Assembly: GCA_017411325.1 (NCBI GenBank)
Contig: JAFQQJ010000019.1
Coordinates: 1 to 64,000, forward strand
DNA: 64,000 bases
Source: Clostridia bacterium
Lineage (GTDB): Bacteria > Bacillota > Clostridia > CAKSNL01 > HGM11501
Direction: 5' to 3'
Numbering within the stretch: position 1 is the first letter of the stretch; each line of letters starts with the position of its first letter. The notes beneath the pieces are model-generated. The model had not been told where the DNA came from, did no database searches, and saw only the letters and a list, made by a program, of their open reading frames with translations. Made by a program: the position numbers and the translations under genes. Below are positions 1 to 64,000 of the stretch, piece after piece.

Positions 1-43
1 CATTCGCAGTTTTGGGTTAGGAATTTTTCGCCTTAGAGAAGTT

Positions 44-82
44 AAAAAACGCAGTCATACTGGCGTATGTCTGCGTTTTTTT
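44..82. terminator. Strong bidirectional hairpin terminator
   Basis: The arms AAAACGCAG and CTGCGTTTT, with an inner CATAC/GTATG extension, are flanked by an A run on the left and a T run on the right. It can end transcription in either direction. The gene it serves lies left of the window. Confidence 0.7.
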
Positions 83-197
83 GCGCACTATCAGCGGAAA
101 ATAACAAGCCAAAACCGGCTTCTCCCTAAGAAGTACCGCCGTTCGGGTGGTTTTCTTTTTGGCTTTCATGTACGAAATAGATGCAAGTTTATTTAGT

Positions 198-496
198 CGA
201 TATGCAAACTTCGTTTGCTCGATATTTTTGTTATCACAAAATCGACCGCTGCGCCTTGTCATTTTCACGATAATAACAGGTGCAGGTTGTTTAGTGATAT
301 TCCAACTTCGTTGGAGTGATATTTTTGCAAAGCAAAAGTAATATTGAAACCTCTGGTTTCAGTGATATTATATTTGCCCTTAAACTGTACGAAGTACAAT
401 AACACTTGGCGTAAGCCAAATAAAACTGCGCAGCAATATAACTTGCCACAGGCAAATATAACTGAAAAAACGGCAAGCCGAAACTTGCCGTTTTTT
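198..496. repeat. Array of small hairpins with mirrored spacers
   Basis: At least eight short hairpins follow one another, for example GCAAAC/GTTTGC (204-218), CCAAC/GTTGG (302-314), GAAACC/GGTTTC (346-360), TTGGC/GCCAA (406-419) and TTGCC/GGCAA (443-455). Spacers in the left half read AGTGATATT (or CGATAT) and those in the right half read close to its complement, AATATAACT or AATAACACT. The whole block could therefore fold as a fishbone, with spacers pairing into a trunk and hairpins as side branches. No protein gene is credible here. A terminator-like hairpin closes the right end. Confidence 0.65.
465..496 (-). terminator. Terminator hairpin beside the partial tRNA-Arg copy
   Basis: Arms AACGGCAAG and CTTGCCGTT are flanked by A6 and T6. 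Read on the minus strand it lies just 3' of the partial tRNA-Arg copy, as a tRNA terminator would. Confidence 0.6.
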
Positions 497-497
497 C

Positions 498-517
498 TGG
501 CGTCGCTAAGAGGATTC
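498..517 (-). pseudogene. Partial duplicate of the tRNA-Arg 3' end
   Basis: These 20 nt are identical to positions 635-654, the CCA end, acceptor arm and start of the T arm of the intact tRNA-Arg. Identity stops abruptly at 518. Positions 518-599 hold two further small hairpins (520-541 and 548-568) and a GGTTCGAATC stretch at 578-587 that resembles a T arm but does not pair properly. It may be a decayed tRNA copy or an attachment-site duplication. Confidence 0.6.
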
Positions 518-599
518 TCGCATTGTTGCTTTCTCAACAATGCCTTCGGATTTTTTCAAAAAAAATCCTATGCCAAGGTTCGAATCTCCATTTCCCTGC

Positions 600-635
600 A
601 AAAAGAAAACCACCCCTGCGGGTGGCTTTCTTTTT
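600..635 (-). terminator. Terminator of tRNA-Arg
   Basis: Hairpin CCACCC/GGGTGG with a T run on the minus strand, directly after the encoded CCA of the tRNA. A similar hairpin with the same flank sits at about 136-165. Confidence 0.6.
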
Positions 636-711
636 GGCGTCGCTAAGAGGATTCGAACCTCCGACCTACCGCTTAGGAGGCGGTCGCTCTATCCTGCTGA
701 GCTATAACGAC
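635..711 (-). tRNA. tRNA-Arg (anticodon CCU)
   Basis: On the minus strand the gene starts GTCGTTA and its acceptor arm closes with TAGCGAC, discriminator G and an encoded CCA. The T loop GTTCGAATC is intact. The anticodon stem ACCGC/GCGGT frames the loop CTCCTAA, giving anticodon CCT, which reads AGG. Confidence 0.95.
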
Positions 712-720
712 ATATTAATT

Positions 721-749
721 ATTTTACCCTACAAGGGCCCTTTTGTCAA
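721..749 (-). promoter_or_regulatory. SigA-type promoter of tRNA-Arg
   Basis: On the minus strand TTGACA (744-749) is followed after 17 bp by TAAAAT (721-726). The spacer carries the palindrome AAGGGCCCTT. Confidence 0.75.
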
Positions 750-840
750 GACGGGATTGAAGTTTTTTAAAAAAAGACTTTATTTTTCTTCCTTTAAATG
801 ATATAATAATATATTGAAATAAAATTAAGGAGGGGTTTTG

Positions 841-1062
841 ATGAAAAAGAACCAGGCTTTCGACATTTCGGACTATAAAACGTGCGAAAACTGCATATAT
901 TCGGGAGTGCTTCCCGACAGCGACATCGTAATATGCAGAAAGCACGGTCTGAAAAATTCAGGCGACTCCTGCCGCCACTTTAAAATGGATTTACTATCAG
1001 TAAAGCCAAAAAAGCTGCGTTCACTGAAAAGCACCCTTTCCGAAGAAGATTTTAAGCTGTAA
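841..1062 (+). CDS. Small cysteine-rich hypothetical protein, possible zinc ribbon
   Basis: A 74-residue protein with four cysteines arranged as CxxC near residue 17 followed by two single cysteines around residues 32 and 44, plus nearby histidines (RKHG, CRHF). The pattern suggests a structural metal site, probably zinc. I do not recognise the family and assign no function. The ATG at 841 is chosen over an in-frame TTG at 838 because AAGGAGGGG at 828-835 is well placed for the ATG. A TATAAT at 802-807 probably starts the operon, with only a weak -35. The next gene, uppP, begins 11 bp after its stop, so the two are likely co-transcribed. Confidence 0.7.
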   Translation: MKKNQAFDISDYKTCENCIYSGVLPDSDIVICRKHGLKNSGDSCRHFKMDLLSVKPKKLRSLKSTLSEEDFKL

Positions 1063-1073
1063 GGAGTTTTATT

Positions 1074-1907
1074 ATGGACTATTTGAAATATGGTATTTTA
1101 GGTCTTGTTCAGGGACTCACCGAATTTTTACCCATTTCCAGCTCAGGGCATCTTGCGATTTTCAAAAGCCTTCTCGGAGAAGGCTTTGCAGACCTTGGAC
1201 TTACATATGATATACTTTTGCATCTGGCAACTTTAATCGCTGTTTTTGCAGTATATTACAAAGACATATGGGATTTGATCACAGGCTTTTTTGCCCTGCT
1301 CCGTGACATATTCAAGGGGAAAGTTAATCTTAATGAAAACCCAAAGCAGAAATTTGTCATTTTAGTCATCATCGCATCAGTTCCCGCAGCTCTGGTGGGC
1401 TTTTTACTGGGCGATGCCATTGAGACTCTCCCCTTCATTTTTGTCGGCTTTGCCCTTATAATTACTGCAATTGAAATGATTATAAGCAGCAAAATGAAGC
1501 CCGGCACAATTACTCTTGATAACGCAAAGCTTAAGGACGCCATCCTTCCCGGTCTTTTTCAGGGTTTTGCCATCCTTCCCGGCATTTCAAGAAGCGGAAG
1601 TACAGTAACAGGTGCATTTCTTTCCGGCTTTGACAGAGCTTTTGCAGTAAAATTTTCTTTCATAATGTCAATCCCCGTAATACTCGGCTCCGCACTTTTC
1701 GATATAATAGATATCCTGACCGGTGCTGCAGAGGCTCCATTGGTGGGGCCCACCCTTTCAGGTATGGTAATCGCCGCAATATCAGGATACCTTTCAATTA
1801 AATTTATGATAAAACTGTTTACAGGAAACAAATTCAGATATTTCGCATATTACTGCCTTGCCGTGGGACTTGCGGTAATCATCTGGCAGTTATCCGTAAT
1901 TCTTTAA
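1074..1907 (+). CDS. uppP: Undecaprenyl-diphosphatase UppP (BacA family)
   Basis: A multi-pass membrane enzyme of 277 residues that dephosphorylates undecaprenyl pyrophosphate to recycle the lipid carrier for peptidoglycan and other envelope polymers. In this family loss affects bacitracin tolerance. The two family signatures are visible: GLTEFLPISSSGHL at residues 14-27, with the catalytic-region Glu17, and GISRSGST near residue 168. Length and hydrophobic pattern match the family. An AAGGAG site lies just before the ATG. It sits second in an operon with a Cys-rich small protein, ftsK, ygiQ and folD; I see no functional reason for that grouping beyond shared housekeeping expression. Confidence 0.95.
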   Translation: MDYLKYGILGLVQGLTEFLPISSSGHLAIFKSLLGEGFADLGLTYDILLHLATLIAVFAVYYKDIWDLITGFFALLRDIFKGKVNLNENPKQKFVILVIIASVPAALVGFLLGDAIETLPFIFVGFALIITAIEMIISSKMKPGTITLDNAKLKDAILPGLFQGFAILPGISRSGSTVTGAFLSGFDRAFAVKFSFIMSIPVILGSALFDIIDILTGAAEAPLVGPTLSGMVIAAISGYLSIKFMIKLFTGNKFRYFAYYCLAVGLAVIIWQLSVIL

Positions 1908-1932
1908 GATAAACTTAACGGAGGTAATAACC

Positions 1933-4602
1933 TTGGCACAGCAGAGAAGAACAATAAAAAAAGAACCGGCAAAACCCATTAAAAACGCTTCCGGGGAAAA
2001 GGCAAAAAAAGCCTCTATGCCCTCGGGAACAAAAAAGGAAATAGCATTCATTGCTCTTTTCTTTGCTTCCATTTTGCTTATTTTAGGCATTTACGGAACA
2101 AATCTTATGGAAAACGAGCCCACATCAACCGTAGGAATCATAACCGGTTCATCCATAATCGGTCACCTCGGTGTAATTATAAAATGGCTCTTTATGGGAC
2201 TCTTCGGCCCCGTGGCATATATTCTCCCAATTTTGAGCATTGCCGCAGGACTCTATATTGTTAAAACCAGAAATTCCGAAAAATCCCAAAGCCTCGTTTA
2301 TATCTCAGGGGTAATATTTATCATTTGCCTTTCTGCACTTTTCTATGTCTTCCAGTATGCCCCCAGATATCCTGAATTTAATCTTGTTTCCTTCTGGACG
2401 GAGGCTACAAAGAATTTCGGAGGCGGTTCCATCGGAGCACTTTTGGGCTACCCTCTTGTATTTCTTGCAAAACAGGTCGGTGCCGCAATCGTGATAATTG
2501 CCCTTATGCTGATTTCTTTCATTGCTATGACGGACTTTGCAATCACAAGAAAAATTGCTTCATTGGTTAGAAAGTCAAGAGAAAGCGGAATTAAAAAGGC
2601 CGACGAGGAGACTGTTCCTTCATCAGTCCCCGCTCACCCTGTTACGGAGGAGACTCCAAAGAAGAAAAAGAAAAACCGGTTTACCGATGCCGCAGAGGAC
2701 ATTGTCCCCATGGACGAGGAAAAACCTGCATATGTAAGCCTTCCCGAGGCAGTTGAAAAGCTCCCGAGAACAGGCGAAAAGGCAACTGCAAAGTCAGAGG
2801 ATGCCGAAATCAACATCTACACCGAGCCTAAGAGGGAGCCTGTTGTAAAGCCCTTCACTCCTCCTAAAGAAGTACCTGTCGCAGATGATGTTATTCTTCC
2901 TCCGGAAAATGGCGTAGAAAACGACCTTCCCGACGGTGAGGTAATAGTTAAGCCCAAGCGCCTGGAGGGCGAAATTCAGGTTGAAATCAGCCGTGAAAAT
3001 GTACAAATCCCCTACACCTTCCCCGACACCGACCTTCTTAATAACATTGATGCAGGCGAAGACAGAACTAATCCCCAGGCTCTTCGTGAGCTTTCCGTAA
3101 AGCTTGTTGAAACCTTAAAAAGCTTCAATATCGACGTTAAAGTCCTTGAAATAAGCAAAGGTCCTGCCATCACACGTTTTGAGCTTCAGCCCACTGCAGG
3201 TGTAAGAGTAAGCAAAATAACAAGCTTAGCTGACGACATTGCTTTAAGCCTGGCTGCGACAGCCGTAAGAATAGAAGCCCCCATCCCGGGCAAGGCGGCA
3301 ATCGGTATAGAAATCCCCAATGAAAGCGTTGCAACGGTATCCGCCCGCGACGTTCTTGAATCAAAAGAATTTACCGAAAGCAAATCAAAATTATCCATCG
3401 CTCTCGGCCGTGATATTGCAGGCAAATGTATAGTTGGAGACATTGCAAAAATGCCCCACGTTTTAATTGCCGGTGCCACCGGCTCCGGTAAGAGTGTATG
3501 CATCAACTCACTTATCGCCAGCATTTTGTATAAGGCTTCTCCCAACGAGGTAAAGCTTATTATGATTGATCCCAAGGTGGTTGAATTAAGTGTTTACAAC
3601 GGTATCCCCCACCTTTTAATCCCCGTTGTTACCGATCCCCGTAAGGCTGCGGGAAGCTTAAACTGGGCTGTACAGGAAATGAATACACGCTATAAGTTTT
3701 TTGCTGACGAGGGTGTGCGTGATTTAAAGGGCTATAATGCCGTTATGGAAAGAGAAGGCAGACCCCGCCTTCCCCAGATTGTGATAATTATAGACGAGCT
3801 TGCAGACCTTATGATGGTTGCTCCCAAGGATGTTGAAACCTATATCTGCCGTCTTGCCCAGCTTGCAAGAGCAGCAGGTATGCATCTTGTAATTGCAACC
3901 CAGAGACCTTCCGTGAATGTCATTACAGGTGTAATCAAAGCCAACATACCTTCAAGAATTGCCTTTGCGGTGTCAAGCTATATTGACTCCCGTACAATTC
4001 TTGATGCCAACGGTGCCGAAAAGCTCCTTGGCAGAGGCGATATGCTTTACTATCCTATGGGTGCAAACAAGCCCACCAGAGTTCAGGGTGCGTTCATCTC
4101 CGATGAAGAGGTTGAACGCCTGGTTGAATTTGTTAAAAAGGATTCCGAAGCCGTATACGACGAGGATGTTTTAGAACAGCTTGAAAAAGCGGGAGAAGAA
4201 TCCTCTGACGGCGGCGATGAAGATGAAGCAAAGGAGGCCGACGCCCTTCTTCCCCAGGCAATTGAAATTGTCATTGACTCAGGTCAGGCATCGGTATCTT
4301 TAGTTCAGCGAAAGCTTTCAGTAGGCTATGCCCGTGCAGGAAGGCTGGTTGACCAGATGGAAGCCCGCGGAATCGTTGGCCCTTCAGAGGGCAGTAAGCC
4401 CCGCAGAGTGCTTGTCACCAAAGCAGAATATCTTGCAATGCTTGAAGGAAGCGGATTAAACGAATCCAAAACAAACGAAGATGAAGATGACGGCGATATT
4501 ATTATGCCGGTTACTTCCGAGTACCCCGCCGAGGATGTATATATCCCGGACGAAGATGAAGATGACGAGGATGATATAATAATTCCTCCTTCAAATAATT
4601 AA
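1933..4602 (+). CDS. ftsK: DNA translocase FtsK/SpoIIIE
   Basis: A hexameric ATP-driven DNA pump of 889 residues that clears chromosomes from division or sporulation septa. The N-terminal 200 residues hold about four membrane segments. A variable acidic and proline-rich linker follows, then the motor with Walker A GATGSGKS near residue 513 and Walker [14 protein letters not shown] near 616. The winged-helix gamma domain that reads KOPS/SRS sequences lies around 772-830. A strongly acidic tail (many D/E) extends the C-terminus beyond the gamma domain. The start is TTG at 1933, supported by GGAGG at 1920-1924. In a spore former it may act as SpoIIIE; the window does not show whether a second paralogue exists. 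Confidence 0.95.
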
Positions 4603-4612
4603 AGGACAAAAT

Positions 4613-6532
4613 ATGAGTTACGATTTTCTTCCTATTTCAAAAGAGGATATGGAAAAAAGAGGCTGGGACAGCCTTGATTTCCTTATAGTTACGGGTGATG
4701 CCTATGTGGATCACCCTTCTTTTGGTCACGCCATTATTTCAAGAGTGCTTGAAAGTGCAGGCTACAGAGTCGGAATCCTTGCTCAGCCATACTTTGAGGA
4801 TGAACGGGATTTCCTTAAATTCGGACGTCCGAAATACGGTGTAATGGTATCGGGCGGTGTAATAGACTCCATGGTAAACCACTATACCGCAGGAAAGAAA
4901 AAACGTTCAGACGACTGCTATTCTCCCGGCGGAGTATCAGGTCTTCGCCCCGACAGATGTGTTATAGTTTACTGTAACCTTATAAGAAAAGCTTTCGGTG
5001 ACATACCGATAGTTATAGGCGGAGTTGAAGCAAGCCTTCGTCGCTTTGCCCACTATGACTACTGGTCTGACAAGGTACGCCGCAGTATAATTTTCGACAG
5101 CCGTGCCGATGTCATTTCCTACGGTATGGGTGAAAAGCAGACATTGGAGCTTGCCGCCTGCCTTGAAAAAGGCTTTATCAGGGATAATATTCCGGGAACC
5201 TGCGTAGTTTCTGATAAGCCGAGAAAGGACGCAATTATGCTTCCCTCCTTTGAAGAGGTTTCATCTGATAAAAGAGCCTATGCCGAGGCGGCAATGACAG
5301 AATACGAAGAACAGGACCCTATCCGCGGTCACGTTTTATGTCAGAAGCACGGAAATAAATATCTTATACAGAATCTCCCGGCAATGCCCCTTTCAAGGCG
5401 TGAGCTTGATAAGACCTATTCCCTTCCCTTCACACGAGAATATCATCCCTCCTACAGGGCACTTGGCGGAATCCCCGCCCTTGAGGAGGTAAAATTCAGT
5501 ATAGCCTCCTCCCGCGGATGCTTTGGTTCCTGCTCCTTCTGCGCTCTCACAATGCATCAGGGCAGAATTGTCCAGTCCCGAAGCGAAGCTTCCATTTTGA
5601 CCGAGGCTAAGAAAATGACCTTTGATCCCGAATTTAAGGGGTATATTCACGACGTAGGCGGGCCTACGGCAAACTTCCGCTATCCCGCCTGCGAAAAACA
5701 GCTTAAGGAGGGTACCTGCAAAAACCGCGAGTGCTTATTCCCGTCCCCCTGCAAAAATGTGAATGCGGACGAAAGCGAATATTTAAATCTTCTCCGGAAG
5801 CTGCGTGCCATTCCCGGCATAAAGAAAGTATTTGTCAGAAGCGGCATCCGCTATGACTATATGCTTCACGATAAAAGCGACGAATTTTTCCATGAACTTT
5901 GTGCCCATCACGTTTCGGGACAGCTTAAGGTTGCACCGGAGCATATATCCGACAATGTATTAAAATATATGGGTAAGCCCGGGCGTAAGGTTTTTGACCG
6001 CTTTGCAGAAAAATACTACGACATATGTAAAAAGCTGGGCAAGGAACAGTATTTGGTATGCTACTTAATGTCCAGCCACCCCGGAAGCACACTAAAGGAT
6101 GCAATCGATCTTGCCTGCTACTTGAAGTCGAAAAATATGCGTCCCCAGCAGGTGCAGGACTTTTATCCCACTCCCGGCACTCTTTCCACGGCAATGTTCT
6201 ATACAGGCCTTGATCCGAGGACAATGAAAGAGGTTTATGTTGCAAAAACCTATGAGGAAAAGGCAATGCAAAGGGCACTGCTTCAATATACGCGCCCCGA
6301 AAATTATGAGCTTGTGCGAAAAGCTTTAATAAAGGCAGGCCGTGAGGATTTAATCGGTACTGCTCCCGAATGTCTTATAAGAAACAAAACTGAAAGAAGG
6401 TTTATTAAAAATGATGTTACTGGACGGAAAAAAAGTATCGGCAAGGATAAAGGAAGAAGTGGCAAAAGAAGCTCTTCTTCTGGCGGAAAAAGGAATAAAA
6501 CCGGGGCTCGCGGTAATACTGGCAGGAAATGA
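4613..6532 (+). CDS. ygiQ: YgiQ family radical SAM protein (UPF0313)
   Basis: A 639-residue radical SAM protein. The cluster motif CxxxCxxC is seen as Cys303, Cys307 and Cys310 (CFGSCSFC), within the central TIM-barrel part. An N-terminal domain of about 290 residues and a basic C-terminal tail complete the usual YgiQ layout. The family is widespread in anaerobes but its substrate is not established as far as I know. The last 40 or so codons, a Lys/Arg/Ser/Gly-rich tail, overlap the start of folD by 122 nt in another frame. It begins 10 nt after ftsK stops, so translation is probably coupled within the operon. Confidence 0.9.
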
Positions 6533-7247
6533 TCCCGCAAGCCGTGTCTATGTAAATAACAAGAAAAAGGCGTGCGAAGCATGCAACTTCCATTCCGAGG
6601 AATACACCTTCGGCGAGGATGTAACGGAAAAGGAGCTTTTGGATTTAATCGATGTATTGAACAATGCAAAAAACATCCACGGAATTCTGGTTCAGCTCCC
6701 CCTTCCCTCCCACATTGATGAAAAGAAGATAATAAACGCCATCTCCGAAAAAAAGGATGTTGATGCTTTTACCCCTGCAAATGTGGGTAAAATTATGATA
6801 GGCGACTATGATTTCCTTCCCTGCACACCTGCCGGAGTTATGGAGCTCATCAAGGAATCGGGAATAGAAATTTCCGGCAAGGAATGCGTTGTTATAGGCA
6901 GAAGCAACATCGTAGGAAAGCCCCAGGCAATGCTTCTTCTTCACGCCAACGGAACCGTTACAATCTGCCATTCAAGAACCAGGGACTTAAAGGAGGTTAC
7001 CCGCCGTGCGGACATTTTGGTTGCCGCAATCGGAAAGCCTAAGTTCGTAACGGCTGATATGGTAAAACCCGGTGCCGTTGTAATTGATGTGGGCATCAAC
7101 AGAACAGAAGACGGAAAGCTTTGCGGTGATGTGGATTTTGATAATGTTGCCCCCATTGCCGGTGCAATCACCCCTGTTCCCGGAGGAGTAGGCCCCATGA
7201 CCATCGCAATGCTTATGAAAAACACCTTAAAAGCCGCAAAATTATAA
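6411..7247 (+). CDS. folD: Bifunctional methylenetetrahydrofolate dehydrogenase/cyclohydrolase
   Basis: FolD interconverts 5,10-methylene-THF and 10-formyl-THF, supplying one-carbon units for purines, formyl-Met-tRNA and serine/glycine metabolism. It is 278 residues, the normal length. It starts with the family-like [27 protein letters not shown], the nucleotide-binding [14 protein letters not shown] near residue 162 and the C-terminal [12 protein letters not shown] are all visible. The start at 6411 (or 6414) has GAAGG at 6396-6400 upstream. That start lies 122 nt inside ygiQ, an unusually long overlap. A strong terminator follows directly, ending the operon. Confidence 0.95.
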
Positions 7248-7280
7248 GAAAAAATACGCCCTCCGGGCGTATTTTTTCTT
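7246..7280 (+). terminator. Terminator of the uppP-ftsK-ygiQ-folD operon
   Basis: Hairpin AATACGCCC/GGGCGTATT with loop TCC, starting in the folD stop codon and followed by a T run. A/T flanks make it bidirectional. Confidence 0.85.
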
Positions 7281-7349
7281 TGTCGGAGGACTTCATTCAA
7301 AAATTTTTCTTTATTTTCAAAATAATCCTCATTATATTCTCCTTTTTAC

Positions 7350-7387
7350 TTGACAATTTACAAAAAAAAGTATACAATTAATATAAT
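7350..7387 (+). promoter_or_regulatory. SigA-type promoter of rny
   Basis: TTGACA (7350-7355), a 17 bp spacer and TACAAT (7373-7378). A second TATAAT lies at 7382-7387. The leader to the rny start is about 75 nt and carries AAAGGAGG at 7446-7453. Confidence 0.8.
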
Positions 7388-7464
7388 ACGGGGAATATTT
7401 GTTTTTTATGAGATGCACTTGAAAAATAAACTCCTCGTTTCATATAAAGGAGGTCGAAAGACAA

Positions 7465-9021
7465 ATGACACAGATTCTCATTGGCCTCGGTATCGGGTTA
7501 GTGATTGCTGTAATCGCCGGATTTATAATGTTCAAAGCCGGAATTACATACAACCGCAAAATATCCGAAGCTGAGATAGGCAGCGCCGAAGACGAAGCTA
7601 AAAGAATTGTTGACGAAGCTACAAAAGAAGCCGAAAACAAGAAAAAAGAAGCTTTGCTTGAGGCAAAAGAAGAGATCCACAGAAACAGAGCGGAACTTGA
7701 CAAGGAAGTAAAAGAAAGAAGAAGCGAACTTTCAAAACAGGAAAACCGTCTTCATCAGAAGGAAGCAAACCTTGATAAGAAGACAGAAACCTTAGAGCAG
7801 AAGGAAGAAGCACTTGCAACCAAATCCAAGGAGCTTGATGTTGAAAAGGAAAAGCTCATAGCTCTTCAGAACGAAGAAAGAACAAAGCTTGAGCAGATTT
7901 CAGGCCTTTCAGCAGAAGAAGCTAAAGAATATCTTCTCAAAAATCTTGAAAGCGAAGTTCGCCACGAAGCGGCAATCATGGTTAAGGAAATCGAGCAGGA
8001 AGCGAAGGAAAACGCAGAAACAAAAGCTCGTGAAATTATCGGATATGCACTTCAGAAATGCGCAGCAGACCATGTTGCGGAAACTACAGTCAGCGTAGTT
8101 GCTCTTCCCAATGACGAAATGAAGGGAAGAATTATCGGTCGTGAGGGCAGAAACATAAGAACCCTTGAGACCATGACAGGTATCGATCTTATCATCGACG
8201 ATACACCCGAGGCAGTTATCCTTTCGGGCTTTGATCCCGTAAGACGTGAAATCGCAAAAATCACACTTGAAAAACTCATTGTTGACGGTCGAATTCATCC
8301 TGCAAGAATTGAAGAGACTGTTGAGCGTGCGAAGAAAGAAATTGAGCGCACTATTAAGCAGGAAGGTGAGCAGGCAACCTTCGATACAAATGTTCAGGGG
8401 CTTCATCCTGAAATCGTTAAGTTACTCGGTAAGCTTCATTACAGAACAAGCTACGGACAGAATGTGCTTATGCACTCTACCGAGGTTTCCTATCTTTCCG
8501 GACTTATGGCGGCAGAGCTTGGCGCCGATGTCACTCTCGCGAAGAGAGCAGGTTTACTTCACGACCTGGGTAAAGCAGTTGACCACGAAATTGAGGGCTC
8601 TCACGTTGCTATCGGCGTAGATATCGCCAAGAAGTACGGTGAAAGCTTTGACGTATGCCACGCTATTGAAGCGCATCACGGCGATGTACAGCCGCAGACA
8701 CTTATCGCTTGTATCGTTCAGGCGGCAGATGCTGTTTCCGCAGCCCGTCCCGGTGCAAGAAAAGAAAACATTGAAAACTACATCAAGCGTCTTCAGAAGC
8801 TTGAAGAAATCGCAAACTCCTTTGAGGGAGTTGACAAGTCCTTTGCTATTCAGGCAGGCCGTGAAATCAGAATTATGGTTAAGCCCGAAATCGTTTCAGA
8901 CGAGGGTATGGTGCTTGTTGCAAGAGATATCGTAAAGCGTATTGAAAACGAGCTTGAATATCCCGGCCAGATTAAGGTTAATCTCATAAGAGAAACAAGA
9001 GAATCCGGCATTGCAAAGTAA
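7465..9021 (+). CDS. rny: Ribonuclease Y
   Basis: The membrane-anchored endonuclease that starts mRNA decay in Firmicutes. It is 518 residues. One N-terminal membrane helix (about residues 4-26) is followed by a long Glu/Lys-rich coiled coil to about residue 190. A KH domain follows with [15 protein letters not shown] near 220. The HD domain has a His at about 336 and the HD pair in [11 protein letters not shown] near 366. The downstream neighbour ymdB matches the known rny-ymdB pairing. The final 20 codons plus the terminator are repeated immediately downstream in near-identical form (9091-9200). A good AAAGGAGG supports the ATG. Confidence 0.97.
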
Positions 9022-9037
9022 TAATCTACAGCAGGCT

Positions 9038-9068
9038 AAAAAAGAGTGGCATCGAGCCTCTCTTTTTT
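9038..9068 (+). terminator. Terminator of rny, first copy
   Basis: Stem AAAAAGAG-GGC/GCC-CTCTTTTT with one T-T mismatch, followed by a T run. Confidence 0.75.
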
Positions 9069-9169
9069 CCTCGAAAACACTTTCTTCGGATATCCCGGCC
9101 AGATTAAGGTTAATCTCATAAGAGAGACAAGAGAATCCGGCATAGCGAAATAATAATCTACAGCAGGCT

Positions 9170-9199
9170 AAAAAAGAGTGGCGTCGAGCCACTCTTTTT
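9170..9199 (+). terminator. Terminator of rny, duplicated copy
   Basis: Stem AAAGAGTGGC/GCCACTCTTT. The mismatch seen in the first copy is paired here. Confidence 0.75.
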
Positions 9200-9221
9200 G
9201 TGTTTTCACATATGCTAAAGT

Positions 9222-9332
9222 GTCATTCTGAGGTATGGGCGTTTCAAAGAAACGCCTATGCCGAAGAATCTATGATGTTTCCGGGATTCTTCCACAGGAG
9301 TTTTTTCATAAAAACTCCGTCGTCAGAAAGAC
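9222..9332. repeat. REP/MITE-like element with GTCATTCTGA ends
   Basis: The stretch opens with GTCATTCTGA and closes with TCAGAAAGAC, its near complement. Inside are two hairpins (GGCGTTTC/GAAACGCC and GGAGTTTT/AAAACTCC) and opposed AAGAATCT and GATTCTT motifs. A half element of the same family lies at 57392-57476. It fills most of the rny-ymdB gap and carries no gene. Confidence 0.6.
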
Positions 9333-9357
9333 AAAGTTTCCCTCCCCCCTCTTTTTC

Positions 9358-9386
9358 TTGACTAAAACCCGGTTTTGACTTATAAT
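9358..9386 (+). promoter_or_regulatory. SigA-type promoter of ymdB
   Basis: TTGACT (9358-9363), 17 bp, TATAAT (9381-9386). ymdB is therefore transcribed separately from rny here. Confidence 0.8.
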
Positions 9387-9414
9387 ATATCTATTAATCG
9401 GAAAGGATAAACTT

Positions 9415-10191
9415 ATGAACATTCTTTTTATAGGTGACATTGTGGGGCGTAGCGGCAGAGAAGCCGTTTTTGCCCACCTTGACAGAATTAAATACGAATA
9501 TGATATAGACTTTACAGTTGCCAACGGCGAAAACTCCTCAGGCGGCCTCGGTATGAGCGCCCGCGTTTACGAAGAGCTGTCTTCTGCCGGTATCGACTGC
9601 TTTACCTTCGGCAACCACACCTTCAGCAAGCCCGATGTAAAGTCCCTTGTTAAAACGGGCGAAAATGTTGTTATCCCGTCAAACTACGAAGATAAGGAAT
9701 TTTCCGATACACACGGAATTTTCCGCACCAGGGAGGGCAGGAAAGTTGCCGTAATAAACCTGCTCGGAAGTGTGTATATGGATATTCCCGTGGAAAATCC
9801 CTTTCACGCAGCAGATAAGCTTATCGAAAAGGTGAAAACAAGCACCAATATCATTCTCATTGACTTTCACGCCGAGGCAACCAGCGAAAAAATTGCACTC
9901 GGTCAATATCTTGACGGAAGAGTGAGCGCCCTGCTTGGCACCCATACCCACGTTCAGACCAATGACGCCTGCATTCTTCCCGGCGGCAGCGCATATATCA
10001 CCGATGCCGGTATGACAGGCCCAGAAAACAGCGTTTTGGGGCTTCGCAGTGACATTGCCATAAAAAGATTCCTTACGGGCGAAAAAATCCGCTATGAGGC
10101 TTCTAAAGAGCCTTCCCGCTTCCGTGGGGTAATAGTTTCAATAAATGACGAAACAGGTAAAGCAGAGGATATTAAGACGCTTTGTCTGTGA
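9415..10191 (+). CDS. ymdB: YmdB-family metallophosphoesterase
   Basis: A 258-residue dinuclear metal phosphodiesterase. Bacillus YmdB hydrolyses 2',3'-cyclic nucleotides and influences biofilm and motility choices. Metal-ligand motifs are seen in order: GDIVGRSGRE (Asp8), NGEN near residue 38, GNHTF near 67, DFHAEATSEK near 149 and GTHTHVQT near 177. Full length for the family. GGAAAGGA precedes the ATG. The position downstream of rny is conserved in Firmicutes, but a terminator pair, a repeat element and its own promoter separate the two genes here. Confidence 0.93.
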   Translation: MNILFIGDIVGRSGREAVFAHLDRIKYEYDIDFTVANGENSSGGLGMSARVYEELSSAGIDCFTFGNHTFSKPDVKSLVKTGENVVIPSNYEDKEFSDTHGIFRTREGRKVAVINLLGSVYMDIPVENPFHAADKLIEKVKTSTNIILIDFHAEATSEKIALGQYLDGRVSALLGTHTHVQTNDACILPGGSAYITDAGMTGPENSVLGLRSDIAIKRFLTGEKIRYEASKEPSRFRGVIVSINDETGKAEDIKTLCL

Positions 10192-10197
10192 ATAAGC

Positions 10198-10225
10198 AAA
10201 GACCTGCCGATGGTCAGGTCTTTTT
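10198..10225 (+). terminator. Terminator of ymdB
   Basis: Hairpin AAAGACCTG/CAGGTCTTT followed by T5, starting 7 nt after the ymdB stop. Confidence 0.8.
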
Positions 10226-10230
10226 AAGTA

Positions 10231-10259
10231 TTGACAAATATAAAAAAATAAAATATACT
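10231..10259 (+). promoter_or_regulatory. Consensus promoter of a small RNA
   Basis: TTGACA (10231-10236), exactly 17 bp, TATACT (10254-10259). No open reading frame of note follows; a structured RNA with a terminator does. Confidence 0.8.
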
Positions 10260-10264
10260 AAAAA

Positions 10265-10330
10265 TCAGAGATGTGCGGTAACCACCGAAAGGTGTAATGC
10301 TGGGGCTTTTAAGCCAACATCTCTTTTTTA
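10265..10330 (+). ncRNA. Predicted small RNA of about 65 nt, three-way junction
   Basis: Transcription from the promoter at 10231-10259 should begin near 10265. The RNA is closed by AGAGATGT (10267-10274) pairing with ACATCTCT (10317-10324), followed directly by a T run. Inside are a CACC-GAAA-GGTG hairpin (10283-10294), probably extended by a GC/GC pair across a purine-rich internal loop, and GGCTT-TT-AAGCC (10304-10315). It ends before the convergent gene at 10452. I do not recognise a named riboswitch or sRNA family. Because the closing stem is itself the terminator, a stand-alone sRNA fits better than a leader. Confidence 0.65.
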
Positions 10331-10451
10331 TTTTACAAGCTTTAAGAAGACATTCATATATTTCAAAGTTCCGATTTTCGCTCCTACCACACTGTGGATT
10401 CGCACACCTAGCGGGAAAGCCACGGGGTGAAAACATAGCTTATGCCCCATT

Positions 10452-10802
10452 TTATTTTCCAGTATGCTCCTTCGCTGTATTAATCGATACTATAAGCATT
10501 TTGCGAATTGTTCCGCATTCATTGTATACAATCTTTGCAGTTTCTCTTTCCAGTATATCTGATTTCACAAATAGCTCTAACCAGTATTCTGTCTCGTAAC
10601 ATTCCTTTAAGGCTATCTGCAGTTTGGATATAAAATCATTCTTACTCTGCGCATAATTCGCTTCGTGCAGATTTGCGCCAATGGAAGTAGCACTGCGTTC
10701 AAGCTGATTAACAAGAGAATGGTGCCCTTTAACCGTTTCGCATAATTTTATTACCTTAACCGAAAATTCAACCGACAAGTCTCTGAGTTTTGATTCTGCC
10801 AT
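10452..10802 (-). CDS. Four-helix bundle protein (23S rRNA IVS-encoded protein family)
   Basis: A 116-residue, all-helical protein. The pattern LVNQLERSATSIGANLHEA and LKECYETEYWLEL is typical of the four-helix bundle family first described from intervening sequences in 23S rRNA genes. Members often sit alone, away from rRNA, as here. The molecular function is not established to my knowledge. It has its own minus-strand promoter at 10823-10851. No rRNA sequence is present nearby, and the adjoining hairpin array and tRNAs on the same strand give no further hint. Confidence 0.8.
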   Translation of the reverse strand: MAESKLRDLSVEFSVKVIKLCETVKGHHSLVNQLERSATSIGANLHEANYAQSKNDFISKLQIALKECYETEYWLELFVKSDILERETAKIVYNECGTIRKMLIVSINTAKEHTGK

Positions 10803-10822
10803 AACATCATCTCCCTGAAGTC

Positions 10823-10851
10823 AGTATAACACATATATTATAATTTGTCTA
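10823..10851 (-). promoter_or_regulatory. SigA-type promoter of the four-helix protein gene
   Basis: On the minus strand TAGACA (10846-10851), 17 bp, TATACT (10823-10828). Confidence 0.65.
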
Positions 10852-10854
10852 TTA

Positions 10855-11004
10855 GTGAAATATCAACTTCGTTGATGTGAAATAATTTCTGTCGAAATCG
10901 TGAAATAGAAACCTAACGGTTTCTGTGAAATGAAATAAATCCTCTCACGCCCGCAGGCATTTCACATTGCAAAGCAATATTTCACACCCGAAAGGTATTT
11001 CACA
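10855..11004. repeat. Second hairpin array with mirrored GTGAAAT/ATTTCAC spacers
   Basis: Four GTGAAAT spacers (from 10855, 10877, about 10899 and 10925) in the left half face three ATTTCAC spacers (10959, 10979, 10998) in the right half. Between them are small hairpins such as ATCAAC/GTTGAT, GAAACC/GGTTTC, ATTGC/GCAAT and AATCC/GGATT. The layout equals that of the array at 198-496, with a different spacer word. It lies 3' of the tRNA-Tyr terminator. Confidence 0.65.
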
Positions 11005-11029
11005 AATCCTGAAAGGATTTATTTCGTTG

Positions 11030-11069
11030 AAAAAAGCACCGATTTTGAAACAAAATCGGTGCTTTTTTC
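11030..11069 (-). terminator. Terminator of the tRNA-Thr/tRNA-Tyr operon
   Basis: Arms GCACCGATTTT and AAAATCGGTGC with A6/T6 flanks, one base from the encoded CCA of tRNA-Tyr. Confidence 0.8.
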
Positions 11070-11154
11070 TGGTGGGGAGAGGTGGATTCGAACCACCGAA
11101 GCAAGAAGCAGCAGATTTACAGTCTGTCCCCTTTGGCCACTCGGGAATCTCCCC
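11070..11154 (-). tRNA. tRNA-Tyr (anticodon GUA)
   Basis: Minus strand. Acceptor GGGGAGA pairs with TCTCCCC, followed by A and an encoded CCA. Anticodon stem CAGA/TCTG frames CTGTAAA, giving GTA. A long variable arm is present, as expected for bacterial tRNA-Tyr. T loop GTTCGAATC is intact. Confidence 0.95.
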
Positions 11155-11162
11155 ATATTTAT

Positions 11163-11238
11163 TGGAGCTGGTGATGGGACTCGAACCCGCAACCTGCTGA
11201 TTACAAATCAGCTGCTCTGCCAATTGAGCTACACCAGC
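11163..11238 (-). tRNA. tRNA-Thr (anticodon UGU)
   Basis: Minus strand. Acceptor GCTGGTG pairs with CACCAGC, followed by T and an encoded CCA. Anticodon stem CTGAT/ATCAG frames TTTGTAA, giving TGT. It lies 8 bp upstream of tRNA-Tyr in one transcription unit. Confidence 0.95.
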
Positions 11239-11259
11239 ATTCTTTCGTCAACAAAAGAG

Positions 11260-11288
11260 ATTATACCATAATAAACGATGCTTGTCAA
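11260..11288 (-). promoter_or_regulatory. Promoter of the tRNA-Thr/tRNA-Tyr operon
   Basis: On the minus strand a consensus TTGACA (11283-11288), 17 bp, TATAAT (11260-11265). Confidence 0.85.
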
Positions 11289-11343
11289 GCCTTTTTTTAT
11301 AATTTTTTCTTCTTTTTTAGCAAACATATTTTTATGTAAATTA

Positions 11344-11372
11344 TTGACAGTTTTTGCTAAACAATGTATAAT
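11344..11372 (+). promoter_or_regulatory. Promoter of the abrB-like gene
   Basis: TTGACA (11344-11349), 17 bp, TATAAT (11367-11372): a full consensus match. Confidence 0.85.
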
Positions 11373-11404
11373 ATTATTACACATTGAGAAAGGATGTCGA
11401 TTAA

Positions 11405-11656
11405 ATGAAATCTACCGGTATTGTGCGTGAAATCGATGCATTGGGAAGAATTGTTCTACCGAAATCAATCCGCAAGGTTTACAACTTAAAAGAGCGGGAC
11501 GGCGTTGAAATTTTCACCGAAGGCGATATGATTATCTTAAAGAAATATGCTCCTTTCTGTGTTTTCTGCGGAGAGCAGGAAAACCTCACCTTATACAAGG
11601 AAAAGAACATATGCAAAAAGTGCATAACAGAAATATCAGAACAAGGAGAATTTTAA
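11405..11656 (+). CDS. AbrB/SpoVT-family regulator with zinc-ribbon tail
   Basis: A small DNA-binding regulator of 83 residues. Residues 1-46 form the swapped-hairpin AbrB fold, with the hallmark GIVREIDALGRIVLPKSIRK. The C-terminus carries Cys52-x2-Cys55 and Cys70-x2-Cys73, a probable zinc ribbon in place of the usual oligomerisation tail. Relatives control the shift from growth to stationary phase and sporulation. The promoter is strong and GAAAGGA precedes the start. A HAD phosphatase gene starts 1 nt after its stop, so they form an operon. Which AbrB-type subgroup it belongs to cannot be settled here. Confidence 0.85.
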   Translation: MKSTGIVREIDALGRIVLPKSIRKVYNLKERDGVEIFTEGDMIILKKYAPFCVFCGEQENLTLYKEKNICKKCITEISEQGEF

Positions 11657-11657
11657 G

Positions 11658-12440
11658 ATGGATTTAGACGCATTAAGAGCGAAAAAAGGCTTCATCTGTG
11701 ATATGGATGGTGTAATCTATCACGGAAATAAAATTCTTGACGGAGTCAAGGAATTTGTCGAATGGTTATATGCTAATGATAAAAACTTCCTCTTCCTTAC
11801 AAACTCCAGCGAGCGCTCCAGAACAGAGCTTAAGCAGAAGCTTGCAAGAATGGGACTTGATGTTGACGAAAGCCACTTTTACACCAGTGCTCTTGCCACA
11901 GCAAAGTTTATAAAGAGCCAGTGCCCCGGTGCTACTGCCTATGTAATCGGTGCCCCCGGATTATATAATGCTCTTTACGAAGAAGGAATCACAATAAACG
12001 ACGTCAACCCCGACTATGTTATAATCGGTGAATGCCGTACATATAACTACGAAAGTCTGGAAAAAGCTTTATACCTCGTAATGAACGGAGCAAAGCTTAT
12101 CGGCACAAATCCCGACCTGACAGGCCCTACGGAAAAAGGCATTGCGCCTGCCTGCAAAAGTCTGGTTGCCCCCATTGAGCTTTCATCAGGAAAAAACGCC
12201 TACTATGTAGGAAAACCCAATCCTTTGATGATGAGAACAGGCTTAAAGCTTCTCGGTGTTCATTCTGACGAAGCCGTTATGATAGGCGACAGAATGGATA
12301 CAGACATAATAGCGGGAATCGAAACAGGCCTTGATACTGTCCTTGTTTTAACCGGCTGCAGCACAAGAGCAACGGTGGATGAATTTCCCTACACCCCTAA
12401 ATACATACTTAACGGCGTTGGAGATATTCCGACTAAATAA
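11658..12440 (+). CDS. HAD-IIA family phosphatase (NagD-like)
   Basis: A 260-residue HAD hydrolase with motif I DMDGVIYHG (nucleophile Asp15, Asp17), motif II FLTNSSERSR and motif IV GDRMDTDI near residue 211. KPNPLM supplies the conserved Lys region. Members dephosphorylate sugar phosphates, nucleotides or 2-phosphoglycolate, so the substrate is open. It is translated directly after the AbrB-like gene, with GGAG just upstream of the ATG. A clear terminator closes this two-gene unit, which converges on the glycolytic genes. Confidence 0.88.
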   Translation: MDLDALRAKKGFICDMDGVIYHGNKILDGVKEFVEWLYANDKNFLFLTNSSERSRTELKQKLARMGLDVDESHFYTSALATAKFIKSQCPGATAYVIGAPGLYNALYEEGITINDVNPDYVIIGECRTYNYESLEKALYLVMNGAKLIGTNPDLTGPTEKGIAPACKSLVAPIELSSGKNAYYVGKPNPLMMRTGLKLLGVHSDEAVMIGDRMDTDIIAGIETGLDTVLVLTGCSTRATVDEFPYTPKYILNGVGDIPTK

Positions 12441-12465
12441 CATTTTCTATGCATAAAACCAAAAC

Positions 12466-12496
12466 AAAAACCGTTGCCCATCGGGCAACGGTTTTT
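12466..12496. terminator. Bidirectional terminator between the HAD gene and gpmI
   Basis: Stem AAAAACCGTTGCCC/GGGCAACGGTTTTT with loop ATC. Its A and T flanks can serve both the plus-strand HAD operon and the minus-strand gpmI transcript. Confidence 0.88.
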
Positions 12497-12509
12497 CATT
12501 TCACTTTAA

Positions 12510-14057
12510 TTATTTAATCAAGCTTTCGCCGTTCATTTCAGCGGGCTTTTCAAGATTCATAATCTGAAGCATTGTGGGTGCGATATCGCAAAGCTTACCG
12601 CCCTCACGGAGAGCAACATCCTTACCAACCACAATGAAGGGTACGGGGTTTGTTGTATGAGCTGTAAACGCTTCCTTTGTTTCGGGATCAACCATCTGGT
12701 CAGCATTACCGTGGTCGGCTGTAATCATTGCTACACCGCCCTTTGAAAGTACGGCGTCAACAACCTTACCAACACACTCATCAACGGTTTCAACCGCTTC
12801 TACGGCTGCGGAGAACACGCCTGTGTGACCAACCATATCGCAGTTTGCAAAGTTTAAGATGATGCAGTCATACTTGTCGGATTCGATTCTCTTCAAGGCT
12901 TCTTCAGTTACTTCATAAGCACTCATAGAGGGCTTTAAGTCATAGGTTGCAACCTTGGGCGATGCAATTAATGCTCTGTCCTCGCCCTCGTATTCCTTTT
13001 CAACGCCGCCGTTGAAGAAGAATGTTACATGTGCATACTTTTCGGTCTCGGCAATACGAAGCTGAGTCAATCCCTTGGAGCTTATATACTCACCAAAGGT
13101 ATTTGTAAGGCTTTCAGGCTTGAATGCAACATCTACGTTGGGCATGGTCTTATCGTACTGAGTCATGCACACATAGTAAAGAGGCATAAAGCCTTTTCTT
13201 CTCTCAAAGCCGGAAAATTCGGGATCAACAAAGGTTCTTGTGATTTCTCTTGCACGGTCGGGACGGAAGTTAAAGAATACGAAGGAATCGTTTGCATTAA
13301 CTGTGCCCACGGGTTCGCCGTTTTCCGTGAGTACCATGGGACGGATGAACTCGTCTGTCAAAAGTGCTCCGTTTTCGTCCTTGGTTTCATAGGATGTCTT
13401 TATTGCAGCAAGAATGTCGGATACCTTGTCACCCTCACCCATTACCATAGCATCATATGCCTTAACAACTCTGTTCCAGTTATTGTCACGGTCCATCGCA
13501 TAGTATCTTCCGGTTACCGTTGCAAGCTTACCAACGCCGATTTCCTTCATCTTGTCTGAAAGCTCAGAAACAAAGTCAATACCGGATGTGGGAGAAACGT
13601 CACGTCCGTCCATAATAGCATGAACGTAAACCTTGGTAAGGCCGTTCTTTTTAGCCATTTCAAGAAGTCCGAAGAGGTGCTCAATATGGCTGTGAACGCC
13701 GCCGGAGGATAAAAGACCTGCAAAATGAAGTGCAGAATCGTTCTTCTTGCAGTTTGCAATTGCCGCATTAAGAGCTTCATTTTCAAAGAAGTCCCCGTCC
13801 TTTATGGACTTGGTGATTCTTGTAAGCTCCTGATAAACAACTCGTCCTGCACCGATGTTGGTATGGCCAACCTCGGAGTTACCCATCTGACCGTCAGGAA
13901 GACCAACGTCCATACCGGATGCACCGATCCGGGTATAGGGGTAGGTTTCAAAAAGCTTATCAAGATAAGGAGTTTTTGCAGCCTTTATAGCATTACCTTC
14001 TGCATTTTCATTAAAAGCAAAACCGTCCATTATAATGAGTGCTGTAGGTTTTGTCAT
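12510..14057 (-). CDS. gpmI: Cofactor-independent phosphoglycerate mutase
   Basis: GpmI converts 3-phosphoglycerate to 2-phosphoglycerate in glycolysis, using two Mn ions and a phosphoserine intermediate. With the ATG at 14057 it is 515 residues. Metal ligand Asp11 lies in IIMDGF. The catalytic Ser61 lies in MGNSEVGHTNIGAG, and further ligands in ITADHGNADQM near the C-terminus. This ATG is chosen over the in-frame TTG at 14066 because the AAAGGA site would be too close to the latter. It is the last gene of a pgk-tpiA-gpmI set; gap and eno are not adjacent. Confidence 0.95.
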   Translation of the reverse strand: MTKPTALIIMDGFAFNENAEGNAIKAAKTPYLDKLFETYPYTRIGASGMDVGLPDGQMGNSEVGHTNIGAGRVVYQELTRITKSIKDGDFFENEALNAAIANCKKNDSALHFAGLLSSGGVHSHIEHLFGLLEMAKKNGLTKVYVHAIMDGRDVSPTSGIDFVSELSDKMKEIGVGKLATVTGRYYAMDRDNNWNRVVKAYDAMVMGEGDKVSDILAAIKTSYETKDENGALLTDEFIRPMVLTENGEPVGTVNANDSFVFFNFRPDRAREITRTFVDPEFSGFERRKGFMPLYYVCMTQYDKTMPNVDVAFKPESLTNTFGEYISSKGLTQLRIAETEKYAHVTFFFNGGVEKEYEGEDRALIASPKVATYDLKPSMSAYEVTEEALKRIESDKYDCIILNFANCDMVGHTGVFSAAVEAVETVDECVGKVVDAVLSKGGVAMITADHGNADQMVDPETKEAFTAHTTNPVPFIVVGKDVALREGGKLCDIAPTMLQIMNLEKPAEMNGESLIK

Positions 14058-14081
14058 AATAATCAATCCTTTCTCAAATTA

Positions 14082-14106
14082 AGCCGAGGGGAAATAGCCC
14101 TCGGCT
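14082..14106 (-). terminator. Hairpin between tpiA and gpmI
   Basis: Stem AGCCGAGGG/CCCTCGGCT with a short loop. On the minus strand only a weak T-rich tail follows, so partial termination or 3'-end protection is as likely as full termination. Confidence 0.5.
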
Positions 14107-14124
14107 CTTTTAATTTAATTAAAA

Positions 14125-14874
14125 TTACGCGTTAGCGATTGTTGTGAAGTCAGCAACCTTAAGGCTTGCACCGCCAACAAGACCGCCGTCGATATCGTTC
14201 ATAGCGAAGAGCTCAGCAGCATTTCCTGCATTTACGCTTCCGCCGTAGAGGATTCTTGTATTATCGGCAACATCGTCACCGTATACTTCACGAAGGCAAG
14301 CTCTGATGTCTGCACAAACCTCGTCAGCCTGCTCGTTTGTAGCTGTCTTACCTGTTCCGATAGCCCAGATGGGTTCGTAAGCTATAACAACCTTCTTAAC
14401 GTCTTCTGCTGAAAGACCCTTAAGAGCAATCTTAATCTGCATTCTTACCCATTCAAAGGTAATGTTGTCTTCTCTCTGCTCTAAGCTTTCGCCGCAGCAA
14501 AGAACGGGAGTGATTCCCTTTTCAATTGCCTTTAATACCTTAGCATTAACAGTCTTGTCTGTTTCATTGTAATATTCTCTTCTTTCGGAGTGACCGATTA
14601 CAACGTACTTAACGCCGAGGTCAAGAAGCATATCAGCGCTTACTTCGCCTGTGTATGCACCGCTGTCGTGATAGTCCATATTTTCAGCACCTACAGAAAT
14701 GTTTGTACCTTCTGTAAGCTTAACAGCTGTTTCAAGATTTGTGAAAGGAACGCAGATTAAAACTTCGTTCTTTGCACCCTTTACGCTCTCGGCGAGTTCC
14801 TTAATGAAGGAAGCTGCCTCCGATGCGGTTTTATTCATTTTCCAGTTACCTGCTGCAAGTATCTTTCTTGCCAT
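14125..14874 (-). CDS. tpiA: Triosephosphate isomerase
   Basis: TpiA interconverts dihydroxyacetone phosphate and glyceraldehyde 3-phosphate. It is 249 residues from the ATG at 14874, preceded by GAAAGGGTG. Catalytic residues are visible: Lys12 in GNWKMNKT, His95 in [12 protein letters not shown] and Glu167 in [12 protein letters not shown]. The frame stays open upstream of this start, but that sequence has no TIM homology and includes the preceding hairpin region. It sits between pgk and gpmI in the usual glycolytic order. Confidence 0.96.
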
Positions 14875-14918
14875 AATAAACACCCTTTCAATATATAAAT
14901 AGTTTCTTAAATACTCCA

Positions 14919-14949
14919 AAAGAGGTTGTAAACTTTTTACAACCTCTTT
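14919..14949. terminator. Hairpin between pgk and tpiA
   Basis: Perfect 14-bp arms AAAGAGGTTGTAAA and TTTACAACCTCTTT with a 3-nt loop, 45 bp before the tpiA start. It may attenuate read-through from pgk or stabilise the tpiA 5' end. Confidence 0.6.
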
Positions 14950-14978
14950 ATGGGGATAGGAAAAATGCTTCAGAATGG

Positions 14979-15041
14979 ACAAACTGAACCCGTAGGGCAA
15001 TGCCCGAAGGCGTATGTGATACGCCGAGTGGTGAAGTTTGT
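14979..15041. repeat. Nested hairpin element between pgk and tpiA
   Basis: Outer arms ACAAACT (14979-14985) and AGTTTGT (15035-15041) enclose GGGCA/TGCCC (14995-15005) and GGCGTAT/ATACGCC (15009-15025). No gene fits. The rest of the gap to 15173 is AT-rich and shows nothing else I can name. Confidence 0.5.
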
Positions 15042-15173
15042 TCATAGCAAAAAATATTTTTTCAAAATTATAAGCAAATCAAATGTTCACTTTACATTTC
15101 TAAATACAAAATGTACATTCTGTTTTACTAAATTCTTTTTTGCGGTCTGGACCTTTTTTACATCCCCGAACAA

Positions 15174-16466
15174 TTATTTATCCTGGAGGCAATCAATTCC
15201 GGGAAGAACCTTACCTTCTAAGAATTCAAGTGAAGCACCGCCGCCTGTGGAGATGTGAGTCATCTTATCTGCATAGCCAAGCTTCTTAACTGCTGCTGCG
15301 CTGTCGCCGCCGCCGATGATGGAGATTGCACCGCTCTTTGCAATAGCTTCAGCAACTGCTGTTGTACCGCCTGCAAAGTTTTCCCATTCGGAAACACCCA
15401 TGGGGCCGTTCCAGATAACTGTTCCTGCACCCTCGATTGTCTTTGCGTAGAGTTCCTGAGTTGTCTTACCGATATCAAGTCCCATCCATCCGTCGGGAAT
15501 AGAATCGGAATAAATTCTCATAAATGTTGTATCTTCCTTGTACTCTCTTCCGATGATGTTGTCAACGGGGATAAGGAAGTTAACGCCCTTGGCTCTTGCC
15601 TTTGCCATAAGCTCCTTAGCAAGATCAAGCTTGTCTTCTTCGCAGATGGAAGTACCAACGGTATTACCGAGCGCTGCAAAGAATGTGTATGCCATACCGC
15701 CGCCGATGATTAATGTATCAACCTTTTCGATTAAGTTATTGATAACACCGATCTTATCGGAAACCTTAGCACCGCCAAGGATTGCGATAAAGGGACGTGC
15801 GGGATTTTCCAATGCTTCACCCATAACGGTAAGTTCCTTTTCAATAAGGAAGCCGGATACGCCGGGGATGAATTCTGTTACGCCTGCAGTTGATGCGTGT
15901 GCTCTGTGAGCTGCACCGAATGCATCGTTTACATAAGCTTCAGCAAGTGAAGCAAGCTCCTTTGCGAAAGCAGGATCGTTCTTTGTTTCTCTTGCATCGA
16001 AACGAACGTTTTCAAGAAGAACAGCTTTTCCTTCGGTAAGTGCTGCTACCTTTGCCTTTGCATCTTCACCGATAATGTCGGTTGCAAATGTAACCTTATT
16101 ACCAAGAAGCTCATTAAGTCTGTCCGCAACGGGCTTTAATGTAAGCTTAACGGGATCTTCCTTGGCTGCCTTTTCAAGCATAGCCTTCTTAGCTGCTTCT
16201 CTTTCGCCTTCGGGAAGAGCTTCAACCTTTGCCTTTTCCTTCTTTGTAAGACCAAAGCTCTCTGTCAATACAGCGTGGGGCTTGCCCATATGAGAGCAAA
16301 GAATAACCTTTGCACCCTGCTCTAAAAGATACTCAATTGTGGGAAGAGCTCCTACAATTCTCTTGTCGTCTGTGATTGCACCGTCCTTCATGGGTACGTT
16401 GAAGTCACATCTTACCAAAACTTTTTTGCCTTTAACATCAATGTCTCTGACTGTCTTTTTGTTCAT
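15174..16466 (-). CDS. pgk: Phosphoglycerate kinase
   Basis: Pgk transfers phosphate from 1,3-bisphosphoglycerate to ADP. The N-terminal [12 protein letters not shown], the central [12 protein letters not shown] and the C-terminal [14 protein letters not shown] motifs are present. At 430 residues it is about 35 longer than typical bacterial enzymes. The extra residues form a Lys/Glu/Ala-rich helical insert at roughly 64-105, after CSHMGKP. The insert lies near the N-domain substrate face but keeps the frame and all motifs. It is first in the pgk-tpiA-gpmI unit and has its own promoter with a palindrome at the start site. Confidence 0.95.
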
Positions 16467-16490
16467 TTTTATCCATCCTTTCTATTCTCT

Positions 16491-16533
16491 TATCATATGA
16501 TACTATTATACACACATTTTTTCTTTAATTCAA
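16491..16533 (-). promoter_or_regulatory. pgk promoter with palindromic operator candidate
   Basis: On the minus strand TTGAAT (16528-16533), 17 bp, TATAAT (16505-16510). The perfect 12-bp palindrome TATCATATGATA (16491-16502) covers the expected transcription start. Confidence 0.65.
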
Positions 16534-16577
16534 GTCAAAAATTTCCTAAAGTTAGCCTGTCTCTTGTTATTATTTTG

Positions 16578-17441
16578 TCAATCTTTTATATACACTACCG
16601 CAGAAAGACCGGGACCTGCGTGAGATCCGATGGTTGCACCAAGCTCAAGTACGGTAACCGATGCCGGATTAAACGCCTCTTTTGCCGCCTCAACAAAGCT
16701 GTCCCTCTTATCGTCCGTAAGGGAATGAACAACATAAATGTCTTTTCCTTCAAGGACATAGCCTTTATCCTTGTACATCTGCATAAACTTATCGTACAGC
16801 CTCTTACCGCCCCTTATCTTGTCACAGCTTACAACAAGACCGTCACGAAGTGTTAAAACAGGCTTTATGTCCATAATATTTGCCAGAGCTAATGTGGCAA
16901 GGTTGATTCTTCCGCCCTTTTTGAGGAACTCAAGATCCTCAACCAGGAAGAAGTAAACCTCTTTTGACATTATTCTTTCGTATTCCGCTACAATTTCTTC
17001 TACCGTCTTTCCTTCGTTTACCATGGGTGCAACCTTGGTTATCGCAAGGCCGTAGGTAAAGGAAAGAGCCATAGAGTCGACTATGGTTATATCCGCATCA
17101 GGCGTGTCTGACAAAATCTCATTTTTTGCAATATTTGCCGACTGACAGGTTCCGCTTGCAGCAGAGCTCATTGTAAAGCAGAGAATCGAATCGGCTCCGT
17201 TTGCTATTTCCTCACGGAAAGCCTCTTCCCACTGCGGAGCTGTCACCTGCGATGTTTTCGGGAGCACCTTTTCTTCTCTCATTTTATTGAAAAATTCAGT
17301 TTTTGTCATATCAATTCCGTCAGCCAGATAATTTTCTCCGTCAAAGGTGTACCAAAGAGGCATCACTCTTATTCCGAGATTTTCCGCAACATCTGCCGGA
17401 ATGTCTGCCGCACTGTCACATATAATTTTAATCTTAGCCAT
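16578..17441 (-). CDS. DegV family fatty-acid-binding protein
   Basis: A 287-residue DegV protein. The family binds a fatty acid and in some Firmicutes (FakB) presents it to the kinase FakA for phosphorylation. Visible hallmarks are the N-terminal KIICDSAADIP, TSQVTAPQWEEAF, CFTMSSAASGTCQSA and the C-terminal GATIGSHAGPGLSAVVY. No fakA lies nearby. A small membrane protein gene ends 17 bp upstream and shares the promoter at 17912-17940. Assignment as FakB rather than another DegV subgroup is not possible from sequence alone. Confidence 0.9.
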   Translation of the reverse strand: MAKIKIICDSAADIPADVAENLGIRVMPLWYTFDGENYLADGIDMTKTEFFNKMREEKVLPKTSQVTAPQWEEAFREEIANGADSILCFTMSSAASGTCQSANIAKNEILSDTPDADITIVDSMALSFTYGLAITKVAPMVNEGKTVEEIVAEYERIMSKEVYFFLVEDLEFLKKGGRINLATLALANIMDIKPVLTLRDGLVVSCDKIRGGKRLYDKFMQMYKDKGYVLEGKDIYVVHSLTDDKRDSFVEAAKEAFNPASVTVLELGATIGSHAGPGLSAVVYIKD

Positions 17442-17458
17442 AAATTACCTTCTTTCTT

Positions 17459-17875
17459 TTACCTCATCATAAGGCTCACATATACCAAAAATACCAATAA
17501 TACCACCATAAAAACCGATACCGCACTGAAAATATAAGTTATTACGCCTCTCTCTTTTCTTGCGATAAAGTATGCTGAAATCCCCGTAATAATGAGCGGC
17601 GGCAGAAAATCGAGAATAAATCTTACAATTGCATTTCCGCCGGAAAGCGAAGCAAGCAACCTGTCAATCCATTCGATTCCCAAAGCTATATATATTATAT
17701 ATAATATACCGACAACGGCTCCCGTCAGGCTGCATAAAAAAGTTTTCTTTTTCCTTCTTTTTGCCGTCTCCAGCCGCTCCAATGCTTTTTCCATTTCCTC
17801 TTCATGTTTTTTCCGTTCAAGCAAATCATTTATCTCCGACGCGTTCGGCTCATACTGTTTTTGCGGTATGTACAT
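17459..17875 (-). CDS. Small multi-pass membrane protein, unknown
   Basis: A 138-residue protein of unknown function. The first 45 residues are charged and probably helical or coiled-coil (NDLLERKKHEEEMEKALERLE). Three hydrophobic segments follow, at about 46-66, 82-100 and 107-135. The ATG at 17875 is preferred over an in-frame TTG at 17905 because AAAGGAG sits 8 nt before the ATG. It is first in a two-gene unit with degV, which may hint at a lipid or membrane link, but nothing stronger can be said. Confidence 0.75.
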   Translation of the reverse strand: MYIPQKQYEPNASEINDLLERKKHEEEMEKALERLETAKRRKKKTFLCSLTGAVVGILYIIYIALGIEWIDRLLASLSGGNAIVRFILDFLPPLIITGISAYFIARKERGVITYIFSAVSVFMVVLLVFLVYVSLMMR

Positions 17876-17911
17876 AAAGCGGTCTCCTTTCGCATTTCTT
17901 ACCAAGTATAT

Positions 17912-17940
17912 ATTATACTATAAAATCTTTCATTTGACAA
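17912..17940 (-). promoter_or_regulatory. Promoter of the membrane protein-degV unit
   Basis: On the minus strand TTGTCA (17935-17940), 17 bp, TATAAT (17912-17917). Confidence 0.8.
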
Positions 17941-17965
17941 GTATTTTTTCCCTTTGCTCCATTTG

Positions 17966-18076
17966 AAAGTATCTGATTTTATACGAAAAGTATCCAATTT
18001 CGGCTTGAAAAAGGAAATCAGATACTTTATAATGGCCTTGTAGTATCTAAAAACACAAATTTTCGCATTTAATATC
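17966..18076 (+). promoter_or_regulatory. Promoter and operator cluster of the oxidoreductase gene
   Basis: TTGAAA (18005-18010), 17 bp, TATAAT (18028-18033). A perfect 14-bp inverted repeat, AAAGTATCTGATTT (17966-17979) and AAATCAGATACTTT (18015-18028), places its second arm inside the promoter spacer. Related words AAGTATCC (17988), TAGTATCT (18041) and AATATCC (18071) surround it. The first two GTATC words are 21 bp apart. This looks like a multi-site repressor or activator region. Confidence 0.65.
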
Positions 18077-18101
18077 CAATTTGGTAAGAAAGGTGATTTT
18101 T

Positions 18102-19169
18102 ATGAGTAAAATTAAACTTGCAATAATCGGCTGCGGCGGTATCTGCCGCTATGCCCACACTCCTGCCCTCCAGCAGCTTTCAGACTACTTCGAGGTTGTG
18201 GCAACCTGCGACATAATCAAAGAAAGAGCAGAGCATTTCGCTGAGGTTTTCGGTGCAAAGGCATACACAGACTACGAGGAACTCCTTGAAAAGGAAAATC
18301 TTGATGCGGTTGATATAGCAACCCCCAACTATCTTCATTCAATCATCGCTGTAAAGGCGTTAAATAAAGGCCTTCACGTAATATGTGAAAAGCCCGATGC
18401 CGTAAGCGTTGAGGAATGCCTTAAAATGAATAAGGCGGCAGAAGAATCAGGCAAAACCCTTATGGTAATGAGAAACAACCGCTATCTCCCCATGTCCCCC
18501 TTCCTTAAAAAATATATTGAGGACGGAAAAATGGGCGATATTTACGCCACACGCTGCGGCTGGATAAGACGCCGCGGAATCCCCGGCAAGGGCGGTTGGT
18601 TTACCACCAAGGCAATGTCAGGCGGAGGCCCGTTAATCGACCTCGGAGTACATATGATAGATCTTACAATGTGGCTTATGGGTAATCCCAAACCTGTAGC
18701 AGTTACAGGCTGTACCTACAATAAGTTTGCGGGAGAAGACACGAAAGAATCCACAGCATCACGCTACGGCGATGCAAAAGAGGGCGGAACCTTTGACGTT
18801 GAAGACCTTGCTATGGGCTTTATAAAATTTGACAACGGTGCTTGTATGCAGATTGAATTTTCCTGGGCAAGTAACATTGAAACAGAATACGGTTTTGTTG
18901 AACTTCGTGGTTCAAAGGCAGGTGCAAAGTGGACAAATCTTGACCACAAGTTAAAGCTTTTCACCGAGGAAAACGGTACAATTATGGACGTATTCCCCAA
19001 TATCAATCCCCTCAGGTACGAACGTCACGCAGGAATGCTTCATAATTTTGCGGAAGTAATAAACGGTAATGCCGAGCCCAATTTCGTTCCCGAGCAGGGA
19101 CTTAATATGATAAAAATTCTCTGCGCAATTTACGAATCCGCAAAAACAGGAAAAGAGGTTCTTCTTTAA
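18102..19169 (+). CDS. Gfo/Idh/MocA family oxidoreductase
   Basis: A 355-residue NAD(P)-dependent sugar or inositol-type oxidoreductase. The N-terminal Rossmann motif IIGCGGICRYAH and the CEKP motif (Glu96-Lys97-Pro98) are visible. Further on is LIDLGVHMIDLTMWLMG, which carries the substrate-binding HxxD/N pattern. The substrate cannot be read from sequence. The ATG at 18102 has AAAGGTG upstream; an in-frame TTG at 18081 lacks a site. The gene is controlled by the GTATC-repeat promoter and lies upstream of a xylose-isomerase-like gene and a second oxidoreductase. Together they suggest oxidation and isomerisation steps on one sugar derivative. Confidence 0.9.
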   Translation: MSKIKLAIIGCGGICRYAHTPALQQLSDYFEVVATCDIIKERAEHFAEVFGAKAYTDYEELLEKENLDAVDIATPNYLHSIIAVKALNKGLHVICEKPDAVSVEECLKMNKAAEESGKTLMVMRNNRYLPMSPFLKKYIEDGKMGDIYATRCGWIRRRGIPGKGGWFTTKAMSGGGPLIDLGVHMIDLTMWLMGNPKPVAVTGCTYNKFAGEDTKESTASRYGDAKEGGTFDVEDLAMGFIKFDNGACMQIEFSWASNIETEYGFVELRGSKAGAKWTNLDHKLKLFTEENGTIMDVFPNINPLRYERHAGMLHNFAEVINGNAEPNFVPEQGLNMIKILCAIYESAKTGKEVLL

Positions 19170-19204
19170 GAATGTGCACCGTACCATTTTGCAAATTTAT
19201 TTGC

Positions 19205-19447
19205 AAGTGCACAAAATGCTTTTCGCATTTTGCCGTTTTTGTTGCACAAAACTGTTCGGCTATTCGCCTCACTGTCGTTTTGCACAACTCTCGCAAATAA
19301 TTTTCTCTTTTGAAAATTCCCAAAGCAAGTGTACAAAATGCGTTTTGCATTTTGACGTTTTTGTTGCACGAAACTGCCCCACTCTTCGTGTGGCAACCGT
19401 TTCGCACAACCCTAGCATAAAAATTTCTTTATTGAAATTTTTATGCT
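19205..19447. repeat. Tandem 122-bp imperfect repeat ending in a long hairpin
   Basis: Words such as AAGTGCACAAAATGC (19205) return as AAGTGTACAAAATGC at 19327, a period of 122 bp. Later shared words include CGTTTTTGTTGCAC. The region ends with TAGCATAAAAATTTC/GAAATTTTTATGCTA (19413-19447), a 15-bp stem. It also resembles the GCACAAAATGC part of the duplicated elements at 57640 and 61020. No protein gene is credible in 19170-19545. Confidence 0.55.
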
Positions 19448-19485
19448 AAAGAGCAATATAGTACAAAAACAAGTCAATATTGTTA

Positions 19486-19514
19486 TTGAAAAAAGTAATC
19501 CTTCGTAGTATAAT
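19486..19514 (+). promoter_or_regulatory. Promoter of the isomerase-like gene
   Basis: TTGAAA (19486-19491), 17 bp, TATAAT (19509-19514), followed by AAGGAGG before the ATG at 19546. Confidence 0.8.
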
Positions 19515-19545
19515 TATATCAAACCCATATTAAGGAGGAATTTTT

Positions 19546-20511
19546 ATGAAACTCGGTGTTATGAATCCTGTTTTAAACTCTTACAAATTTGAGGATGCGC
19601 TTTCCTATCTTCACTCACTCGGTGTTGACTGCATCGAAATCGGTGCAGGCGGTTATCCCGGAAATGCTCACTTAAAGCCCGAGGAGCTTATCGGCAATCC
19701 CGAAAAAATAAAGGAATACAAGGCTTTACTCGAAAAATACGAAATTACAATATCAGCAATAAGCTGTCACGGCAACCCTCTTCACCCCACAAAGGAAATT
19801 GCTGAAAAGTTCCACAATGAATTTAAAAATGCAATCCTTGCGGCAGAAGCTCTCGGCGTTGACACCGTAATCGGTTTTTCCGGTTGCCCCGGTGACTGCG
19901 AAGAATCCAAAAACCCCAACTGGGTAACCTGTGCATGGCCCAACGAATACGGCGATATCTTGAAGTGGCAGTGGGAAGAAAAAATCATCCCCTACTGGAA
20001 GGACATGGCAGAATTTGCAAAAGCTCACGGCATTAAGAAAATTGCTTTCGAAATGCATCCCGGCTTTGCGGTTTATAATCCCGAAACATTGCTTAAATTA
20101 AGGGCTGCAGTCGGCGACATCATCGGCGCAAACTTTGATCCCAGCCATCTTTTCTGGCAGGGAATTGATCCCGCAGCGGCAATCGTAGCACTTAAAGGTG
20201 CAATTTATCACTTCCATGCGAAGGATACTATAATCGACCGCAGAAACACTGAAATCAACGGTGTTCTTGACACAAAGAGCTATGGCGATCTGGCCGGCCG
20301 TTCCTGGCAGTTCAGAACCGTCGGATACGGTCACGGCAAGGAAGTATGGAACAACATCATCAGCGCACTTAAGTTAACAGGTTATGACGGAGCAATCTCC
20401 ATCGAACACGAAGATGCTCTGATGAGCCCCACAGAAGGTCTTGAAAAGGCAGTTTCCTTCCTTAAGGAAGTTTTAATCTACCAGTCTTCAGGCGATATGT
20501 GGTGGATTTAA
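19546..20511 (+). CDS. Sugar phosphate isomerase/epimerase (xylose isomerase-like TIM barrel)
   Basis: A 321-residue TIM-barrel protein of the AP endonuclease 2/xylose isomerase superfamily. Likely metal ligands are the Glu in AFEMHPGF, Asp/His in GANFDPSHLFWQG, His in FHAKDT and Glu in ISIEHED. Proteins of this type act as epimerases, isomerases or dehydratases on sugars or inositols. Its flanking Gfo/Idh/MocA oxidoreductases fit an inositol- or rare-sugar-like pathway, but the substrate is unknown. It has its own promoter. Its last two codons and stop lie within a perfect 16-bp inverted repeat. Confidence 0.88.
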   Translation: MKLGVMNPVLNSYKFEDALSYLHSLGVDCIEIGAGGYPGNAHLKPEELIGNPEKIKEYKALLEKYEITISAISCHGNPLHPTKEIAEKFHNEFKNAILAAEALGVDTVIGFSGCPGDCEESKNPNWVTCAWPNEYGDILKWQWEEKIIPYWKDMAEFAKAHGIKKIAFEMHPGFAVYNPETLLKLRAAVGDIIGANFDPSHLFWQGIDPAAAIVALKGAIYHFHAKDTIIDRRNTEINGVLDTKSYGDLAGRSWQFRTVGYGHGKEVWNNIISALKLTGYDGAISIEHEDALMSPTEGLEKAVSFLKEVLIYQSSGDMWWI

Positions 20512-20538
20512 TCAGAAATGAAATTTCTGATTAAATCC
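20504..20538 (+). repeat. Perfect 16-bp inverted repeat across the isomerase stop codon
   Basis: GGATTTAATCAGAAAT (20504-20519) and ATTTCTGATTAAATCC (20523-20538) are separated by 3 nt. No T run follows, so it is not a standard terminator. It could stabilise the upstream mRNA or modulate downstream translation. Confidence 0.6.
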
Positions 20539-20612
20539 AAAAAACAACTACAATTTAAGGTTTAGCCTTTATCCCACAAACAAAAAACCAAAGAATCAGC
20601 GAGGTAATTACT

Positions 20613-21677
20613 ATGGTACATAATGTTGCATTTATAGGCTTTGGCGGAATGGCGGGCCATCACCTTACACAGTCTAAAGAGCTTACAGACATCATCAGAG
20701 TAAAAGGAATTTACGACATCAATCCCGAAAGACAGGCGGTTGCAGCAGAAAAGGGCCTTTATGTATATAACTCGGCAGAGGAAATTTATTCCGATTCCGA
20801 AATTGACATAGTTTTAGTTGCAGTTCCCAATCACCTTCATAAGGACTTTTGCATAAATGCACTCCGTGCAGGCAAACACGTGCTTTGCGAAAAGCCCGTT
20901 ACCATAACCTCAGGCGATTTACTTGAAATTATGGCTGTTGCCAAAGAAGAGGGTAAAATCTTTACCATCGACCAGAACCGCCGTGTAAACAAGGACTTCA
21001 TACTTATGAAGCGCAATGTTGAAGCAGGTCTCCTTGGCGATGTTTATCTGATTGAATCCCGTGTTGAAGGATCCCGCGGTCTTCCCAAGGGCTGGAGAAC
21101 AGACAAGGCACAGGGCGGCGGAATGATGCTTGACTGGGGTGTTCATTTAATCGACCAGATTATGTATATGTACCCCAATGCCAGGGTAACAAATATTTTC
21201 TGCAAGATGTACAACGTAAACTATGCCGAGGTTGACGACAACTTCCATTTGGTATTAACCCTTTCAAACGGCGTTACAGCTTATATTGAGGTTTCCACAA
21301 ACAACTTCCTAAAACATCCCAGATGGTATGTTTTAGGTAAGGAAGGCTCCCTTGAAATCGGTGACTGGGACTGCGAAGGAACCATCGTAAGATGTAAGGA
21401 CCGTCAGTCCACTTGGGGCGCTGAAATTGCCAAAAACAAGGTTGGCCCCTCGAAGACCATGGCACCCCGTGACCCCGATACAGTGGATACAATCCACATT
21501 TCGGCTCCCACCGACGTCGAGGATAACTTAAACCCCACCTACCGTCAGATGATTGATGCCATTGAAGGAAAGGCAGAGCTTACCATAAAGCCCGAACAGG
21601 CTCTCCGTGTTGTGAAAGTTATGGAGGCATGCTTTGAATCAGCAAAAACAGGTATGGCAATAGCTGCAGAAATATAA
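20613..21677 (+). CDS. Gfo/Idh/MocA family oxidoreductase, second
   Basis: A 354-residue member of the same superfamily as the gene at 18102 but clearly divergent from it. The Rossmann glycines are in FIGFGGMAGHH, the CEKP motif at Glu93-Pro95, and the HLID pattern in MLDWGVHLIDQIMYMYP. It probably acts on the product or precursor of the neighbouring isomerase-like enzyme. It lies 101 bp after that gene with no obvious promoter between, so read-through is likely. GAGG precedes the start. A symmetrical terminator ends the unit. Confidence 0.9.
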   Translation: MVHNVAFIGFGGMAGHHLTQSKELTDIIRVKGIYDINPERQAVAAEKGLYVYNSAEEIYSDSEIDIVLVAVPNHLHKDFCINALRAGKHVLCEKPVTITSGDLLEIMAVAKEEGKIFTIDQNRRVNKDFILMKRNVEAGLLGDVYLIESRVEGSRGLPKGWRTDKAQGGGMMLDWGVHLIDQIMYMYPNARVTNIFCKMYNVNYAEVDDNFHLVLTLSNGVTAYIEVSTNNFLKHPRWYVLGKEGSLEIGDWDCEGTIVRCKDRQSTWGAEIAKNKVGPSKTMAPRDPDTVDTIHISAPTDVEDNLNPTYRQMIDAIEGKAELTIKPEQALRVVKVMEACFESAKTGMAIAAEI

Positions 21678-21682
21678 AAACA

Positions 21683-21715
21683 GGCACTTACCTTAATGGT
21701 AAGTGCTTATTTTTT
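21683..21715. terminator. Convergent terminator
   Basis: GCACTTACC/GGTAAGTGC with T6 on the plus strand. It ends the oxidoreductase unit; on the minus strand it lies just past the small gene downstream of spoIIE. Confidence 0.8.
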
Positions 21716-21983
21716 ATATAACATACAGTGCACAGGCTACACCCAGAAAAACAGCACATCCAAGGACTATCCCCGTAAGAATAGCTCCCGAAAGTCTCCT
21801 TTTTTTCAGCATTTTAGAATACAAAGTATAATGATATCTTTTCGTATAATTTTCTACTATTTTTTCAGCCTCTCTTACAGCATCAATATTTTCAGGGCGG
21901 GAATCCTTTAATATAAACATAGCCTGCTCTATGCAGTCGGATTTAATATTATCCAGAATAATAACTTTTTTGTCGCTTCTCAT
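21714..21983 (-). CDS. Small membrane protein downstream of spoIIE, unknown
   Basis: An 89-residue protein. The N-terminal two thirds are charged and helical, followed by one C-terminal membrane segment (LSGAILTGIVLGCAVFLGVACALYVI region). I do not recognise the family. The ATG at 21983 has AAAGGAGG 8 nt upstream. The start overlaps the end of spoIIE by 35 nt in another frame, which points to translational coupling and perhaps to a sporulation-time role. That role is inference only. Confidence 0.7.
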   Translation of the reverse strand: MRSDKKVIILDNIKSDCIEQAMFILKDSRPENIDAVREAEKIVENYTKRYHYTLYSKMLKKRRLSGAILTGIVLGCAVFLGVACALYVI

Positions 21984-24222
21984 ATATCGAACCTCCTTTT
22001 TCCTTAGTTTTACCACTTTTTTGCCTTCTTATACATCCGACCGCAACTACCGTCATATCATCCTTTATATTTTTACCGCCAATACGCACGGCTTCACTCA
22101 TTATATAGTCTGCCAGATTGTCTGCAGAACCCGATATAAACATTCCTATTTTTTCTTCAAGAGATTCCTTACCGGTAAAACAATCCGCCACGCCATCTGA
22201 AACCATAATAAGAAAATCACCTTCACCCATACGGTATTTTTTTGTCCGGCAATCCACCTTTCCTACAATTCCCAAAGGAGTTCCCGGCATACTCAAAGAT
22301 ACCACTTTCCCTCCGCACTTTAATATATATCCTGATGCCGAGGCATTTTTCGAAATCTCCACCTCTCCTGTTTCAAGATCTATAAGTGCTATGTCAAGTG
22401 TAACAAAATCCCTGCCCCCCTGCCTTAAAAGCAAAGTATTTACCATGGCAGGAGCCGAATTTACCTTCATCCCGACAGAAAGAAGTTCCGTAGCCAGAAA
22501 AGATGCCGCTTTGCTTTTATATCCTGCCTTGGCGCCCGTTCCCATACCGTCAGAAAGCGCCACTGCAAAATGTTCACCGTCAATATAGGAAAATGCCACA
22601 CTGTCACCGGATATTTCTCCCGCAGGGTGCGTTGCAACCGCCTTTTCTATCTTAAGCGGCGGTGCTTCAGAATATGTAACTCTGCATCCTTTGCACCTCC
22701 TGATTCCGTAACGTATAACATCAATCCCAAGTGTTTCCTTTATCACCGATTCACAGTAGTTGTCACAGAATTCAGCTCCCTTGCAGGGAGACATAGCTAT
22801 AATTATCTGCATAAGTCCTTCGCTGTTTTTCCCTGCAATAACCTCCTTTACACCTATCCCTTTCCTTCTGAGGGCCGGATAAAGCTCACCTTCCGCCACA
22901 CTGTCCCTTTTAATAACCACATCCTCCTTTGATGCAACACCTTTAAGCAGCTCTGCAACACAGGCCATCTCCTCTGCAAAAGCCTCGTTTTCTTCCCTGA
23001 TATGGCTGCTTAGCACATTCTCCATTCTGATAACTCTGTAATTTCCCGAAAAGACAGACAAAAGCTCTCTTTTTCGTACGCAGGAAAGCTCTCTGTCGCG
23101 GAATGCTCCCTTCTCCGAAACAAATTCCCGCAATACCCTCTCTGCCTCTTCGCTGCACCGCCCCTTGCGGGCGCAGTCACTGCATACGCTTTCAACGGTC
23201 AGCCTCGGCGCATCCTTTTCCTCGCAATCCGATACCCTCAGTTCAAGTCCCGAGAATATTTCAGAAATTGACCGGAATGTCTCTGCCGCCATATTTATTT
23301 TTTCCGAAACCCTTACCGCAAAATCATCCGTATTAACATCCGCCGCATCAAAAAAAGAATAAATCCGTCCCGGCAGCAGCATAAACAGCAGCGAAGCGAT
23401 TACCGTATCTTCAATATAAATACTTGTTATATCCACCTTGAGCGGAGCGAAAAACGGTAAAAATGCCACATATGTGACAGGAATCAAAAATTTACCGTAT
23501 TTTTTTACTGTTGAGGCAATAAAGCCGGAAAGAATAAGATAGAGCGATGCTGCCGCATTTGCCGGAGTGAACGACATAAAGAAAAATCCCGTCGCCATAT
23601 TTATAACAGCACTCACGGCGGCCTTGCATTTATATGATGCTGCCATACCGAAAAGAAGCAAGAGCACTGAGCATACCGATATTTTTCCTATATCGATGTC
23701 CGAAAATGCAAGGCATAGAGTCATCATGGAGAGAAGCGGAAACATCAATTCCCCTTCCTTTAAGACTTCTCCCCTGTTTTTCGACAAAATAGCTTTGCGT
23801 GTTTTATCGAATACAACAATGAACACAGAGGAAAATACAGCCTCTGATGCCGCAAAGAGATAAAGGAGTGCATTTTTTTCCTTTAATACCAATAGCGACA
23901 ATGCTCCTCCCAGCATAACCGAACTTCCCAAAATTATAAAATCAGGAACTCTGTTCTTGAGGAATTTTTCTGAAATTTTTAAAATAACCAACGCAAAAAT
24001 ATGCCTTAAATATGCAGAAAAACCCATATCGGCAAGGCTAACAGACACAATGTATATAAGAATATCAACGGGTGATTTCCCCCATACACAAAGGGCAGAA
24101 AGACCAAAGGGGTAAACACCGGCATATACCTTTGTGACAGAAAAAAGAAACAACAGTGCCGTTTTGGCAAACCCTTTTTTCATTTCCTTTTTAAGACTTT
24201 TAATAAAACGCAAAGAAAACAC
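21949..24222 (-). CDS. spoIIE: Stage II sporulation protein E
   Basis: SpoIIE is the PP2C phosphatase that dephosphorylates SpoIIAA to release SigF in the forespore, and it binds FtsZ at the polar septum. At 757 residues it is slightly shorter than the Bacillus protein. The first 300 residues are a run of about ten hydrophobic segments. The C-terminal phosphatase shows ALSDGMGTGAKA near residue 558 and MVSDGVADCF further on. The coded start at 24222 is GTG touching the GGGAG site; a TTG at 24213 would be better spaced and may be the true start. A TATAAT with an unusual 21-bp spacer lies upstream. Confidence 0.93.
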   Translation of the reverse strand: MFSLRFIKSLKKEMKKGFAKTALLFLFSVTKVYAGVYPFGLSALCVWGKSPVDILIYIVSVSLADMGFSAYLRHIFALVILKISEKFLKNRVPDFIILGSSVMLGGALSLLVLKEKNALLYLFAASEAVFSSVFIVVFDKTRKAILSKNRGEVLKEGELMFPLLSMMTLCLAFSDIDIGKISVCSVLLLLFGMAASYKCKAAVSAVINMATGFFFMSFTPANAAASLYLILSGFIASTVKKYGKFLIPVTYVAFLPFFAPLKVDITSIYIEDTVIASLLFMLLPGRIYSFFDAADVNTDDFAVRVSEKINMAAETFRSISEIFSGLELRVSDCEEKDAPRLTVESVCSDCARKGRCSEEAERVLREFVSEKGAFRDRELSCVRKRELLSVFSGNYRVIRMENVLSSHIREENEAFAEEMACVAELLKGVASKEDVVIKRDSVAEGELYPALRRKGIGVKEVIAGKNSEGLMQIIIAMSPCKGAEFCDNYCESVIKETLGIDVIRYGIRRCKGCRVTYSEAPPLKIEKAVATHPAGEISGDSVAFSYIDGEHFAVALSDGMGTGAKAGYKSKAASFLATELLSVGMKVNSAPAMVNTLLLRQGGRDFVTLDIALIDLETGEVEISKNASASGYILKCGGKVVSLSMPGTPLGIVGKVDCRTKKYRMGEGDFLIMVSDGVADCFTGKESLEEKIGMFISGSADNLADYIMSEAVRIGGKNIKDDMTVVAVGCIRRQKSGKTKEKGGSIYEKRQKSYYSG

Positions 24223-24243
24223 TCCCGGACAAGCTTTTTAATG

Positions 24244-24276
24244 ATTATATCAAAACTTTAATGAAAAAAATGTCAC
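24244..24276 (-). promoter_or_regulatory. spoIIE promoter with 21-bp spacer
   Basis: On the minus strand GTGACA (24271-24276) is 21 bp from TATAAT (24244-24249). At 17 bp from the -10 there is no -35 match. Bacillus spoIIE and spoIIG promoters have this lengthened spacer and need Spo0A~P. I did not find a clear 0A box. Confidence 0.55.
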
Positions 24277-24320
24277 TTTGCGTAGGGCTATCCAAAAACA
24301 GTATGACAAAATCCCATATA

Positions 24321-24356
24321 AAAAAAGAGTATCTCTCTTTCTGAGATACTCTTTTT
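24321..24356 (-). terminator. Terminator of the rimP-to-M16 superoperon
   Basis: AAAAAGAGTATCTC/GAGATACTCTTTTT, just 10 bp past the M16 peptidase stop. Confidence 0.85.
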
Positions 24357-24365
24357 CATTTTCTG

Positions 24366-25583
24366 CTATTTCCCGCGTACAATTTCCCTGAAGCAGTTTC
24401 CGTCTCCGAAAACCTTTTCCGCCACAAAGATGATATCTTTATCTGTTACGGCTTCCACCTTCTCTATCAGTTCATCCTCGCTTCTGGCTTTACCATTTAA
24501 GAGGATTCCCTTACCCATAGTGCTCATATGGCTGCTTACAGATTCTCCGCTTAAAATAAGACTTCCCGCAATCTGCTTTTTGGCGCGCAATATTTCTTCC
24601 TCGGTAAGTCCGCTTTTTACAAGCTTTTCGGTTTCTTCCCTGATTATCTTTTCCGTCTTTTCAAGATTTTCTGCTTTCAGTCCCGCATATATACTGAAAA
24701 GGCCGATATCGCGGTAGCTTGCAACGGAGGAATATACCGAATACGCCAGTCCCTCTTCCTCTCTTATTCTCTGAAAAAGTCTTGAACTCATTGATGAGCC
24801 GAAAGCATTATTCAGTATTATAAGAGGATAACGAAGATCGTTATCGTACCCGAAGCTTTCATAGCCTATGGCAAGGTTTGCCTGCTCAATTTCCTTTACC
24901 GTGGTGTTTTCACCGCCCGTAAATAAGGGCTTTGTATACTCCGGCTTTACTGCCGATGAATCCTTCATATCGCCGAAATACTTTTCGGCAAAATATAAAA
25001 GTTCATCTTCATTAAAGTTTCCCGCCACCGAAAGCACCATATTGGACGGGGCATAAAAGGCTTCCATATGTGAAAGAATGTCATTCCGCGTTATTCTCAT
25101 AACGCTCTCACGACTTCCCGTTATGCTTCTCCCCAGAGTATTTCCGGAAAAAGCATGCTCCTCAAGTAAATCATAGACAAGATCCTCGGGAGAATCCTCA
25201 TACATGGCGATTTCTTCTAAAACCACGCCCTTTTCAAGCTCAATATCGCTTTCCGAGAAACGTGAATTAATAACCATATCGCTTAAAACCTCAAGGGCTT
25301 CATCCAGACTTTTATCCACCGTAAGTGCATAATAGGAGGTATATTCCCTTGTGGTATAGGCATTTAACTGTCCGCCCGTCATATCCATCTTTTCCGCTAT
25401 TTCGCGGGCTGTCTTTGTTTTTGTTCCTTTAAAAAGCATATGCTCGATAAAATGTGAGATTCCGCTTATCTTTTCATATCTTGACCCGGATAAAACCCAA
25501 ACGCCCGCTGAAACCGAGCGGGCGTGAGGTAATCTTTCATATGCAATTTTTAATTTGTTTGAAAGAGTTTTTATTTCTATCAT
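24366..25583 (-). CDS. M16 family zinc peptidase (MlpA/YmxG-like)
   Basis: A 405-residue processing-peptidase-like metalloprotease. The inverted zinc motif HxxEH is seen at His44-Glu47-His48 (HFIEHMLFKG), with the distal Glu in ELEKGVVLEEIAMYEDSP. The C-terminal half is the inactive-type M16 repeat. In Bacillus the homologue follows pnp, as here. The ATG overlaps the pnp stop by one base (TAATG), so translation is coupled. Bacillus MlpA has been linked to control of protease production; that role is not shown here. Confidence 0.92.
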   Translation of the reverse strand: MIEIKTLSNKLKIAYERLPHARSVSAGVWVLSGSRYEKISGISHFIEHMLFKGTKTKTAREIAEKMDMTGGQLNAYTTREYTSYYALTVDKSLDEALEVLSDMVINSRFSESDIELEKGVVLEEIAMYEDSPEDLVYDLLEEHAFSGNTLGRSITGSRESVMRITRNDILSHMEAFYAPSNMVLSVAGNFNEDELLYFAEKYFGDMKDSSAVKPEYTKPLFTGGENTTVKEIEQANLAIGYESFGYDNDLRYPLIILNNAFGSSMSSRLFQRIREEEGLAYSVYSSVASYRDIGLFSIYAGLKAENLEKTEKIIREETEKLVKSGLTEEEILRAKKQIAGSLILSGESVSSHMSTMGKGILLNGKARSEDELIEKVEAVTDKDIIFVAEKVFGDGNCFREIVRGK

Positions 25584-27697
25584 TATTCTGCGTCTTCAGC
25601 CTTTTTTTCAAGGTCTAAAAGAGCGTCCTTTCTGGAGAGATTAATTCTTCCCTGACGGTCAACCTCGATTAACTTAACCTGGATTTCATCGCCAACGGAA
25701 ACGATATCTGTTACCTTGTCAACTCTCTTTGTGTCAAGCTTGGAGATGTGAACCAAGCCTTCCTTACCGGGAAGATATTCAACGAATGCGCCAAAGTCCA
25801 TAATTCTCATAACCTTACCTGTGTAGGTTTCACCAACCTTGGGCTCGGATGCGATACCTTCAACGATCTTCAACGCCTTCATACCTGCTTCGTAATCTAC
25901 GCAGGCGATAAATACGCTTCCGTCGTCCTCAATATCAATCTTAACACCGGTTTCTGCAGTAATTCTCTGAATTGTCTTACCGCCGGAACCAATAACTTCA
26001 CGGATCTTTTCAGGATCAATCTTTGTGGAGATAATCTTGGGAGCATAAGCAGAAAGCTGCTCTCTGGGCTCTGCAATTCTTTTCAGCATTACATCGTCCA
26101 GGATATGGAGTCTTGCAACTCTGGTTTTCTCGAATGCTGTCTTTATAATTTCGGGTGTAAGACCGTCAATCTTTATATCAACCTGAATAGCTGTGATACC
26201 GTCTTTTGTACCTGCTACCTTAAAGTCCATATCGCCGAAGAAGTCTTCCAAGCCCTGGATGTCTGTCATAGTGATAAATCTGTCGCCTTCTGTGATAAGA
26301 CCGCAGGAAATACCTGCTACGGGAGCCTTAATCGGAACACCTGCTGCCATAAGGGAAAGTGTGCTTGCACAGATACTTCCCTGGCTCGTGGAACCGTTGG
26401 AAGATAAAACTTCGGATACAAGTCTTATAGCATAGGGGAACTCCTGCTCTGAGGGAATTACGGGAACAAGTGCCTTTTCAGCAAGAGCACCGTGGCCGAT
26501 TTCTCTTCTTCCGGGTCCTCTTGAAGGACGGGTTTCACCTACAGAGTAAGAGGGGAAATTGTAATGGTGGATATATCTCTTGGACTCTTCATTATCGATA
26601 CCGTCAAGCATCTGGGCTTCGGATAATGTAGCAAGAGTTGTTGCTGTCAATACCTGAGTCTGACCTCTTGTGAAGAGTGCAGAGCCATGAACTCTGGGAA
26701 GAAGGTCGATATCGCAGGAAAGGGGACGGATTTCGTCCATTCCTCTACCGTCAACTCTCTTACCTTCGTCAAGGAGCCATCTTCTTACAACAAACTTCTG
26801 AAGCTTGTATAATACTTCGTCAAGTACAGCCTGTCCTTCTGCTTCGGGATAACGGTCAGCGAAATGCTCGTATACCTCGGAAGAAACAACCGCCATATGC
26901 TCATCTCTTATTCTCTTATCGTCTGTATCAAGAGCCCACTTAACCCTGTCGATAGCAAAAGCCTTTACTTCTTCAAAAAGCTCTTCATCAACTGTTACGT
27001 GTTCATAATCAAACTTTGCTTTACCGATTTCAGCTGCAACGCTTTCAATCCAAGCGCAAACCTTCTTGATTTCTTCGTGTGCAAGTAAAATTGCCTCTAA
27101 CATTGTATCTTCGGGAACGCTGTCAGCGCCGCACTCAATCATGTTAACCTTTTCCTTTGTACCTGCAACGGTTAAGTTAAGGGAGCTATTTGCTCTTTCT
27201 TCTTCTGTGGGGTTTAAGATAAGCTTTCCGTCAACAAGACCAACATTTACGCCTGCGATGGGGCCGTTGAAGGGGATGTCTGAAATAGAGATTGCAAGTG
27301 AAGCACCGATTAATGCGGTAACCTCAGGCTGAAAATCCTGATCAACGGACATAACTGTTGTGATAACTGTTACGTCGTTACGAAGGTCAGAGGGGAATAA
27401 GGGACGGATAGGTCTGTCGATACATCTGGAGCTTAAAATTGCATGCTCGGAAGGACGGGATTCACGGCGTGTATAGCTTCCGGGAATCTTACCTACGCTG
27501 TAAAGCTTCTCTTCATAGTCAACGCTTAAAGGGAAAAAGTCAACGCCTTCTCTGGGCTTTGCGGAAGCTGTTGCTGTACAAAGTACTGCGGTTTCTCCGT
27601 ATTTAACGAAGGCACTTCCGTTTGCAAGCTGTGCAAGTTCTCCAACTTCAACACTGAAGGGACGGCCTGCTACTTCTGTAGTGAATATTTTCTTCAT
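25583..27697 (-). CDS. pnp: Polyribonucleotide nucleotidyltransferase (PNPase)
   Basis: A phosphorolytic 3'-5' exoribonuclease of 704 residues from the ATG at 27697, which has GAAAGGA upstream. The domain order is RNase PH-like 1 (about 10-140), a helical linker, RNase PH-like 2 (about 330-540, with SNGSTSQGSICASTL), KH (about 550-610, GSGGKTIQRITAETG) and S1 (about 620-690). The S1 end VHISKL is clear. A long imperfect hairpin fills its leader at 27733-27807. It sits between rpsO and the M16 peptidase, the standard Firmicutes order. Confidence 0.97.
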   Translation of the reverse strand: MKKIFTTEVAGRPFSVEVGELAQLANGSAFVKYGETAVLCTATASAKPREGVDFFPLSVDYEEKLYSVGKIPGSYTRRESRPSEHAILSSRCIDRPIRPLFPSDLRNDVTVITTVMSVDQDFQPEVTALIGASLAISISDIPFNGPIAGVNVGLVDGKLILNPTEEERANSSLNLTVAGTKEKVNMIECGADSVPEDTMLEAILLAHEEIKKVCAWIESVAAEIGKAKFDYEHVTVDEELFEEVKAFAIDRVKWALDTDDKRIRDEHMAVVSSEVYEHFADRYPEAEGQAVLDEVLYKLQKFVVRRWLLDEGKRVDGRGMDEIRPLSCDIDLLPRVHGSALFTRGQTQVLTATTLATLSEAQMLDGIDNEESKRYIHHYNFPSYSVGETRPSRGPGRREIGHGALAEKALVPVIPSEQEFPYAIRLVSEVLSSNGSTSQGSICASTLSLMAAGVPIKAPVAGISCGLITEGDRFITMTDIQGLEDFFGDMDFKVAGTKDGITAIQVDIKIDGLTPEIIKTAFEKTRVARLHILDDVMLKRIAEPREQLSAYAPKIISTKIDPEKIREVIGSGGKTIQRITAETGVKIDIEDDGSVFIACVDYEAGMKALKIVEGIASEPKVGETYTGKVMRIMDFGAFVEYLPGKEGLVHISKLDTKRVDKVTDIVSVGDEIQVKLIEVDRQGRINLSRKDALLDLEKKAEDAE

Positions 27698-27732
27698 AAA
27701 ATACATTCCTTTCGGTTTATAAATATTTTCCA

Positions 27733-27837
27733 GGCCTCGAGCATTTAGCACTTAAATCTGCCTTCTCTATGCGAAAAAGCACATCTAACTGCTAATCGCT
27801 TCCGGCCGTTTTTTGTTTTTGGGGGAGTTTAATTATA
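27733..27837 (-). promoter_or_regulatory. pnp leader: long imperfect hairpin and -10 element
   Basis: GGCC ends at 27733 and 27804 close a roughly 75-nt imperfect stem (paired blocks GGCC, AGC, TTAGCA, TTA) capped by an ATG-CG/GC-CAT hairpin. A TATAAT on the minus strand (27832-27837) lies upstream, with only a poor -35. PNPase leaders of enterobacteria form a comparable duplex for autoregulation; equivalence here is inference. Confidence 0.5.
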
Positions 27838-27869
27838 CACTTTGTTAACTTTCTCAAATAGAAGAAAGC

Positions 27870-27894
27870 GGCGGTCATTAAAGTAACGACCGCC
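27870..27894 (-). terminator. rpsO-pnp intercistronic hairpin
   Basis: GGCGGTC/GACCGCC with an 11-nt loop and a weak T-rich tail on the minus strand. It lies just after rpsO, as the attenuator does in other bacteria. Confidence 0.55.
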
Positions 27895-27903
27895 TGCATA
27901 TAA

Positions 27904-28167
27904 TTACTTTCTTAAGCCAAGCTTTTCAAGGATTGCACGATATCTTTCGATGTCGATTCTTTCAAGATAGTTAAGTAAGCTTCTTCTCTTACCTACCATC
28001 TTAAGAAGACCTCTTCTTGAGTGATGGTCCTTCTTATTCACCTTGAGATGTTCATTAAGATGATTGATTCTCTCGGTCAAAAGAGCAATCTGAACTTCAG
28101 GAGAACCTGTATCGTTCTCGCTTGTGCGATAAGTAGCGATAATTTCCTGCTTTCTGTCCTTTAACAT
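27904..28167 (-). CDS. rpsO: 30S ribosomal protein S15
   Basis: An 87-residue primary 16S rRNA-binding protein. The text [22 protein letters not shown] and [21 protein letters not shown] is diagnostic. The ATG at 28167 has AGGAGGTGT upstream. The open frame extends further 5' but that is leader sequence. It has its own promoter (28265-28293) and a structured leader of about 90 nt, consistent with S15 autoregulation. It lies upstream of pnp as in most bacteria. Confidence 0.97.
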
Positions 28168-28258
28168 TACTACACCTCCTAAATTAATATCTCCTTTACA
28201 CGAAGCAAAGGGCGGTGAACCCCGAAACCTCGCATAAGGTTCGGCCATTCATAAGCCA
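28168..28258 (-). promoter_or_regulatory. Structured rpsO leader, candidate S15-binding element
   Basis: On the minus strand the leader can form CGAACCTT/AAGGTTTCG-type and CTTTG/CAAAG hairpins before the AGGAGGTGT site. S15 is known to repress its own mRNA through leader structures in several phyla. I cannot assign it to a described class. Confidence 0.4.
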
Positions 28259-28264
28259 TCATTT

Positions 28265-28293
28265 ATTGTAACACATATTTAACAGTTTGTCAA
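28265..28293 (-). promoter_or_regulatory. Promoter of rpsO
   Basis: On the minus strand TTGACA (28288-28293), 17 bp, TACAAT (28265-28270), overlapping the end of ribF. Confidence 0.8.
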
Positions 28294-29187
28294 ACATTTT
28301 TTTGCATTTTTTACATCTTTTTCAATCTGATATTTAAGTTCATCTATATTTCCGAACTTTTTCTCTCTTCTTATTATCCTGAAAAACGAAATTTTTATCC
28401 GTTTTCCGTAAATATCTTTATCAAAATCCATAATATTTATTTCCATTTTCGGGTTCTTACCGTCCTCAACTGTAGGATTAATCCCCACATTCACAACTGC
28501 ATTGTAGGTTTCCCCCTCCACTTCTGCCTTTGCGGCATAAACACCAAAAGGCGGAAGCACCTTTTCCTTTCCCGGAAAAATATTTGCCGTAGGAAAGCCA
28601 AGATTTCTTCCAAGCCTTTTTCCGTGGACAATTTCTCCCTCATAGGAATGAAGTCTGCCTAAAAGAAGGTTGGCCGCATAAAAATCTCCGTCTTCGATAA
28701 AGTGTCTTATGCTGCTGCTTTTAACCGGTATGTCCGAAATTTTCATTTCCGGAAGAATATGAACCGAAAATCCGTATTCTTTTCCAAGCTCGGAAAGCAA
28801 AGCAGCATCTCCGCCGGAATTCTTCCCGAACTTAAAATCATATCCCACGAAAACCTTTTTCGCTCCAAGTCTTCCGACCAGCTCTTCACGGACGAACTCC
28901 ATAGGACTTTTTCCGAGAAACTCCCTAGTTGCTTCCTTTAAGAAAAGGTAGTCGCACTCCGTTTCCATAAGCGTTTCTTTTTTCTCATCTTCGCTCTGGA
29001 TAAAGCCTATATTCATTCCGAAAACCTTTTTAGGGTGCGGAGAAAATGTATATATGACACTTTTAAGGTTTTCTTTTTCATCGTCTGCCATTTTTATAAG
29101 AGCTCTGTGCGCCATATGTACACCGTCAAAATTTCCGATGCAGACGGATGTATTATTAAGTTTTTCGCATTCGCCTAATTTTATCAC
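28279..29187 (-). CDS. ribF: Bifunctional riboflavin kinase/FAD synthetase
   Basis: RibF makes FMN and then FAD from riboflavin. It is 302 residues. The N-terminal adenylyltransferase half shows CIGNFDGVHMAHRALI and VFVGYDFKFGKNSGG. The C-terminal kinase half shows HGKRLGRNLGFPTANI and GVYAAKAEV. The start is GTG at 29187, directly after the truB stop and preceded by AAAGGGTTGA. It lies between truB and rpsO in the conserved superoperon. Confidence 0.95.
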   Translation of the reverse strand: MIKLGECEKLNNTSVCIGNFDGVHMAHRALIKMADDEKENLKSVIYTFSPHPKKVFGMNIGFIQSEDEKKETLMETECDYLFLKEATREFLGKSPMEFVREELVGRLGAKKVFVGYDFKFGKNSGGDAALLSELGKEYGFSVHILPEMKISDIPVKSSSIRHFIEDGDFYAANLLLGRLHSYEGEIVHGKRLGRNLGFPTANIFPGKEKVLPPFGVYAAKAEVEGETYNAVVNVGINPTVEDGKNPKMEINIMDFDKDIYGKRIKISFFRIIRREKKFGNIDELKYQIEKDVKNAKKCLTNC

Positions 29188-29191
29188 AAAA

Positions 29192-30076
29192 TCAACCCTT
29201 TGTTGCTCCGTAAAAGCTTTTTATAAGCTTAAGGCACTTTCTTCCGTCCACCGTTACAATTTCGGAAACGGAAAGAAATTCGCCGTTTTTGTTAAACACT
29301 CTGTATTTGCCCTCTTCCCCTTCGCAGTAAGCACTTACGCCGTTTTTCACAAGATACTCCTGCTTTTCGCTTACCGTAAAATCCGGATAGTCAAAAAGTC
29401 TTTCCGTAGGAATAAGGTGCTTTTCAATATCGGAAATATCAGAAAGCGATGAAAGATCAACCGCATCCTCCAGAGTAAAATTACCGCTTTTCGTCCTTCG
29501 TAAAGAGGCCATATGGGCAAAGCAGCCAAGCTTTAAGCCTATGTCGTGACACAGACTTCTTATATATGTACCCTTTGAGCAGTCGATATCAAGTGTTATG
29601 TCATTTCCGTCACGCTCTACAACCGAAAGAGAATGAATCGTAATTTTTCTTGCTTCCCTTTCAATTTCCTTTCCCTCACGGGCAAGCTCATAAAGCTTTT
29701 TTCCGCCTATTTTTATTGCCGAGTACATAGGCGGAATCTGCATAATTTCTCCGCGGAAGGAGAATAAAGCGTTTTCAATCATTTCATCCGTAATACCCTC
29801 TGCGTCTCCTGTTTTATTTACGGCACCTGATGCATCATAGGTTTCCGTCGAAGCTCCCAGTCTCATTACGGCACGGTAGCTTTTTTTATCGTTTCCGCTC
29901 ATTATATCGGCAGCTCTTGTGGCATTTCCTATGCATACGGGAAGAACTCCCGTCGCATCGGGATCAAGAGTTCCTGTATGTCCCACCTTGAAAGGACGGC
30001 AGAGCCTTCTTACCTTTGCAACAACGTCAAAGCTGGTAAAGCCCGCTTCCTTGTCAATTACTATTACTCCGTTCAT
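29192..30076 (-). CDS. truB: tRNA pseudouridine(55) synthase
   Basis: TruB makes the pseudouridine of the T loop in tRNAs. It is 294 residues from the ATG at 30076. The catalytic Asp38 lies in VGHTGTLDPDATGVLPV. GRALQIPPMYSAIK-like text (here EIMQIPPMYSAIKIGG) and SKGTYIRSLCHDIG are also present. A C-terminal PUA-like segment follows. The start lies 23 nt inside the end of nrnA, a coupling overlap. The frame is open further upstream but not homologous. Confidence 0.95.
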   Translation of the reverse strand: MNGVIVIDKEAGFTSFDVVAKVRRLCRPFKVGHTGTLDPDATGVLPVCIGNATRAADIMSGNDKKSYRAVMRLGASTETYDASGAVNKTGDAEGITDEMIENALFSFRGEIMQIPPMYSAIKIGGKKLYELAREGKEIEREARKITIHSLSVVERDGNDITLDIDCSKGTYIRSLCHDIGLKLGCFAHMASLRRTKSGNFTLEDAVDLSSLSDISDIEKHLIPTERLFDYPDFTVSEKQEYLVKNGVSAYCEGEEGKYRVFNKNGEFLSVSEIVTVDGRKCLKLIKSFYGATKG

Positions 30077-31034
30077 TTTCGTGCTCCAATATTTCCTTTT
30101 CAAACATTTTAACGATTTCTTCCGTAAGCTTGTCAACATCTGTATCTGCAGGCAAAGTAAATCCGCTGGCACGGACGTGTCCGCCACCGCCAAAATGAGC
30201 TGCAACACGCGATACATCCACATAGGATTTGCTTCTGAGGCTTACCTTAACCTGATTTTTCACGGTTACGGAAAATGCCGCCTCAACTCCGTCAACACTT
30301 CTTCCTATTTCAGAAAAGCCTTCGCAATCGGAAAATTCCGTGCCTGTTTCCTCGAAATCCTTTTCAGTGAGAATAACCGAAGAAATTTTTCCGCCGGAGT
30401 AAAGCTTAAGGGAATCAAGCGCTCTTGACTTAAGCTTAAGCTTGCCTAATGATTCACATTCGTAAATTTCTATGCAGACTCTGCCTATGTCTGCACCGCA
30501 CTTCAGGAGCTCCGCACTGTACAAAAAGCTTTCGGGAGTGGTGTTTGAAAACTTAAATCCGCCCGTATCGGTGATGATTCCCGCATAAAGCTGCTCTGCC
30601 TGGCGGGAAGAAATCTTTCCCGTCAGATCCATAATAAGCTCATACACAATTTCGCTGGTGCTTGATGCTTTGGCTTTTATATAATTAACATCTCCATAGC
30701 CTTCATTTGATACGTGATGGTCGATGCATATGTGGCGGTGCGCTCTTTCGAAAATCGCTCTGCAGCATCCGAGTCTTGCCATATCGCCGCAGTCAAGGGC
30801 AACAGCAAGGTCGAAAACCTCATCTGTGCCGGTCACATACTCATCTGCAAAATATCTTAAATACGGCGGAGGGTTGTCGTTCAATACCACCCTTGCCTCC
30901 TTGCCGTAATCCTTTAAGGCTTTGGCAAAGGAAAATGCGGAGCCTACCGCATCTCCGTCCATATTTACATGGACGAAAACAGCGATGCTCTCCGCTTTTT
31001 CAATTTCTTTTATAATATCAGAAAATTTACTCAT
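30054..31034 (-). CDS. nrnA: DHH/DHHA1 phosphoesterase, NrnA-like
   Basis: A 326-residue manganese phosphoesterase. In Bacillus NrnA degrades nano-RNA and has PAP phosphatase activity; related DHH proteins cleave pApA. DHH motifs are visible in HVNMDGDAVGSA, AVALDCGDMA and CIDHHVSNEG, and the DHHA1 domain ends with FGGGGHVRASGF. The ATG at 31034 overlaps the rbfA stop by 8 nt. Its place between rbfA and truB is common in Clostridia. Confidence 0.93.
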   Translation of the reverse strand: MSKFSDIIKEIEKAESIAVFVHVNMDGDAVGSAFSFAKALKDYGKEARVVLNDNPPPYLRYFADEYVTGTDEVFDLAVALDCGDMARLGCCRAIFERAHRHICIDHHVSNEGYGDVNYIKAKASSTSEIVYELIMDLTGKISSRQAEQLYAGIITDTGGFKFSNTTPESFLYSAELLKCGADIGRVCIEIYECESLGKLKLKSRALDSLKLYSGGKISSVILTEKDFEETGTEFSDCEGFSEIGRSVDGVEAAFSVTVKNQVKVSLRSKSYVDVSRVAAHFGGGGHVRASGFTLPADTDVDKLTEEIVKMFEKEILEHENERSNSN

Positions 31035-31389
31035 TTTTTCCCTCAGACCCCTTAAGCGCATTCTCAATAATCTTACTGATGTGTATTTCGTGCTCGATTG
31101 AATCGCTTATTTCAAAGCTTAACTGGGGAGTAATTCTAAGGTCAACTCTCCCGGAAAGCTCACGTCTTATAAATCCGCTTGCCGACTTCAATGCAGAGAG
31201 AGTGGACTTTTTGTCCTCCTCCGTACCCATCACACTTAAAATAACCTTGGCGTGGGATAAATCCTTTGCCACCTTAACGGCAAGAATACTCACCATACCC
31301 TTCATTCTGGGATCCTTTATTTCTCTTAAAATGCCCGAAAGTTCCCGCATTACTTCGCCGGAAATACGCTCTATTCTGTCGAAGCTCAT
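31027..31389 (-). CDS. rbfA: Ribosome-binding factor A
   Basis: A 120-residue KH-fold factor for late 30S maturation. The family opening DRIERISGEVMRELSGILREIKDPR and the central KVILSVMGTEEDKK pattern are present. The start codon directly abuts the infB stop, so the genes are coupled. Order infB-rbfA-nrnA-truB is canonical. Confidence 0.94.
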   Translation of the reverse strand: MSFDRIERISGEVMRELSGILREIKDPRMKGMVSILAVKVAKDLSHAKVILSVMGTEEDKKSTLSALKSASGFIRRELSGRVDLRITPQLSFEISDSIEHEIHISKIIENALKGSEGKNE

Positions 31390-33654
31390 TTATCTTTCAA
31401 CCTCTTCCATAGTAAAGCTTTCAAATACGTCGCCTTCCTTGATGTCATTAAACTTTTCAATGCTCATACCACATTCAAAGCCGGATGCAACTTCCTTGGC
31501 ATCATCTTTGAATCTCTTGAGAGAATCAATTGCACCTTCGTAGATAACGATGCCGTTACGTACAACACGAACCTGATTGTTTCTCTGGATTACGCCGTCA
31601 GTAACATAGCAGCCTGCGATTGTACCAACGCTTGAAACCTTGAATGTCTGACGAACCTCTGCGTGACCTGTTACCTTTTCACGGAACTTGGGCGCAAGCA
31701 TACCCTTCATGGCAGCTTCAATTTCGTCTATTGCATCGTAGATTATGCGGTACATTCTCATTTCGATGCCCTTTGCTTCAGCCGCAACTCTCGCACCGCC
31801 GTCGGGACGTACGTTAAAGCCTACTATGATGGCGTTAGATGCAGATGCAAGCATAACGTCTGACTCATTTACACCGCCGACTGCACCGTGGATTACCTTA
31901 ACCTTAACTTCCTCGTTGGAAAGCTTTTCAAGACTCTGACGAACCGCTTCAACGCTACCCTGAACGTCAGCCTTAACGATTAAGTTAAGAGTCTTCACAT
32001 CACCCTGGGAAATCTGTGCAAAGAGGTCATCAAGATTCACAGCAGACTGAGCCTGGATAGCCTCATCCTTAATCTTCTGCTTTCTTGCCTCAACAACTTC
32101 GCGGGCAGCTCTTTCATCGTCAACCGCGAAGAAGATTTCACCACCGTCGGGAGTTTCGGAAAGACCTACTATTTCAACGGGCACGGAAGGACCTGCTTCC
32201 TTAATCTTGTTACCCTTATCGTCTGTCATCACACGAACCTTACCAACACTTGTTCCCGCAACAACAATATCTCCCTGCTTAAGTGTGCCGCGCTGAACTA
32301 AAACTGTCGCAACAGGGCCTCTACCCTTATCAAGACGGGACTCAATTACGGTACCCTTCGCCTTACGGTTGGGATTTGCCTTAAGCTCAAGAATATCTGC
32401 GCTTAAGATTACCATTTCAAGCAGCCCTTCGATGTTGATTCTCTGCTTTGCGGAAACCTCAACACAAACAGTATCTCCGCCCCACTCTTCTATAAGTATA
32501 TCATTTTCGGAAAGCTCTCTCTTTACTCTGGCAACATCTGCATTTTCTCTGTCTATTTTATTGATTGCAACGATTGTTGTAAGCCCTGCCGCCTTGGCGT
32601 GGTTTATTGCTTCAACCGTCTGAGGCATAATACCGTCGTCTGCCGCAACAACAAGGATTGCGATATCTGTTACCTGAGCACCGCGGGCACGCATTGCGGT
32701 AAATGCTTCGTGTCCGGGGGTATCGAGGAATGTGATCTGACGGTCGTTTATCTTAACACGGTATGCACCGATGTGCTGTGTAATACCGCCGGCTTCTCCC
32801 GATGCAACATTGGTTTCTCTTATAGCATCAAGAAGCGATGTCTTACCGTGGTCAACGTGTCCCATTACAACAACGACGGGATCTCTGGGAAGTAAATCTT
32901 CGGGAGCATCCTCTGTATCGTTGAATAAAACATCTTCTTTTGTAACAATGATTTCCTTTGTTACAATCGCGCCCATATCTTCTGCAATCAAACTTGCAGT
33001 ATCAAAGTCAACCGCCTGGTTAACATTTGCCATAACACCGATCAGCATAAGGCGCTTGATAACATCATTAACCGATGTCTTGAGTCTTTCCGCAAGATCG
33101 GATACGATGATTTCATCGGGAATCTCGATTTCAAGCTTTTCCTTCTTCTTGGGTTCTTCCTTTTTGGGCACAAAAGTATTTTTCTGCTGCTGCATTTTAT
33201 TCTTCTGTCCCTTTTTGATTTTCTGCTTGTTTGTAACAGTATCCTTAAGCTCGGGAGCAAGCTCCTCAATCTTTTCGCTGTCGTTGTACTTGGAAAGGTC
33301 AACAACATTGGCACGGGTATCAACATACCTTTTTTCCGTGTTGCGGTTGGGCTTTTCGCCTGCTTCCTTTACGGGAGCACCCGCCTTTTTCTCCGCATAA
33401 GCCTTAACTTCTTCTTTTACTTCTTCCTTCGGCTCTTCAACCTTAACGGGGCATAAGGATTTCATAAATTCATAAACATCCGTTCCGTCATCGTAAAGCT
33501 TTGTGAAGTGCTCAAGAATTATATTCATATCCATATCGGACAAAACGCTTGAATAGCCCTTAACCTGAGAGCCTGTATTTTTAAGCAATTCAACAAGATC
33601 GGCGCTCTTTACACCAAGTTCTTTAGAAAGTTCGTTTACTTTAATTTTAGCCAT
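31390..33654 (-). CDS. infB: Translation initiation factor IF-2
   Basis: The initiator-tRNA GTPase, 754 residues. The N-terminal IF2-N helical domain starts [15 protein letters not shown] charged linker follows. G motifs are [14 protein letters not shown] near residue 263, DTPGHEAF near 309 and NKID near 363. Domains II-IV complete the protein. AGGTG precedes the ATG. Firmicutes often place ylxQ between ylxR and infB; here the gap is only 16 bp, so ylxQ is absent from this operon. Confidence 0.97.
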
Positions 33655-33670
33655 AGAAACACCTCCATGA

Positions 33671-33934
33671 TTAGTCTTCTGTCTTCATTTCCATAAGGGC
33701 AGAAAACAGTTCTTTGCCGACAGCTGTCTTAAAAGACCTTTCGAGTGCTTTTTTCTTTTCGGCTTCCGAAGCGCATTTTCCGTCTCTGCAGATATATGCA
33801 CCTCTGCCGTTAGCTTTTCCCGTAGGATCTATAAAAATCTCGCCATCCTTATTTTTGACAATTCTTATAAGTTCTTTCTTATCCTTGCTTTCTCTGCATA
33901 CGCAGCACATACGCAAGGGAATGCTTTTCGCCAC
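33671..33934 (-). CDS. ylxR: YlxR family RNA-binding protein
   Basis: An 87-residue basic protein of the YlxR (DUF448) family, found between nusA and inf[19 protein letters not shown] and the signature [12 protein letters not shown] are visible, with four Cys that may bind metal. Start is GTG at 33934 with AGAGGTG upstream. Recent work ties the family to RNase P or transcription effects; I rely here only on family and position. Confidence 0.92.
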
Positions 33935-33949
33935 AGTAATTCACCTCTG

Positions 33950-34984
33950 TTATTCGGCGCTGTCGCTCTTGATATCGATTTTCCATCCGGTAAGTCTTGC
34001 AGCAATACGAACGTTCTGACCTTCCTTACCAATTGCAAGGGAAAGCTGATATTCGGGCACTAAAACCATAGCACTCTTTTCCTCTTCATTAATGGTAACG
34101 CTTGTTACCTTGGCGGGGCTTAATGCCGCCTTAATGAATTCAGCGGGATCTTCCGAATACTTTATAATATCAATTTTTTCATCGCCCATACCGTCCATAA
34201 CGGCATTTACTCTCATACCCTTCTGACCTACGCAGGAGCCGATGGGATCGATTTTCTCGTCTTTTGACCATACAGCCATCTTTGTTCTGGAGCCGGCTTC
34301 TCTTATAACGCTCTTGATTTCAACAGTTCCTTCGGCAATTTCGGGAACCTCCTGCTCAAAAAGCTTTCTGATAAGCCCGGGATGGGTTCTGGAAAGAAGT
34401 ATCTGAGGCCCTGCATAAGCCTTCTTGATTTCCATAACGAAGAATTTCATTCTCTTATTGAAGGGATATTCTTCTCCAGGAATCTGCTCTTTCTGGACTA
34501 AAAGACCTTCTGCATTGTCCTCAAGTGAAACGATAATTCCCTTTCTGTCTTCCTTCTGAATAACACCTGTAAGGATTTTGCCTTCTTTTTCGCTGAAGGC
34601 ATCAAAGAGATGTCCTCTTTCAGCCTCTCTGATTTTCTGAATAACAACCTGCTTCGCTGTCTGTGCCGCAATTCTTCCGAAGCGCATAGGATCAACCGCA
34701 TAGTCAACAAAATCTCCAACCTCGTAGGAAGGCTTTATTGCACGGGCTTCCTCCAAGGAAATTTCATTTACGGGATCTTCCACTTCTTCTGCTACCATCT
34801 TCTGTGTGTAAGCCTGAATCGCACCTGTTTCCTCATTCATTTCAACGCGTACATAAAGATTTTCAAGGTAGTTCTTCTTGCAAGCCGCAACAAGTGCCGC
34901 CTTTATAGCCTCTATCATGTACTCCTTTTTAATATCTTTGGTAAGTTCAAGTTCTTCCAAAGCCTGCATAAGTTCCTGGTTCAT
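33950..34984 (-). CDS. nusA: Transcription termination/antitermination factor NusA
   Basis: An RNA polymerase-binding elongation factor of 344 residues. The N-terminal polymerase-binding domain covers about 1-125, followed by S1 (about 135-200) and two KH domains, with IGSCVGQKGMRVNAV and LAIGKEGQNVRIAARLTG. It lacks the acidic C-terminal repeats of enterobacterial NusA, as expected for Firmicutes. It lies between rimP and ylxR. Confidence 0.96.
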   Translation of the reverse strand: MNQELMQALEELELTKDIKKEYMIEAIKAALVAACKKNYLENLYVRVEMNEETGAIQAYTQKMVAEEVEDPVNEISLEEARAIKPSYEVGDFVDYAVDPMRFGRIAAQTAKQVVIQKIREAERGHLFDAFSEKEGKILTGVIQKEDRKGIIVSLEDNAEGLLVQKEQIPGEEYPFNKRMKFFVMEIKKAYAGPQILLSRTHPGLIRKLFEQEVPEIAEGTVEIKSVIREAGSRTKMAVWSKDEKIDPIGSCVGQKGMRVNAVMDGMGDEKIDIIKYSEDPAEFIKAALSPAKVTSVTINEEEKSAMVLVPEYQLSLAIGKEGQNVRIAARLTGWKIDIKSDSAE

Positions 34985-34999
34985 TTTTCTAAATACCCC

Positions 35000-35455
35000 C
35001 TAAAATTCAAATACTGTTTTTATTTGCGATGCTTTATTTTTCTCAATTTTCATTGTTTTTTCGCCAAGCTCAACCGTAAAGGTTTCGTCGTCCGCCTCTT
35101 TCAGGATTCCCGTTAAGTTTTTCATTCCGTCAATGGGCTTGAAAAGCTTAACGCTTATCTTATCGCCTATAACCTTATCAAAATGCCACGGTCTTGTAAG
35201 AAGCCTTTCTATTCCGGGAGACGAAAGCTCAAGCTCGTAAGGTGTTTTAATCGGATCAATCTCATCAAATCTGTCAGATAAAGCACGGCTGACCTTTTCG
35301 CAGTCATCAAGAGTAACACCGGTGTCGGAATCAATAAAAATACGGAGAACCATATCGCTTCCTTCTTTTTTATACTCCACCTCGTAGACATAAAGCCCTT
35401 CTTTTTCGCATATCGCCGAAGCTTCCTTCTCTGCAATTTCTTCTATTTTTGACAT
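35000..35455 (-). CDS. rimP: Ribosome maturation factor RimP
   Basis: A 151-residue factor for 30S maturation. LRIFIDSDTGVTLDDCEKVSRALSDRFDE and YELELSSPGIERLLTRPWHF are diagnostic. First gene of the superoperon; GCGAGGTG precedes the ATG. Its promoter at 35545-35573 is followed at once by a hairpin (35507-35533). Confidence 0.95.
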   Translation of the reverse strand: MSKIEEIAEKEASAICEKEGLYVYEVEYKKEGSDMVLRIFIDSDTGVTLDDCEKVSRALSDRFDEIDPIKTPYELELSSPGIERLLTRPWHFDKVIGDKISVKLFKPIDGMKNLTGILKEADDETFTVELGEKTMKIEKNKASQIKTVFEF

Positions 35456-35506
35456 TTTTACACCTCGCTTTTACAAAGAAAATAAAAATTTCCTTAATAC
35501 AACACG

Positions 35507-35533
35507 AAAGAGTGGGAGAATTCCCACTCTTTT
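35507..35533 (-). terminator. Hairpin at the 5' end of the nusA operon transcript
   Basis: AAAGAGTGGGA/TCCCACTCTTT with loop GAAT. It ends nlpC transcription or caps the nusA operon mRNA, since the promoter -10 lies only 12 bp upstream of it. Confidence 0.65.
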
Positions 35534-35544
35534 GCGCCGAATAT

Positions 35545-35573
35545 ATTATAGCACACTTTTTTCACAAATGCAA
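35545..35573 (-). promoter_or_regulatory. Promoter of the rimP-nusA-infB superoperon
   Basis: On the minus strand TTGCAT (35568-35573), 17 bp, TATAAT (35545-35550). Start expected near 35538. Confidence 0.7.
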
Positions 35574-35585
35574 GTGTTTTTTTCA

Positions 35586-36260
35586 TCAGTAGAATATTCT
35601 TCTTGCCGTGTAATAGTCCGAACGTGTCATAGGCTCGATACACACCGTTCTTCCCGTATAGGGTGCGTGTATGTAATTTCCGTTTCCGACATAAATACCC
35701 ACATGATGAATCGCTCTTCCCGGCTTTTTGAAGAACACAAGGTCTCCCGGCTGAAGATTTTCCTTTGCCACATATATACCGTTCTTCGCCTGATCCGATG
35801 CCACACGGTTCAATGTCACTCCCATATGACGGTATACATACTGCACAAGACCGCTGCAGTCAAAGCCGTTGGGTGTTGTACCGCCGTAAACATAGCGGAC
35901 ACCGATATACTGCTTTGCAAGGTCAACCACCTGCTGTCCCTTGGTTATTGTCGCATCAGTTGTGGGAGCCTCATTCACAGTTCCGGATGCAAATTCACTT
36001 TCGGTTCTTATATAGTTCGCATTGACATAGCCGATATCACCTACGTTTACCTTGTACCAGTCTCCCGTACGCTCAAGAAGAAGAATTTCGCTTCCCGCCT
36101 CAACCTCTGCCACAATTGCTGAGCTGGAGCTTGCCTGCTCTCTTACATTTAAGCTGGATGCAATGACTATTCCCACTTCAGCGTCTGTGCGGATTGTACC
36201 AAGCACAAGCAACACGGCAGTAACCATAATAGCGCTGACTCTTTTTATATTAAAAAACAT
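35586..36260 (-). CDS. Secreted SH3b-NlpC/P60 cell wall hydrolase
   Basis: A 224-residue exported peptidase expected to cut peptidoglycan stem peptides. An N-terminal hydrophobic signal segment (about 8-26) precedes a bacterial SH3 domain (about 30-86, SSLNVREQAS). The NlpC/P60 domain follows (about 108-224). Catalytic residues are Cys135 in NGFDCSGLVQYVY, His186 in HHVGIYVG and a third polar residue, His198. The ATG at 36260 has GGAGG upstream. It has a consensus promoter with an immediate 5' hairpin. A role in growth, division or germination cannot be distinguished. Confidence 0.92.
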   Translation of the reverse strand: MFFNIKRVSAIMVTAVLLVLGTIRTDAEVGIVIASSLNVREQASSSSAIVAEVEAGSEILLLERTGDWYKVNVGDIGYVNANYIRTESEFASGTVNEAPTTDATITKGQQVVDLAKQYIGVRYVYGGTTPNGFDCSGLVQYVYRHMGVTLNRVASDQAKNGIYVAKENLQPGDLVFFKKPGRAIHHVGIYVGNGNYIHAPYTGRTVCIEPMTRSDYYTARRIFY

Positions 36261-36306
36261 ATATCCTCCATAGTACAGATACCAAAAATCCTCTTCGTAA
36301 AACAAA

Positions 36307-36369
36307 GCAACCATTATATGTTTACGGTTGCTTTTTCTGTATTATAACACAAGATTTTAATTTTGTCAA
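36307..36369 (-). promoter_or_regulatory. nlpC promoter followed by a 5'-terminal hairpin
   Basis: On the minus strand TTGACA (36364-36369), 17 bp, TATAAT (36341-36346). Transcription should start near 36334, and the hairpin GCAACC/GGTTGC (36307-36331) begins within 3 nt, followed by TTTGTTTT. It may attenuate transcription or protect the 5' end. Confidence 0.7.
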
Positions 36370-36421
36370 ACTTTTTTAACAATTTTGTTATATTTTACTT
36401 TTTGTTCATATTTTTTCCTTA

Positions 36422-36451
36422 CTTGCTTTTTATATGCAAGTATGGTAAAAT
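36422..36451 (+). promoter_or_regulatory. GH110-like gene promoter with dyad
   Basis: TTGCTT (36423-36428), 17 bp, TAAAAT (36446-36451). The inverted repeat TACTTGC/GCAAGTA overlaps the -35 and spacer, a likely operator. Confidence 0.6.
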
Positions 36452-36481
36452 TAGAAAAAAGTTGCAGAAAGGATGACTTAT

Positions 36482-38095
36482 ATGGCAAACTACGAAAATT
36501 TCAAAAATACGGATAATATTACATTAAATATAAAAGATGCCCTCGCTTGTTGCAAGGCTAAGGGCGAGGATACTCTCGTTTTTCCGAAAGATACATATAA
36601 TATTTCTTCCGCACTTTCCGAACAGCGTTATGTAACAATTTCAAACCACGACAACGGGCTTCGCGGAATCATATTCCTTTTGGAAGGCTTCAAGGACTTT
36701 ACCTTGGATTTTTCGGGAAGCGAACTTATAATTGACGACACCGCCTTTCCCTTTGCCGTGATTGACTCTGAAAACATCACAATAAAAAATGTATCCGTAA
36801 GAACATTAAACCCTTTAACCGCAGAGGGTGTTGTTACGGAATGCTCCGAAAAAGGCTTTACCTTCCGTCAGACGGGCGGCTCTCCGATTATCCTTCACGG
36901 CACCTGCCTTAAAACAGCAACCCGAAACTCAAAGTTCGTTTACTTAAACCGTCTTAATGCCTGGGATAAGGAAACCGGCTATATGACTCCCGAATTTCCG
37001 GACCTTGGTCTTGCGGGCGTTCCCTTCGGGAAAATAACAGATGAAGAAGGAAATGTTTTCTTTAACACGGTTTCCCCTTACTATTATAATAACGGACTTA
37101 AAACCGGCGACAAAATATCCCTGGACCCCGGAAGCAGAGAATCCTGCGGAATATTTATCGACCATTCCAAAAACATAAAAATCGAAAACTTTACCCGCCA
37201 CAACGGCCCCGGAATGGGAGTTATCGCCCAGGTTTCGGAAAACATCGAAATATCGGGAATGAAATTAGTGCCATACGGTAACGGTGTAATCACCTTAGGT
37301 GCCGACGCCACTCACTTTGTTCATTGCTACGGGCTCATCCACATTCACGATTCTCATTTTGAAGCGCAGCTTGACGATGCTCTTAACGTACACGGAATTT
37401 ACCTTCGCATTATTGATAAAACAGAAAAATCCATCCTTCTTAAATATATGCATAATCAGGCACAGGGAATTGAATTTATCAAGGCAGGAGATACAATAGA
37501 AACCTGCGATCCCGAATCCTTGATTCCCAAAAAGCGTTATAAAGTTTCATCTGTGAAAAAAATCAATTACGAATATATCAGCATTGAAATCGAAGGCGGC
37601 ACCGAAGATATTCCGGTGGGCGACGATGTTACAGAGGTTTCAAGAGTTCCCGAAGTAATTTTCGAAAACTGCACACTAAAAAACAACCGTGCAAGAGGAA
37701 TGCTTCTTGCAAGCGCGGGAAAAACCGTTATCAGAAACAACCTTTTCGACAACCCCGGAACTCCCATAAAGTTTGAGTCCGACGGACAGTACTGGTTTGA
37801 AGCAGGCGGCGTTAAGGACGTACTAATCACCGGTAACACCTTTACCCGTTGTAAATATGTAAAAAACAGCTGGGGAAGCAAGGGACTTATCGAAGTTATG
37901 AAGCGCCCGAAATTTGAGGAAGGAAAATACTATCACGGAAAAATCGAAGTGTCTGATAACACATTTATCGACTGTCACTGTCCGGTTGCCATAATCAACA
38001 ACACCGAAGAATTTATATACAAAGGAAACAGATTCGAAAACTGCTCGAACACGGAAAACGTAACAGAGTACGTCGGAAAATACATAACAGAATAA
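36482..38095 (+). CDS. GH110-like right-handed beta-helix glycosidase
   Basis: A 537-residue beta-helix protein with no signal peptide. Repeated short strands with buried N/I/V (IEISGMK, VLITGNTF, IEVSDNTF) mark the helix. The segment AQLDDALNVHGIYLRI, with the paired Asp near residues 297-298, resembles the active-site region of GH110 alpha-1,3-galactosidases, which release terminal alpha-Gal as on blood group B structures. ATG 36482 is chosen because the AGAAAGGA site overlaps an earlier in-frame ATG. Lack of a signal suggests action on imported oligosaccharides. Another beta-helix carbohydrate enzyme is the main alternative. Confidence 0.65.
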   Translation: MANYENFKNTDNITLNIKDALACCKAKGEDTLVFPKDTYNISSALSEQRYVTISNHDNGLRGIIFLLEGFKDFTLDFSGSELIIDDTAFPFAVIDSENITIKNVSVRTLNPLTAEGVVTECSEKGFTFRQTGGSPIILHGTCLKTATRNSKFVYLNRLNAWDKETGYMTPEFPDLGLAGVPFGKITDEEGNVFFNTVSPYYYNNGLKTGDKISLDPGSRESCGIFIDHSKNIKIENFTRHNGPGMGVIAQVSENIEISGMKLVPYGNGVITLGADATHFVHCYGLIHIHDSHFEAQLDDALNVHGIYLRIIDKTEKSILLKYMHNQAQGIEFIKAGDTIETCDPESLIPKKRYKVSSVKKINYEYISIEIEGGTEDIPVGDDVTEVSRVPEVIFENCTLKNNRARGMLLASAGKTVIRNNLFDNPGTPIKFESDGQYWFEAGGVKDVLITGNTFTRCKYVKNSWGSKGLIEVMKRPKFEEGKYYHGKIEVSDNTFIDCHCPVAIINNTEEFIYKGNRFENCSNTENVTEYVGKYITE

Positions 38096-38096
38096 T

Positions 38097-38131
38097 AAAA
38101 AAGGTTCAGAGCCAAGGCTCTGAACCTTTTT
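38097..38131. terminator. Bidirectional terminator
   Basis: AGGTTCAGAGCC/GGCTCTGAACCT with A and T flanks. It lies between the GH110-like gene and the convergent propeller protein gene and can serve both. Confidence 0.88.
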
Positions 38132-38135
38132 ACTT

Positions 38136-39404
38136 TTAACCTGCAATCTCAGAAGATTCAGCGGGAACTTCTTCTGTAATTTCCGCTTCTTCAGTTGCTT
38201 CAGGCATCTCAGCAGAATACATACTTTCGATGCTCTGATCTATTGCGGGAATTACGTTTTTGGGATTTCCTTCAAAGTCCATAACAACAATAACGGGAAG
38301 CTGTTCTGTCTGCATTGTCTCGGCATTAAGCTGAGGCATAAGGGCATATGCAACCACGGTATCTTCGAATAATCCGAAGCCCGCAAAGGTCTTGAAGGCA
38401 TTACCTGTAAGATTTCTTATGTCCTTACCGTCAAGATTCATACGGTACAGGCAGTTATCAGCACCAACATAGAACATATAGTCTTTACAAACATTAAGGA
38501 ATGTGCCGGTTGTTCCGAAGTTTATTTCTTCAACCTCACCGGTCTTTATGCTTGCACGGCAGATTACATTTTCCTTTGAGCCGTCAGTGAAGAAAACGCT
38601 GTCTCCGACCACGTTTAAGTTCTGTGCAAATCTCTCTTCCGCAACAACAATTGCCTTTATATCGGCTGAAGTAGTTGCTTCGCCGTTTAAGGCTTCGCTG
38701 TTTTCAATGGCGTTGTCAATCGAAGTTATAAGCACATCATTGATGGAAGAATCATAATAAACGATATTCTTTCCGGAAACCGCGAAGCTTGTGGCATATA
38801 CATTAAGAACTGTTTCAGCCTCTCCGCCTGCAAGGGGAACTCTCTTTACAAAGCCGCCGTAGCTTGCAACGGGATCAAGAAAGTAAACATATTTGCCCAC
38901 ATACTGATGATAGTATGAAATGCCTTCGTAAATAAGCCCGGTATTTCCGTTTTTATCCATTTCATATATTCCGTTTTTCATTCTGTCAAAGAAATAAAGC
39001 TTACCTTCATGCTTTGTAAAGCCCCAGGGTGCAACACCCTCTGCAAGCAATGTGCTGTCTGTTGTATTGTCCTTTGCAATACCTGTTTTATAAAGCTTAT
39101 CTCCGTAATAGTCTGTATGATAGAGATAATCGCCCTCGGGAATACCTATTACAACACTGAATCTGTTGGAAAGTCCCTCACTGTGTCCTGCCGCAAAATT
39201 AAATATAAGCACCGCAAGCAGAATGATTACAGCCAGCCCTGCCGCCGCAAGGGCAATGATGCCTGCTTTTCCGGACTTCTTTTCTTTTACGGACATTTCC
39301 TTTTCAGGTTCTTCCTTCTTATCTTCGCCGTAATTCACATCGGCAAAGCCTTCTTTATCAACGGCTTCTTTTTCTTCAATATTCAAATCCTTATTTTCTT
39401 CCAT
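38136..39404 (-). CDS. Membrane-anchored beta-propeller-like protein (DUF5050 type)
   Basis: A 422-residue protein. A Glu/Lys-rich cytoplasmic head of about 47 residues precedes one membrane helix (about 48-70). The large external part has repeated YFxDxxxNGIYxM and LYRMNLDGKDIRNLT units, typical of DUF5050-like propeller proteins in Clostridia. A Glu-rich tail ends the protein. The function is unknown; a sensory or scaffolding role outside the membrane would fit. It has its own promoter at 39437-39465. Confidence 0.7.
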   Translation of the reverse strand: MEENKDLNIEEKEAVDKEGFADVNYGEDKKEEPEKEMSVKEKKSGKAGIIALAAAGLAVIILLAVLIFNFAAGHSEGLSNRFSVVIGIPEGDYLYHTDYYGDKLYKTGIAKDNTTDSTLLAEGVAPWGFTKHEGKLYFFDRMKNGIYEMDKNGNTGLIYEGISYYHQYVGKYVYFLDPVASYGGFVKRVPLAGGEAETVLNVYATSFAVSGKNIVYYDSSINDVLITSIDNAIENSEALNGEATTSADIKAIVVAEERFAQNLNVVGDSVFFTDGSKENVICRASIKTGEVEEINFGTTGTFLNVCKDYMFYVGADNCLYRMNLDGKDIRNLTGNAFKTFAGFGLFEDTVVAYALMPQLNAETMQTEQLPVIVVMDFEGNPKNVIPAIDQSIESMYSAEMPEATEEAEITEEVPAESSEIAG

Positions 39405-39436
39405 AATACTTCTCCTTTACTTAAGTAACTTCTATT

Positions 39437-39465
39437 ATTATATAATTCAATCTCCAAAAAAGCAA
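39437..39465 (-). promoter_or_regulatory. Promoter of the propeller protein gene
   Basis: On the minus strand TTGCTT (39460-39465), 17 bp, TATAAT (39437-39442). Confidence 0.7.
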
Positions 39466-39482
39466 TAGCGAAAAATGAATAA

Positions 39483-40277
39483 TCAGTAAATTTTTTCTAC
39501 AATTTCTTTTGCTTCGTCAAAAACAACGGCATTTGCTGCAAGAACGGTGCTTTTTTCGTATCTGTCAAGAAGACTTTCTCCCTTAAAGTCGGTGATATAT
39601 CCTCCTGCCTCTGTAACAATCAAAGCTCCTGCCGCATAGTCCCAGGGAGACAGAACATATTCAAAAAACGCCGAGGCGCTTCCCTTTGCAATATCGCATA
39701 AATCAATGGCTGCAGAGCCGCATCGTCTTATGTCCCCGAAGGAATAAAAAACCTTTTCAAACATTTTTACCGTTTTATCTCCAATGGAGTCCTTATAATA
39801 CGCCGCCGTTCCGATAAGTGCCAGAGAACTTGATGCCTTAACGGAAGAAACGCTTATTTTATCTCCGTTAAGATAAGCGCCTTTTCCTCTTTCAGCCGTA
39901 AAATATTCATCGGCATAGGGATTATATATGGCAGCGAATACGGTCTTTTTATCCTTTGCGATGGCAACGGAAATTGCACTCTGATTCATATTATACATAA
40001 AGTTGCTTGTTCCGTCTATCGGATCTATTATAAAGGTTAAGCCGTCGCCAACCTTGTTTTCGTCTTCCCCCTCTTCCTCCGCGAGGAATTTTGCTTCGGG
40101 GATTAATTCAAGGAATTTTTCCTCAAGGAACTTCTGCACCAATACATCATATTCGGTTACGAAATTTGCACATCCTGTCTTTTCGTCCACATTCATATTT
40201 TTGTAGCGGGCCGAAAGCATAATTTTCCCCGCTTCTTTTATTATTTCTTCAATTTTTGTTTCTGTCCGCTTATCCAT
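39483..40277 (-). CDS. suhB: Inositol monophosphatase family protein
   Basis: A 264-residue magnesium-dependent phosphatase. Metal-binding motifs are AEEEGEDE near residue 67, DPIDGTSNF (Asp85, Asp88) and SPWDYAAGALIVTEAGG near 211. Family members act on myo-inositol-1-phosphate, on other sugar phosphates, or moonlight in rRNA transcription (SuhB). Substrate is not fixed. It is a single-gene unit with its own promoter. The oxidoreductase/isomerase cluster at 18-21 kb is too far away to imply a link. Confidence 0.88.
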   Translation of the reverse strand: MDKRTETKIEEIIKEAGKIMLSARYKNMNVDEKTGCANFVTEYDVLVQKFLEEKFLELIPEAKFLAEEEGEDENKVGDGLTFIIDPIDGTSNFMYNMNQSAISVAIAKDKKTVFAAIYNPYADEYFTAERGKGAYLNGDKISVSSVKASSSLALIGTAAYYKDSIGDKTVKMFEKVFYSFGDIRRCGSAAIDLCDIAKGSASAFFEYVLSPWDYAAGALIVTEAGGYITDFKGESLLDRYEKSTVLAANAVVFDEAKEIVEKIY

Positions 40278-40310
40278 AATAAACCGCCTCTCATTAAAAA
40301 CACAAATGGT

Positions 40311-40339
40311 ATTTTAACACAAAAGCACACTTCCGTCAA
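40311..40339 (-). promoter_or_regulatory. Promoter of the inositol phosphatase gene
   Basis: On the minus strand TTGACG (40334-40339), 17 bp, TAAAAT (40311-40316). Confidence 0.75.
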
Positions 40340-40345
40340 GACAGC

Positions 40346-40371
40346 AAAAAGGGGCTGATGCTATCAGCCCC
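40346..40371 (-). terminator. Terminator of the repeat surface protein gene
   Basis: GGGGCTGAT/ATCAGCCCC followed by T5 on the minus strand. Confidence 0.85.
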
Positions 40372-40379
40372 TGCAGCTT

Positions 40380-43337
40380 TTATTTAGTTATAATAACCTG
40401 TCTCTCATCCTCTATCCACTCTACCTTCGCGCCTAAGTTTTCGGCTACGAATCTTAAAGGAAGATATGTTCTGTCGTTTTCTATGAAGGCAGGGCTGTCA
40501 AGCTTAACCTTTTCCCAGCCAACCTTTGCCTCATCAGAATCGATGGTGATAACAATTTCTGTATCGTCACGGGAAATTGTAACTTCTCTTTTATCTTCGT
40601 CCCAGGTCACCTCTGCGCCAAGGGCTTCTGCAATGAATCTTATAGGAAGCATTGTTCTGTCGCTTACGATTATCGGTGCAACGTCGTTTGTTACGGTTTC
40701 ACCGAAAACGATTGCCTTTTTCTTATCAATGGTAAGAATTATCTGATTATCCTCATTTCCTTCCTCTTCCCATGCCGCATAAAGAGTGAAGCCCTCAGTT
40801 ACCTTTTTGCTGAAGTTATATTCCTTGGTAAGCTTCTTATCGGCAAACCAGCCGGCAAATTCATAGCCTTCCTTCGTGGGTGCTTTGGGCTCCTTAACCT
40901 TCATTCCCTCTTCTACATTCTGAATGGAAACATAGCTTCCGCCGTTGGATTCAAACTGAATGTTAAAGTATCTTGTATCGTCTCCGCCCACGCTTCCGAG
41001 ATTTACAAAAACTCTAAAAGTAATTTCAAAGGTCTGCCCGTTATAGTTGTTACTGTCAGCGGGAGTAAACTTTATTTCCTTTGTAAATGTGCCGCTTTCA
41101 CTTAAAACCTCATCGGGCTCTGCCCATTCAAAGGTTCCTATCACATTTTCTTCTTCGTCCTTAAGCTCATAAGGAGTAAGCTTTACTTCAGAAAGAGTTT
41201 TTCCCTTTGTTATACGTCCTGCCTCGGGAAGGTCTGCTTCTGTAATGGCATGAGTCGCCTTGTTTATCACAAGTCCGCCGGTAACTGTCTTTTCAAACTT
41301 CTTATAAGAGTCGTCCTCCTCACGTGTAATTACAACGTCATATGTACCGGCATCAATGGGTGTTACTTCATCCTCGCCCTTTTTATACCTAACTGTAAAG
41401 CCTTCCGTGACATCGCCTTTTATCTCAAATGCTTTCGCCTCTCCGTCATAGGTAAATTCCTGAAGAGCTTCATCAACAGTAATTACTTCCTTTTCAACCC
41501 AGATGGCATAAAGAGTAACTTTCAAACCGCCGTTTCCGTTATCCCCTTCAAATATATATTCGCTTTCACCCGGATAAGATATACCGCTTCCGTCCGCTTT
41601 TGTGTTCCAGCCTTCAAAGCGATAGCCTTCCTTTACGGGAATACCTGAAGCAACTGTGATTCTTTCGCCGTTCGTATAGTGGCTGCCCGGTGCGTTTTCT
41701 CCACCTACCGCATCATAGGAAAGTGTATTTGAAATACGGCGTATTGTTACTACCTTTTCCGCCTCGGCTGATGCTGCCGCTTCTTCCGATGCTATCCCGG
41801 CTCCTCCATCAAGTTCAGCCTTTACAACAACTTTATAAGTTCCGCTGTCAGATACGTTTCCGGCAAGGGTTAATACATCATCATATGTGTCGCTGTCTGA
41901 AACCAATTCTCCTTCCTTATACCACTCATAACTGTAGGTAAGTACATCATCATTTTTATTGCCGACTGTTACAGTAATTATTCTTGTGGAGTTTTCGGGA
42001 TTGTAATAGCCGTAATTATCCGAAATGCATCCCGGTGCCGTAAGATTGATTGAAAGAATCGGTTCGGCAACATCTCTCTTTACGGAAAGTGTATGGTTAC
42101 GTGCGGTTTTAACTATTGTTTCTGCCGTGATTATTTCATCCGTAACATTACCGTCAGCATCGGTAAGATACCATTTTCCGTCGCACGTAAGGCCCGTAAC
42201 GTCCGATACCTCGGGAAGGGGGCCATAGGCCTCATCATAGGTTACGGTAATTGCTTCAATCGCTTCTCCTCCGCCTGCATTAAAGCTTACGGTGTATTCG
42301 TTTGCTTCGTATGAGGCGGTAAAAGTCACATCCTCTGCGGGCATTGTCATACCCTCGGTATAGCCCTGCCAGGAAGCTAATGTATGACCTGTTTTTCTTA
42401 CCGTTTCATTAAAAATCTCACTTGTGGGAATTGTTATAACTTCGCCGTATTTTACGGACTGCTCATAGCTTCTGCCGTCGCCGTTATCCCACGTAACCTT
42501 ATAGCTGTTTACTTCGTATGAAGCGGTAAAAGTTACATCCTCTGCGGGCATTGTCATGCCCTCGGTATAGCCCTGCCAGGAAGCTAATGTATGACCTGTT
42601 TTTCTTACCGTTTCATTAAAAATCTCACTTGTGGGAATTGTTATAGTATCGCCGTATTTTACGGACTGCTCATAGCTTCTGCCGTCGCCGTTATCCCACG
42701 TAACCTTATAGCTGTTTGCTTCAAACACCGCAGTAAGCACTCGGTCTTTTTCCACCGTGAAGGTATAGATTGCATCAGTTGATACATCAATTCCGTCCTC
42801 TGTCCACTTCACAAAGCTATAGCCATCGTTCGCCGCTGCCCTAACGGTAACAATGTCTCCTTCTTTATGCGCACCTTCGGGGCCTGCTGTTCCGCCTCCT
42901 ACGGGAGTCGCTCTAAAAATAACCGCACACTCTTTGGGCAGAACATCCACATCAAAGGTAGCCTCTGTTCCGCTTCCGTCCAGTGCCGTTACTGTTACGG
43001 TGGTTTTTCCCTTCTTAATCCCCTTTATCGGAACAACGGGACCGATGACGTCCGTCTCGAAAGTTGACACTTCGTTTCCGTCCAACATAAATGCTGCAAC
43101 AGTCGGGTCTGCAATAACCCATTTAAGAGCGGGATTTGTGGCATTCTCGGGTTTTATCGTCGCCCTTACGGGAACAGTTCTTTCTCTTACAATATCAAAT
43201 CCGTCGGAGGGCACATCTATTTTGGTAACCGAAACAGGAGGCTCTTCCGCAAATGCTGTAAGCACATTTCCGCTTATAAGCGATATAAGCATAAAAACGC
43301 TCATAAGCACCGCTGTCAATTTCTTTGTCATTTTCAT
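40380..43337 (-). CDS. Secreted repeat protein with InlB-type repeats and a stalk domain
   Basis: A 985-residue exported protein. A signal peptide (AVLMSVFMLISLISGNVLTAFA) is followed by a bacterial Ig-like domain (KKGKTTVTVTALDGSG). Then come several InlB B-type/Flg_new repeats (GYSFVKW, GYRFEGWNTKADGSG, GYEFAGWFADK...LYAAW) and an MBG-like segment. The C-terminus is a copper amine oxidase N-terminal-like stalk domain with two copies of a DRT-LPxRFxAExLGAxVxW pattern. Residues in the first third carry a near-perfect 69-residue tandem duplication (207 bp, about 42317-42730). It has no LPXTG; the stalk domain is a common wall-anchoring or assembly module in Clostridia. Adhesion is inferred. 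Confidence 0.8.
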   Translation of the reverse strand: MKMTKKLTAVLMSVFMLISLISGNVLTAFAEEPPVSVTKIDVPSDGFDIVRERTVPVRATIKPENATNPALKWVIADPTVAAFMLDGNEVSTFETDVIGPVVPIKGIKKGKTTVTVTALDGSGTEATFDVDVLPKECAVIFRATPVGGGTAGPEGAHKEGDIVTVRAAANDGYSFVKWTEDGIDVSTDAIYTFTVEKDRVLTAVFEANSYKVTWDNGDGRSYEQSVKYGDTITIPTSEIFNETVRKTGHTLASWQGYTEGMTMPAEDVTFTASYEVNSYKVTWDNGDGRSYEQSVKYGEVITIPTSEIFNETVRKTGHTLASWQGYTEGMTMPAEDVTFTASYEANEYTVSFNAGGGEAIEAITVTYDEAYGPLPEVSDVTGLTCDGKWYLTDADGNVTDEIITAETIVKTARNHTLSVKRDVAEPILSINLTAPGCISDNYGYYNPENSTRIITVTVGNKNDDVLTYSYEWYKEGELVSDSDTYDDVLTLAGNVSDSGTYKVVVKAELDGGAGIASEEAAASAEAEKVVTIRRISNTLSYDAVGGENAPGSHYTNGERITVASGIPVKEGYRFEGWNTKADGSGISYPGESEYIFEGDNGNGGLKVTLYAIWVEKEVITVDEALQEFTYDGEAKAFEIKGDVTEGFTVRYKKGEDEVTPIDAGTYDVVITREEDDSYKKFEKTVTGGLVINKATHAITEADLPEAGRITKGKTLSEVKLTPYELKDEEENVIGTFEWAEPDEVLSESGTFTKEIKFTPADSNNYNGQTFEITFRVFVNLGSVGGDDTRYFNIQFESNGGSYVSIQNVEEGMKVKEPKAPTKEGYEFAGWFADKKLTKEYNFSKKVTEGFTLYAAWEEEGNEDNQIILTIDKKKAIVFGETVTNDVAPIIVSDRTMLPIRFIAEALGAEVTWDEDKREVTISRDDTEIVITIDSDEAKVGWEKVKLDSPAFIENDRTYLPLRFVAENLGAKVEWIEDERQVIITK
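42317..42730 (-). repeat. Tandem 207-bp coding repeat
   Basis: Two adjacent 207-bp units in the surface protein gene encode 69-residue repeats that differ at very few positions (for example GDTI versus GEVI). The near-identity at DNA level indicates recent duplication and makes copy-number change likely. Confidence 0.8.
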
Positions 43338-43375
43338 CAAATCACGCCTTTCTTGAATGCATTTATTCTGACTTT

Positions 43376-43404
43376 ATTTTATCAAAAAAATAAGTTACGG
43401 TCAA
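43376..43404 (-). promoter_or_regulatory. Promoter of the surface protein gene
   Basis: On the minus strand TTGACC (43399-43404), 17 bp, TAAAAT (43376-43381). Confidence 0.7.
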
Positions 43405-43475
43405 TATAAATCTCTTTACATTATATGGAAATTTTTGTGTATATATTGTGAATTTTCTGTTATGCTTCCGGCAAT

Positions 43476-43513
43476 AAAAAAGGCAGGCAAAATTAAATTC
43501 ACCTGCCTTTTTT
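43476..43513 (-). terminator. Terminator of the CDF transporter gene
   Basis: AAAAAAGGCAGG/CCTGCCTTTTTT with a 14-nt loop, overlapping the stop codon. Confidence 0.8.
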
Positions 43514-44649
43514 CACACAAGATTTCTGTCAACTGTTATCACACAGAAAAGTTTTTCATCAATTTTACCTACTTCGGAGGAAATTTTTTCTTTTAATTCG
43601 CCCTCCGTGATTTTATCCCCCACGGGGATTCCCACATCAAAAATCAGATTGGAATGAGTTTCTCCCCTTACCATACGAAAATCGTGTACCCCGTAAAGCG
43701 AATTTATTTCCTTTACTATTTCAACGGTTTTTGCCTTAAGCTCGTTAACCTCTTCATCATCCGTAACAATGGGATCCAAGTGAATGACAAGATTAATATT
43801 TTCAATCTCCCTGAATTCCCGCTCGATATTGTCTATCATATCATGGCTTAAGAGTATATCCACATCGTAGGGAACTTCAACGTGTACCGAAGCAAAATAT
43901 TTTTCAGGGCCGTAGCTGTGCACCACAAGGTCGTGAATACCAAGCACTCCTTCGTATGAGTTAAGCTTTTCCGTTATGGAGCGTACCAATGCTGCATCGG
44001 GAACCGTTCCCAATATATTGTCAAAGGTTTCCTTAAGCACGCCGAAGCCTGCATACATAATGAAAAGTGCAACAACCAGCCCCACATAGCCGTCAAGATT
44101 GATGTCGGTTACGGCATAAAGAAGGGTTGTAAGAAAAACCGCACCCGTTGATATTACATCGTTAAAGGAGTCCTTGGAGTTTGCCATTAAAACGGAGGAG
44201 GATATCATCTTTCCCACTTTTCTGTAAAAGAGGCTCATCCACAGCTTTACAATAATTGAAATTATTAAAATGAGGAAAACCACAAAGCTTTTTTCCACCG
44301 CCTCGGGAGCAATGATTTTTTCCACCGAGGATTTAAGCAGTGCAATTCCGATTCCGAAAATAACAAAGGCAACGGCAAGGCAGGATAAATATTCAAATCT
44401 TGCGTGACCGTAAGGGTGCTCTTCATCCGCAGGCTTATCCGACACCGCAAAGCCGATTAAGGAAATAACAGAGCTTCCCGCATCGGACAAATTGTTTGCC
44501 GCATCGGCAATAATTGCAACAGAGCCCGATAAAATACCTGCAAGTCCCTTTATTATACATAAAAATATATTGCACAAAATGCCGAGGACGGATGCCACAT
44601 TTCCGTAGCGTTTACGGCTGCCTTCTCCCTTATGGGCATTCTCCCCCAC
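43513..44649 (-). CDS. Cation diffusion facilitator (CDF) transporter
   Basis: A metal/proton antiporter of at least 378 residues exporting Zn, Mn, Fe or similar. Six membrane helices fill the first 220 residues. The metal-site helices carry ADAANNLSDAGSSVISLIG and ANSKDSFNDVISTGAV. The C-terminal cytoplasmic domain (HDLVVHSYGPEKYFASVHVEV) is intact. The GTG at 44649 lacks a ribosome site. GGGAGG at 44684-44689 is 7 nt from an in-frame ATT at 44676, and reading from there adds IIDLILRVF, an N-terminus like other CDF proteins. The true start may be that ATT. Confidence 0.9.
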   Translation of the reverse strand: MGENAHKGEGSRKRYGNVASVLGILCNIFLCIIKGLAGILSGSVAIIADAANNLSDAGSSVISLIGFAVSDKPADEEHPYGHARFEYLSCLAVAFVIFGIGIALLKSSVEKIIAPEAVEKSFVVFLILIISIIVKLWMSLFYRKVGKMISSSVLMANSKDSFNDVISTGAVFLTTLLYAVTDINLDGYVGLVVALFIMYAGFGVLKETFDNILGTVPDAALVRSITEKLNSYEGVLGIHDLVVHSYGPEKYFASVHVEVPYDVDILLSHDMIDNIEREFREIENINLVIHLDPIVTDDEEVNELKAKTVEIVKEINSLYGVHDFRMVRGETHSNLIFDVGIPVGDKITEGELKEKISSEVGKIDEKLFCVITVDRNLV

Positions 44650-44706
44650 AAATACGCGTAAAATTAAGTCAATAATGGTAATTCCTCCCTTGATTTCTTC
44701 CCTATT

Positions 44707-44764
44707 ATTATATACAAATTTATAAAATTGTCAACTTGACAGCAGATTTTTTATCCTTTATAAT
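44707..44764. promoter_or_regulatory. Divergent promoters sharing a palindromic -35 block
   Basis: Minus strand: TTGACA (44729-44734), 16 bp, TATAAT (44707-44712) for the CDF gene. Plus strand: TTGACA (44736-44741), 17 bp, TATAAT (44759-44764) for the glycosidase. The opposed -35 boxes form the palindrome TGTCAACTTGACA, so two polymerases could hardly bind at once. Confidence 0.75.
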
Positions 44765-44790
44765 CGTATTGATTGAAAGGATGTGTTTTT

Positions 44791-47535
44791 ATGACCTTTT
44801 CGGAATTTGACTTTAAGACAGTTGAAAACACCTACCGTCCCCGCCCCTTCTGGACTCTTAACGATTTTCTGTCAGAAGAGGAAACACGCCGTCAGGTAAG
44901 AATCATGAAAGCGGAAGGGCTCGGAGGTTTTTTCCTTCACGCCAGAGGCGGCTTGGAGCCCGAATATATGGGCGAAGAATGGCTTTCTAACATCGGCCAT
45001 GCCGCATCAGAAGCCGATAAATGCAGTCTTTTACCCTTTGCCTATGACGAAAACGGCTGGCCCTCGGGCTTTGCTGACGGCAAAGTGCCCTCCCTCGGCA
45101 GAAAATACACCCAGAAACAGCTTTTATGTGAAGAGGGAGAAAAAGAAACGGATACCACCGTTGCAAATGTTGACGGTTTACACTTTTATTATAAGGAAAA
45201 CACTCACTATTCCGATCTATTAGATCCCGAAGTTACGGACAAGTTTATCGAATTTGCCTACGAGCCTTACAGAAAGCGTTTCGGGAATAAAATACTCGGT
45301 TTTTTCACAGATGAGCCTCAGCTTATGCGTGAGGGCGGTCTTCCCTATAGCCTTATTCTTTTATCCGAATTTGAAAAAGAATACGGTTTTTCACTCATCC
45401 CCCATCTTCCCTCGCTGTTTTTTGAAAGAGAAAACTCAAAAGAGATAAAAATACAATACTGGCGCCTTATCGCAAAGCTTTTTTCACAAAACTACGCCAA
45501 AAGAATTTATGACTGGTGCGAAAAATACGGATATATTTTTACCGGCCACTACCTTTTGGAGGAGGATTTTCCAAGCCAGATAAAAGCCTCCGGCTCCATA
45601 ATGGCGCAGTACCGCTATATGCATATCCCGGGAAGCGACCTTTTAACTAAAAAAAAGGTACCGGGAGGACACGTGCTTTCCGCACTTCAGGTTTCCTCGG
45701 TTGCCCATCAGACAGGATGCAGGCAGGTAATTTCAGAAACCTATGCCGCATCCGGACAGGGAATGGATTTTGACTCCTACAAGGCACTTTATGAGTGGCA
45801 GGCTGTCCGCGGTGTAACACTTTTATGTCCCCACACCCAGCACTATTCAATGAGAGGACTTCGCAAGCGCGACTATCCCCCGCAGATATATTTCAATCAG
45901 CCCTGGTGGGATAAGTATCACATTTTCACCGAAACCGTGGGAAGAATAGGAAAAATCCTATCCGAGGGCGAAACCGACTTCGGCGTTTTACTCATTCACC
46001 CCATCGTTTCCTGCTGGGCAGAATTTGACAACGGCAGAAACGAAAAGGTTTACGAAATTCAGGGCTCTTTCCTTAAAGACATAAAAACCCTGGAGGATAA
46101 GCACATCCCCTTTGATATGGGTGACGAGCTTATTATGGAAAACGAAGCAAGGGTAGAAGGCGGTCTTATACATATCGGAAAGCAAAGCTATCACACTCTC
46201 ATATTGCCAAAGGGTGATTTCCACCTTCCAAGAGTAAAAGCTTTAATTGAGGAATTTAAAAATCAGGGCGGAAAAATCGTTTTTGCAAACGACCTTCCCG
46301 CAAATGACATAACAGAAGAGGGTGCGCTTTCATACACTTACCGCCGCTTTTCAGACTTTACGGCACACTACTTCGTAAACTCCACCCCCGATGCCGTAAG
46401 CCATACCTTCAAAAAAGGAAATCTTATGTTATCCCTTTATGACGGAACTCTGTCGGCTTTTGACGGCACTTACCGTTTTGCTCCCTTTGAAAGCATAATT
46501 TTAATCGAAAAAGAGGATATATCATATCCCGCGCTCCATATCCCGTCAAAAAAGCTTAACCTGACAGACAAAAACTGGGATATAGTCGCCCATTCTCCCA
46601 ATGCAATAACCTTAGATTATTGCGATTGTTATTTCGACGGGGAATTGATAGCGGAAAACGAATATGTATTAAACATTTTGGGCAAGGCACTTAACCTGAA
46701 AAAAGAGCCCCTTACAGAGCTTATTTTCCGCTTTAAGACAGATTTCCTTCCCGAAAGCATTTTTGCGGGAATTGAAGATCCGGATAAAATGGATGAAATC
46801 AGGATAAACGGAAAAATTATTCCGAAAAAGGCGGAGGGCACATTTTTTGACCGCTCAGTATCTTTAATTGACATTTCGCCCTTCATCGTAAAGGGCGAAA
46901 ACATAATTTCCGTTAAATACCGCCTTTCCCAGTCGGAGGAGGTATACCTTCAGATTGAGCGTTCAAAGGAATTTGAAGCGGAAAAAAACAAAATCAAATT
47001 TGACACGGAAACGGAAGCAATTTACATTGTCGGTGACTTTGCGGTAATGAGCGAATCTGATTATGAGCCTCTCCCCAATAACGCCGTAAGGACAAAGGGG
47101 CCGTTTGTTCTCACCCGCTTCCCCGAAAAGATAAGCCTTTCGGCTATGGAGCAACAGGGCTTCCCCTTCTTCATAGGCAAGATGACAGTTAAAAATACCT
47201 TTGATGCAGAAGATAAAGCCCTCTCGCTTTCCCTTTCAAAGAAGGGCATAAGCACCGCCGAGGTAAAAATAAACGGCAAAAATGCGGGAGATTTCCTTTT
47301 CAGCTACGATAAAGCCGACCTTTCACCCTTTATAAAGAAAGGCGAAAACGAAATCGAAATAACCCTTTCAAATTCCCTTCGTAATCTTTTAGGTCCTCAT
47401 CATCTGACAGCGGGCGAGCCCGATTTAATCGAGCCTCAGAGCTTTTACGAGGACTATCACCCCTTTAAGATAGGAAAAACCGAGCGCAACAAAGGCTATT
47501 GCTTCATCGAAACGGGAATTTATACCGACCTATAA
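44791..47535 (+). CDS. Large glycosidase resembling GH106 alpha-L-rhamnosidases
   Basis: A 914-residue protein without signal peptide. The N-terminal half looks like a TIM barrel: GLGGFFLHARGGLEPEYMG, PFAYDENGWPSGFADG, LGFFTDEPQ and FTGHYLLEEDFPSQ. The Asp-Glu of FTDEP and the Glu of DEN are plausible catalytic or metal residues. The C-terminal part is beta-sandwich-like (TAEVKINGKNAGDF, ENEIEITLSNSLRNLLGPHH), typical of galactose-binding modules at the end of such enzymes. The overall arrangement recalls GH106 and related unclassified families. ATG 44791 has GAAAGGA upstream. Substrate is unknown. Confidence 0.6.
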   Translation: MTFSEFDFKTVENTYRPRPFWTLNDFLSEEETRRQVRIMKAEGLGGFFLHARGGLEPEYMGEEWLSNIGHAASEADKCSLLPFAYDENGWPSGFADGKVPSLGRKYTQKQLLCEEGEKETDTTVANVDGLHFYYKENTHYSDLLDPEVTDKFIEFAYEPYRKRFGNKILGFFTDEPQLMREGGLPYSLILLSEFEKEYGFSLIPHLPSLFFERENSKEIKIQYWRLIAKLFSQNYAKRIYDWCEKYGYIFTGHYLLEEDFPSQIKASGSIMAQYRYMHIPGSDLLTKKKVPGGHVLSALQVSSVAHQTGCRQVISETYAASGQGMDFDSYKALYEWQAVRGVTLLCPHTQHYSMRGLRKRDYPPQIYFNQPWWDKYHIFTETVGRIGKILSEGETDFGVLLIHPIVSCWAEFDNGRNEKVYEIQGSFLKDIKTLEDKHIPFDMGDELIMENEARVEGGLIHIGKQSYHTLILPKGDFHLPRVKALIEEFKNQGGKIVFANDLPANDITEEGALSYTYRRFSDFTAHYFVNSTPDAVSHTFKKGNLMLSLYDGTLSAFDGTYRFAPFESIILIEKEDISYPALHIPSKKLNLTDKNWDIVAHSPNAITLDYCDCYFDGELIAENEYVLNILGKALNLKKEPLTELIFRFKTDFLPESIFAGIEDPDKMDEIRINGKIIPKKAEGTFFDRSVSLIDISPFIVKGENIISVKYRLSQSEEVYLQIERSKEFEAEKNKIKFDTETEAIYIVGDFAVMSESDYEPLPNNAVRTKGPFVLTRFPEKISLSAMEQQGFPFFIGKMTVKNTFDAEDKALSLSLSKKGISTAEVKINGKNAGDFLFSYDKADLSPFIKKGENEIEITLSNSLRNLLGPHHLTAGEPDLIEPQSFYEDYHPFKIGKTERNKGYCFIETGIYTDL

Positions 47536-47639
47536 CTCGATTTTCTGTGGAACGGACTTTTCGCCCTAATCTCAAAGAGAATTTGAATTGTAAAGGCAAT
47601 TTTATATGCATAATAGGTTGTGTTGCAATGTTCCACACA

Positions 47640-47729
47640 TTATAAACAATATTAGAGGTTTTATAAAAACTGTTAAAATTTTATAAAATCTCTTTTGTTT
47701 TTTATAAAAAGATGAAGATAATTTATAAA
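47640..47729. repeat. Five TTATAAA boxes in helical phase
   Basis: TTATAAA occurs at 47640, 47661, 47681, 47702 and 47723, so the steps are 21, 20, 21 and 21 bp, about two turns of DNA. The bases between boxes are not conserved. The array lies in the 624-bp gap between the glycosidase and a small membrane protein gene. It could bind a protein cooperatively along one face or be intrinsically bent. Confidence 0.75.
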
Positions 47730-47757
47730 AAAGGCAGAAAAGTTTACTTTATTGTCA

Positions 47758-47882
47758 AAAGGCTTCTCCTTGAGGAGAGGCTCCGCCGTAGGCGGTGGTG
47801 AGGTGTAGCCACTTGTGGCGTTTGTTTTTCCACCTCATCCGAGTTGCTACGCAACCCACCTTCCCCTCAAGGGGAAGGCTTT
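47758..47882. repeat. Long imperfect inverted repeat with side hairpins
   Basis: Ends AAAGGCTT and AAGGCTTT enclose inner GAGGTG/CACCTC arms and several side hairpins (CCGCC/GGCGG, GCCAC/GTGGC, GTTGC/GCAAC, CCCCT/AGGGG). It looks like a REP or MITE-type element. The rest of the gap (47883-48096) shows nothing I can name. Confidence 0.6.
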
Positions 47883-48096
47883 GGGTAATCTATCTCAAAA
47901 GTGTCATTTATAAGTGTCGGAAAATTGCAGAAGATTTTCCGACCACAATTTTTTATTGATTTTAGCCCCTAAAAGCATAGTTTTTGGGGAAAATTAATGG
48001 GCAAGTATATAAAAGCGTCGGTTTTTTCTTCTTCGGGGATATCCACCAGAAGGAAATAACCCGAACAGGGCACTATGCCGAAAATTGCCAAAATTG

Positions 48097-48125
48097 TTGA
48101 CTTTAGGGTGTGTTTTTGCTATAAT
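48097..48125 (+). promoter_or_regulatory. Promoter of the small membrane protein gene
   Basis: TTGACT (48097-48102), 17 bp, TATAAT (48120-48125). Confidence 0.8.
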
Positions 48126-48159
48126 TTATGTAAAAAACAAAAGATTGGAGAGATATATA

Positions 48160-48486
48160 ATGGCAGATTTATATAAAAAAATGCTGGATGATACTTTTAC
48201 TAAATATTATGAAAGATTTAGGGAGTTGAACGCACTCTCAAAGGAAAATGCTGTAACTAAAGCAGAGTTGTTTCCTGATGGACAAAACTTGCTTGACCCT
48301 GATAGAATGCATAAAATGCTTAGTGCGGGAATTGTTAAAAGAGTAGGTTTTAATAGATATTGGTTAGACGAGAATAGAGCAAATGACAGTAAAGGGATAT
48401 TAAAGCAAAGATTGTTGATAGTTGTTTTAGGTTTAATTTTTGGATTAATACTTGTAGCATTAGAAAAAATGGGGATTATCAATTTA
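48160..48486 (+). CDS. Small membrane protein, unknown
   Basis: A 109-residue protein. The first 75 residues are polar and mostly helical, and one C-terminal membrane segment (LLIVVLGLIFGLILVALE) follows. ATG 48160 has TTGGAGAG upstream; the frame is open further 5' but crosses the promoter. Its base composition is more AT-rich than its neighbours, with AAT/ATA/TTA-rich codons, which may mark later acquisition. I recognise no family. Confidence 0.65.
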
Positions 48487-48537
48487 TAAAGAATAGGTAG
48501 TTTTTTTATTAATTAAAAGGAATATGTGTTTAGGTAA

Positions 48538-48567
48538 TGGACAAAGTTATAAACTTTGCCCATTTTC
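48538..48567 (+). terminator. Terminator of the small membrane protein gene
   Basis: TGG-CAAAGTT/AACTTTG-CCA with one mismatch, then a T-rich tail. Confidence 0.7.
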
Positions 48568-48651
48568 TTTATGTAAAAATCAAGTTCTGTGCGAAATCTC
48601 AACAAAAAATCATTCCACAGAAAATAAAGTTATAGGTATACCGATTAACAC

Positions 48652-48680
48652 TTGCAAAATTCTACATAATATGGTATACT
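48652..48680 (+). promoter_or_regulatory. Promoter of the minimal SUF operon
   Basis: TTGCAA (48652-48657), 17 bp, TATACT (48675-48680). The palindrome GGTATACC lies just upstream (48636-48643). Confidence 0.7.
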
Positions 48681-48744
48681 TATTTTCTTAAAGGGAATTA
48701 TATTAAAATACCCTTTGGTAATACCCCAGAGAAAGGAAATGTCT

Positions 48745-49491
48745 ATGCTTGAACTTAAAAATCTGTCCTTTGAAGTAAATGACGGCAGTGCAACAAAAAA
48801 AATAATAGACAATATAAATTTAACAATAGATGACGGAAAGTTTGCCGTTATAACAGGCCCCAACGGCGGCGGTAAATCCACCCTTGCAAAACTCATTATG
48901 GGCATCGAAAAACCTACAGGCGGAAAAATTTTCTTTGACGGTGCGGATGTTACGGAAAAAAGCATATCCGAGCGTGCCAATATGGGCATAAGCTTTGCTT
49001 TTCAGCAGCCCGTCCGCTTTAAGGGAATTGACGTGCTTGACCTTATGCGTCTTTCCGCAAAGCGCAATCTTTCCGTGTCCGATGCCTGCGAATATCTTTC
49101 CGCTGTCGGGCTTTGCGCAAAAGACTATATAAAGCGCGAGATAAATGCAAGTCTTTCGGGCGGTGAGCTTAAACGAATTGAAATTGCATCCGTACTTGCC
49201 CGCGGCACAAAGCTTTCCATTTTCGATGAGCCCGAAGCAGGAATTGACCTCTGGAGCTTCAAGAGCTTAATCGGTGTTTTCGAAAGAATGAGAAAGAACA
49301 TAAAAGACGGCACAATTTTAATCATTTCCCATCAGGAAAGAATACTTAATATTGCGGACGAAATAATCGTTGTTGCTGACGGCAAGGTTGAAAAGCGCGG
49401 TAACTCCGGCGAGGTACTCTCCGAAATATTAAAGGTTGCCGACCGCTCCTTCTGTGAGCGCTTAGAGGAAGGGGGCGCTGCTAATGCTTGA
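48745..49491 (+). CDS. sufC: SufC-like Fe-S assembly ATPase
   Basis: A 248-residue ABC ATPase of the SufC type, which powers a SufB/D scaffold in iron-sulfur cluster building. Walker A ITGPNGGGKST, the signature NASLSGGELKRIEIASVLAR, Walker B KLSIFDEPEAGID and the H-loop IISHQERI are complete. There are no membrane partners nearby, which separates it from transporters. ATG 48745 is 8 nt from GAAAGG; an ATG at 48739 is too close. The stop overlaps the next start by 8 nt. Confidence 0.9.
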   Translation: MLELKNLSFEVNDGSATKKIIDNINLTIDDGKFAVITGPNGGGKSTLAKLIMGIEKPTGGKIFFDGADVTEKSISERANMGISFAFQQPVRFKGIDVLDLMRLSAKRNLSVSDACEYLSAVGLCAKDYIKREINASLSGGELKRIEIASVLARGTKLSIFDEPEAGIDLWSFKSLIGVFERMRKNIKDGTILIISHQERILNIADEIIVVADGKVEKRGNSGEVLSEILKVADRSFCERLEEGGAANA

Positions 49492-50404
49492 CGCTATAAA
49501 GAAAAACATACTTCTTGAGGTTGCTGACCTTCACGAAATCCCCGAGGGTGCATATAATATCCGTGCCAACGGCGAGATGGAGGCAAGAAACACCACCGCT
49601 AACATTGACATCGTTAATAAAACCGATGTCAGCGGCATTGACATTTATATAAAGGAAGGCACCAAAAAGGAAAGTGTTCATATTCCCGTTATCATCAGCG
49701 AAAGCGGCATAAAGGAAACGGTTTACAACGACTTTCACGTTGGCAGGGATGCCGATGTTGTAATCATTGCAGGATGCGGAATTCACAACTGCGGCGATCA
49801 GGATTCCACCCATGACGGTATACACCGCTTCTTTTTAGAAGAGGGTGCCCATGTCAAATATGTAGAAAAGCACTACGGTGACGGTGACGGAAACGGCAAA
49901 AGAGTTTTCAATCCCGTAACCGAGGTTACTATGGCAGAGGGCTCAAGCCTTGAAATGGAAATGGTTCAGATTAAGGGTGTTGACTCAACGGTTCGTAAGT
50001 CCACGGTTAAGATGGCATCAAACTCCCGCCTTCTTGTAAGAGAGAGACTTATGACTCACGGTGAGCAGACAGCCATAAGCGACTATGTTGTTGAGCTTAA
50101 CGGCGAAGGCGCATCTGCCGATGTTGTTTCCCGTTCCGTTGCAAAGGATAATTCCTATCAGAAGTTTGATTCCGAAATCATCGGAAACGGCCCCTGCACC
50201 GGCCACACCGAGTGTGACGCCATTATTATGGACAATGCAAAGGTTGTTGCAGTTCCTTCTTTAACCGCAAACAACATTGATGCTTCTCTTATTCACGAGG
50301 CGGCAATCGGAAAAATCGCAGGCGAACAGCTTACAAAGCTTATGACCTTAGGTCTTTCCGAAGCCGAAGCCGAAGAGCAGATTATAAACGGATTCTTAAA
50401 ATGA
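49484..50404 (+). CDS. SufB/SufD-like Fe-S scaffold of a minimal SUF system
   Basis: A 306-residue beta-helix core protein of the SufBD family, much shorter than classical SufB (about 470). It has the SufBD pattern STVRKSTVKMASNSRLLVRERLMTHGEQTAISDYVVELNGEG-like core and ends with the LTKLMTLGLSEAEAEEQIINGFL motif that contacts SufC. Cys residues in AGCGIHNCGDQ and GPCTGHTECD may hold a cluster. Only SufC is adjacent; SufS, SufU, SufD and SufA are missing, as in the two-gene minimal SUF-like systems of anaerobes. It starts in overlap with sufC. Confidence 0.85.
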   Translation: MLDAIKKNILLEVADLHEIPEGAYNIRANGEMEARNTTANIDIVNKTDVSGIDIYIKEGTKKESVHIPVIISESGIKETVYNDFHVGRDADVVIIAGCGIHNCGDQDSTHDGIHRFFLEEGAHVKYVEKHYGDGDGNGKRVFNPVTEVTMAEGSSLEMEMVQIKGVDSTVRKSTVKMASNSRLLVRERLMTHGEQTAISDYVVELNGEGASADVVSRSVAKDNSYQKFDSEIIGNGPCTGHTECDAIIMDNAKVVAVPSLTANNIDASLIHEAAIGKIAGEQLTKLMTLGLSEAEAEEQIINGFLK

Positions 50405-50410
50405 TACTAG

Positions 50411-50439
50411 CCCGCGGTTTCCGCGGGTTTATTTTTTTC
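50411..50439 (+). terminator. Terminator of the minimal SUF operon
   Basis: CCCGCGG/CCGCGGG with loop TTT, then a T-rich run. Confidence 0.85.
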
Positions 50440-50501
50440 TCATATACGAAAATTCGTCGTACTCCCATCCACAATTTTTCCTACTATCTCCCCTTCTTTG
50501 C

Positions 50502-50530
50502 TTGAATGAGGTAAAAAACGATGATATAAT
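50502..50530 (+). promoter_or_regulatory. Promoter of the TIM barrel-ECF-PHP-AraC cassette
   Basis: TTGAAT (50502-50507), 17 bp, TATAAT (50525-50530), followed by AAAGGAGG. Confidence 0.8.
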
Positions 50531-50557
50531 TACATCATAAAAAAAGGAGGCAGCATT

Positions 50558-51403
50558 ATGCAGTATGTAAATTTTTTCGGCTACAACGTATCAAAGCTCA
50601 TTTTAGGCGACAATCCTTTTAACGGTCACTCCTATATAACGGATTATATTTCGGGCGATGAAATGTCAGACTTTCACACCGAAGCTAAAATCTTTGAAAT
50701 TTTAGACTATGCCGAATCTCTCGGCATAAACACTATGCTTCCCCTGGCAGACCCCTATATTATAAGGGTGCTGCAGCACTATCGCAATAACGGCGGAAAA
50801 ATGAATTTCATTTTCCAGCTTTATGCTCCTATGAGGCTTGATGTTACAATGCGCCAGATTATGACGGTTAATCCCATAGGCGTTTATATTTCAGGTTCAC
50901 TTACCGACTCAAGATATGAAACCGACAAAAACGAGGAAACCTTGGAGCGCCTTGCCGCCCTTAAAACCCTGGGAATAAAGGTGGGGCTCGGCACTCATCA
51001 TCCCGAAGTAATTGCCTTAAGCGAAAGGGAAAACTGGAATCCCGACTTTTATCTTGCCTGTATGTATAATTTCAGACGTAACCGCGAAGGGCAGGAAAGC
51101 GGCTTCATCACGGGCAAGAGCAAATCAGGTGTAATCGCTCTCCCCCGCGACAGAGCCATTATGCTTGATGCCTTAAAAGAAATCAAAAAGCCCGTAATTG
51201 CCTTTAAGTTTTTTGCAGGCGGTCAGTCCCTCGTAAACAAAACAGAAGAAGAAAGACATAGCGTTATATACGATGCCTACGACACCGTATTTTCTTCCCT
51301 TAAGAAGGACGACTTCGGTGCAATAGGCATATTCCAGAAATATCACGACCAGTTAGGAGAAGATGTTTCCGTGTTCAACAAATGGGCTGAGGGCAGAAAA
51401 TAA
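50558..51403 (+). CDS. TIM-barrel-like hypothetical protein (aldo/keto-type)
   Basis: A 281-residue soluble protein. The opening GYNVSKLILGDNPFNGHSY and the alternating beta/alpha pattern (GINTMLPLADPY, MNFIFQLYAP, GIKVGLGTHHPE, KPVIAFKFFAGG) suggest a TIM barrel akin to aldo/keto reductases or amidohydrolase-like folds. Conserved-looking His pairs (THHPE) could bind metal. I cannot assign a reaction. It leads a four-gene unit with an ECF-DUF1893 fusion, a PHP protein and an AraC regulator; the next gene starts 4 nt after its stop. Confidence 0.6.
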   Translation: MQYVNFFGYNVSKLILGDNPFNGHSYITDYISGDEMSDFHTEAKIFEILDYAESLGINTMLPLADPYIIRVLQHYRNNGGKMNFIFQLYAPMRLDVTMRQIMTVNPIGVYISGSLTDSRYETDKNEETLERLAALKTLGIKVGLGTHHPEVIALSERENWNPDFYLACMYNFRRNREGQESGFITGKSKSGVIALPRDRAIMLDALKEIKKPVIAFKFFAGGQSLVNKTEEERHSVIYDAYDTVFSSLKKDDFGAIGIFQKYHDQLGEDVSVFNKWAEGRK

Positions 51404-51407
51404 GGCT

Positions 51408-52355
51408 ATGCTTAACACAAACTCAAAGAAAATTGTTTTCGCATCGCTGATGCTTGCCGCAGGCATATATCTGCCGTTTTTCATTTCACACTCTCTTATG
51501 CTTGTAAAAGGAAATATCTTTCTTCCGATGTATATACCGGTAATTATCGGAGGCTTTTTCGCAGGACCCTATTACGGAGTTATCTGCGCCGTACTTACGC
51601 CTTTTTTGAGCTCACTTTTAACGGCAATGCCCCCGATTTATCCAAATTCAATTATAATAGCGGCGGATTTATCGGTTTTAGTCCTTGTATCCGCAACACT
51701 TCACCGTCGGTTTAACCATTCTTTATCCCTTAAGCATATTTATTTGTCCCTCATACCCGGGATTGTTCTCGGCAAATTGGCATACGTTCTTGCAGGCTCA
51801 CTTCTGCTTTTCATATACCCCAGGAAGCTTTCCGTTATTGCTATGATAATATCGGGGATTCCGGGAATAATTTTACAGCTTTCATTGATTCCTGCCATTT
51901 TACTTATTACCGGAAAAGCCTTAAAAACTCCTGCCCGGATAGAATATGCCGTTAAAAAAATAAATTCAGGCAAGGCTTCACTCGTTTTACTGAAGGGCCG
52001 AAAAATCATTGACGTTTCAAAATCAAAAGGGATTTCTCACCTTTTGGAGCTTTACGATAAAGGACTTATGAAAGACGCCTTTGTATGCGACATAATAATC
52101 GGCAAGGCCGCCGCTATGATTTTTTATGCAGGCGGTATAAGCTCCTGCTACGGAAAAACAGTAAGCGAAAGCGCCCTTGACTTTCTTCAGGAAAAAGGGA
52201 TAAATATAACATACGGTGAAACCACAAAAATAATCAGAAACCGTAAGTGCACAGGAATGTGCCCGATGGAAGAAACAGTTTCAGATATATCCGATGAAAA
52301 AATTGCCATAGAGCTTTTAAGAGAGAAAATACAGAGTTTAAGGAGTTCTTCTTGA
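51408..52355 (+). CDS. ECF S-component-like membrane domain fused to DUF1893
   Basis: A 315-residue two-part protein. Residues 1 to about 180 form six hydrophobic segments with the look of an ECF transporter substrate-binding subunit (FLPMYIPVIIGGFFAGPYYGVICAVLTPFLSSLL). Residues from about 190 match DUF1893: SLVLLKGRKIIDVSKSKG, IIGKAAAMIFYAGGISSCYGKTVSES, GINITYGETTKIIRNR and CTGMCPMEETV. DUF1893 is normally a small stand-alone protein of unknown function. The fusion implies a link between uptake of a small molecule and its handling. It overlaps the next start by one base. Confidence 0.75.
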   Translation: MLNTNSKKIVFASLMLAAGIYLPFFISHSLMLVKGNIFLPMYIPVIIGGFFAGPYYGVICAVLTPFLSSLLTAMPPIYPNSIIIAADLSVLVLVSATLHRRFNHSLSLKHIYLSLIPGIVLGKLAYVLAGSLLLFIYPRKLSVIAMIISGIPGIILQLSLIPAILLITGKALKTPARIEYAVKKINSGKASLVLLKGRKIIDVSKSKGISHLLELYDKGLMKDAFVCDIIIGKAAAMIFYAGGISSCYGKTVSESALDFLQEKGINITYGETTKIIRNRKCTGMCPMEETVSDISDEKIAIELLREKIQSLRSSS

Positions 52356-53341
52356 TGAAAAAGTTTTTACTTCCCGAGGAGGGAAAATTTTATAAAGCAA
52401 ATCTTCATTGCCACTCAACTGTTTCCGATGGTCAATGGACTCCCGAAGAAATAAAGGAGCGCTATATGGCGGAAGGCTACTCTGTTGTGGCATATACCGA
52501 CCACGACGTTTTAATCCCTCACACTTATCTTAAGGATGAAAACTTTCTTCCCTTAAACGGCCTTGAGGTCGAAATAAATGAAGATGACTCTATCTTGCGA
52601 ACCAAAAAGAGCTGTCATATCTGTATGATTGCCCTTTCAGAGGATAACCTGATACAGCCCTGCTATCACAGAACAAAGTTTATTCCGCCCTGGTCGGAAA
52701 AATACAGACCTATGGTAAAATTCGATGAATCCAAAAGCGACTTTGAACGGGAATATACCGGCGAATGCATAAGCCGTATGATGAAAGAAGCACGGGACGA
52801 AGGCTTCTTCGTAACTTATAACCATCCTGCCTGGTCCCTTGAAAGCTACCCGGAATATTCTGCTTATCACAATATGCACGCCATGGAAATTATCAATTAC
52901 GGTTGCCTTGTCTATGGCTACAACGACTACAACGAAAAGGAATACGATGACCTTCTTCGTATGGGAAGGCGGATTTACTGCGTTGCCGGAGATGACAATC
53001 ACAACGGACTTCCCGACTCTTTCGGCGGTTTCACAATGATAAAGGCAAAAAGCCTTACATACGAAGAAATAACAGGTGCCCTGGTTGAAGGGAACTTTTA
53101 TGCTTCAATGGGGCCTGAAATCCATTCCCTTTGGTTTGAGGACGGCTTTATCCATATAAAAACTTCTCCTGCGGCAACTATCGTAAGTACAAGCGGAATA
53201 AGGCGTGTCGGAAGAGCCGTTAACACCGAAGAAGCAAAGTTCGAGGTTTGCCCCGAGGATATTTATGTAAGAATCACCGTTACCGACAAGGAAGGAAAGC
53301 ACGCCAACACCAATGCATATTTTACAGATGAGCTTTTCTGA
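52355..53341 (+). CDS. PHP domain phosphoesterase-like protein
   Basis: A 329-residue PHP-fold hydrolase. Metal ligands are seen in NLHCHSTVSDG near residue 18, AYTDHDVL near 47, the Glu of LNGLEVEIN, TYNHPAW and AGDDNHN. Some PHP proteins cleave nucleotide or sugar phosphates; others act on histidinol phosphate. The substrate here is unknown. ATG 52355 overlaps the preceding stop (TGATGA), with AAGGAG upstream. It is third in the cassette that starts at 50558. Confidence 0.85.
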   Translation: MKKFLLPEEGKFYKANLHCHSTVSDGQWTPEEIKERYMAEGYSVVAYTDHDVLIPHTYLKDENFLPLNGLEVEINEDDSILRTKKSCHICMIALSEDNLIQPCYHRTKFIPPWSEKYRPMVKFDESKSDFEREYTGECISRMMKEARDEGFFVTYNHPAWSLESYPEYSAYHNMHAMEIINYGCLVYGYNDYNEKEYDDLLRMGRRIYCVAGDDNHNGLPDSFGGFTMIKAKSLTYEEITGALVEGNFYASMGPEIHSLWFEDGFIHIKTSPAATIVSTSGIRRVGRAVNTEEAKFEVCPEDIYVRITVTDKEGKHANTNAYFTDELF

Positions 53342-53359
53342 TATCAAAAGGAGAACTTT

Positions 53360-54154
53360 ATGATTATAAAATACGAAGAAAATCCCCTTGATATGATGAT
53401 ACGTCAAGGCAAATGGCAAAAGGATTTAAGCTATTTTCACCATCACGATAAAATAGAGATAATCTTTTGCAAAGGTGCCCCCTTCGGTGCGCTTATCGAC
53501 GGTGTAAGATACGAGGTGAAAAAGGGAGACATCGTAGTAATCGGCGAGCAGAAAATCCATAACTTCTACATATATGAGGACGATACGCCCTATCTTTTAT
53601 GCCAGTTTCCTTTAAGCATACTTTTAAATAACGGCATTATTCCAAAGCCTATTAAGCCCGTAATAACAAAAGATGCCCTTTCCTCTATTCTAAATCTTTC
53701 ATCCCATATTGAAAGCATCATATCTGTTCTTTCAGTTTACGGAAATGTAGCCACAGGAAGCAAAAGTCCCCTGGCAGAAAACCTTTACAGCGCCCTTTAT
53801 TTTCTTCTTATGAAGCATTTCGAGGAGGAGGAAACATCCTTCGTTCCGGGATGTGAAAAGGCTGACTTTTACAAAATATTAAAATATGCAAACGATAATT
53901 TTACCGGCGATTTAACCATCAGCTCCATGGCAGCAGCCCTCTTTATGGACAGAGGCAGGCTTTCCAAAATATTTTATAAATATTCCGGAATGAAGCTTAA
54001 CGCCTATATAAACGACCTTCGTATGGCAATGGCTCTTTCCCTTATAAAAGAAGGAATGAGCATTTCCCGCGCCGCATTGGATTCGGGCTTTCAGTCAGTA
54101 AGAACCTTTAACAATGTATATAAATCAATAAAGCAAAAACCGTCGGAAGCATAA
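53360..54154 (+). CDS. AraC family transcriptional regulator, cassette
   Basis: A 264-residue regulator. The N-terminal part is cupin-like, with HHHDKIEIIFCKG and YEVKKGDIVVIGEQKIHNF. The C-terminal part (about 165-264) has the paired AraC helix-turn-helix (LTISSMAAALFMDRGRLSKIFYKYSG and ISRAALDSGFQSVRTFNNVYK). Such proteins usually sense a sugar and act on nearby genes, so the cassette at 50558 or the GH13 gene next door is the likely target. GGAG precedes the start 18 nt after the PHP gene. Confidence 0.9.
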   Translation: MIIKYEENPLDMMIRQGKWQKDLSYFHHHDKIEIIFCKGAPFGALIDGVRYEVKKGDIVVIGEQKIHNFYIYEDDTPYLLCQFPLSILLNNGIIPKPIKPVITKDALSSILNLSSHIESIISVLSVYGNVATGSKSPLAENLYSALYFLLMKHFEEEETSFVPGCEKADFYKILKYANDNFTGDLTISSMAAALFMDRGRLSKIFYKYSGMKLNAYINDLRMAMALSLIKEGMSISRAALDSGFQSVRTFNNVYKSIKQKPSEA

Positions 54155-54186
54155 AAATAAAAGCAGGCAATGCCTGCTTTTATTTT
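54154..54186. terminator. Bidirectional terminator
   Basis: AAAAGCAGGC/GCCTGCTTTT with A and T flanks, between the convergent araC and GH13 genes. Confidence 0.88.
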
Positions 54187-55480
54187 ATCTTTTCAATTCA
54201 AGGGCGCAGAAGCCGTAGCCGTCAAGGGTTACCTTTGTTCCTTCAAAATCATATCTTCTTCCGGAAATTTCTGTTGCAAAGCTTAAAAAGTCCTTTTCAT
54301 ACCTTGCTTTTTTATCCGAAAGATTTACAAGCACAAGGATTTTCTTATCCCCCTTTGTTCTTTCAAATGTAATTAAGCTGCTCTTATTCCTGCTTGTAAT
54401 TTTCATATCAGCATCGAAAAGCATGGGATAGTCTTTTCTCATGGCGTTAATCTCTTCGATAAACTCCATTCTGTCCATTCCCTCTTCACGGAGAGCATTT
54501 GACCAGTTGATGCCGATTCGCTTTCCGTAAAAGCGGTTTGAGAACATACATTGCTCCGCTCTGTCCGCAATTTCGTTGCCGTTCCATATAAAGGGAACGC
54601 CCGGAACTGTGTACATAAGGAAATAACAGCACTCTGTCTGCTCCGGCGTAAAGACACTGTCAAGACGCTCATTGTCCGATGCGTGGTCGTGATTTTCAAA
54701 AAGATTTACGTGCTTATAGCCCGCCTTTGCGGAATATGCCTCGTTTATCTTGAATTCCTCCGTTTTGTTTTCCGCTTCCATAAGCCTTCTCCAGCCTCTG
54801 CCGCCGAAGGCAAGGCATCTGTACTGAAGGTCAAAGACTCCGCTATTTACATAGTCAGGCTTCATTCCCTCGTCAAGGAAAATGACGTTTTTGTTTATGG
54901 CGTGAACCCTCTTTCTTCCCTCTGCCCAGAAGTCCATACATATGCAATCGCCCACGTCACAGCGGAATCCGTCGGCACCGTAGTCTCGCACGAAGCTTTC
55001 CATATTGGTGTAGAGATACTCCCTTACATCGTAATTGTCATAGTTTATTCTTGCAAAGGGCCAGGTTTCGCCAACCAGGGGCGTTCCGTCCTCATTCTGA
55101 AGCACCCAGTCGGGATGGTCCTTGATAAATACCGCATTTGCTCCGCAGTGGAGATATACAAGGTCAAACATAACCTTAAGACCTATCCTGTGTGCTTCAG
55201 CCACGAAAGCCATAAGCTCTTCGTTTGTGCCGTATTCTTCGTCCACATTGAAATAGTCCACCATTTTATAGGGGTTTTTGGGGTTGCCGCAGCCGGATTT
55301 TCTCTGTCTCGGGCTCCAGGTTGTTTCATCCATGGAATCGTCTGCTTTCCAGACGGGAGCGATGTAAACCCATGTTATGCCGAGGCTTTTTATGTAGGGA
55401 AGCATTTTTGCCGCCGCATTTATTGTTCCTTCCGGCGTCATGGCTCTGAAGGAAAGCTGATAAATAATCATACTGTTCAT
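54185..55480 (-). CDS. GH13 alpha-amylase family glycosidase
   Basis: A 431-residue alpha-glucan-active enzyme without signal peptide. GH13 regions are visible: YLHCGANAVFIKDHPDW region I-like text, the nucleophile in DGFRCDVGD, the acid/base Glu in NVIFLDEGMKPD and FENHDHASDNERLD. A short C-terminal beta domain follows. It probably cleaves imported maltodextrins; exact specificity is open. ATG 55480 is preferred over an upstream in-frame start because AAAGGGTG is well placed. It has its own promoter and lies divergent from an araC gene. Confidence 0.88.
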   Translation of the reverse strand: MNSMIIYQLSFRAMTPEGTINAAAKMLPYIKSLGITWVYIAPVWKADDSMDETTWSPRQRKSGCGNPKNPYKMVDYFNVDEEYGTNEELMAFVAEAHRIGLKVMFDLVYLHCGANAVFIKDHPDWVLQNEDGTPLVGETWPFARINYDNYDVREYLYTNMESFVRDYGADGFRCDVGDCICMDFWAEGRKRVHAINKNVIFLDEGMKPDYVNSGVFDLQYRCLAFGGRGWRRLMEAENKTEEFKINEAYSAKAGYKHVNLFENHDHASDNERLDSVFTPEQTECCYFLMYTVPGVPFIWNGNEIADRAEQCMFSNRFYGKRIGINWSNALREEGMDRMEFIEEINAMRKDYPMLFDADMKITSRNKSSLITFERTKGDKKILVLVNLSDKKARYEKDFLSFATEISGRRYDFEGTKVTLDGYGFCALELKR

Positions 55481-55509
55481 AAAAATCACCCTTTCATAGT
55501 TATAACTTG

Positions 55510-55603
55510 ATTATATAATATAAAAGTGCTCTTTTCAATCCCTCATATCGCTATAAAGGTTTGAATTTCGCAACTTGACGAATCGGTTTTACCGTGATAT
55601 TAT
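55510..55603. promoter_or_regulatory. Divergent promoters of GH13 and araC
   Basis: Minus strand: TTGAAA (55533-55538), 17 bp, TATAAT (55510-55515) for GH13. Plus strand: TTGACG (55575-55580), 17 bp, TATTAT (55598-55603) for araC. The arrangement suggests the regulator controls both. Confidence 0.75.
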
Positions 55604-55637
55604 GTATATATATTTCATTTTACGAAAGGTGAAGCTT

Positions 55638-56372
55638 ATGGATATTTATATAAAATCTTTTTTAGGCGTTTTTATAAACAAACGCAAGAAAGAAGCTTTT
55701 TTCACATCTCCCAGAGACTTTTCGGTTTTAAGCTTCAGAACAAAAGGCAATGCCGTTTTTTACCGCAACGGAAAAACCGTACACGTTTCCGAAAACGACA
55801 TTTTGTATGTGCCGAAAAACATTTTCTACAGCCAGGAAAGCGAAACGGAGGACGAAATTATCGCCATTCACTTCAAGGTAAACGCCGATCTTTTTCCCGA
55901 CCTTACCTCGCTTACTCCAAAGGATTCCAAAATAGCCGGGGAGCTTTTCAAAAAGGCATACAGCCTTTACACCTCGGGAGGTGAAAATGCTCACTTTCTG
56001 TGCCTTTCCGTAATTTATGAAATACTTAATTTATTCTTAAGTAAAAATACGGAGAGCCTTCCGCCCCTTTTATCCAAAGCCATAGATATTATGGATGTCA
56101 AAAGCTTTGATTCCTCTTTTTCTATAGAAGCACTTTCCGAAAGCCTTTCCGTAAGTCAGGCGTATCTTCGTATGCTTTTTTCAAAGCATCTTAAAACCTC
56201 TCCTTCCGTTTATCTTAAAAACCTTCGCTTTGAGCGGGCAAAAAAGCTTCTTGAAACGGGGTATTATTCGGTCAGAACGGTTTCCGAGATGTCGGGCTAT
56301 GAAAATGAGAAAAACTTTTCCACCGCTTTTAAAAAATTCACGGGAAAATGCCCCTCGGAATACAAAAAATGA
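55638..56372 (+). CDS. AraC family transcriptional regulator, divergent from GH13
   Basis: A 244-residue AraC-type protein. The N-terminal sensing part is beta-rich (AVFYRNGKTVHVSENDILYVPKN). The C-terminal helix-turn-helix pair spans about 145-244 (FSIEALSESLSVSQAYLRMLFSKHLK and VSEMSGYENEKNFSTAFKKFTGKCPSEYKK). AAAGGTG precedes the ATG at 55638. Its divergent position implies control of the GH13 gene. The stop codon lies inside its own terminator hairpin. Confidence 0.9.
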   Translation: MDIYIKSFLGVFINKRKKEAFFTSPRDFSVLSFRTKGNAVFYRNGKTVHVSENDILYVPKNIFYSQESETEDEIIAIHFKVNADLFPDLTSLTPKDSKIAGELFKKAYSLYTSGGENAHFLCLSVIYEILNLFLSKNTESLPPLLSKAIDIMDVKSFDSSFSIEALSESLSVSQAYLRMLFSKHLKTSPSVYLKNLRFERAKKLLETGYYSVRTVSEMSGYENEKNFSTAFKKFTGKCPSEYKK

Positions 56373-56393
56373 GTTGCGCTGCAACTCATTTTT
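56365..56393. terminator. Terminator of the divergent araC gene
   Basis: AAAAATGAGTTGC/GCAACTCATTTTT with loop GCT, including the stop codon. Confidence 0.85.
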
Positions 56394-56402
56394 ATTTTAA
56401 TA

Positions 56403-56777
56403 CTATAAACCCAATATGTAAAACCCTATCTTTCTTTTTACGGCTTCACCGAGCCAAGGGATGAGTTGACTATATTTCTCTTCAAGCAAAGGTTCAGCCT
56501 TTTTCAAAAATTCAACGGTTTTATCGGCATCATAATAATTTACTCCGCAATAATCAAATCCCGTATCTCCGTTCGGGAGCAATGCTCCGTTCAATATGCT
56601 TTTATAATATTTTTCGAGAAAGTCATCAAAATCATCAGCTTTCATCAAAAGCGAATCTTCTGCCCAATGTTCGACGATTATCCAATCTGTTTTACCGTCA
56701 CACACCGGATTTTCGTATTTACAATAGTGAAATTCAAAATAATAAGTTCCTTTACGTTCAGCTTCTGTTATAAACAT
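56403..56777 (-). CDS. Hypothetical protein
   Basis: A 124-residue acidic, aromatic-rich protein (YYFEFHYCKYENPVCDGKTDWIIVEHWAEDS). No signal peptide or membrane segment is seen. I do not recognise the family; a small SUKH/immunity-like fold is possible but unsupported. ATG 56777 has AGGGTGATT upstream and starts 5 nt after the metallopeptidase stop, so the two are co-transcribed. Confidence 0.6.
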   Translation of the reverse strand: MFITEAERKGTYYFEFHYCKYENPVCDGKTDWIIVEHWAEDSLLMKADDFDDFLEKYYKSILNGALLPNGDTGFDYCGVNYYDADKTVEFLKKAEPLLEEKYSQLIPWLGEAVKRKIGFYILGL

Positions 56778-56782
56778 ACTAA

Positions 56783-57340
56783 TCACCCTAAGGTTATTTC
56801 TTTCAGCTTTTTTCTTTGCTCCTTCCAGTCGGGGCAGACCTTTGAAAGCTCATCGTAAAAATCCTTGCCGTGACCGGGGATGAAAAAATGCGTAAATTCG
56901 TGATATACGACATATTCCACGCATCTTTCAGGTGCATATTTAAGGTTTAAGTTAAATGTCAATATTCGCCTCTCTTTGCGGCAGTTTCCCCACATTGTTT
57001 TCATTCTTCGGAATTTAATTACCGGAAAAGCAACGCCTCTTTTTTCGTAATAAGGATAAACCTCTTTGCAAAAGCTCAAGATAAAGCTTTTAAGTCCGTC
57101 CTCCGAAAAATGCTCCGTGTTTACCTTGTTTGCTCTTTCCTTCTGTCGTTCTCTTGCCTTTAGTATGAAATCAGAATTTTTACGGATAAAATCCTCGATG
57201 AATTTTTTGCCTGTAAAACGGTTTGCAGAAACATAAATCATGCCGTTACCTTTTACACGAAGATTTACGTTTTTAACATTTTTACGCACAAGCTCATATT
57301 CCGTTTCAACGCCGTTTAAGTAAATTTTCTCGATGGACAT
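56783..57340 (-). CDS. YgjP-like zinc metallopeptidase (DUF45)
   Basis: A 185-residue predicted metallopeptidase. The zinc motif HEFTHFFIPGHGKDF gives HExxH plus a third His. MKTMWGNCRKERRILTFNLNLKYAP is the conserved stretch before it. The physiological substrate is unknown; such proteins are sometimes linked to restriction or DNA-repair loci, but none is present here. ATG 57340 is preceded by AAAAGGTGATAAT. Its own promoter is TTGACC-N17-TACAAT at 57357-57385. Confidence 0.85.
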   Translation of the reverse strand: MSIEKIYLNGVETEYELVRKNVKNVNLRVKGNGMIYVSANRFTGKKFIEDFIRKNSDFILKARERQKERANKVNTEHFSEDGLKSFILSFCKEVYPYYEKRGVAFPVIKFRRMKTMWGNCRKERRILTFNLNLKYAPERCVEYVVYHEFTHFFIPGHGKDFYDELSKVCPDWKEQRKKLKEITLG

Positions 57341-57356
57341 ATTATCACCTTTTAGT

Positions 57357-57385
57357 ATTGTAGCACGAAAAAGGGCTACGGTCAA
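57357..57385 (-). promoter_or_regulatory. Promoter of the YgjP-like gene
   Basis: On the minus strand TTGACC (57380-57385), 17 bp, TACAAT (57357-57362). Confidence 0.75.
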
Positions 57386-57391
57386 GAAAAG

Positions 57392-57476
57392 AGATTCTTC
57401 CGTAGGCGTTTTATAAAAACGCCGTCGTCAGAATGACACTTACGGTGCCTGTCTTTCTGAGTGAAACGAAAAATCT
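57392..57476. repeat. Half copy of the GTCATTCTGA repeat element
   Basis: GATTCTTCC, hairpin GGCGTTTT/AAAACGCC and TCAGAATGAC match the right half of the element at 9222-9332, then GTCTTTCTGAG follows. It lies at the left edge of the 778-bp gap between the YgjP-like and GH20 genes. Confidence 0.55.
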
Positions 57477-57483
57477 CCTTATT

Positions 57484-58134
57484 CGACAATTTATTTTTCC
57501 CTCCAAAGTGCCCTACTTTAGCTCTACTCGTGCACAAAACCCTGTTCGGGTTTTGATTGTTTAGTTATAAAAACGGCTCGGCTGTCCGCCGAGCTCTTCG
57601 TTTTTACAACCTGACTACGCAAAAACTTTTCAATGAATTTGCACAAAATGCTATTTGCATTTTGATAACATCGTGTTTCACTCGCTAAAATGCTTCGCCC
57701 CCGCTGTTCTCGTCGCTCCTTAGCATTCGCTCCTCGCTCACTCCGGCTTTTCGCATTTTTACGCTCGCAAAACCTTGCTTCGTAAAAGCCTTGTTGCTTT
57801 TACTCCGCTCGTCTGGCAAATGTAACGCTTAAAGGAGGGAAATATCCGAAATAAAATGTTCCATAAGGAAATTTTATGAGGAATAAATGTACCCTCGACG
57901 GGTACATTTATTTTTCCCTCCGGATAGACCGTTCACTTTAGCAATACGCGCGAAAAATTAAGCGCTACATTCTGGCAAATGTAACGCTTAAAGGAGGGAA
58001 ATAAAAATATGTATTAACTTGCTATGGTCTTATTATAGCACTGTCAATAAATTTTCGCAATACCCCATTTAGTAGAAATGCACGAAGATTTCAATTTATT
58101 TTTGTGCAATATTCACAATTATATAAGTTTTTCG
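57484..58134. repeat. Duplicated noncoding block, copy A
   Basis: About 650 bp that recur at 60861-61507 with high identity. Two parts are bounded by TTTATTTTTCCCTCC and GGAGGGAAATA inverted ends (57490-57844 and 57907-58004). Inside are hairpins AAAACCC/GGGTTTT, GGCTCGGC/GCCGAGC, AATAAATGTACCC/GGGTACATTTATT and AAGCGCTACATT/AATGTAACGCTT (57960-57989). The right end runs into the last codons of the GH20 gene. No protein gene is credible inside. Confidence 0.8.
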
Positions 58135-59552
58135 GACAATGCAATGATTTTTTCCTTTGCGGATTCAAATTCTTCGCCTGAATAAAAATCCTCTGCATTC
58201 CAGGTTCTGTCGGACACCTGGGGAAGATTTAATATAACACGATCTCGCTCTTCTTCCATTTTACATTCCCACTGGCAAAGCATTCCGCCAAGCACCTTTT
58301 CTCTTGGCGTAAGCTCAAGACCGCCGTATGCCTTTGAAGCATTCCAGTGATGCTGAACCTGATGAACCCTCCAGTTTTTGCTGATTACAGACCACTTACA
58401 GATGGTTTTTATTGGTTCTTTGCGAAGCGGCACGATATACATGGGAGACCAGGATGCATTTATAACGTTAAAGCCCGATTCAATGAGTTCGGGGCCCGAC
58501 TGATAAATATTCTCCCATGAGATTACAACCGCATCACGGGAAATGTTTTCCGTTCCCTCATAGGGAAATCCTTCCCACACGATGGGCGTTTTGCCCAGAG
58601 AAAGGCAGATATCAATAATCTTCTTTACGAAATGGGAGTAGGTTGCCTTTGTACTTTCAAGGTTCTGCCTTGCCATATAGTCACGGCAAAGGGCACAATG
58701 GTTCCAGTTTTCGTGCTTGGCTTCGTCACATCCTACGTGAATATATTTTGAATACTTAAAAATTTCCGCAATCTCAGAAAGCATCCTACGGATGTTTTCA
58801 AAAATATCAGGCTTTCCGATGCACATAATGTTATCAACTCTGCCCACTTTTCCTGCTTCAACGGAATTTTCCACGGAGGAATCTTCAATTTCTTCATCGT
58901 ATACGTTGCCGAACTCATCGGGACAGTTTTTTATAAGCTCCTTTGAATGGCCGATTCCCTCAAATTCGGGAACAAGCTCTATGCCGGATTCATAGGCATA
59001 TTCAACAAGGTAGTCAATTTCGCTTCTTTTATAGCATCTTCCCCTTGTTGCCGCTTTTGGAAAGCACGCCAAAGGAAGCGTCCAGGACTGATCGTCCGTA
59101 AAATGAAGCTGCAGATATTTCATTTTGTTGAGATAGCACAAATCCACATAGGAAATTAAATTATCAAAGTCGTGCCACTCTCTTGCAAGGTCTGTCATAA
59201 AAGCTCTGAAATCCTTGTCGGGAGAGTCCTTTATTTCGGTATCGCAGACCGTAAATCCATCTTCTGTCTTTTCCATAAGCTGAAGCATTGTGGCAAGACC
59301 ATAACGTGCACCTTCATAGTCGGATGCGTAAACGCTTGCGCCCTTTATGGCGTATTCGTCTTTATCCAAAGCTTCGTCATACACTAACTTTATGCCGTCA
59401 TCGCCGTCTGTCAACCTTACGCCGTAGAGCTTTGACACCATACGGAGAAACGCTTTTTTACAGAAAATAAGTCTTTCGTCAGCGGAAAACTCCGCCGATA
59501 TTTCGATATTTCCATTTTCCTTAAAGTTTTTTGCTTTCGGAATAATGTTCAT
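58119..59552 (-). CDS. GH20 family beta-N-acetylhexosaminidase-like enzyme, paralogue 1
   Basis: A 477-residue cytoplasmic glycosidase. The fold and motifs resemble GH20: RAFMTDLAREWHDFDNLISY, KMKYLQLHFTDDQSWTLP, ELVPEFEGIGHS and IHVGCDEAKHENW, where the Asp-Glu near residue 274 is the expected catalytic pair. The target would be terminal GlcNAc or GalNAc. It shares roughly two thirds of its residues with the gene at 61493 by eye. It begins 18 bp after the lyase-like propeller gene, so they are one operon. GAGAGGGG supports the ATG. Confidence 0.8.
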   Translation of the reverse strand: MNIIPKAKNFKENGNIEISAEFSADERLIFCKKAFLRMVSKLYGVRLTDGDDGIKLVYDEALDKDEYAIKGASVYASDYEGARYGLATMLQLMEKTEDGFTVCDTEIKDSPDKDFRAFMTDLAREWHDFDNLISYVDLCYLNKMKYLQLHFTDDQSWTLPLACFPKAATRGRCYKRSEIDYLVEYAYESGIELVPEFEGIGHSKELIKNCPDEFGNVYDEEIEDSSVENSVEAGKVGRVDNIMCIGKPDIFENIRRMLSEIAEIFKYSKYIHVGCDEAKHENWNHCALCRDYMARQNLESTKATYSHFVKKIIDICLSLGKTPIVWEGFPYEGTENISRDAVVISWENIYQSGPELIESGFNVINASWSPMYIVPLRKEPIKTICKWSVISKNWRVHQVQHHWNASKAYGGLELTPREKVLGGMLCQWECKMEEERDRVILNLPQVSDRTWNAEDFYSGEEFESAKEKIIALSEKLI

Positions 59553-59570
59553 TAAAAAGCCCCTCTCTAA

Positions 59571-60743
59571 TTAATAAATAAGTCCTGTTTCACTTAAATC
59601 AACTTCTAAAATTTGTCTTCTGCCGTTTTGAATTGTATCATAGGAAAAACGTGTTCCTTTTGTATTCCAGCGATTATGAAAATCCGAGCGGAACTCCACT
59701 GTAGCAAGGCTGTGGGGGCAATGCGCCGTAAGAACTATGCGATATTTTTCCTTTCGGCAATCATAAAGATACACATTGCGATAGCCCTGCCCGTTTGGAC
59801 AACCGTCGCCTAAAATATAGTTTTTATCCGGCGAATAAAGGCAATGGATATCAAACCCCTTTGTCATATCATCGGGAATTTCTTTCCATATGCCCTTCTC
59901 TGTATTAAGCCAATAGCAGTCATCCACACCGTTATAAGTACAGTAGCCGAAAAGCGTATCGTCATCCTGCCAATCATAGTGTGAATACATAGTCATTCTG
60001 CTCATCAGCTTCATATTCCCGGAAAGGTCTGATATTATGAGATTTGTCGCCCACGTTTTATCATTTTCAGATGGAAAAGTTCTTACCAGCATCATAAATT
60101 TCGTTGCCGACGGATTAAAGGTTATATGATTTACAACAAGCTTTCTGTCAGAGGTAAGTCCGATAAGGTGTGCCATTTCAGGATATGTGCAGATAAGCTT
60201 TTTATCCCCCGTTTCCATATCAACAAGGAAAACCCCGTCGTTTTCAGGTTGTGCGATATCAAAATAAGGATCCTTTTCGTTGCAGTAGCCATAGCCTTTC
60301 CGAAAATCGTAAATTCTTAAAAAGTTTACGGAGAGCCCCCATTTACCGTCACGGGAAATATTAGCGCAAACAGGTGTATAATGCCTGTGCCCCGTTTTTA
60401 TGTTTTTTTCTACGGTCATATATTCTCCATTTTCATATACGTTATAAAAGACCGTATCTTTTTTACTTCTGTGCCATTGAAGCATTGCACCCTGCTGAAA
60501 ATTCCAGGCGCAGGTTTCGTCAATCTTCTCAAAATTACCGTTTGCAAGGTCAACAACACCCAATGTGAGTATATCTGCGGATGTCGGAACTCTGTCTTCA
60601 AATTCCGCCATATTGCAAAGATGGAAGCTGTCGGTGTCGTCATAGGCCTTTAAGTCATAATAACCGAAAAAACAGCTCTTTTCAGTTTTCGGAGATATAA
60701 TCCGAAGTGTTCCGTCTATATGAGTTACCGGTTCTTTTTCCAT
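59571..60743 (-). CDS. Beta-propeller polysaccharide-lyase-like protein
   Basis: A 390-residue soluble protein with about seven repeated blades. CFFGYYDLKAYDD, ETCAWNFQQGAMLQWH, VNHITFNPSATKFMMLVR, MYSHYDWQDDDTLFGY and EFRSDFHNRWNTKGTRFSYD recall the propeller lyases related to oligogalacturonate and ulvan lyases (PL22/PL24/PL25 type). Several of the conserved His, Tyr and Arg sit in those motifs. Without structure or search the lyase activity stays a proposal. It is first in an operon with a GH20 gene; the promoter is at 60777-60805. Confidence 0.55.
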   Translation of the reverse strand: MEKEPVTHIDGTLRIISPKTEKSCFFGYYDLKAYDDTDSFHLCNMAEFEDRVPTSADILTLGVVDLANGNFEKIDETCAWNFQQGAMLQWHRSKKDTVFYNVYENGEYMTVEKNIKTGHRHYTPVCANISRDGKWGLSVNFLRIYDFRKGYGYCNEKDPYFDIAQPENDGVFLVDMETGDKKLICTYPEMAHLIGLTSDRKLVVNHITFNPSATKFMMLVRTFPSENDKTWATNLIISDLSGNMKLMSRMTMYSHYDWQDDDTLFGYCTYNGVDDCYWLNTEKGIWKEIPDDMTKGFDIHCLYSPDKNYILGDGCPNGQGYRNVYLYDCRKEKYRIVLTAHCPHSLATVEFRSDFHNRWNTKGTRFSYDTIQNGRRQILEVDLSETGLIY

Positions 60744-60776
60744 ACAATCGCCCCTTTCCGTATAAACTTCTTTTTA

Positions 60777-60805
60777 ATTTTATAACACATAAATTAAAAA
60801 GTCAA
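60777..60805 (-). promoter_or_regulatory. Promoter of the propeller-GH20 operon
   Basis: On the minus strand TTGACT (60800-60805), 17 bp, TAAAAT (60777-60782). Confidence 0.7.
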
Positions 60806-60860
60806 CAGAAAAGAGCTTATGCCAAAGGAAAATTTACGAGCAATAAATTGTTGCTCGATG

Positions 60861-61507
60861 CGACAATTTATTTTTCCCTCCAAAGCTCCCACTTCGGCTT
60901 TACTCGTGCACAAAACCCCGTTCGGGTTTTGATTGTTTAGTTATAAAAACGGCTCGGCTGTCCGCCGAGCTTCTCGTTTTTACAACCTGACTACGCAAAA
61001 ACTTTTCAATGAATTTGCACAAAATGCTATTCGCATTTTGATAATATCGTGTTTCACTCGCTAAAATGCTTCGCCCCCGCTGTTCTCGTCGCTCCTTAGC
61101 ATTCGCTCCTCGCTCACTCCGGCTTTTCGCATTTTTACGCTCGCAAAACCTCGCTTCGCAAAAGCTTTGTTGCTTTTGCTACGCTTGTCTGGCAAATGTA
61201 ACGCTTAAAGGAGGGAAATATCCGAAATAAAATATTCCGTGAGGAAATTTTATGAGGAATAAATGTACCCTCGACGGGTACATTTATTTTTCCCTCCAAA
61301 GCACTCTCTCTAGCTCTACTCGTTTAAAAAATTAAACACCGCGTTCTGGCAAACGTGGTGCTTAAAGGAGGGAAATAAAAATATGTATTAACTTGCTATG
61401 GTCTTATTATAGCACTGTCAATAATTTTTAGCAATACCCCATTTAGTAGAAATGCACGAATATTTCAGCTTATTTTTGTGCAACATCCACAATTATATAA
61501 GTTTTTC
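60861..61507. repeat. Duplicated noncoding block, copy B
   Basis: Second copy of the block at 57484-58134, next to the second GH20 gene in the same orientation. The inverted TTTATTTTTCCCTCC/GGAGGGAAATA ends and most hairpins are kept. The terminal hairpin is changed on both arms (AAACACCGCGTT at 61334-61345 and AACGTGGTGCTT at 61352-61363), so pairing is preserved. The 749-bp gap holds no credible gene. Confidence 0.8.
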
Positions 61508-62908
61508 TGACATTTCCATAATTTTAGCCTTGGCTGCATGGAACTCTTCATCAGTATAGAAGCCTTCCACGTTCCAGGTTCTGTCCGCAGTCATGGGAAG
61601 GTTAAGAAGCACTCTGGGACGCTCTTCCTCAAGGCTGCATTCCCACTGACAAAGCATACCGCCGAGAACTCTGTCCGTAGGCTCAACAATAATGGGATCC
61701 GGGTATGCGGCGGACATTGCCAAGAAGTGCTGCCACTTATATACGTTCCAGTCGCCATCGGTTACAGACCACTGAAGACTCTTATGATGAGGAGGAACAA
61801 TATACATAGGCTTCCATGCTGCATTTATGATTTTGAAGCCTGACTCAAGCAATTCGGGTGCAAGCTGATAGTGGCTTTCCCAGGCAACAACCACACAGTC
61901 CCTTGAAATATTTTCCGTTCCTTCATAGGGGAAGCCTTCCCATACGATGGGAGTTTTGCCGAGAGAGATACACATATCAACGATTTTTTCAACAAAGTGA
62001 GAATAAAGCTTTTTGGTGGAATCCATTCTCTGGCGCTCCATATAAGCCTTACAATCGCTGCAGTGTGCCCAGTTTTCGTGCTTTGCCTCGTCGCATCCGA
62101 TGTGGATATACTTTGAATACTTGAAGGTTTTTGCAATATCTGAAAGCATCTTCTGAATGTTTTCAAAAATTCCGGGCTTACCTACGCACATAATATTGTC
62201 AACCTTACCCATATTGGGGCCGGTTACTGCCTGAACCTCTTCGGTTTCTTCCTCATAGGTGTTTCCGAAAAGCTCGGGATATGCAGCTATAAGCTGCTTG
62301 GAATGGCCGATTCCCTCAAACTCAGGAATAAGCTGAACACCTGCCTCCTCGGCGTACTCAACGAGATACTTGATTTCTTCCTTGGTATAGCGTGTAGCAT
62401 CATTTCCGAGACGGGGAAATTCATCCATAGGATAGGTCCAGATGGGATCGTCCGTAAAATGAAGCTGAAGATACTTTATCTTATTGAGATAGCAGAGGTC
62501 TACATAGCCTATTAATGCTTCAAATTCGTGCCACTGACGGCCAAGGTCTGTCATAAATGCACGGAAGTCCTTATCGGGCTTCTGACGGATACAGGTATTG
62601 CGAAGAGTAAAGCCCTCTTCTGCCTTTTCCATAAGCTGAAGCATTGTGGCAAGACCGCTTGATGCACCTTCCTTATCGGAAGCTTTGACGGTTGCTCCTT
62701 CGATTACATATTCATCCTTTGCCAATGTTTCGTCATAGCAAAGGTTTATGCCGCCTTCGCCTTCCTTAAGATGTACGCCGTAAATCTTAAAAACTATACG
62801 GAAGAAAGCTTTTTTACAGCAAAGAAGCTTTTCGTCAGCCTGAAATGTTGATGCTATATTAATTGTGCCGGATTCTTTGAAATTTTTAGCCTTAGGTATG
62901 ATGTTCAT
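61493..62908 (-). CDS. GH20 family beta-N-acetylhexosaminidase-like enzyme, paralogue 2
   Basis: A 471-residue paralogue of the gene at 58119, sharing MNIIPKAKNFKE, LATMLQLMEK, DKDFRAFMTDL and YLQLHFTDD. The catalytic-type pair is in IHIGCDEAKHENW near residue 272. Sequence differs most in loops near the active site (for example PIWTYPMDEF versus QSWTLPLACF), which may mean different glycan preference. It has its own promoter at 62940-62967 and lies 93 bp from the trehalase-like gene. GGAGGG supports the start. Confidence 0.8.
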   Translation of the reverse strand: MNIIPKAKNFKESGTINIASTFQADEKLLCCKKAFFRIVFKIYGVHLKEGEGGINLCYDETLAKDEYVIEGATVKASDKEGASSGLATMLQLMEKAEEGFTLRNTCIRQKPDKDFRAFMTDLGRQWHEFEALIGYVDLCYLNKIKYLQLHFTDDPIWTYPMDEFPRLGNDATRYTKEEIKYLVEYAEEAGVQLIPEFEGIGHSKQLIAAYPELFGNTYEEETEEVQAVTGPNMGKVDNIMCVGKPGIFENIQKMLSDIAKTFKYSKYIHIGCDEAKHENWAHCSDCKAYMERQRMDSTKKLYSHFVEKIVDMCISLGKTPIVWEGFPYEGTENISRDCVVVAWESHYQLAPELLESGFKIINAAWKPMYIVPPHHKSLQWSVTDGDWNVYKWQHFLAMSAAYPDPIIVEPTDRVLGGMLCQWECSLEEERPRVLLNLPMTADRTWNVEGFYTDEEFHAAKAKIMEMSEKLI

Positions 62909-62939
62909 AAATATCCCTCCGTTTTATTTATTTACCTAC

Positions 62940-62967
62940 ATTGTAGCATTTTTAGGGAAAAATACAA
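62940..62967 (-). promoter_or_regulatory. Promoter of GH20 paralogue 2
   Basis: On the minus strand TTGTAT (62962-62967), 16 bp, TACAAT (62940-62945). Confidence 0.65.
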
Positions 62968-63001
62968 GTCCTATTTTTCCTTTTTTCAGAAAAATATTCC
63001 C

Positions 63002-64000
63002 TTATTCTCCAAGTAAATTCTTGAAATCAAGATATATTCCCGCTGTCCAGCCAAGCATCTCCGGCATTTCATACTCGTCCTTTACGTTGGTTGAGCCCTC
63101 AACCACGTTGTACTTTTCCCAGAGCGTGCCTGTTTTTTCGAATATGCCTTCGATTGCCGTAACATATTTTTTCGCTATGCGAAGCGCATCTTCCCTGTAG
63201 CCATAGCGCAAAAGTCCGTATACCACGATATAATGCATAGGTGCCCAGCCGTTGGGGAAATCCCACTGATAAACGGTGTTGCGCTCCCCTTCTTCGCACA
63301 CTGCAACGCCGTGCTCGCGCTCAAGCAAGGGAAGCTTTTTTACGGTCGATGCCGCTTCTTCATCCGTTGCCGCACCTGCCCATAAAATATAAAAGCTTGC
63401 CGCAGAAAAGATGGGAGAATGCTCCTTCTTTTTGAAATTATAGTCGCGGAAGGTCTCTCCGTCAAACAAAAGCTCGTGAATAAGTGCCTTTCTCCTGTCT
63501 GCCCTTTCCTTCCAGAGATTTTCCTCGCCGTTTGCAAGCTCTATGGAGAAGTACGCCATATTGCACTCGAAACCGTAAAGTATGCCGTTTAAGTCCACGT
63601 GATTAAACTCCGTCTGGCAAAGCTCACATCTCGGATTGAAGTCCCATCCGCTTTCAGCATCGCTCATTTCGTTTTCAACAATTTCGCGGTCGCTCATTCC
63701 CGAAAAGTCAAGTCCTTTAAGCCTTCCCTTTATCATATTGGCAAAGGAGGGAATATTCTCCTCTGTCGCATCAAAGCCGTAGCGGTTAAGCCCCGTTTCG
63801 GTATTTCGGCCCGATGTCCAGAATTTATATTCCTTCTTAAGCACATTGTAGGCAGCAGAGAGCCACACCGGATCCTTATATATACCGTATAAATCCTTTA
63901 CCGTTTCACTTAAAAGCGGCGGCTGACTTCTGCCAAACAGCCCTCTGTGGCTTCCGTTTGGCATATAGCCGAACTTTTCAATCATATAAAGCATATTGTC
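63002..64000 (-). CDS. Trehalase-like glycoside hydrolase (GH37/GH63 type), 5' end beyond window
   Basis: The C-terminal 332 or so codons of an (alpha/alpha)6-barrel glycosidase; the reading frame is open through the right edge, so the start is missing. Trehalase-type text is plain: GYMPNGSHRGLFGRSQPPLLS, ESGWDFNPRC, YQWDFPNGWAPMHYIVVYGLLRYG and GTLWEKYNVVEG. The Asp in GWDF and a Glu near the C-terminus are the expected catalytic residues. The substrate might be trehalose or a related alpha-glucoside. It lies upstream of GH20 paralogue 2 on the same strand. Confidence 0.8.
   Translation of the reverse strand, partial: DNMLYMIEKFGYMPNGSHRGLFGRSQPPLLSETVKDLYGIYKDPVWLSAAYNVLKKEYKFWTSGRNTETGLNRYGFDATEENIPSFANMIKGRLKGLDFSGMSDREIVENEMSDAESGWDFNPRCELCQTEFNHVDLNGILYGFECNMAYFSIELANGEENLWKERADRRKALIHELLFDGETFRDYNFKKKEHSPIFSAASFYILWAGAATDEEAASTVKKLPLLEREHGVAVCEEGERNTVYQWDFPNGWAPMHYIVVYGLLRYGYREDALRIAKKYVTAIEGIFEKTGTLWEKYNVVEGSTNVKDEYEMPEMLGWTAGIYLDFKNLLGE

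What the first reader, a model, noticed from the sequence alone, without database searches (positions are those of the whole stretch)
10231..10330. Candidate new small RNA with complete promoter and terminator
A consensus TTGACA-N17-TATACT promoter is followed by about 65 nt whose ends pair (AGAGATGT/ACATCTCT) straight into a T run, with two inner hairpins, one capped by GAAA. It lies after the ymdB terminator and before a convergent gene, so it is an independent unit. I recognise no described class.
Basis: partly seen in the sequence, partly recalled or inferred. Interest (0 to 1): 0.65.

Follow-up and report, generated by a model that had tools for sequence, protein, structure and literature searches.

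The report
Orphan antisense RNA from phage effectors
A tiny stand-alone RNA gene in a gut Clostridium-type genome is an escaped copy of a previously undescribed class of structured RNAs written backwards across the domain ends of large effector genes of phages and other mobile elements, probably to hold those genes in check; transcription has not yet been shown.

Summary
In detail: 10231-10329 carries TTGACA-N17-TATACT, then about 60 nt folding as a three-way junction whose outer stem runs into a T run. No Rfam family matches. The only full-length relative found (G019, Oscillospiraceae MAG SIG430, 79% identity from the -35 box to the T run) lies antisense inside a phage-type 'polyvalent' effector gene. 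That layout recurs: 21 of 25 LPD3-domain loci sampled in the class carry, about 400-500 nt after the LPD3 start, an antisense promoter followed by a stem closing on a T run. In 52 kb of these ORFs there are 22 perfect-TTGACA antisense promoters, 21 with stem and terminator; the sense strand has none, and synonymous-codon shuffles average 0.67 and 0.17. In 211 kb of ORFs around the same loci all 20 strict units lie in LPD3-type genes or adjoining fragments. Compensatory changes preserve the fold at the cost of amino acids. The conserved protein motif S-I-x6-V-[KN] is the reverse complement of the promoter. The window copy has lost its reading frame and kept the RNA. Best model: an antisense RNA that silences an effector domain, the window holding an orphan able to act in trans. 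Silencing and immunity are inferred.

The parts
10231..10236 (+). -35 box TTGACA
   Evidence: identical in G019 and in nearly all embedded units
10254..10259 (+). -10 box TATACT, 17-nt spacer
   Evidence: same spacing and box in G019 and most relatives
10266..10329 (+). predicted RNA of about 64 nt; the start about 7 nt after the -10 box is inferred
   Evidence: fold; homologous over its full length to G019:C12 minus strand
10267..10274 (+). outer stem P1, 5' arm AGAGAUGU
10276..10302 (+). inner hairpin P2 (CGGUA/UGCUG stem, AC/UAA internal loop, CACC-GAAA-GGUG tip)
   Evidence: two double compensatory pairs against G019
10304..10315 (+). inner hairpin P3 GGCU-UUUA-AGCC
   Evidence: one pair lost in G019
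10317..10329 (+). outer stem 3' arm ACAUCUCU plus T run: intrinsic terminator
10231..10327 (-). non-coding relic of effector coding sequence: reads KRDVGLKAPALHL, a 1-nt frameshift in the P2 loop, then GYRTSLIFSIFYFFIFVN; a stop codon lies just before KRDV
   Evidence: G019 protein reads KGDVGVKAPALHLISGYGTSPNISISNFLEFVN; window frames read
10198..10223 (+). terminator-like hairpin of ymdB, separating the unit from the upstream gene
   Evidence: read directly; not flagged by the scan

Best explanation
The element is an orphan copy of a class of short antisense RNA genes that lie inside the coding sequences of polyvalent (multi-domain, delivered) effector genes of phages and mobile elements in Clostridia, at the end of an effector domain. 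SHOWN BY SEQUENCE: each unit is a sigma70-type promoter on the strand opposite the effector gene, then about 50-80 nt that fold into a closed structure, here a three-way junction, whose outer stem is also the intrinsic terminator. Where tested it overlaps a stretch of the protein predicted to be disordered. The fold is kept by compensatory changes, and units survive after the reading frame is lost, as in the window. INFERRED: the RNA is transcribed constitutively, pairs through its exposed loops with the effector mRNA over its full length, and blocks or triggers cleavage of that mRNA, keeping the effector off in the cell that carries the element. The orphan in the window would act in trans as an antidote against an incoming or co-resident element with a G019-like domain.
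For: Homology from the -35 box to the T run, and no further, with an antisense stretch in G019. 21 of 25 LPD3 loci have an antisense promoter plus a stem on a T run, -35 box about 400-500 nt after the LPD3 start (three of the 25 are near-identical copies in one genome). Strict count: 22 promoters and 21 units antisense, 0 and 0 sense, synonymous shuffles 0.67 and 0.17, maxima 2 and 1. MuF_C set: 6 and 5, sense 0, shuffles 0.08 and 0.02. In contigs of the same loci: 128 ORFs, 211 kb, 20 antisense units in 13 ORFs, all LPD3 genes or fragments beside them, 0 sense. Compensation: L233/L234 has 3 double changes and none broken, 0 of 50000 permutations, while the encoded residues differ; window/G019 18 of 20000. 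The G231 copies sit in another reading phase with a different peptide, and a gene with 4 stops keeps the unit (L103), so the DNA/RNA rather than the peptide is kept. AF2: residues 151-170 of the domain, where the RNA lies, are below pLDDT 50. A duplex of the window RNA with the G019 mRNA segment is predicted at -88 kcal/mol.
Against: No transcript has been seen; every promoter and terminator is a sequence prediction. No cis target exists in the window's own genome at blastn sensitivity, and LPD3 and MuF_C are not found there, so the orphan has no known partner at home. At 79% identity the pairing with G019 mRNA is imperfect. That the embedded domains are toxic is unproven: the fold search gave only a weak PDB match to a CDI toxin (6cp9, E 0.06). 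Most units are long hairpins, not three-way junctions (29 of 38), so the class is defined by layout, not by one fold. The fold z-scores are inflated because units were chosen for their stem.
Confidence: 0.45

Rival explanations
1. The RNA does not act by base pairing but binds the effector domain itself, as a structured RNA antidote or cofactor. Overlap with the gene guarantees co-inheritance and co-variation of RNA and protein.
For: Closed, stable folds kept by compensatory change although plain antisense pairing would not need a particular fold. Similar three-way junctions sit on homologous domains. Each unit sits at the end of the domain it would partner.
Against: No RNA-binding property of LPD3 was found; no sequence match to any solved protein. 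A stem ending in a T run is also what a terminator needs.
Confidence: 0.2
2. The window copy is a passive relic: an antisense unit left over after a mobile element was lost, still promoter-like but without function.
For: Frameshifted coding relic on the other strand. Sporadic occurrence: no copy in the other genomes of its family or in about 390 class genomes except G019.
Against: What remains is exactly -35 to T run, with the promoter intact and 3 double compensatory pairs relative to G019; a neutral relic need not keep just those bounds. The changes cannot be polarised with two sequences, so they may predate the loss.
Confidence: 0.3
3. The unit is a DNA element that marks or drives domain shuffling in polyvalent genes (a recombination or insertion unit), and the promoter and terminator serve that process.
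For: Units sit at domain ends and in places in tandem, 120-180 bp apart, across broken frames. Polyvalent proteins are highly mosaic (PMC5512222).
Against: No shared core sequence, target-site duplication or fixed boundary was seen; the shared features are those of transcription (sigma70 boxes, 17-nt spacer, T run).
Confidence: 0.12
4. The antisense promoters are a by-product of a protein motif (S-I-x6-V-[KN]) conserved for protein reasons, and the stems are chance.
For: The motif and the promoter coincide in frame in most loci.
Against: Synonymous shuffles that keep the protein almost never give the promoter or the unit; the G231 unit sits in another phase; structure is conserved against amino-acid change.
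Confidence: 0.03

Closest known systems
Polyvalent proteins / LPD3 domain (Iyer et al. 2017, PMC5512222; Pfam PF18798)
   Same: The relatives of the window unit are embedded in these genes; the window's minus strand is a relic of one such domain.
   Different: The paper describes proteins only; the terms antisense, noncoding RNA, promoter and linker do not occur in its text.
Type I toxin-antitoxin antisense RNAs
   Same: Works like them in the proposed model: a short, stable, terminator-ended RNA transcribed opposite the gene it would silence.
   Different: Classical partners are small membrane peptides; here the partner is a domain inside a very large effector gene, the RNA lies wholly within the reading frame, and the window copy is an orphan.
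Type III toxin-antitoxin RNAs (ToxI-like)
   Same: Structured small RNA next to a phage-related effector, in the RNA-antidote rival.
   Different: Those are upstream, same-strand tandem repeats processed by the toxin (general knowledge); here a single antisense unit with its own terminator.
IS200 art200 / IS10 RNA-OUT (from general knowledge)
   Same: Antisense RNA encoded inside or overlapping a mobile-element gene.
   Different: Those target translation starts of transposases; these units sit at domain ends, often far from the start of the gene, in unrelated effector domains.
Gut-1 RNA (RF01706), 10954-11029 minus
   Same: A small RNA of gut Clostridia lying 0.6 kb away.
   Different: Matches its own Rfam family; no similarity to the unit studied here.

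Membership tests
Any Rfam 15 family | Score at or above the family's gathering threshold | tested here: not met
   Searches (window; 20 loci with units): none covers a unit
Antisense units of LPD3-type polyvalent genes (class described here) | sigma70 promoter with spacer 17, stem closing on a T run, about 50-80 nt RNA | tested here: met
Antisense units of LPD3-type polyvalent genes (class described here) | lies antisense within an open polyvalent reading frame | tested here: not met
   met in G019 and the embedded units; in the window the frame is broken by a 1-nt shift and a stop: hence 'orphan', a derived copy rather than an embedded member
Type I toxin-antitoxin antisense RNA | antisense overlap with the gene it controls | tested here: inconclusive
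   yes for relatives; no target in the window's own genome
Type I toxin-antitoxin antisense RNA | target encodes a small hydrophobic toxin peptide | tested here: not met
   targets are polyvalent ORFs, up to 4100 aa where intact
Type I toxin-antitoxin antisense RNA | RNA represses toxin expression | not testable with these tools
   needs a bench test
Type III toxin-antitoxin RNA | tandem RNA repeats upstream of and on the same strand as the toxin gene | tested here: not met
   antisense orientation and no internal repeats
Cis-regulatory leader or riboswitch | followed on the same strand by a gene | tested here: not met
   next gene is convergent
Intrinsic terminator only | no own promoter; ends the upstream gene | tested here: not met
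   own promoter in register, recurring in relatives; ymdB has a separate hairpin

The most novel reading that the evidence does not exclude
Effector domains of polyvalent proteins carry their own RNA antidote, written across the domain's end on the opposite strand so that its promoter has shaped a conserved protein motif. When domains are lost the RNAs are kept, in arrays and as chromosomal orphans like this one, forming an RNA-based immunity against effectors delivered by phages and conjugative elements, parallel to the orphan immunity genes of polymorphic toxin systems.
Probability: 0.25. Interest if true: 0.95.

Novelty: new variant of a known kind. Interest (0 to 1): 0.8.

Why it matters
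If transcribed, these units are a widespread and so far undescribed layer of RNA control inside the effector genes of phages and mobile elements of gut Clostridia. They would explain a recurring protein motif at domain ends as the reverse complement of a promoter, a rare case of an RNA gene shaping a protein sequence. They also make a concrete question testable: how a cell that carries a gene for a delivered effector keeps it silent, and whether chromosomal orphan copies protect against related elements.

Tried and rejected
Rfam scans, also at loose E-values, gave only chance matches. Viral-contig scans for the RNA's conserved strings hit unrelated coding sequence. Weak covariance-model hits were checked and look like chance hairpin-plus-T-run matches. 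blastn in plasmids and phages found only promoter-like A/T stretches. The ymdB neighbourhood of G002 and G003 is not syntenic, so no empty site could be read. In the own genome the perfect promoters examined are mostly ordinary host promoters, and no second clear unit was found among the loci examined (30 of 218 hits plus 13 chosen stretches). A small-peptide reading (ATG at 10271, MCGNHRKV) is not kept in G019 and was dropped. The protein query had about ten wrongly typed residues at its start; the match region was unaffected. A looser unit detector had too high a background (shuffle mean 13.5) and was replaced by the strict one.

Full report
THE OBSERVATION. The promoter is TTGACA (10231-10236), 17 nt, TATACT (10254-10259), 11 of 12 consensus positions. 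The RNA predicted from about 10266 folds as a closed three-way junction: outer stem 10267-10274 with 10317-10324, inner hairpin 10276-10302 with a GAAA tip, inner hairpin 10304-10315, then a T run. The fold is the minimum-energy structure, -24 kcal/mol, z = -2.75. It lies between YmdB and a convergent 23S_rRNA_IVP gene. No Rfam family matches at the curated thresholds, and only chance matches appear at loose ones.

THE ONLY CLOSE RELATIVE. In 196 related genomes one near-full-length match was found: G019, contig C12, 79% identity over query positions 2-102 of 105. The public scan names the contig as Oscillospiraceae bacterium SIG430. A covariance model built from the pair found no other member in 391 genomes of the class or in the two families. 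The alignment runs from the -35 box to the T run and stops there. Three base pairs are changed on both sides and still pair (A-U to G-C in P1, G-U to C-G and C-G to U-A in P2), and two pairs are lost. With two sequences the tool's own shuffle has no power (68/500); a permutation of the substitutions among columns with the same base gave three or more double changes in 18 of 20000 trials.

WHERE THE RELATIVE LIES. In G019 the unit is on the opposite strand of a long open frame (728 aa in the wider locus) that carries a MuF_C domain. Its protein there reads KKGDVGVKAPALHLISGYGTSPNISISNFLEFVN. The window's minus strand reads KRDVGLKAPALHL, then, after a one-base shift in the P2 loop, GYRTSLIFSIFYFFIFVN, with a stop just before the start. 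So the window holds a broken piece of the same gene on its minus strand, but only the piece under the RNA unit.

THE CLASS. A protein search with the G019 domain found a phage scaffold, MT838554.1, whose homologous domain also has an antisense TTGACT-N17-TATACT followed by an RNA with the same three-way-junction layout and a run of eight T (fold z = -3.6). That locus was found through its protein, not its RNA. Both domains match Pfam LPD3 weakly, below the curated cut-off. I then sampled LPD3 in 291 class genomes: 25 loci. In 21 of the 25 an antisense promoter of at least 10/12 with spacer 17 lies about 400-500 nt after the LPD3 start (less in three loci), followed by a stem of at least 7 pairs on a T run. 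L091 has the promoter without a strict stem; L093, L099 and L105 have none there, although L093 has a unit elsewhere in its ORF. Three of the 21 are near-identical copies in one genome (L107, L111, L112). A locus from another class of the phylum has a unit too (L314). Viral homologs of the G019 domain type, found by peptide patterns, all have it (two of them had first come from a promoter-pattern scan).

CONTROLS. With a strict definition (perfect TTGACA, spacer 17, stem of at least 7 pairs with at least 3 G-C, on a T run) 52.4 kb of LPD3 ORFs hold 22 antisense promoters, 21 with the unit, and none on the sense strand. Thirty shuffles of synonymous codons within each ORF, which keep the protein, average 0.67 promoters and 0.17 units. 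A partly overlapping MuF_C set gave 6 and 5 antisense, 0 sense, shuffles 0.08 and 0.02. In contig stretches around 16 of these loci, 128 ORFs (211.6 kb) hold 20 strict antisense units in 13 ORFs, all of them the LPD3 genes or fragments next to them, and no sense unit. In 321 kb of other viral ORFs there were no antisense units.

RNA OR PROTEIN? In most loci the promoter is in the same codon phase, and the protein motif S-I-x6-V-[KN] is its reverse complement. Three facts say that the RNA gene, not the peptide, is what is kept. Synonymous shuffles destroy it. In G231 the unit sits in another phase with an unrelated peptide. A locus with four stop codons (L103) and the window itself keep the unit without the frame. 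The cleanest case is a viral pair, L233 and L234: eleven differences in 67 nt, of which six form three double compensatory pairs, one in each helix, none breaks a pair and the rest are in loops; 0 of 50000 permutations do as well, and the encoded residues differ. A predicted structure of the L234 domain (mean pLDDT 75.8) has its long disordered stretch at residues 151-170, which is where the RNA lies.

SHAPE. Of 38 units folded, nine are junctions with two inner hairpins, eight of them on domains of the G019/L056/L101 type, and 29 are long interrupted hairpins. The window unit belongs to the first shape. Their fold energies are on average 3.5 standard deviations below synonymous resampling, but these units had been selected for their stem, so that number is inflated.

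HOW IT MOST LIKELY WORKS. The strand, the own promoter and terminator and the position at the end of an effector domain fit an antisense RNA that keeps the effector silent in the carrier cell. This step is inferred; no transcript was examined. The window copy has no target in its own genome at blastn sensitivity and no LPD3 or MuF_C there, so if it functions it would act in trans, for instance on an incoming element with a G019-like domain (predicted duplex -88 kcal/mol). Tandem units across broken frames in G018, and tandem units in G274, look like further leftovers, which fits retention of antidotes after loss of effectors but also fits simple decay. Whether the domains are toxic is open: the fold search found other LPD3 proteins and only a weak PDB match to a CDI toxin. 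My confidence that the window unit is an orphan of this antisense class is about 0.85; that the class acts by antisense silencing, about 0.45; that the orphan itself is functional in trans, lower still.

KNOWN OR NOT. The founding paper on polyvalent proteins (PMC5512222) does not mention antisense, noncoding RNA, promoters or linkers, and searches of the open-access library found no description of such RNAs. Subscription papers and preprints were not searched. I file it as a new variant of a known kind, cis-antisense RNA, with an orphan member in the window.

SCOPE.

Noticed in passing
window 10954-11029, minus: A Gut-1 RNA (RF01706, 73.9 bits) lies 0.6 kb from the unit, next to two tRNA genes.
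   Followed up: no
window 8958-9199: A 132-bp tandem duplication (94% alike) of the 3' end of the RNase Y gene with its terminator.
   Followed up: no
L294 5000-8140 (G018:C17) and L288 4030-9740 (G274:C10): Several antisense units in a row, in places 120-180 bp apart, in L294 across broken reading frames; homologous units recur within and between the two genomes.
   Followed up: partly
L107, L111, L112 (G231): Three near-identical copies in one genome of an LPD3 gene whose antisense unit sits in a different codon phase from all others.
   Followed up: partly
L299-L303 (MuF_C loci): Units after MuF_C domains share an inner hairpin with an AATTGG-type loop whose stem varies with compensation (GGGC/GCCC, GGGG/CCCC, GGAAT/ATTCC).
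   Followed up: partly
L240 1501-1610 (G000:C1:8667): Another unit-like stretch in the own genome: TTGACA-N17-TATAAT, a 9-pair stem with an inner hairpin, then a T run; context not studied.
   Followed up: no
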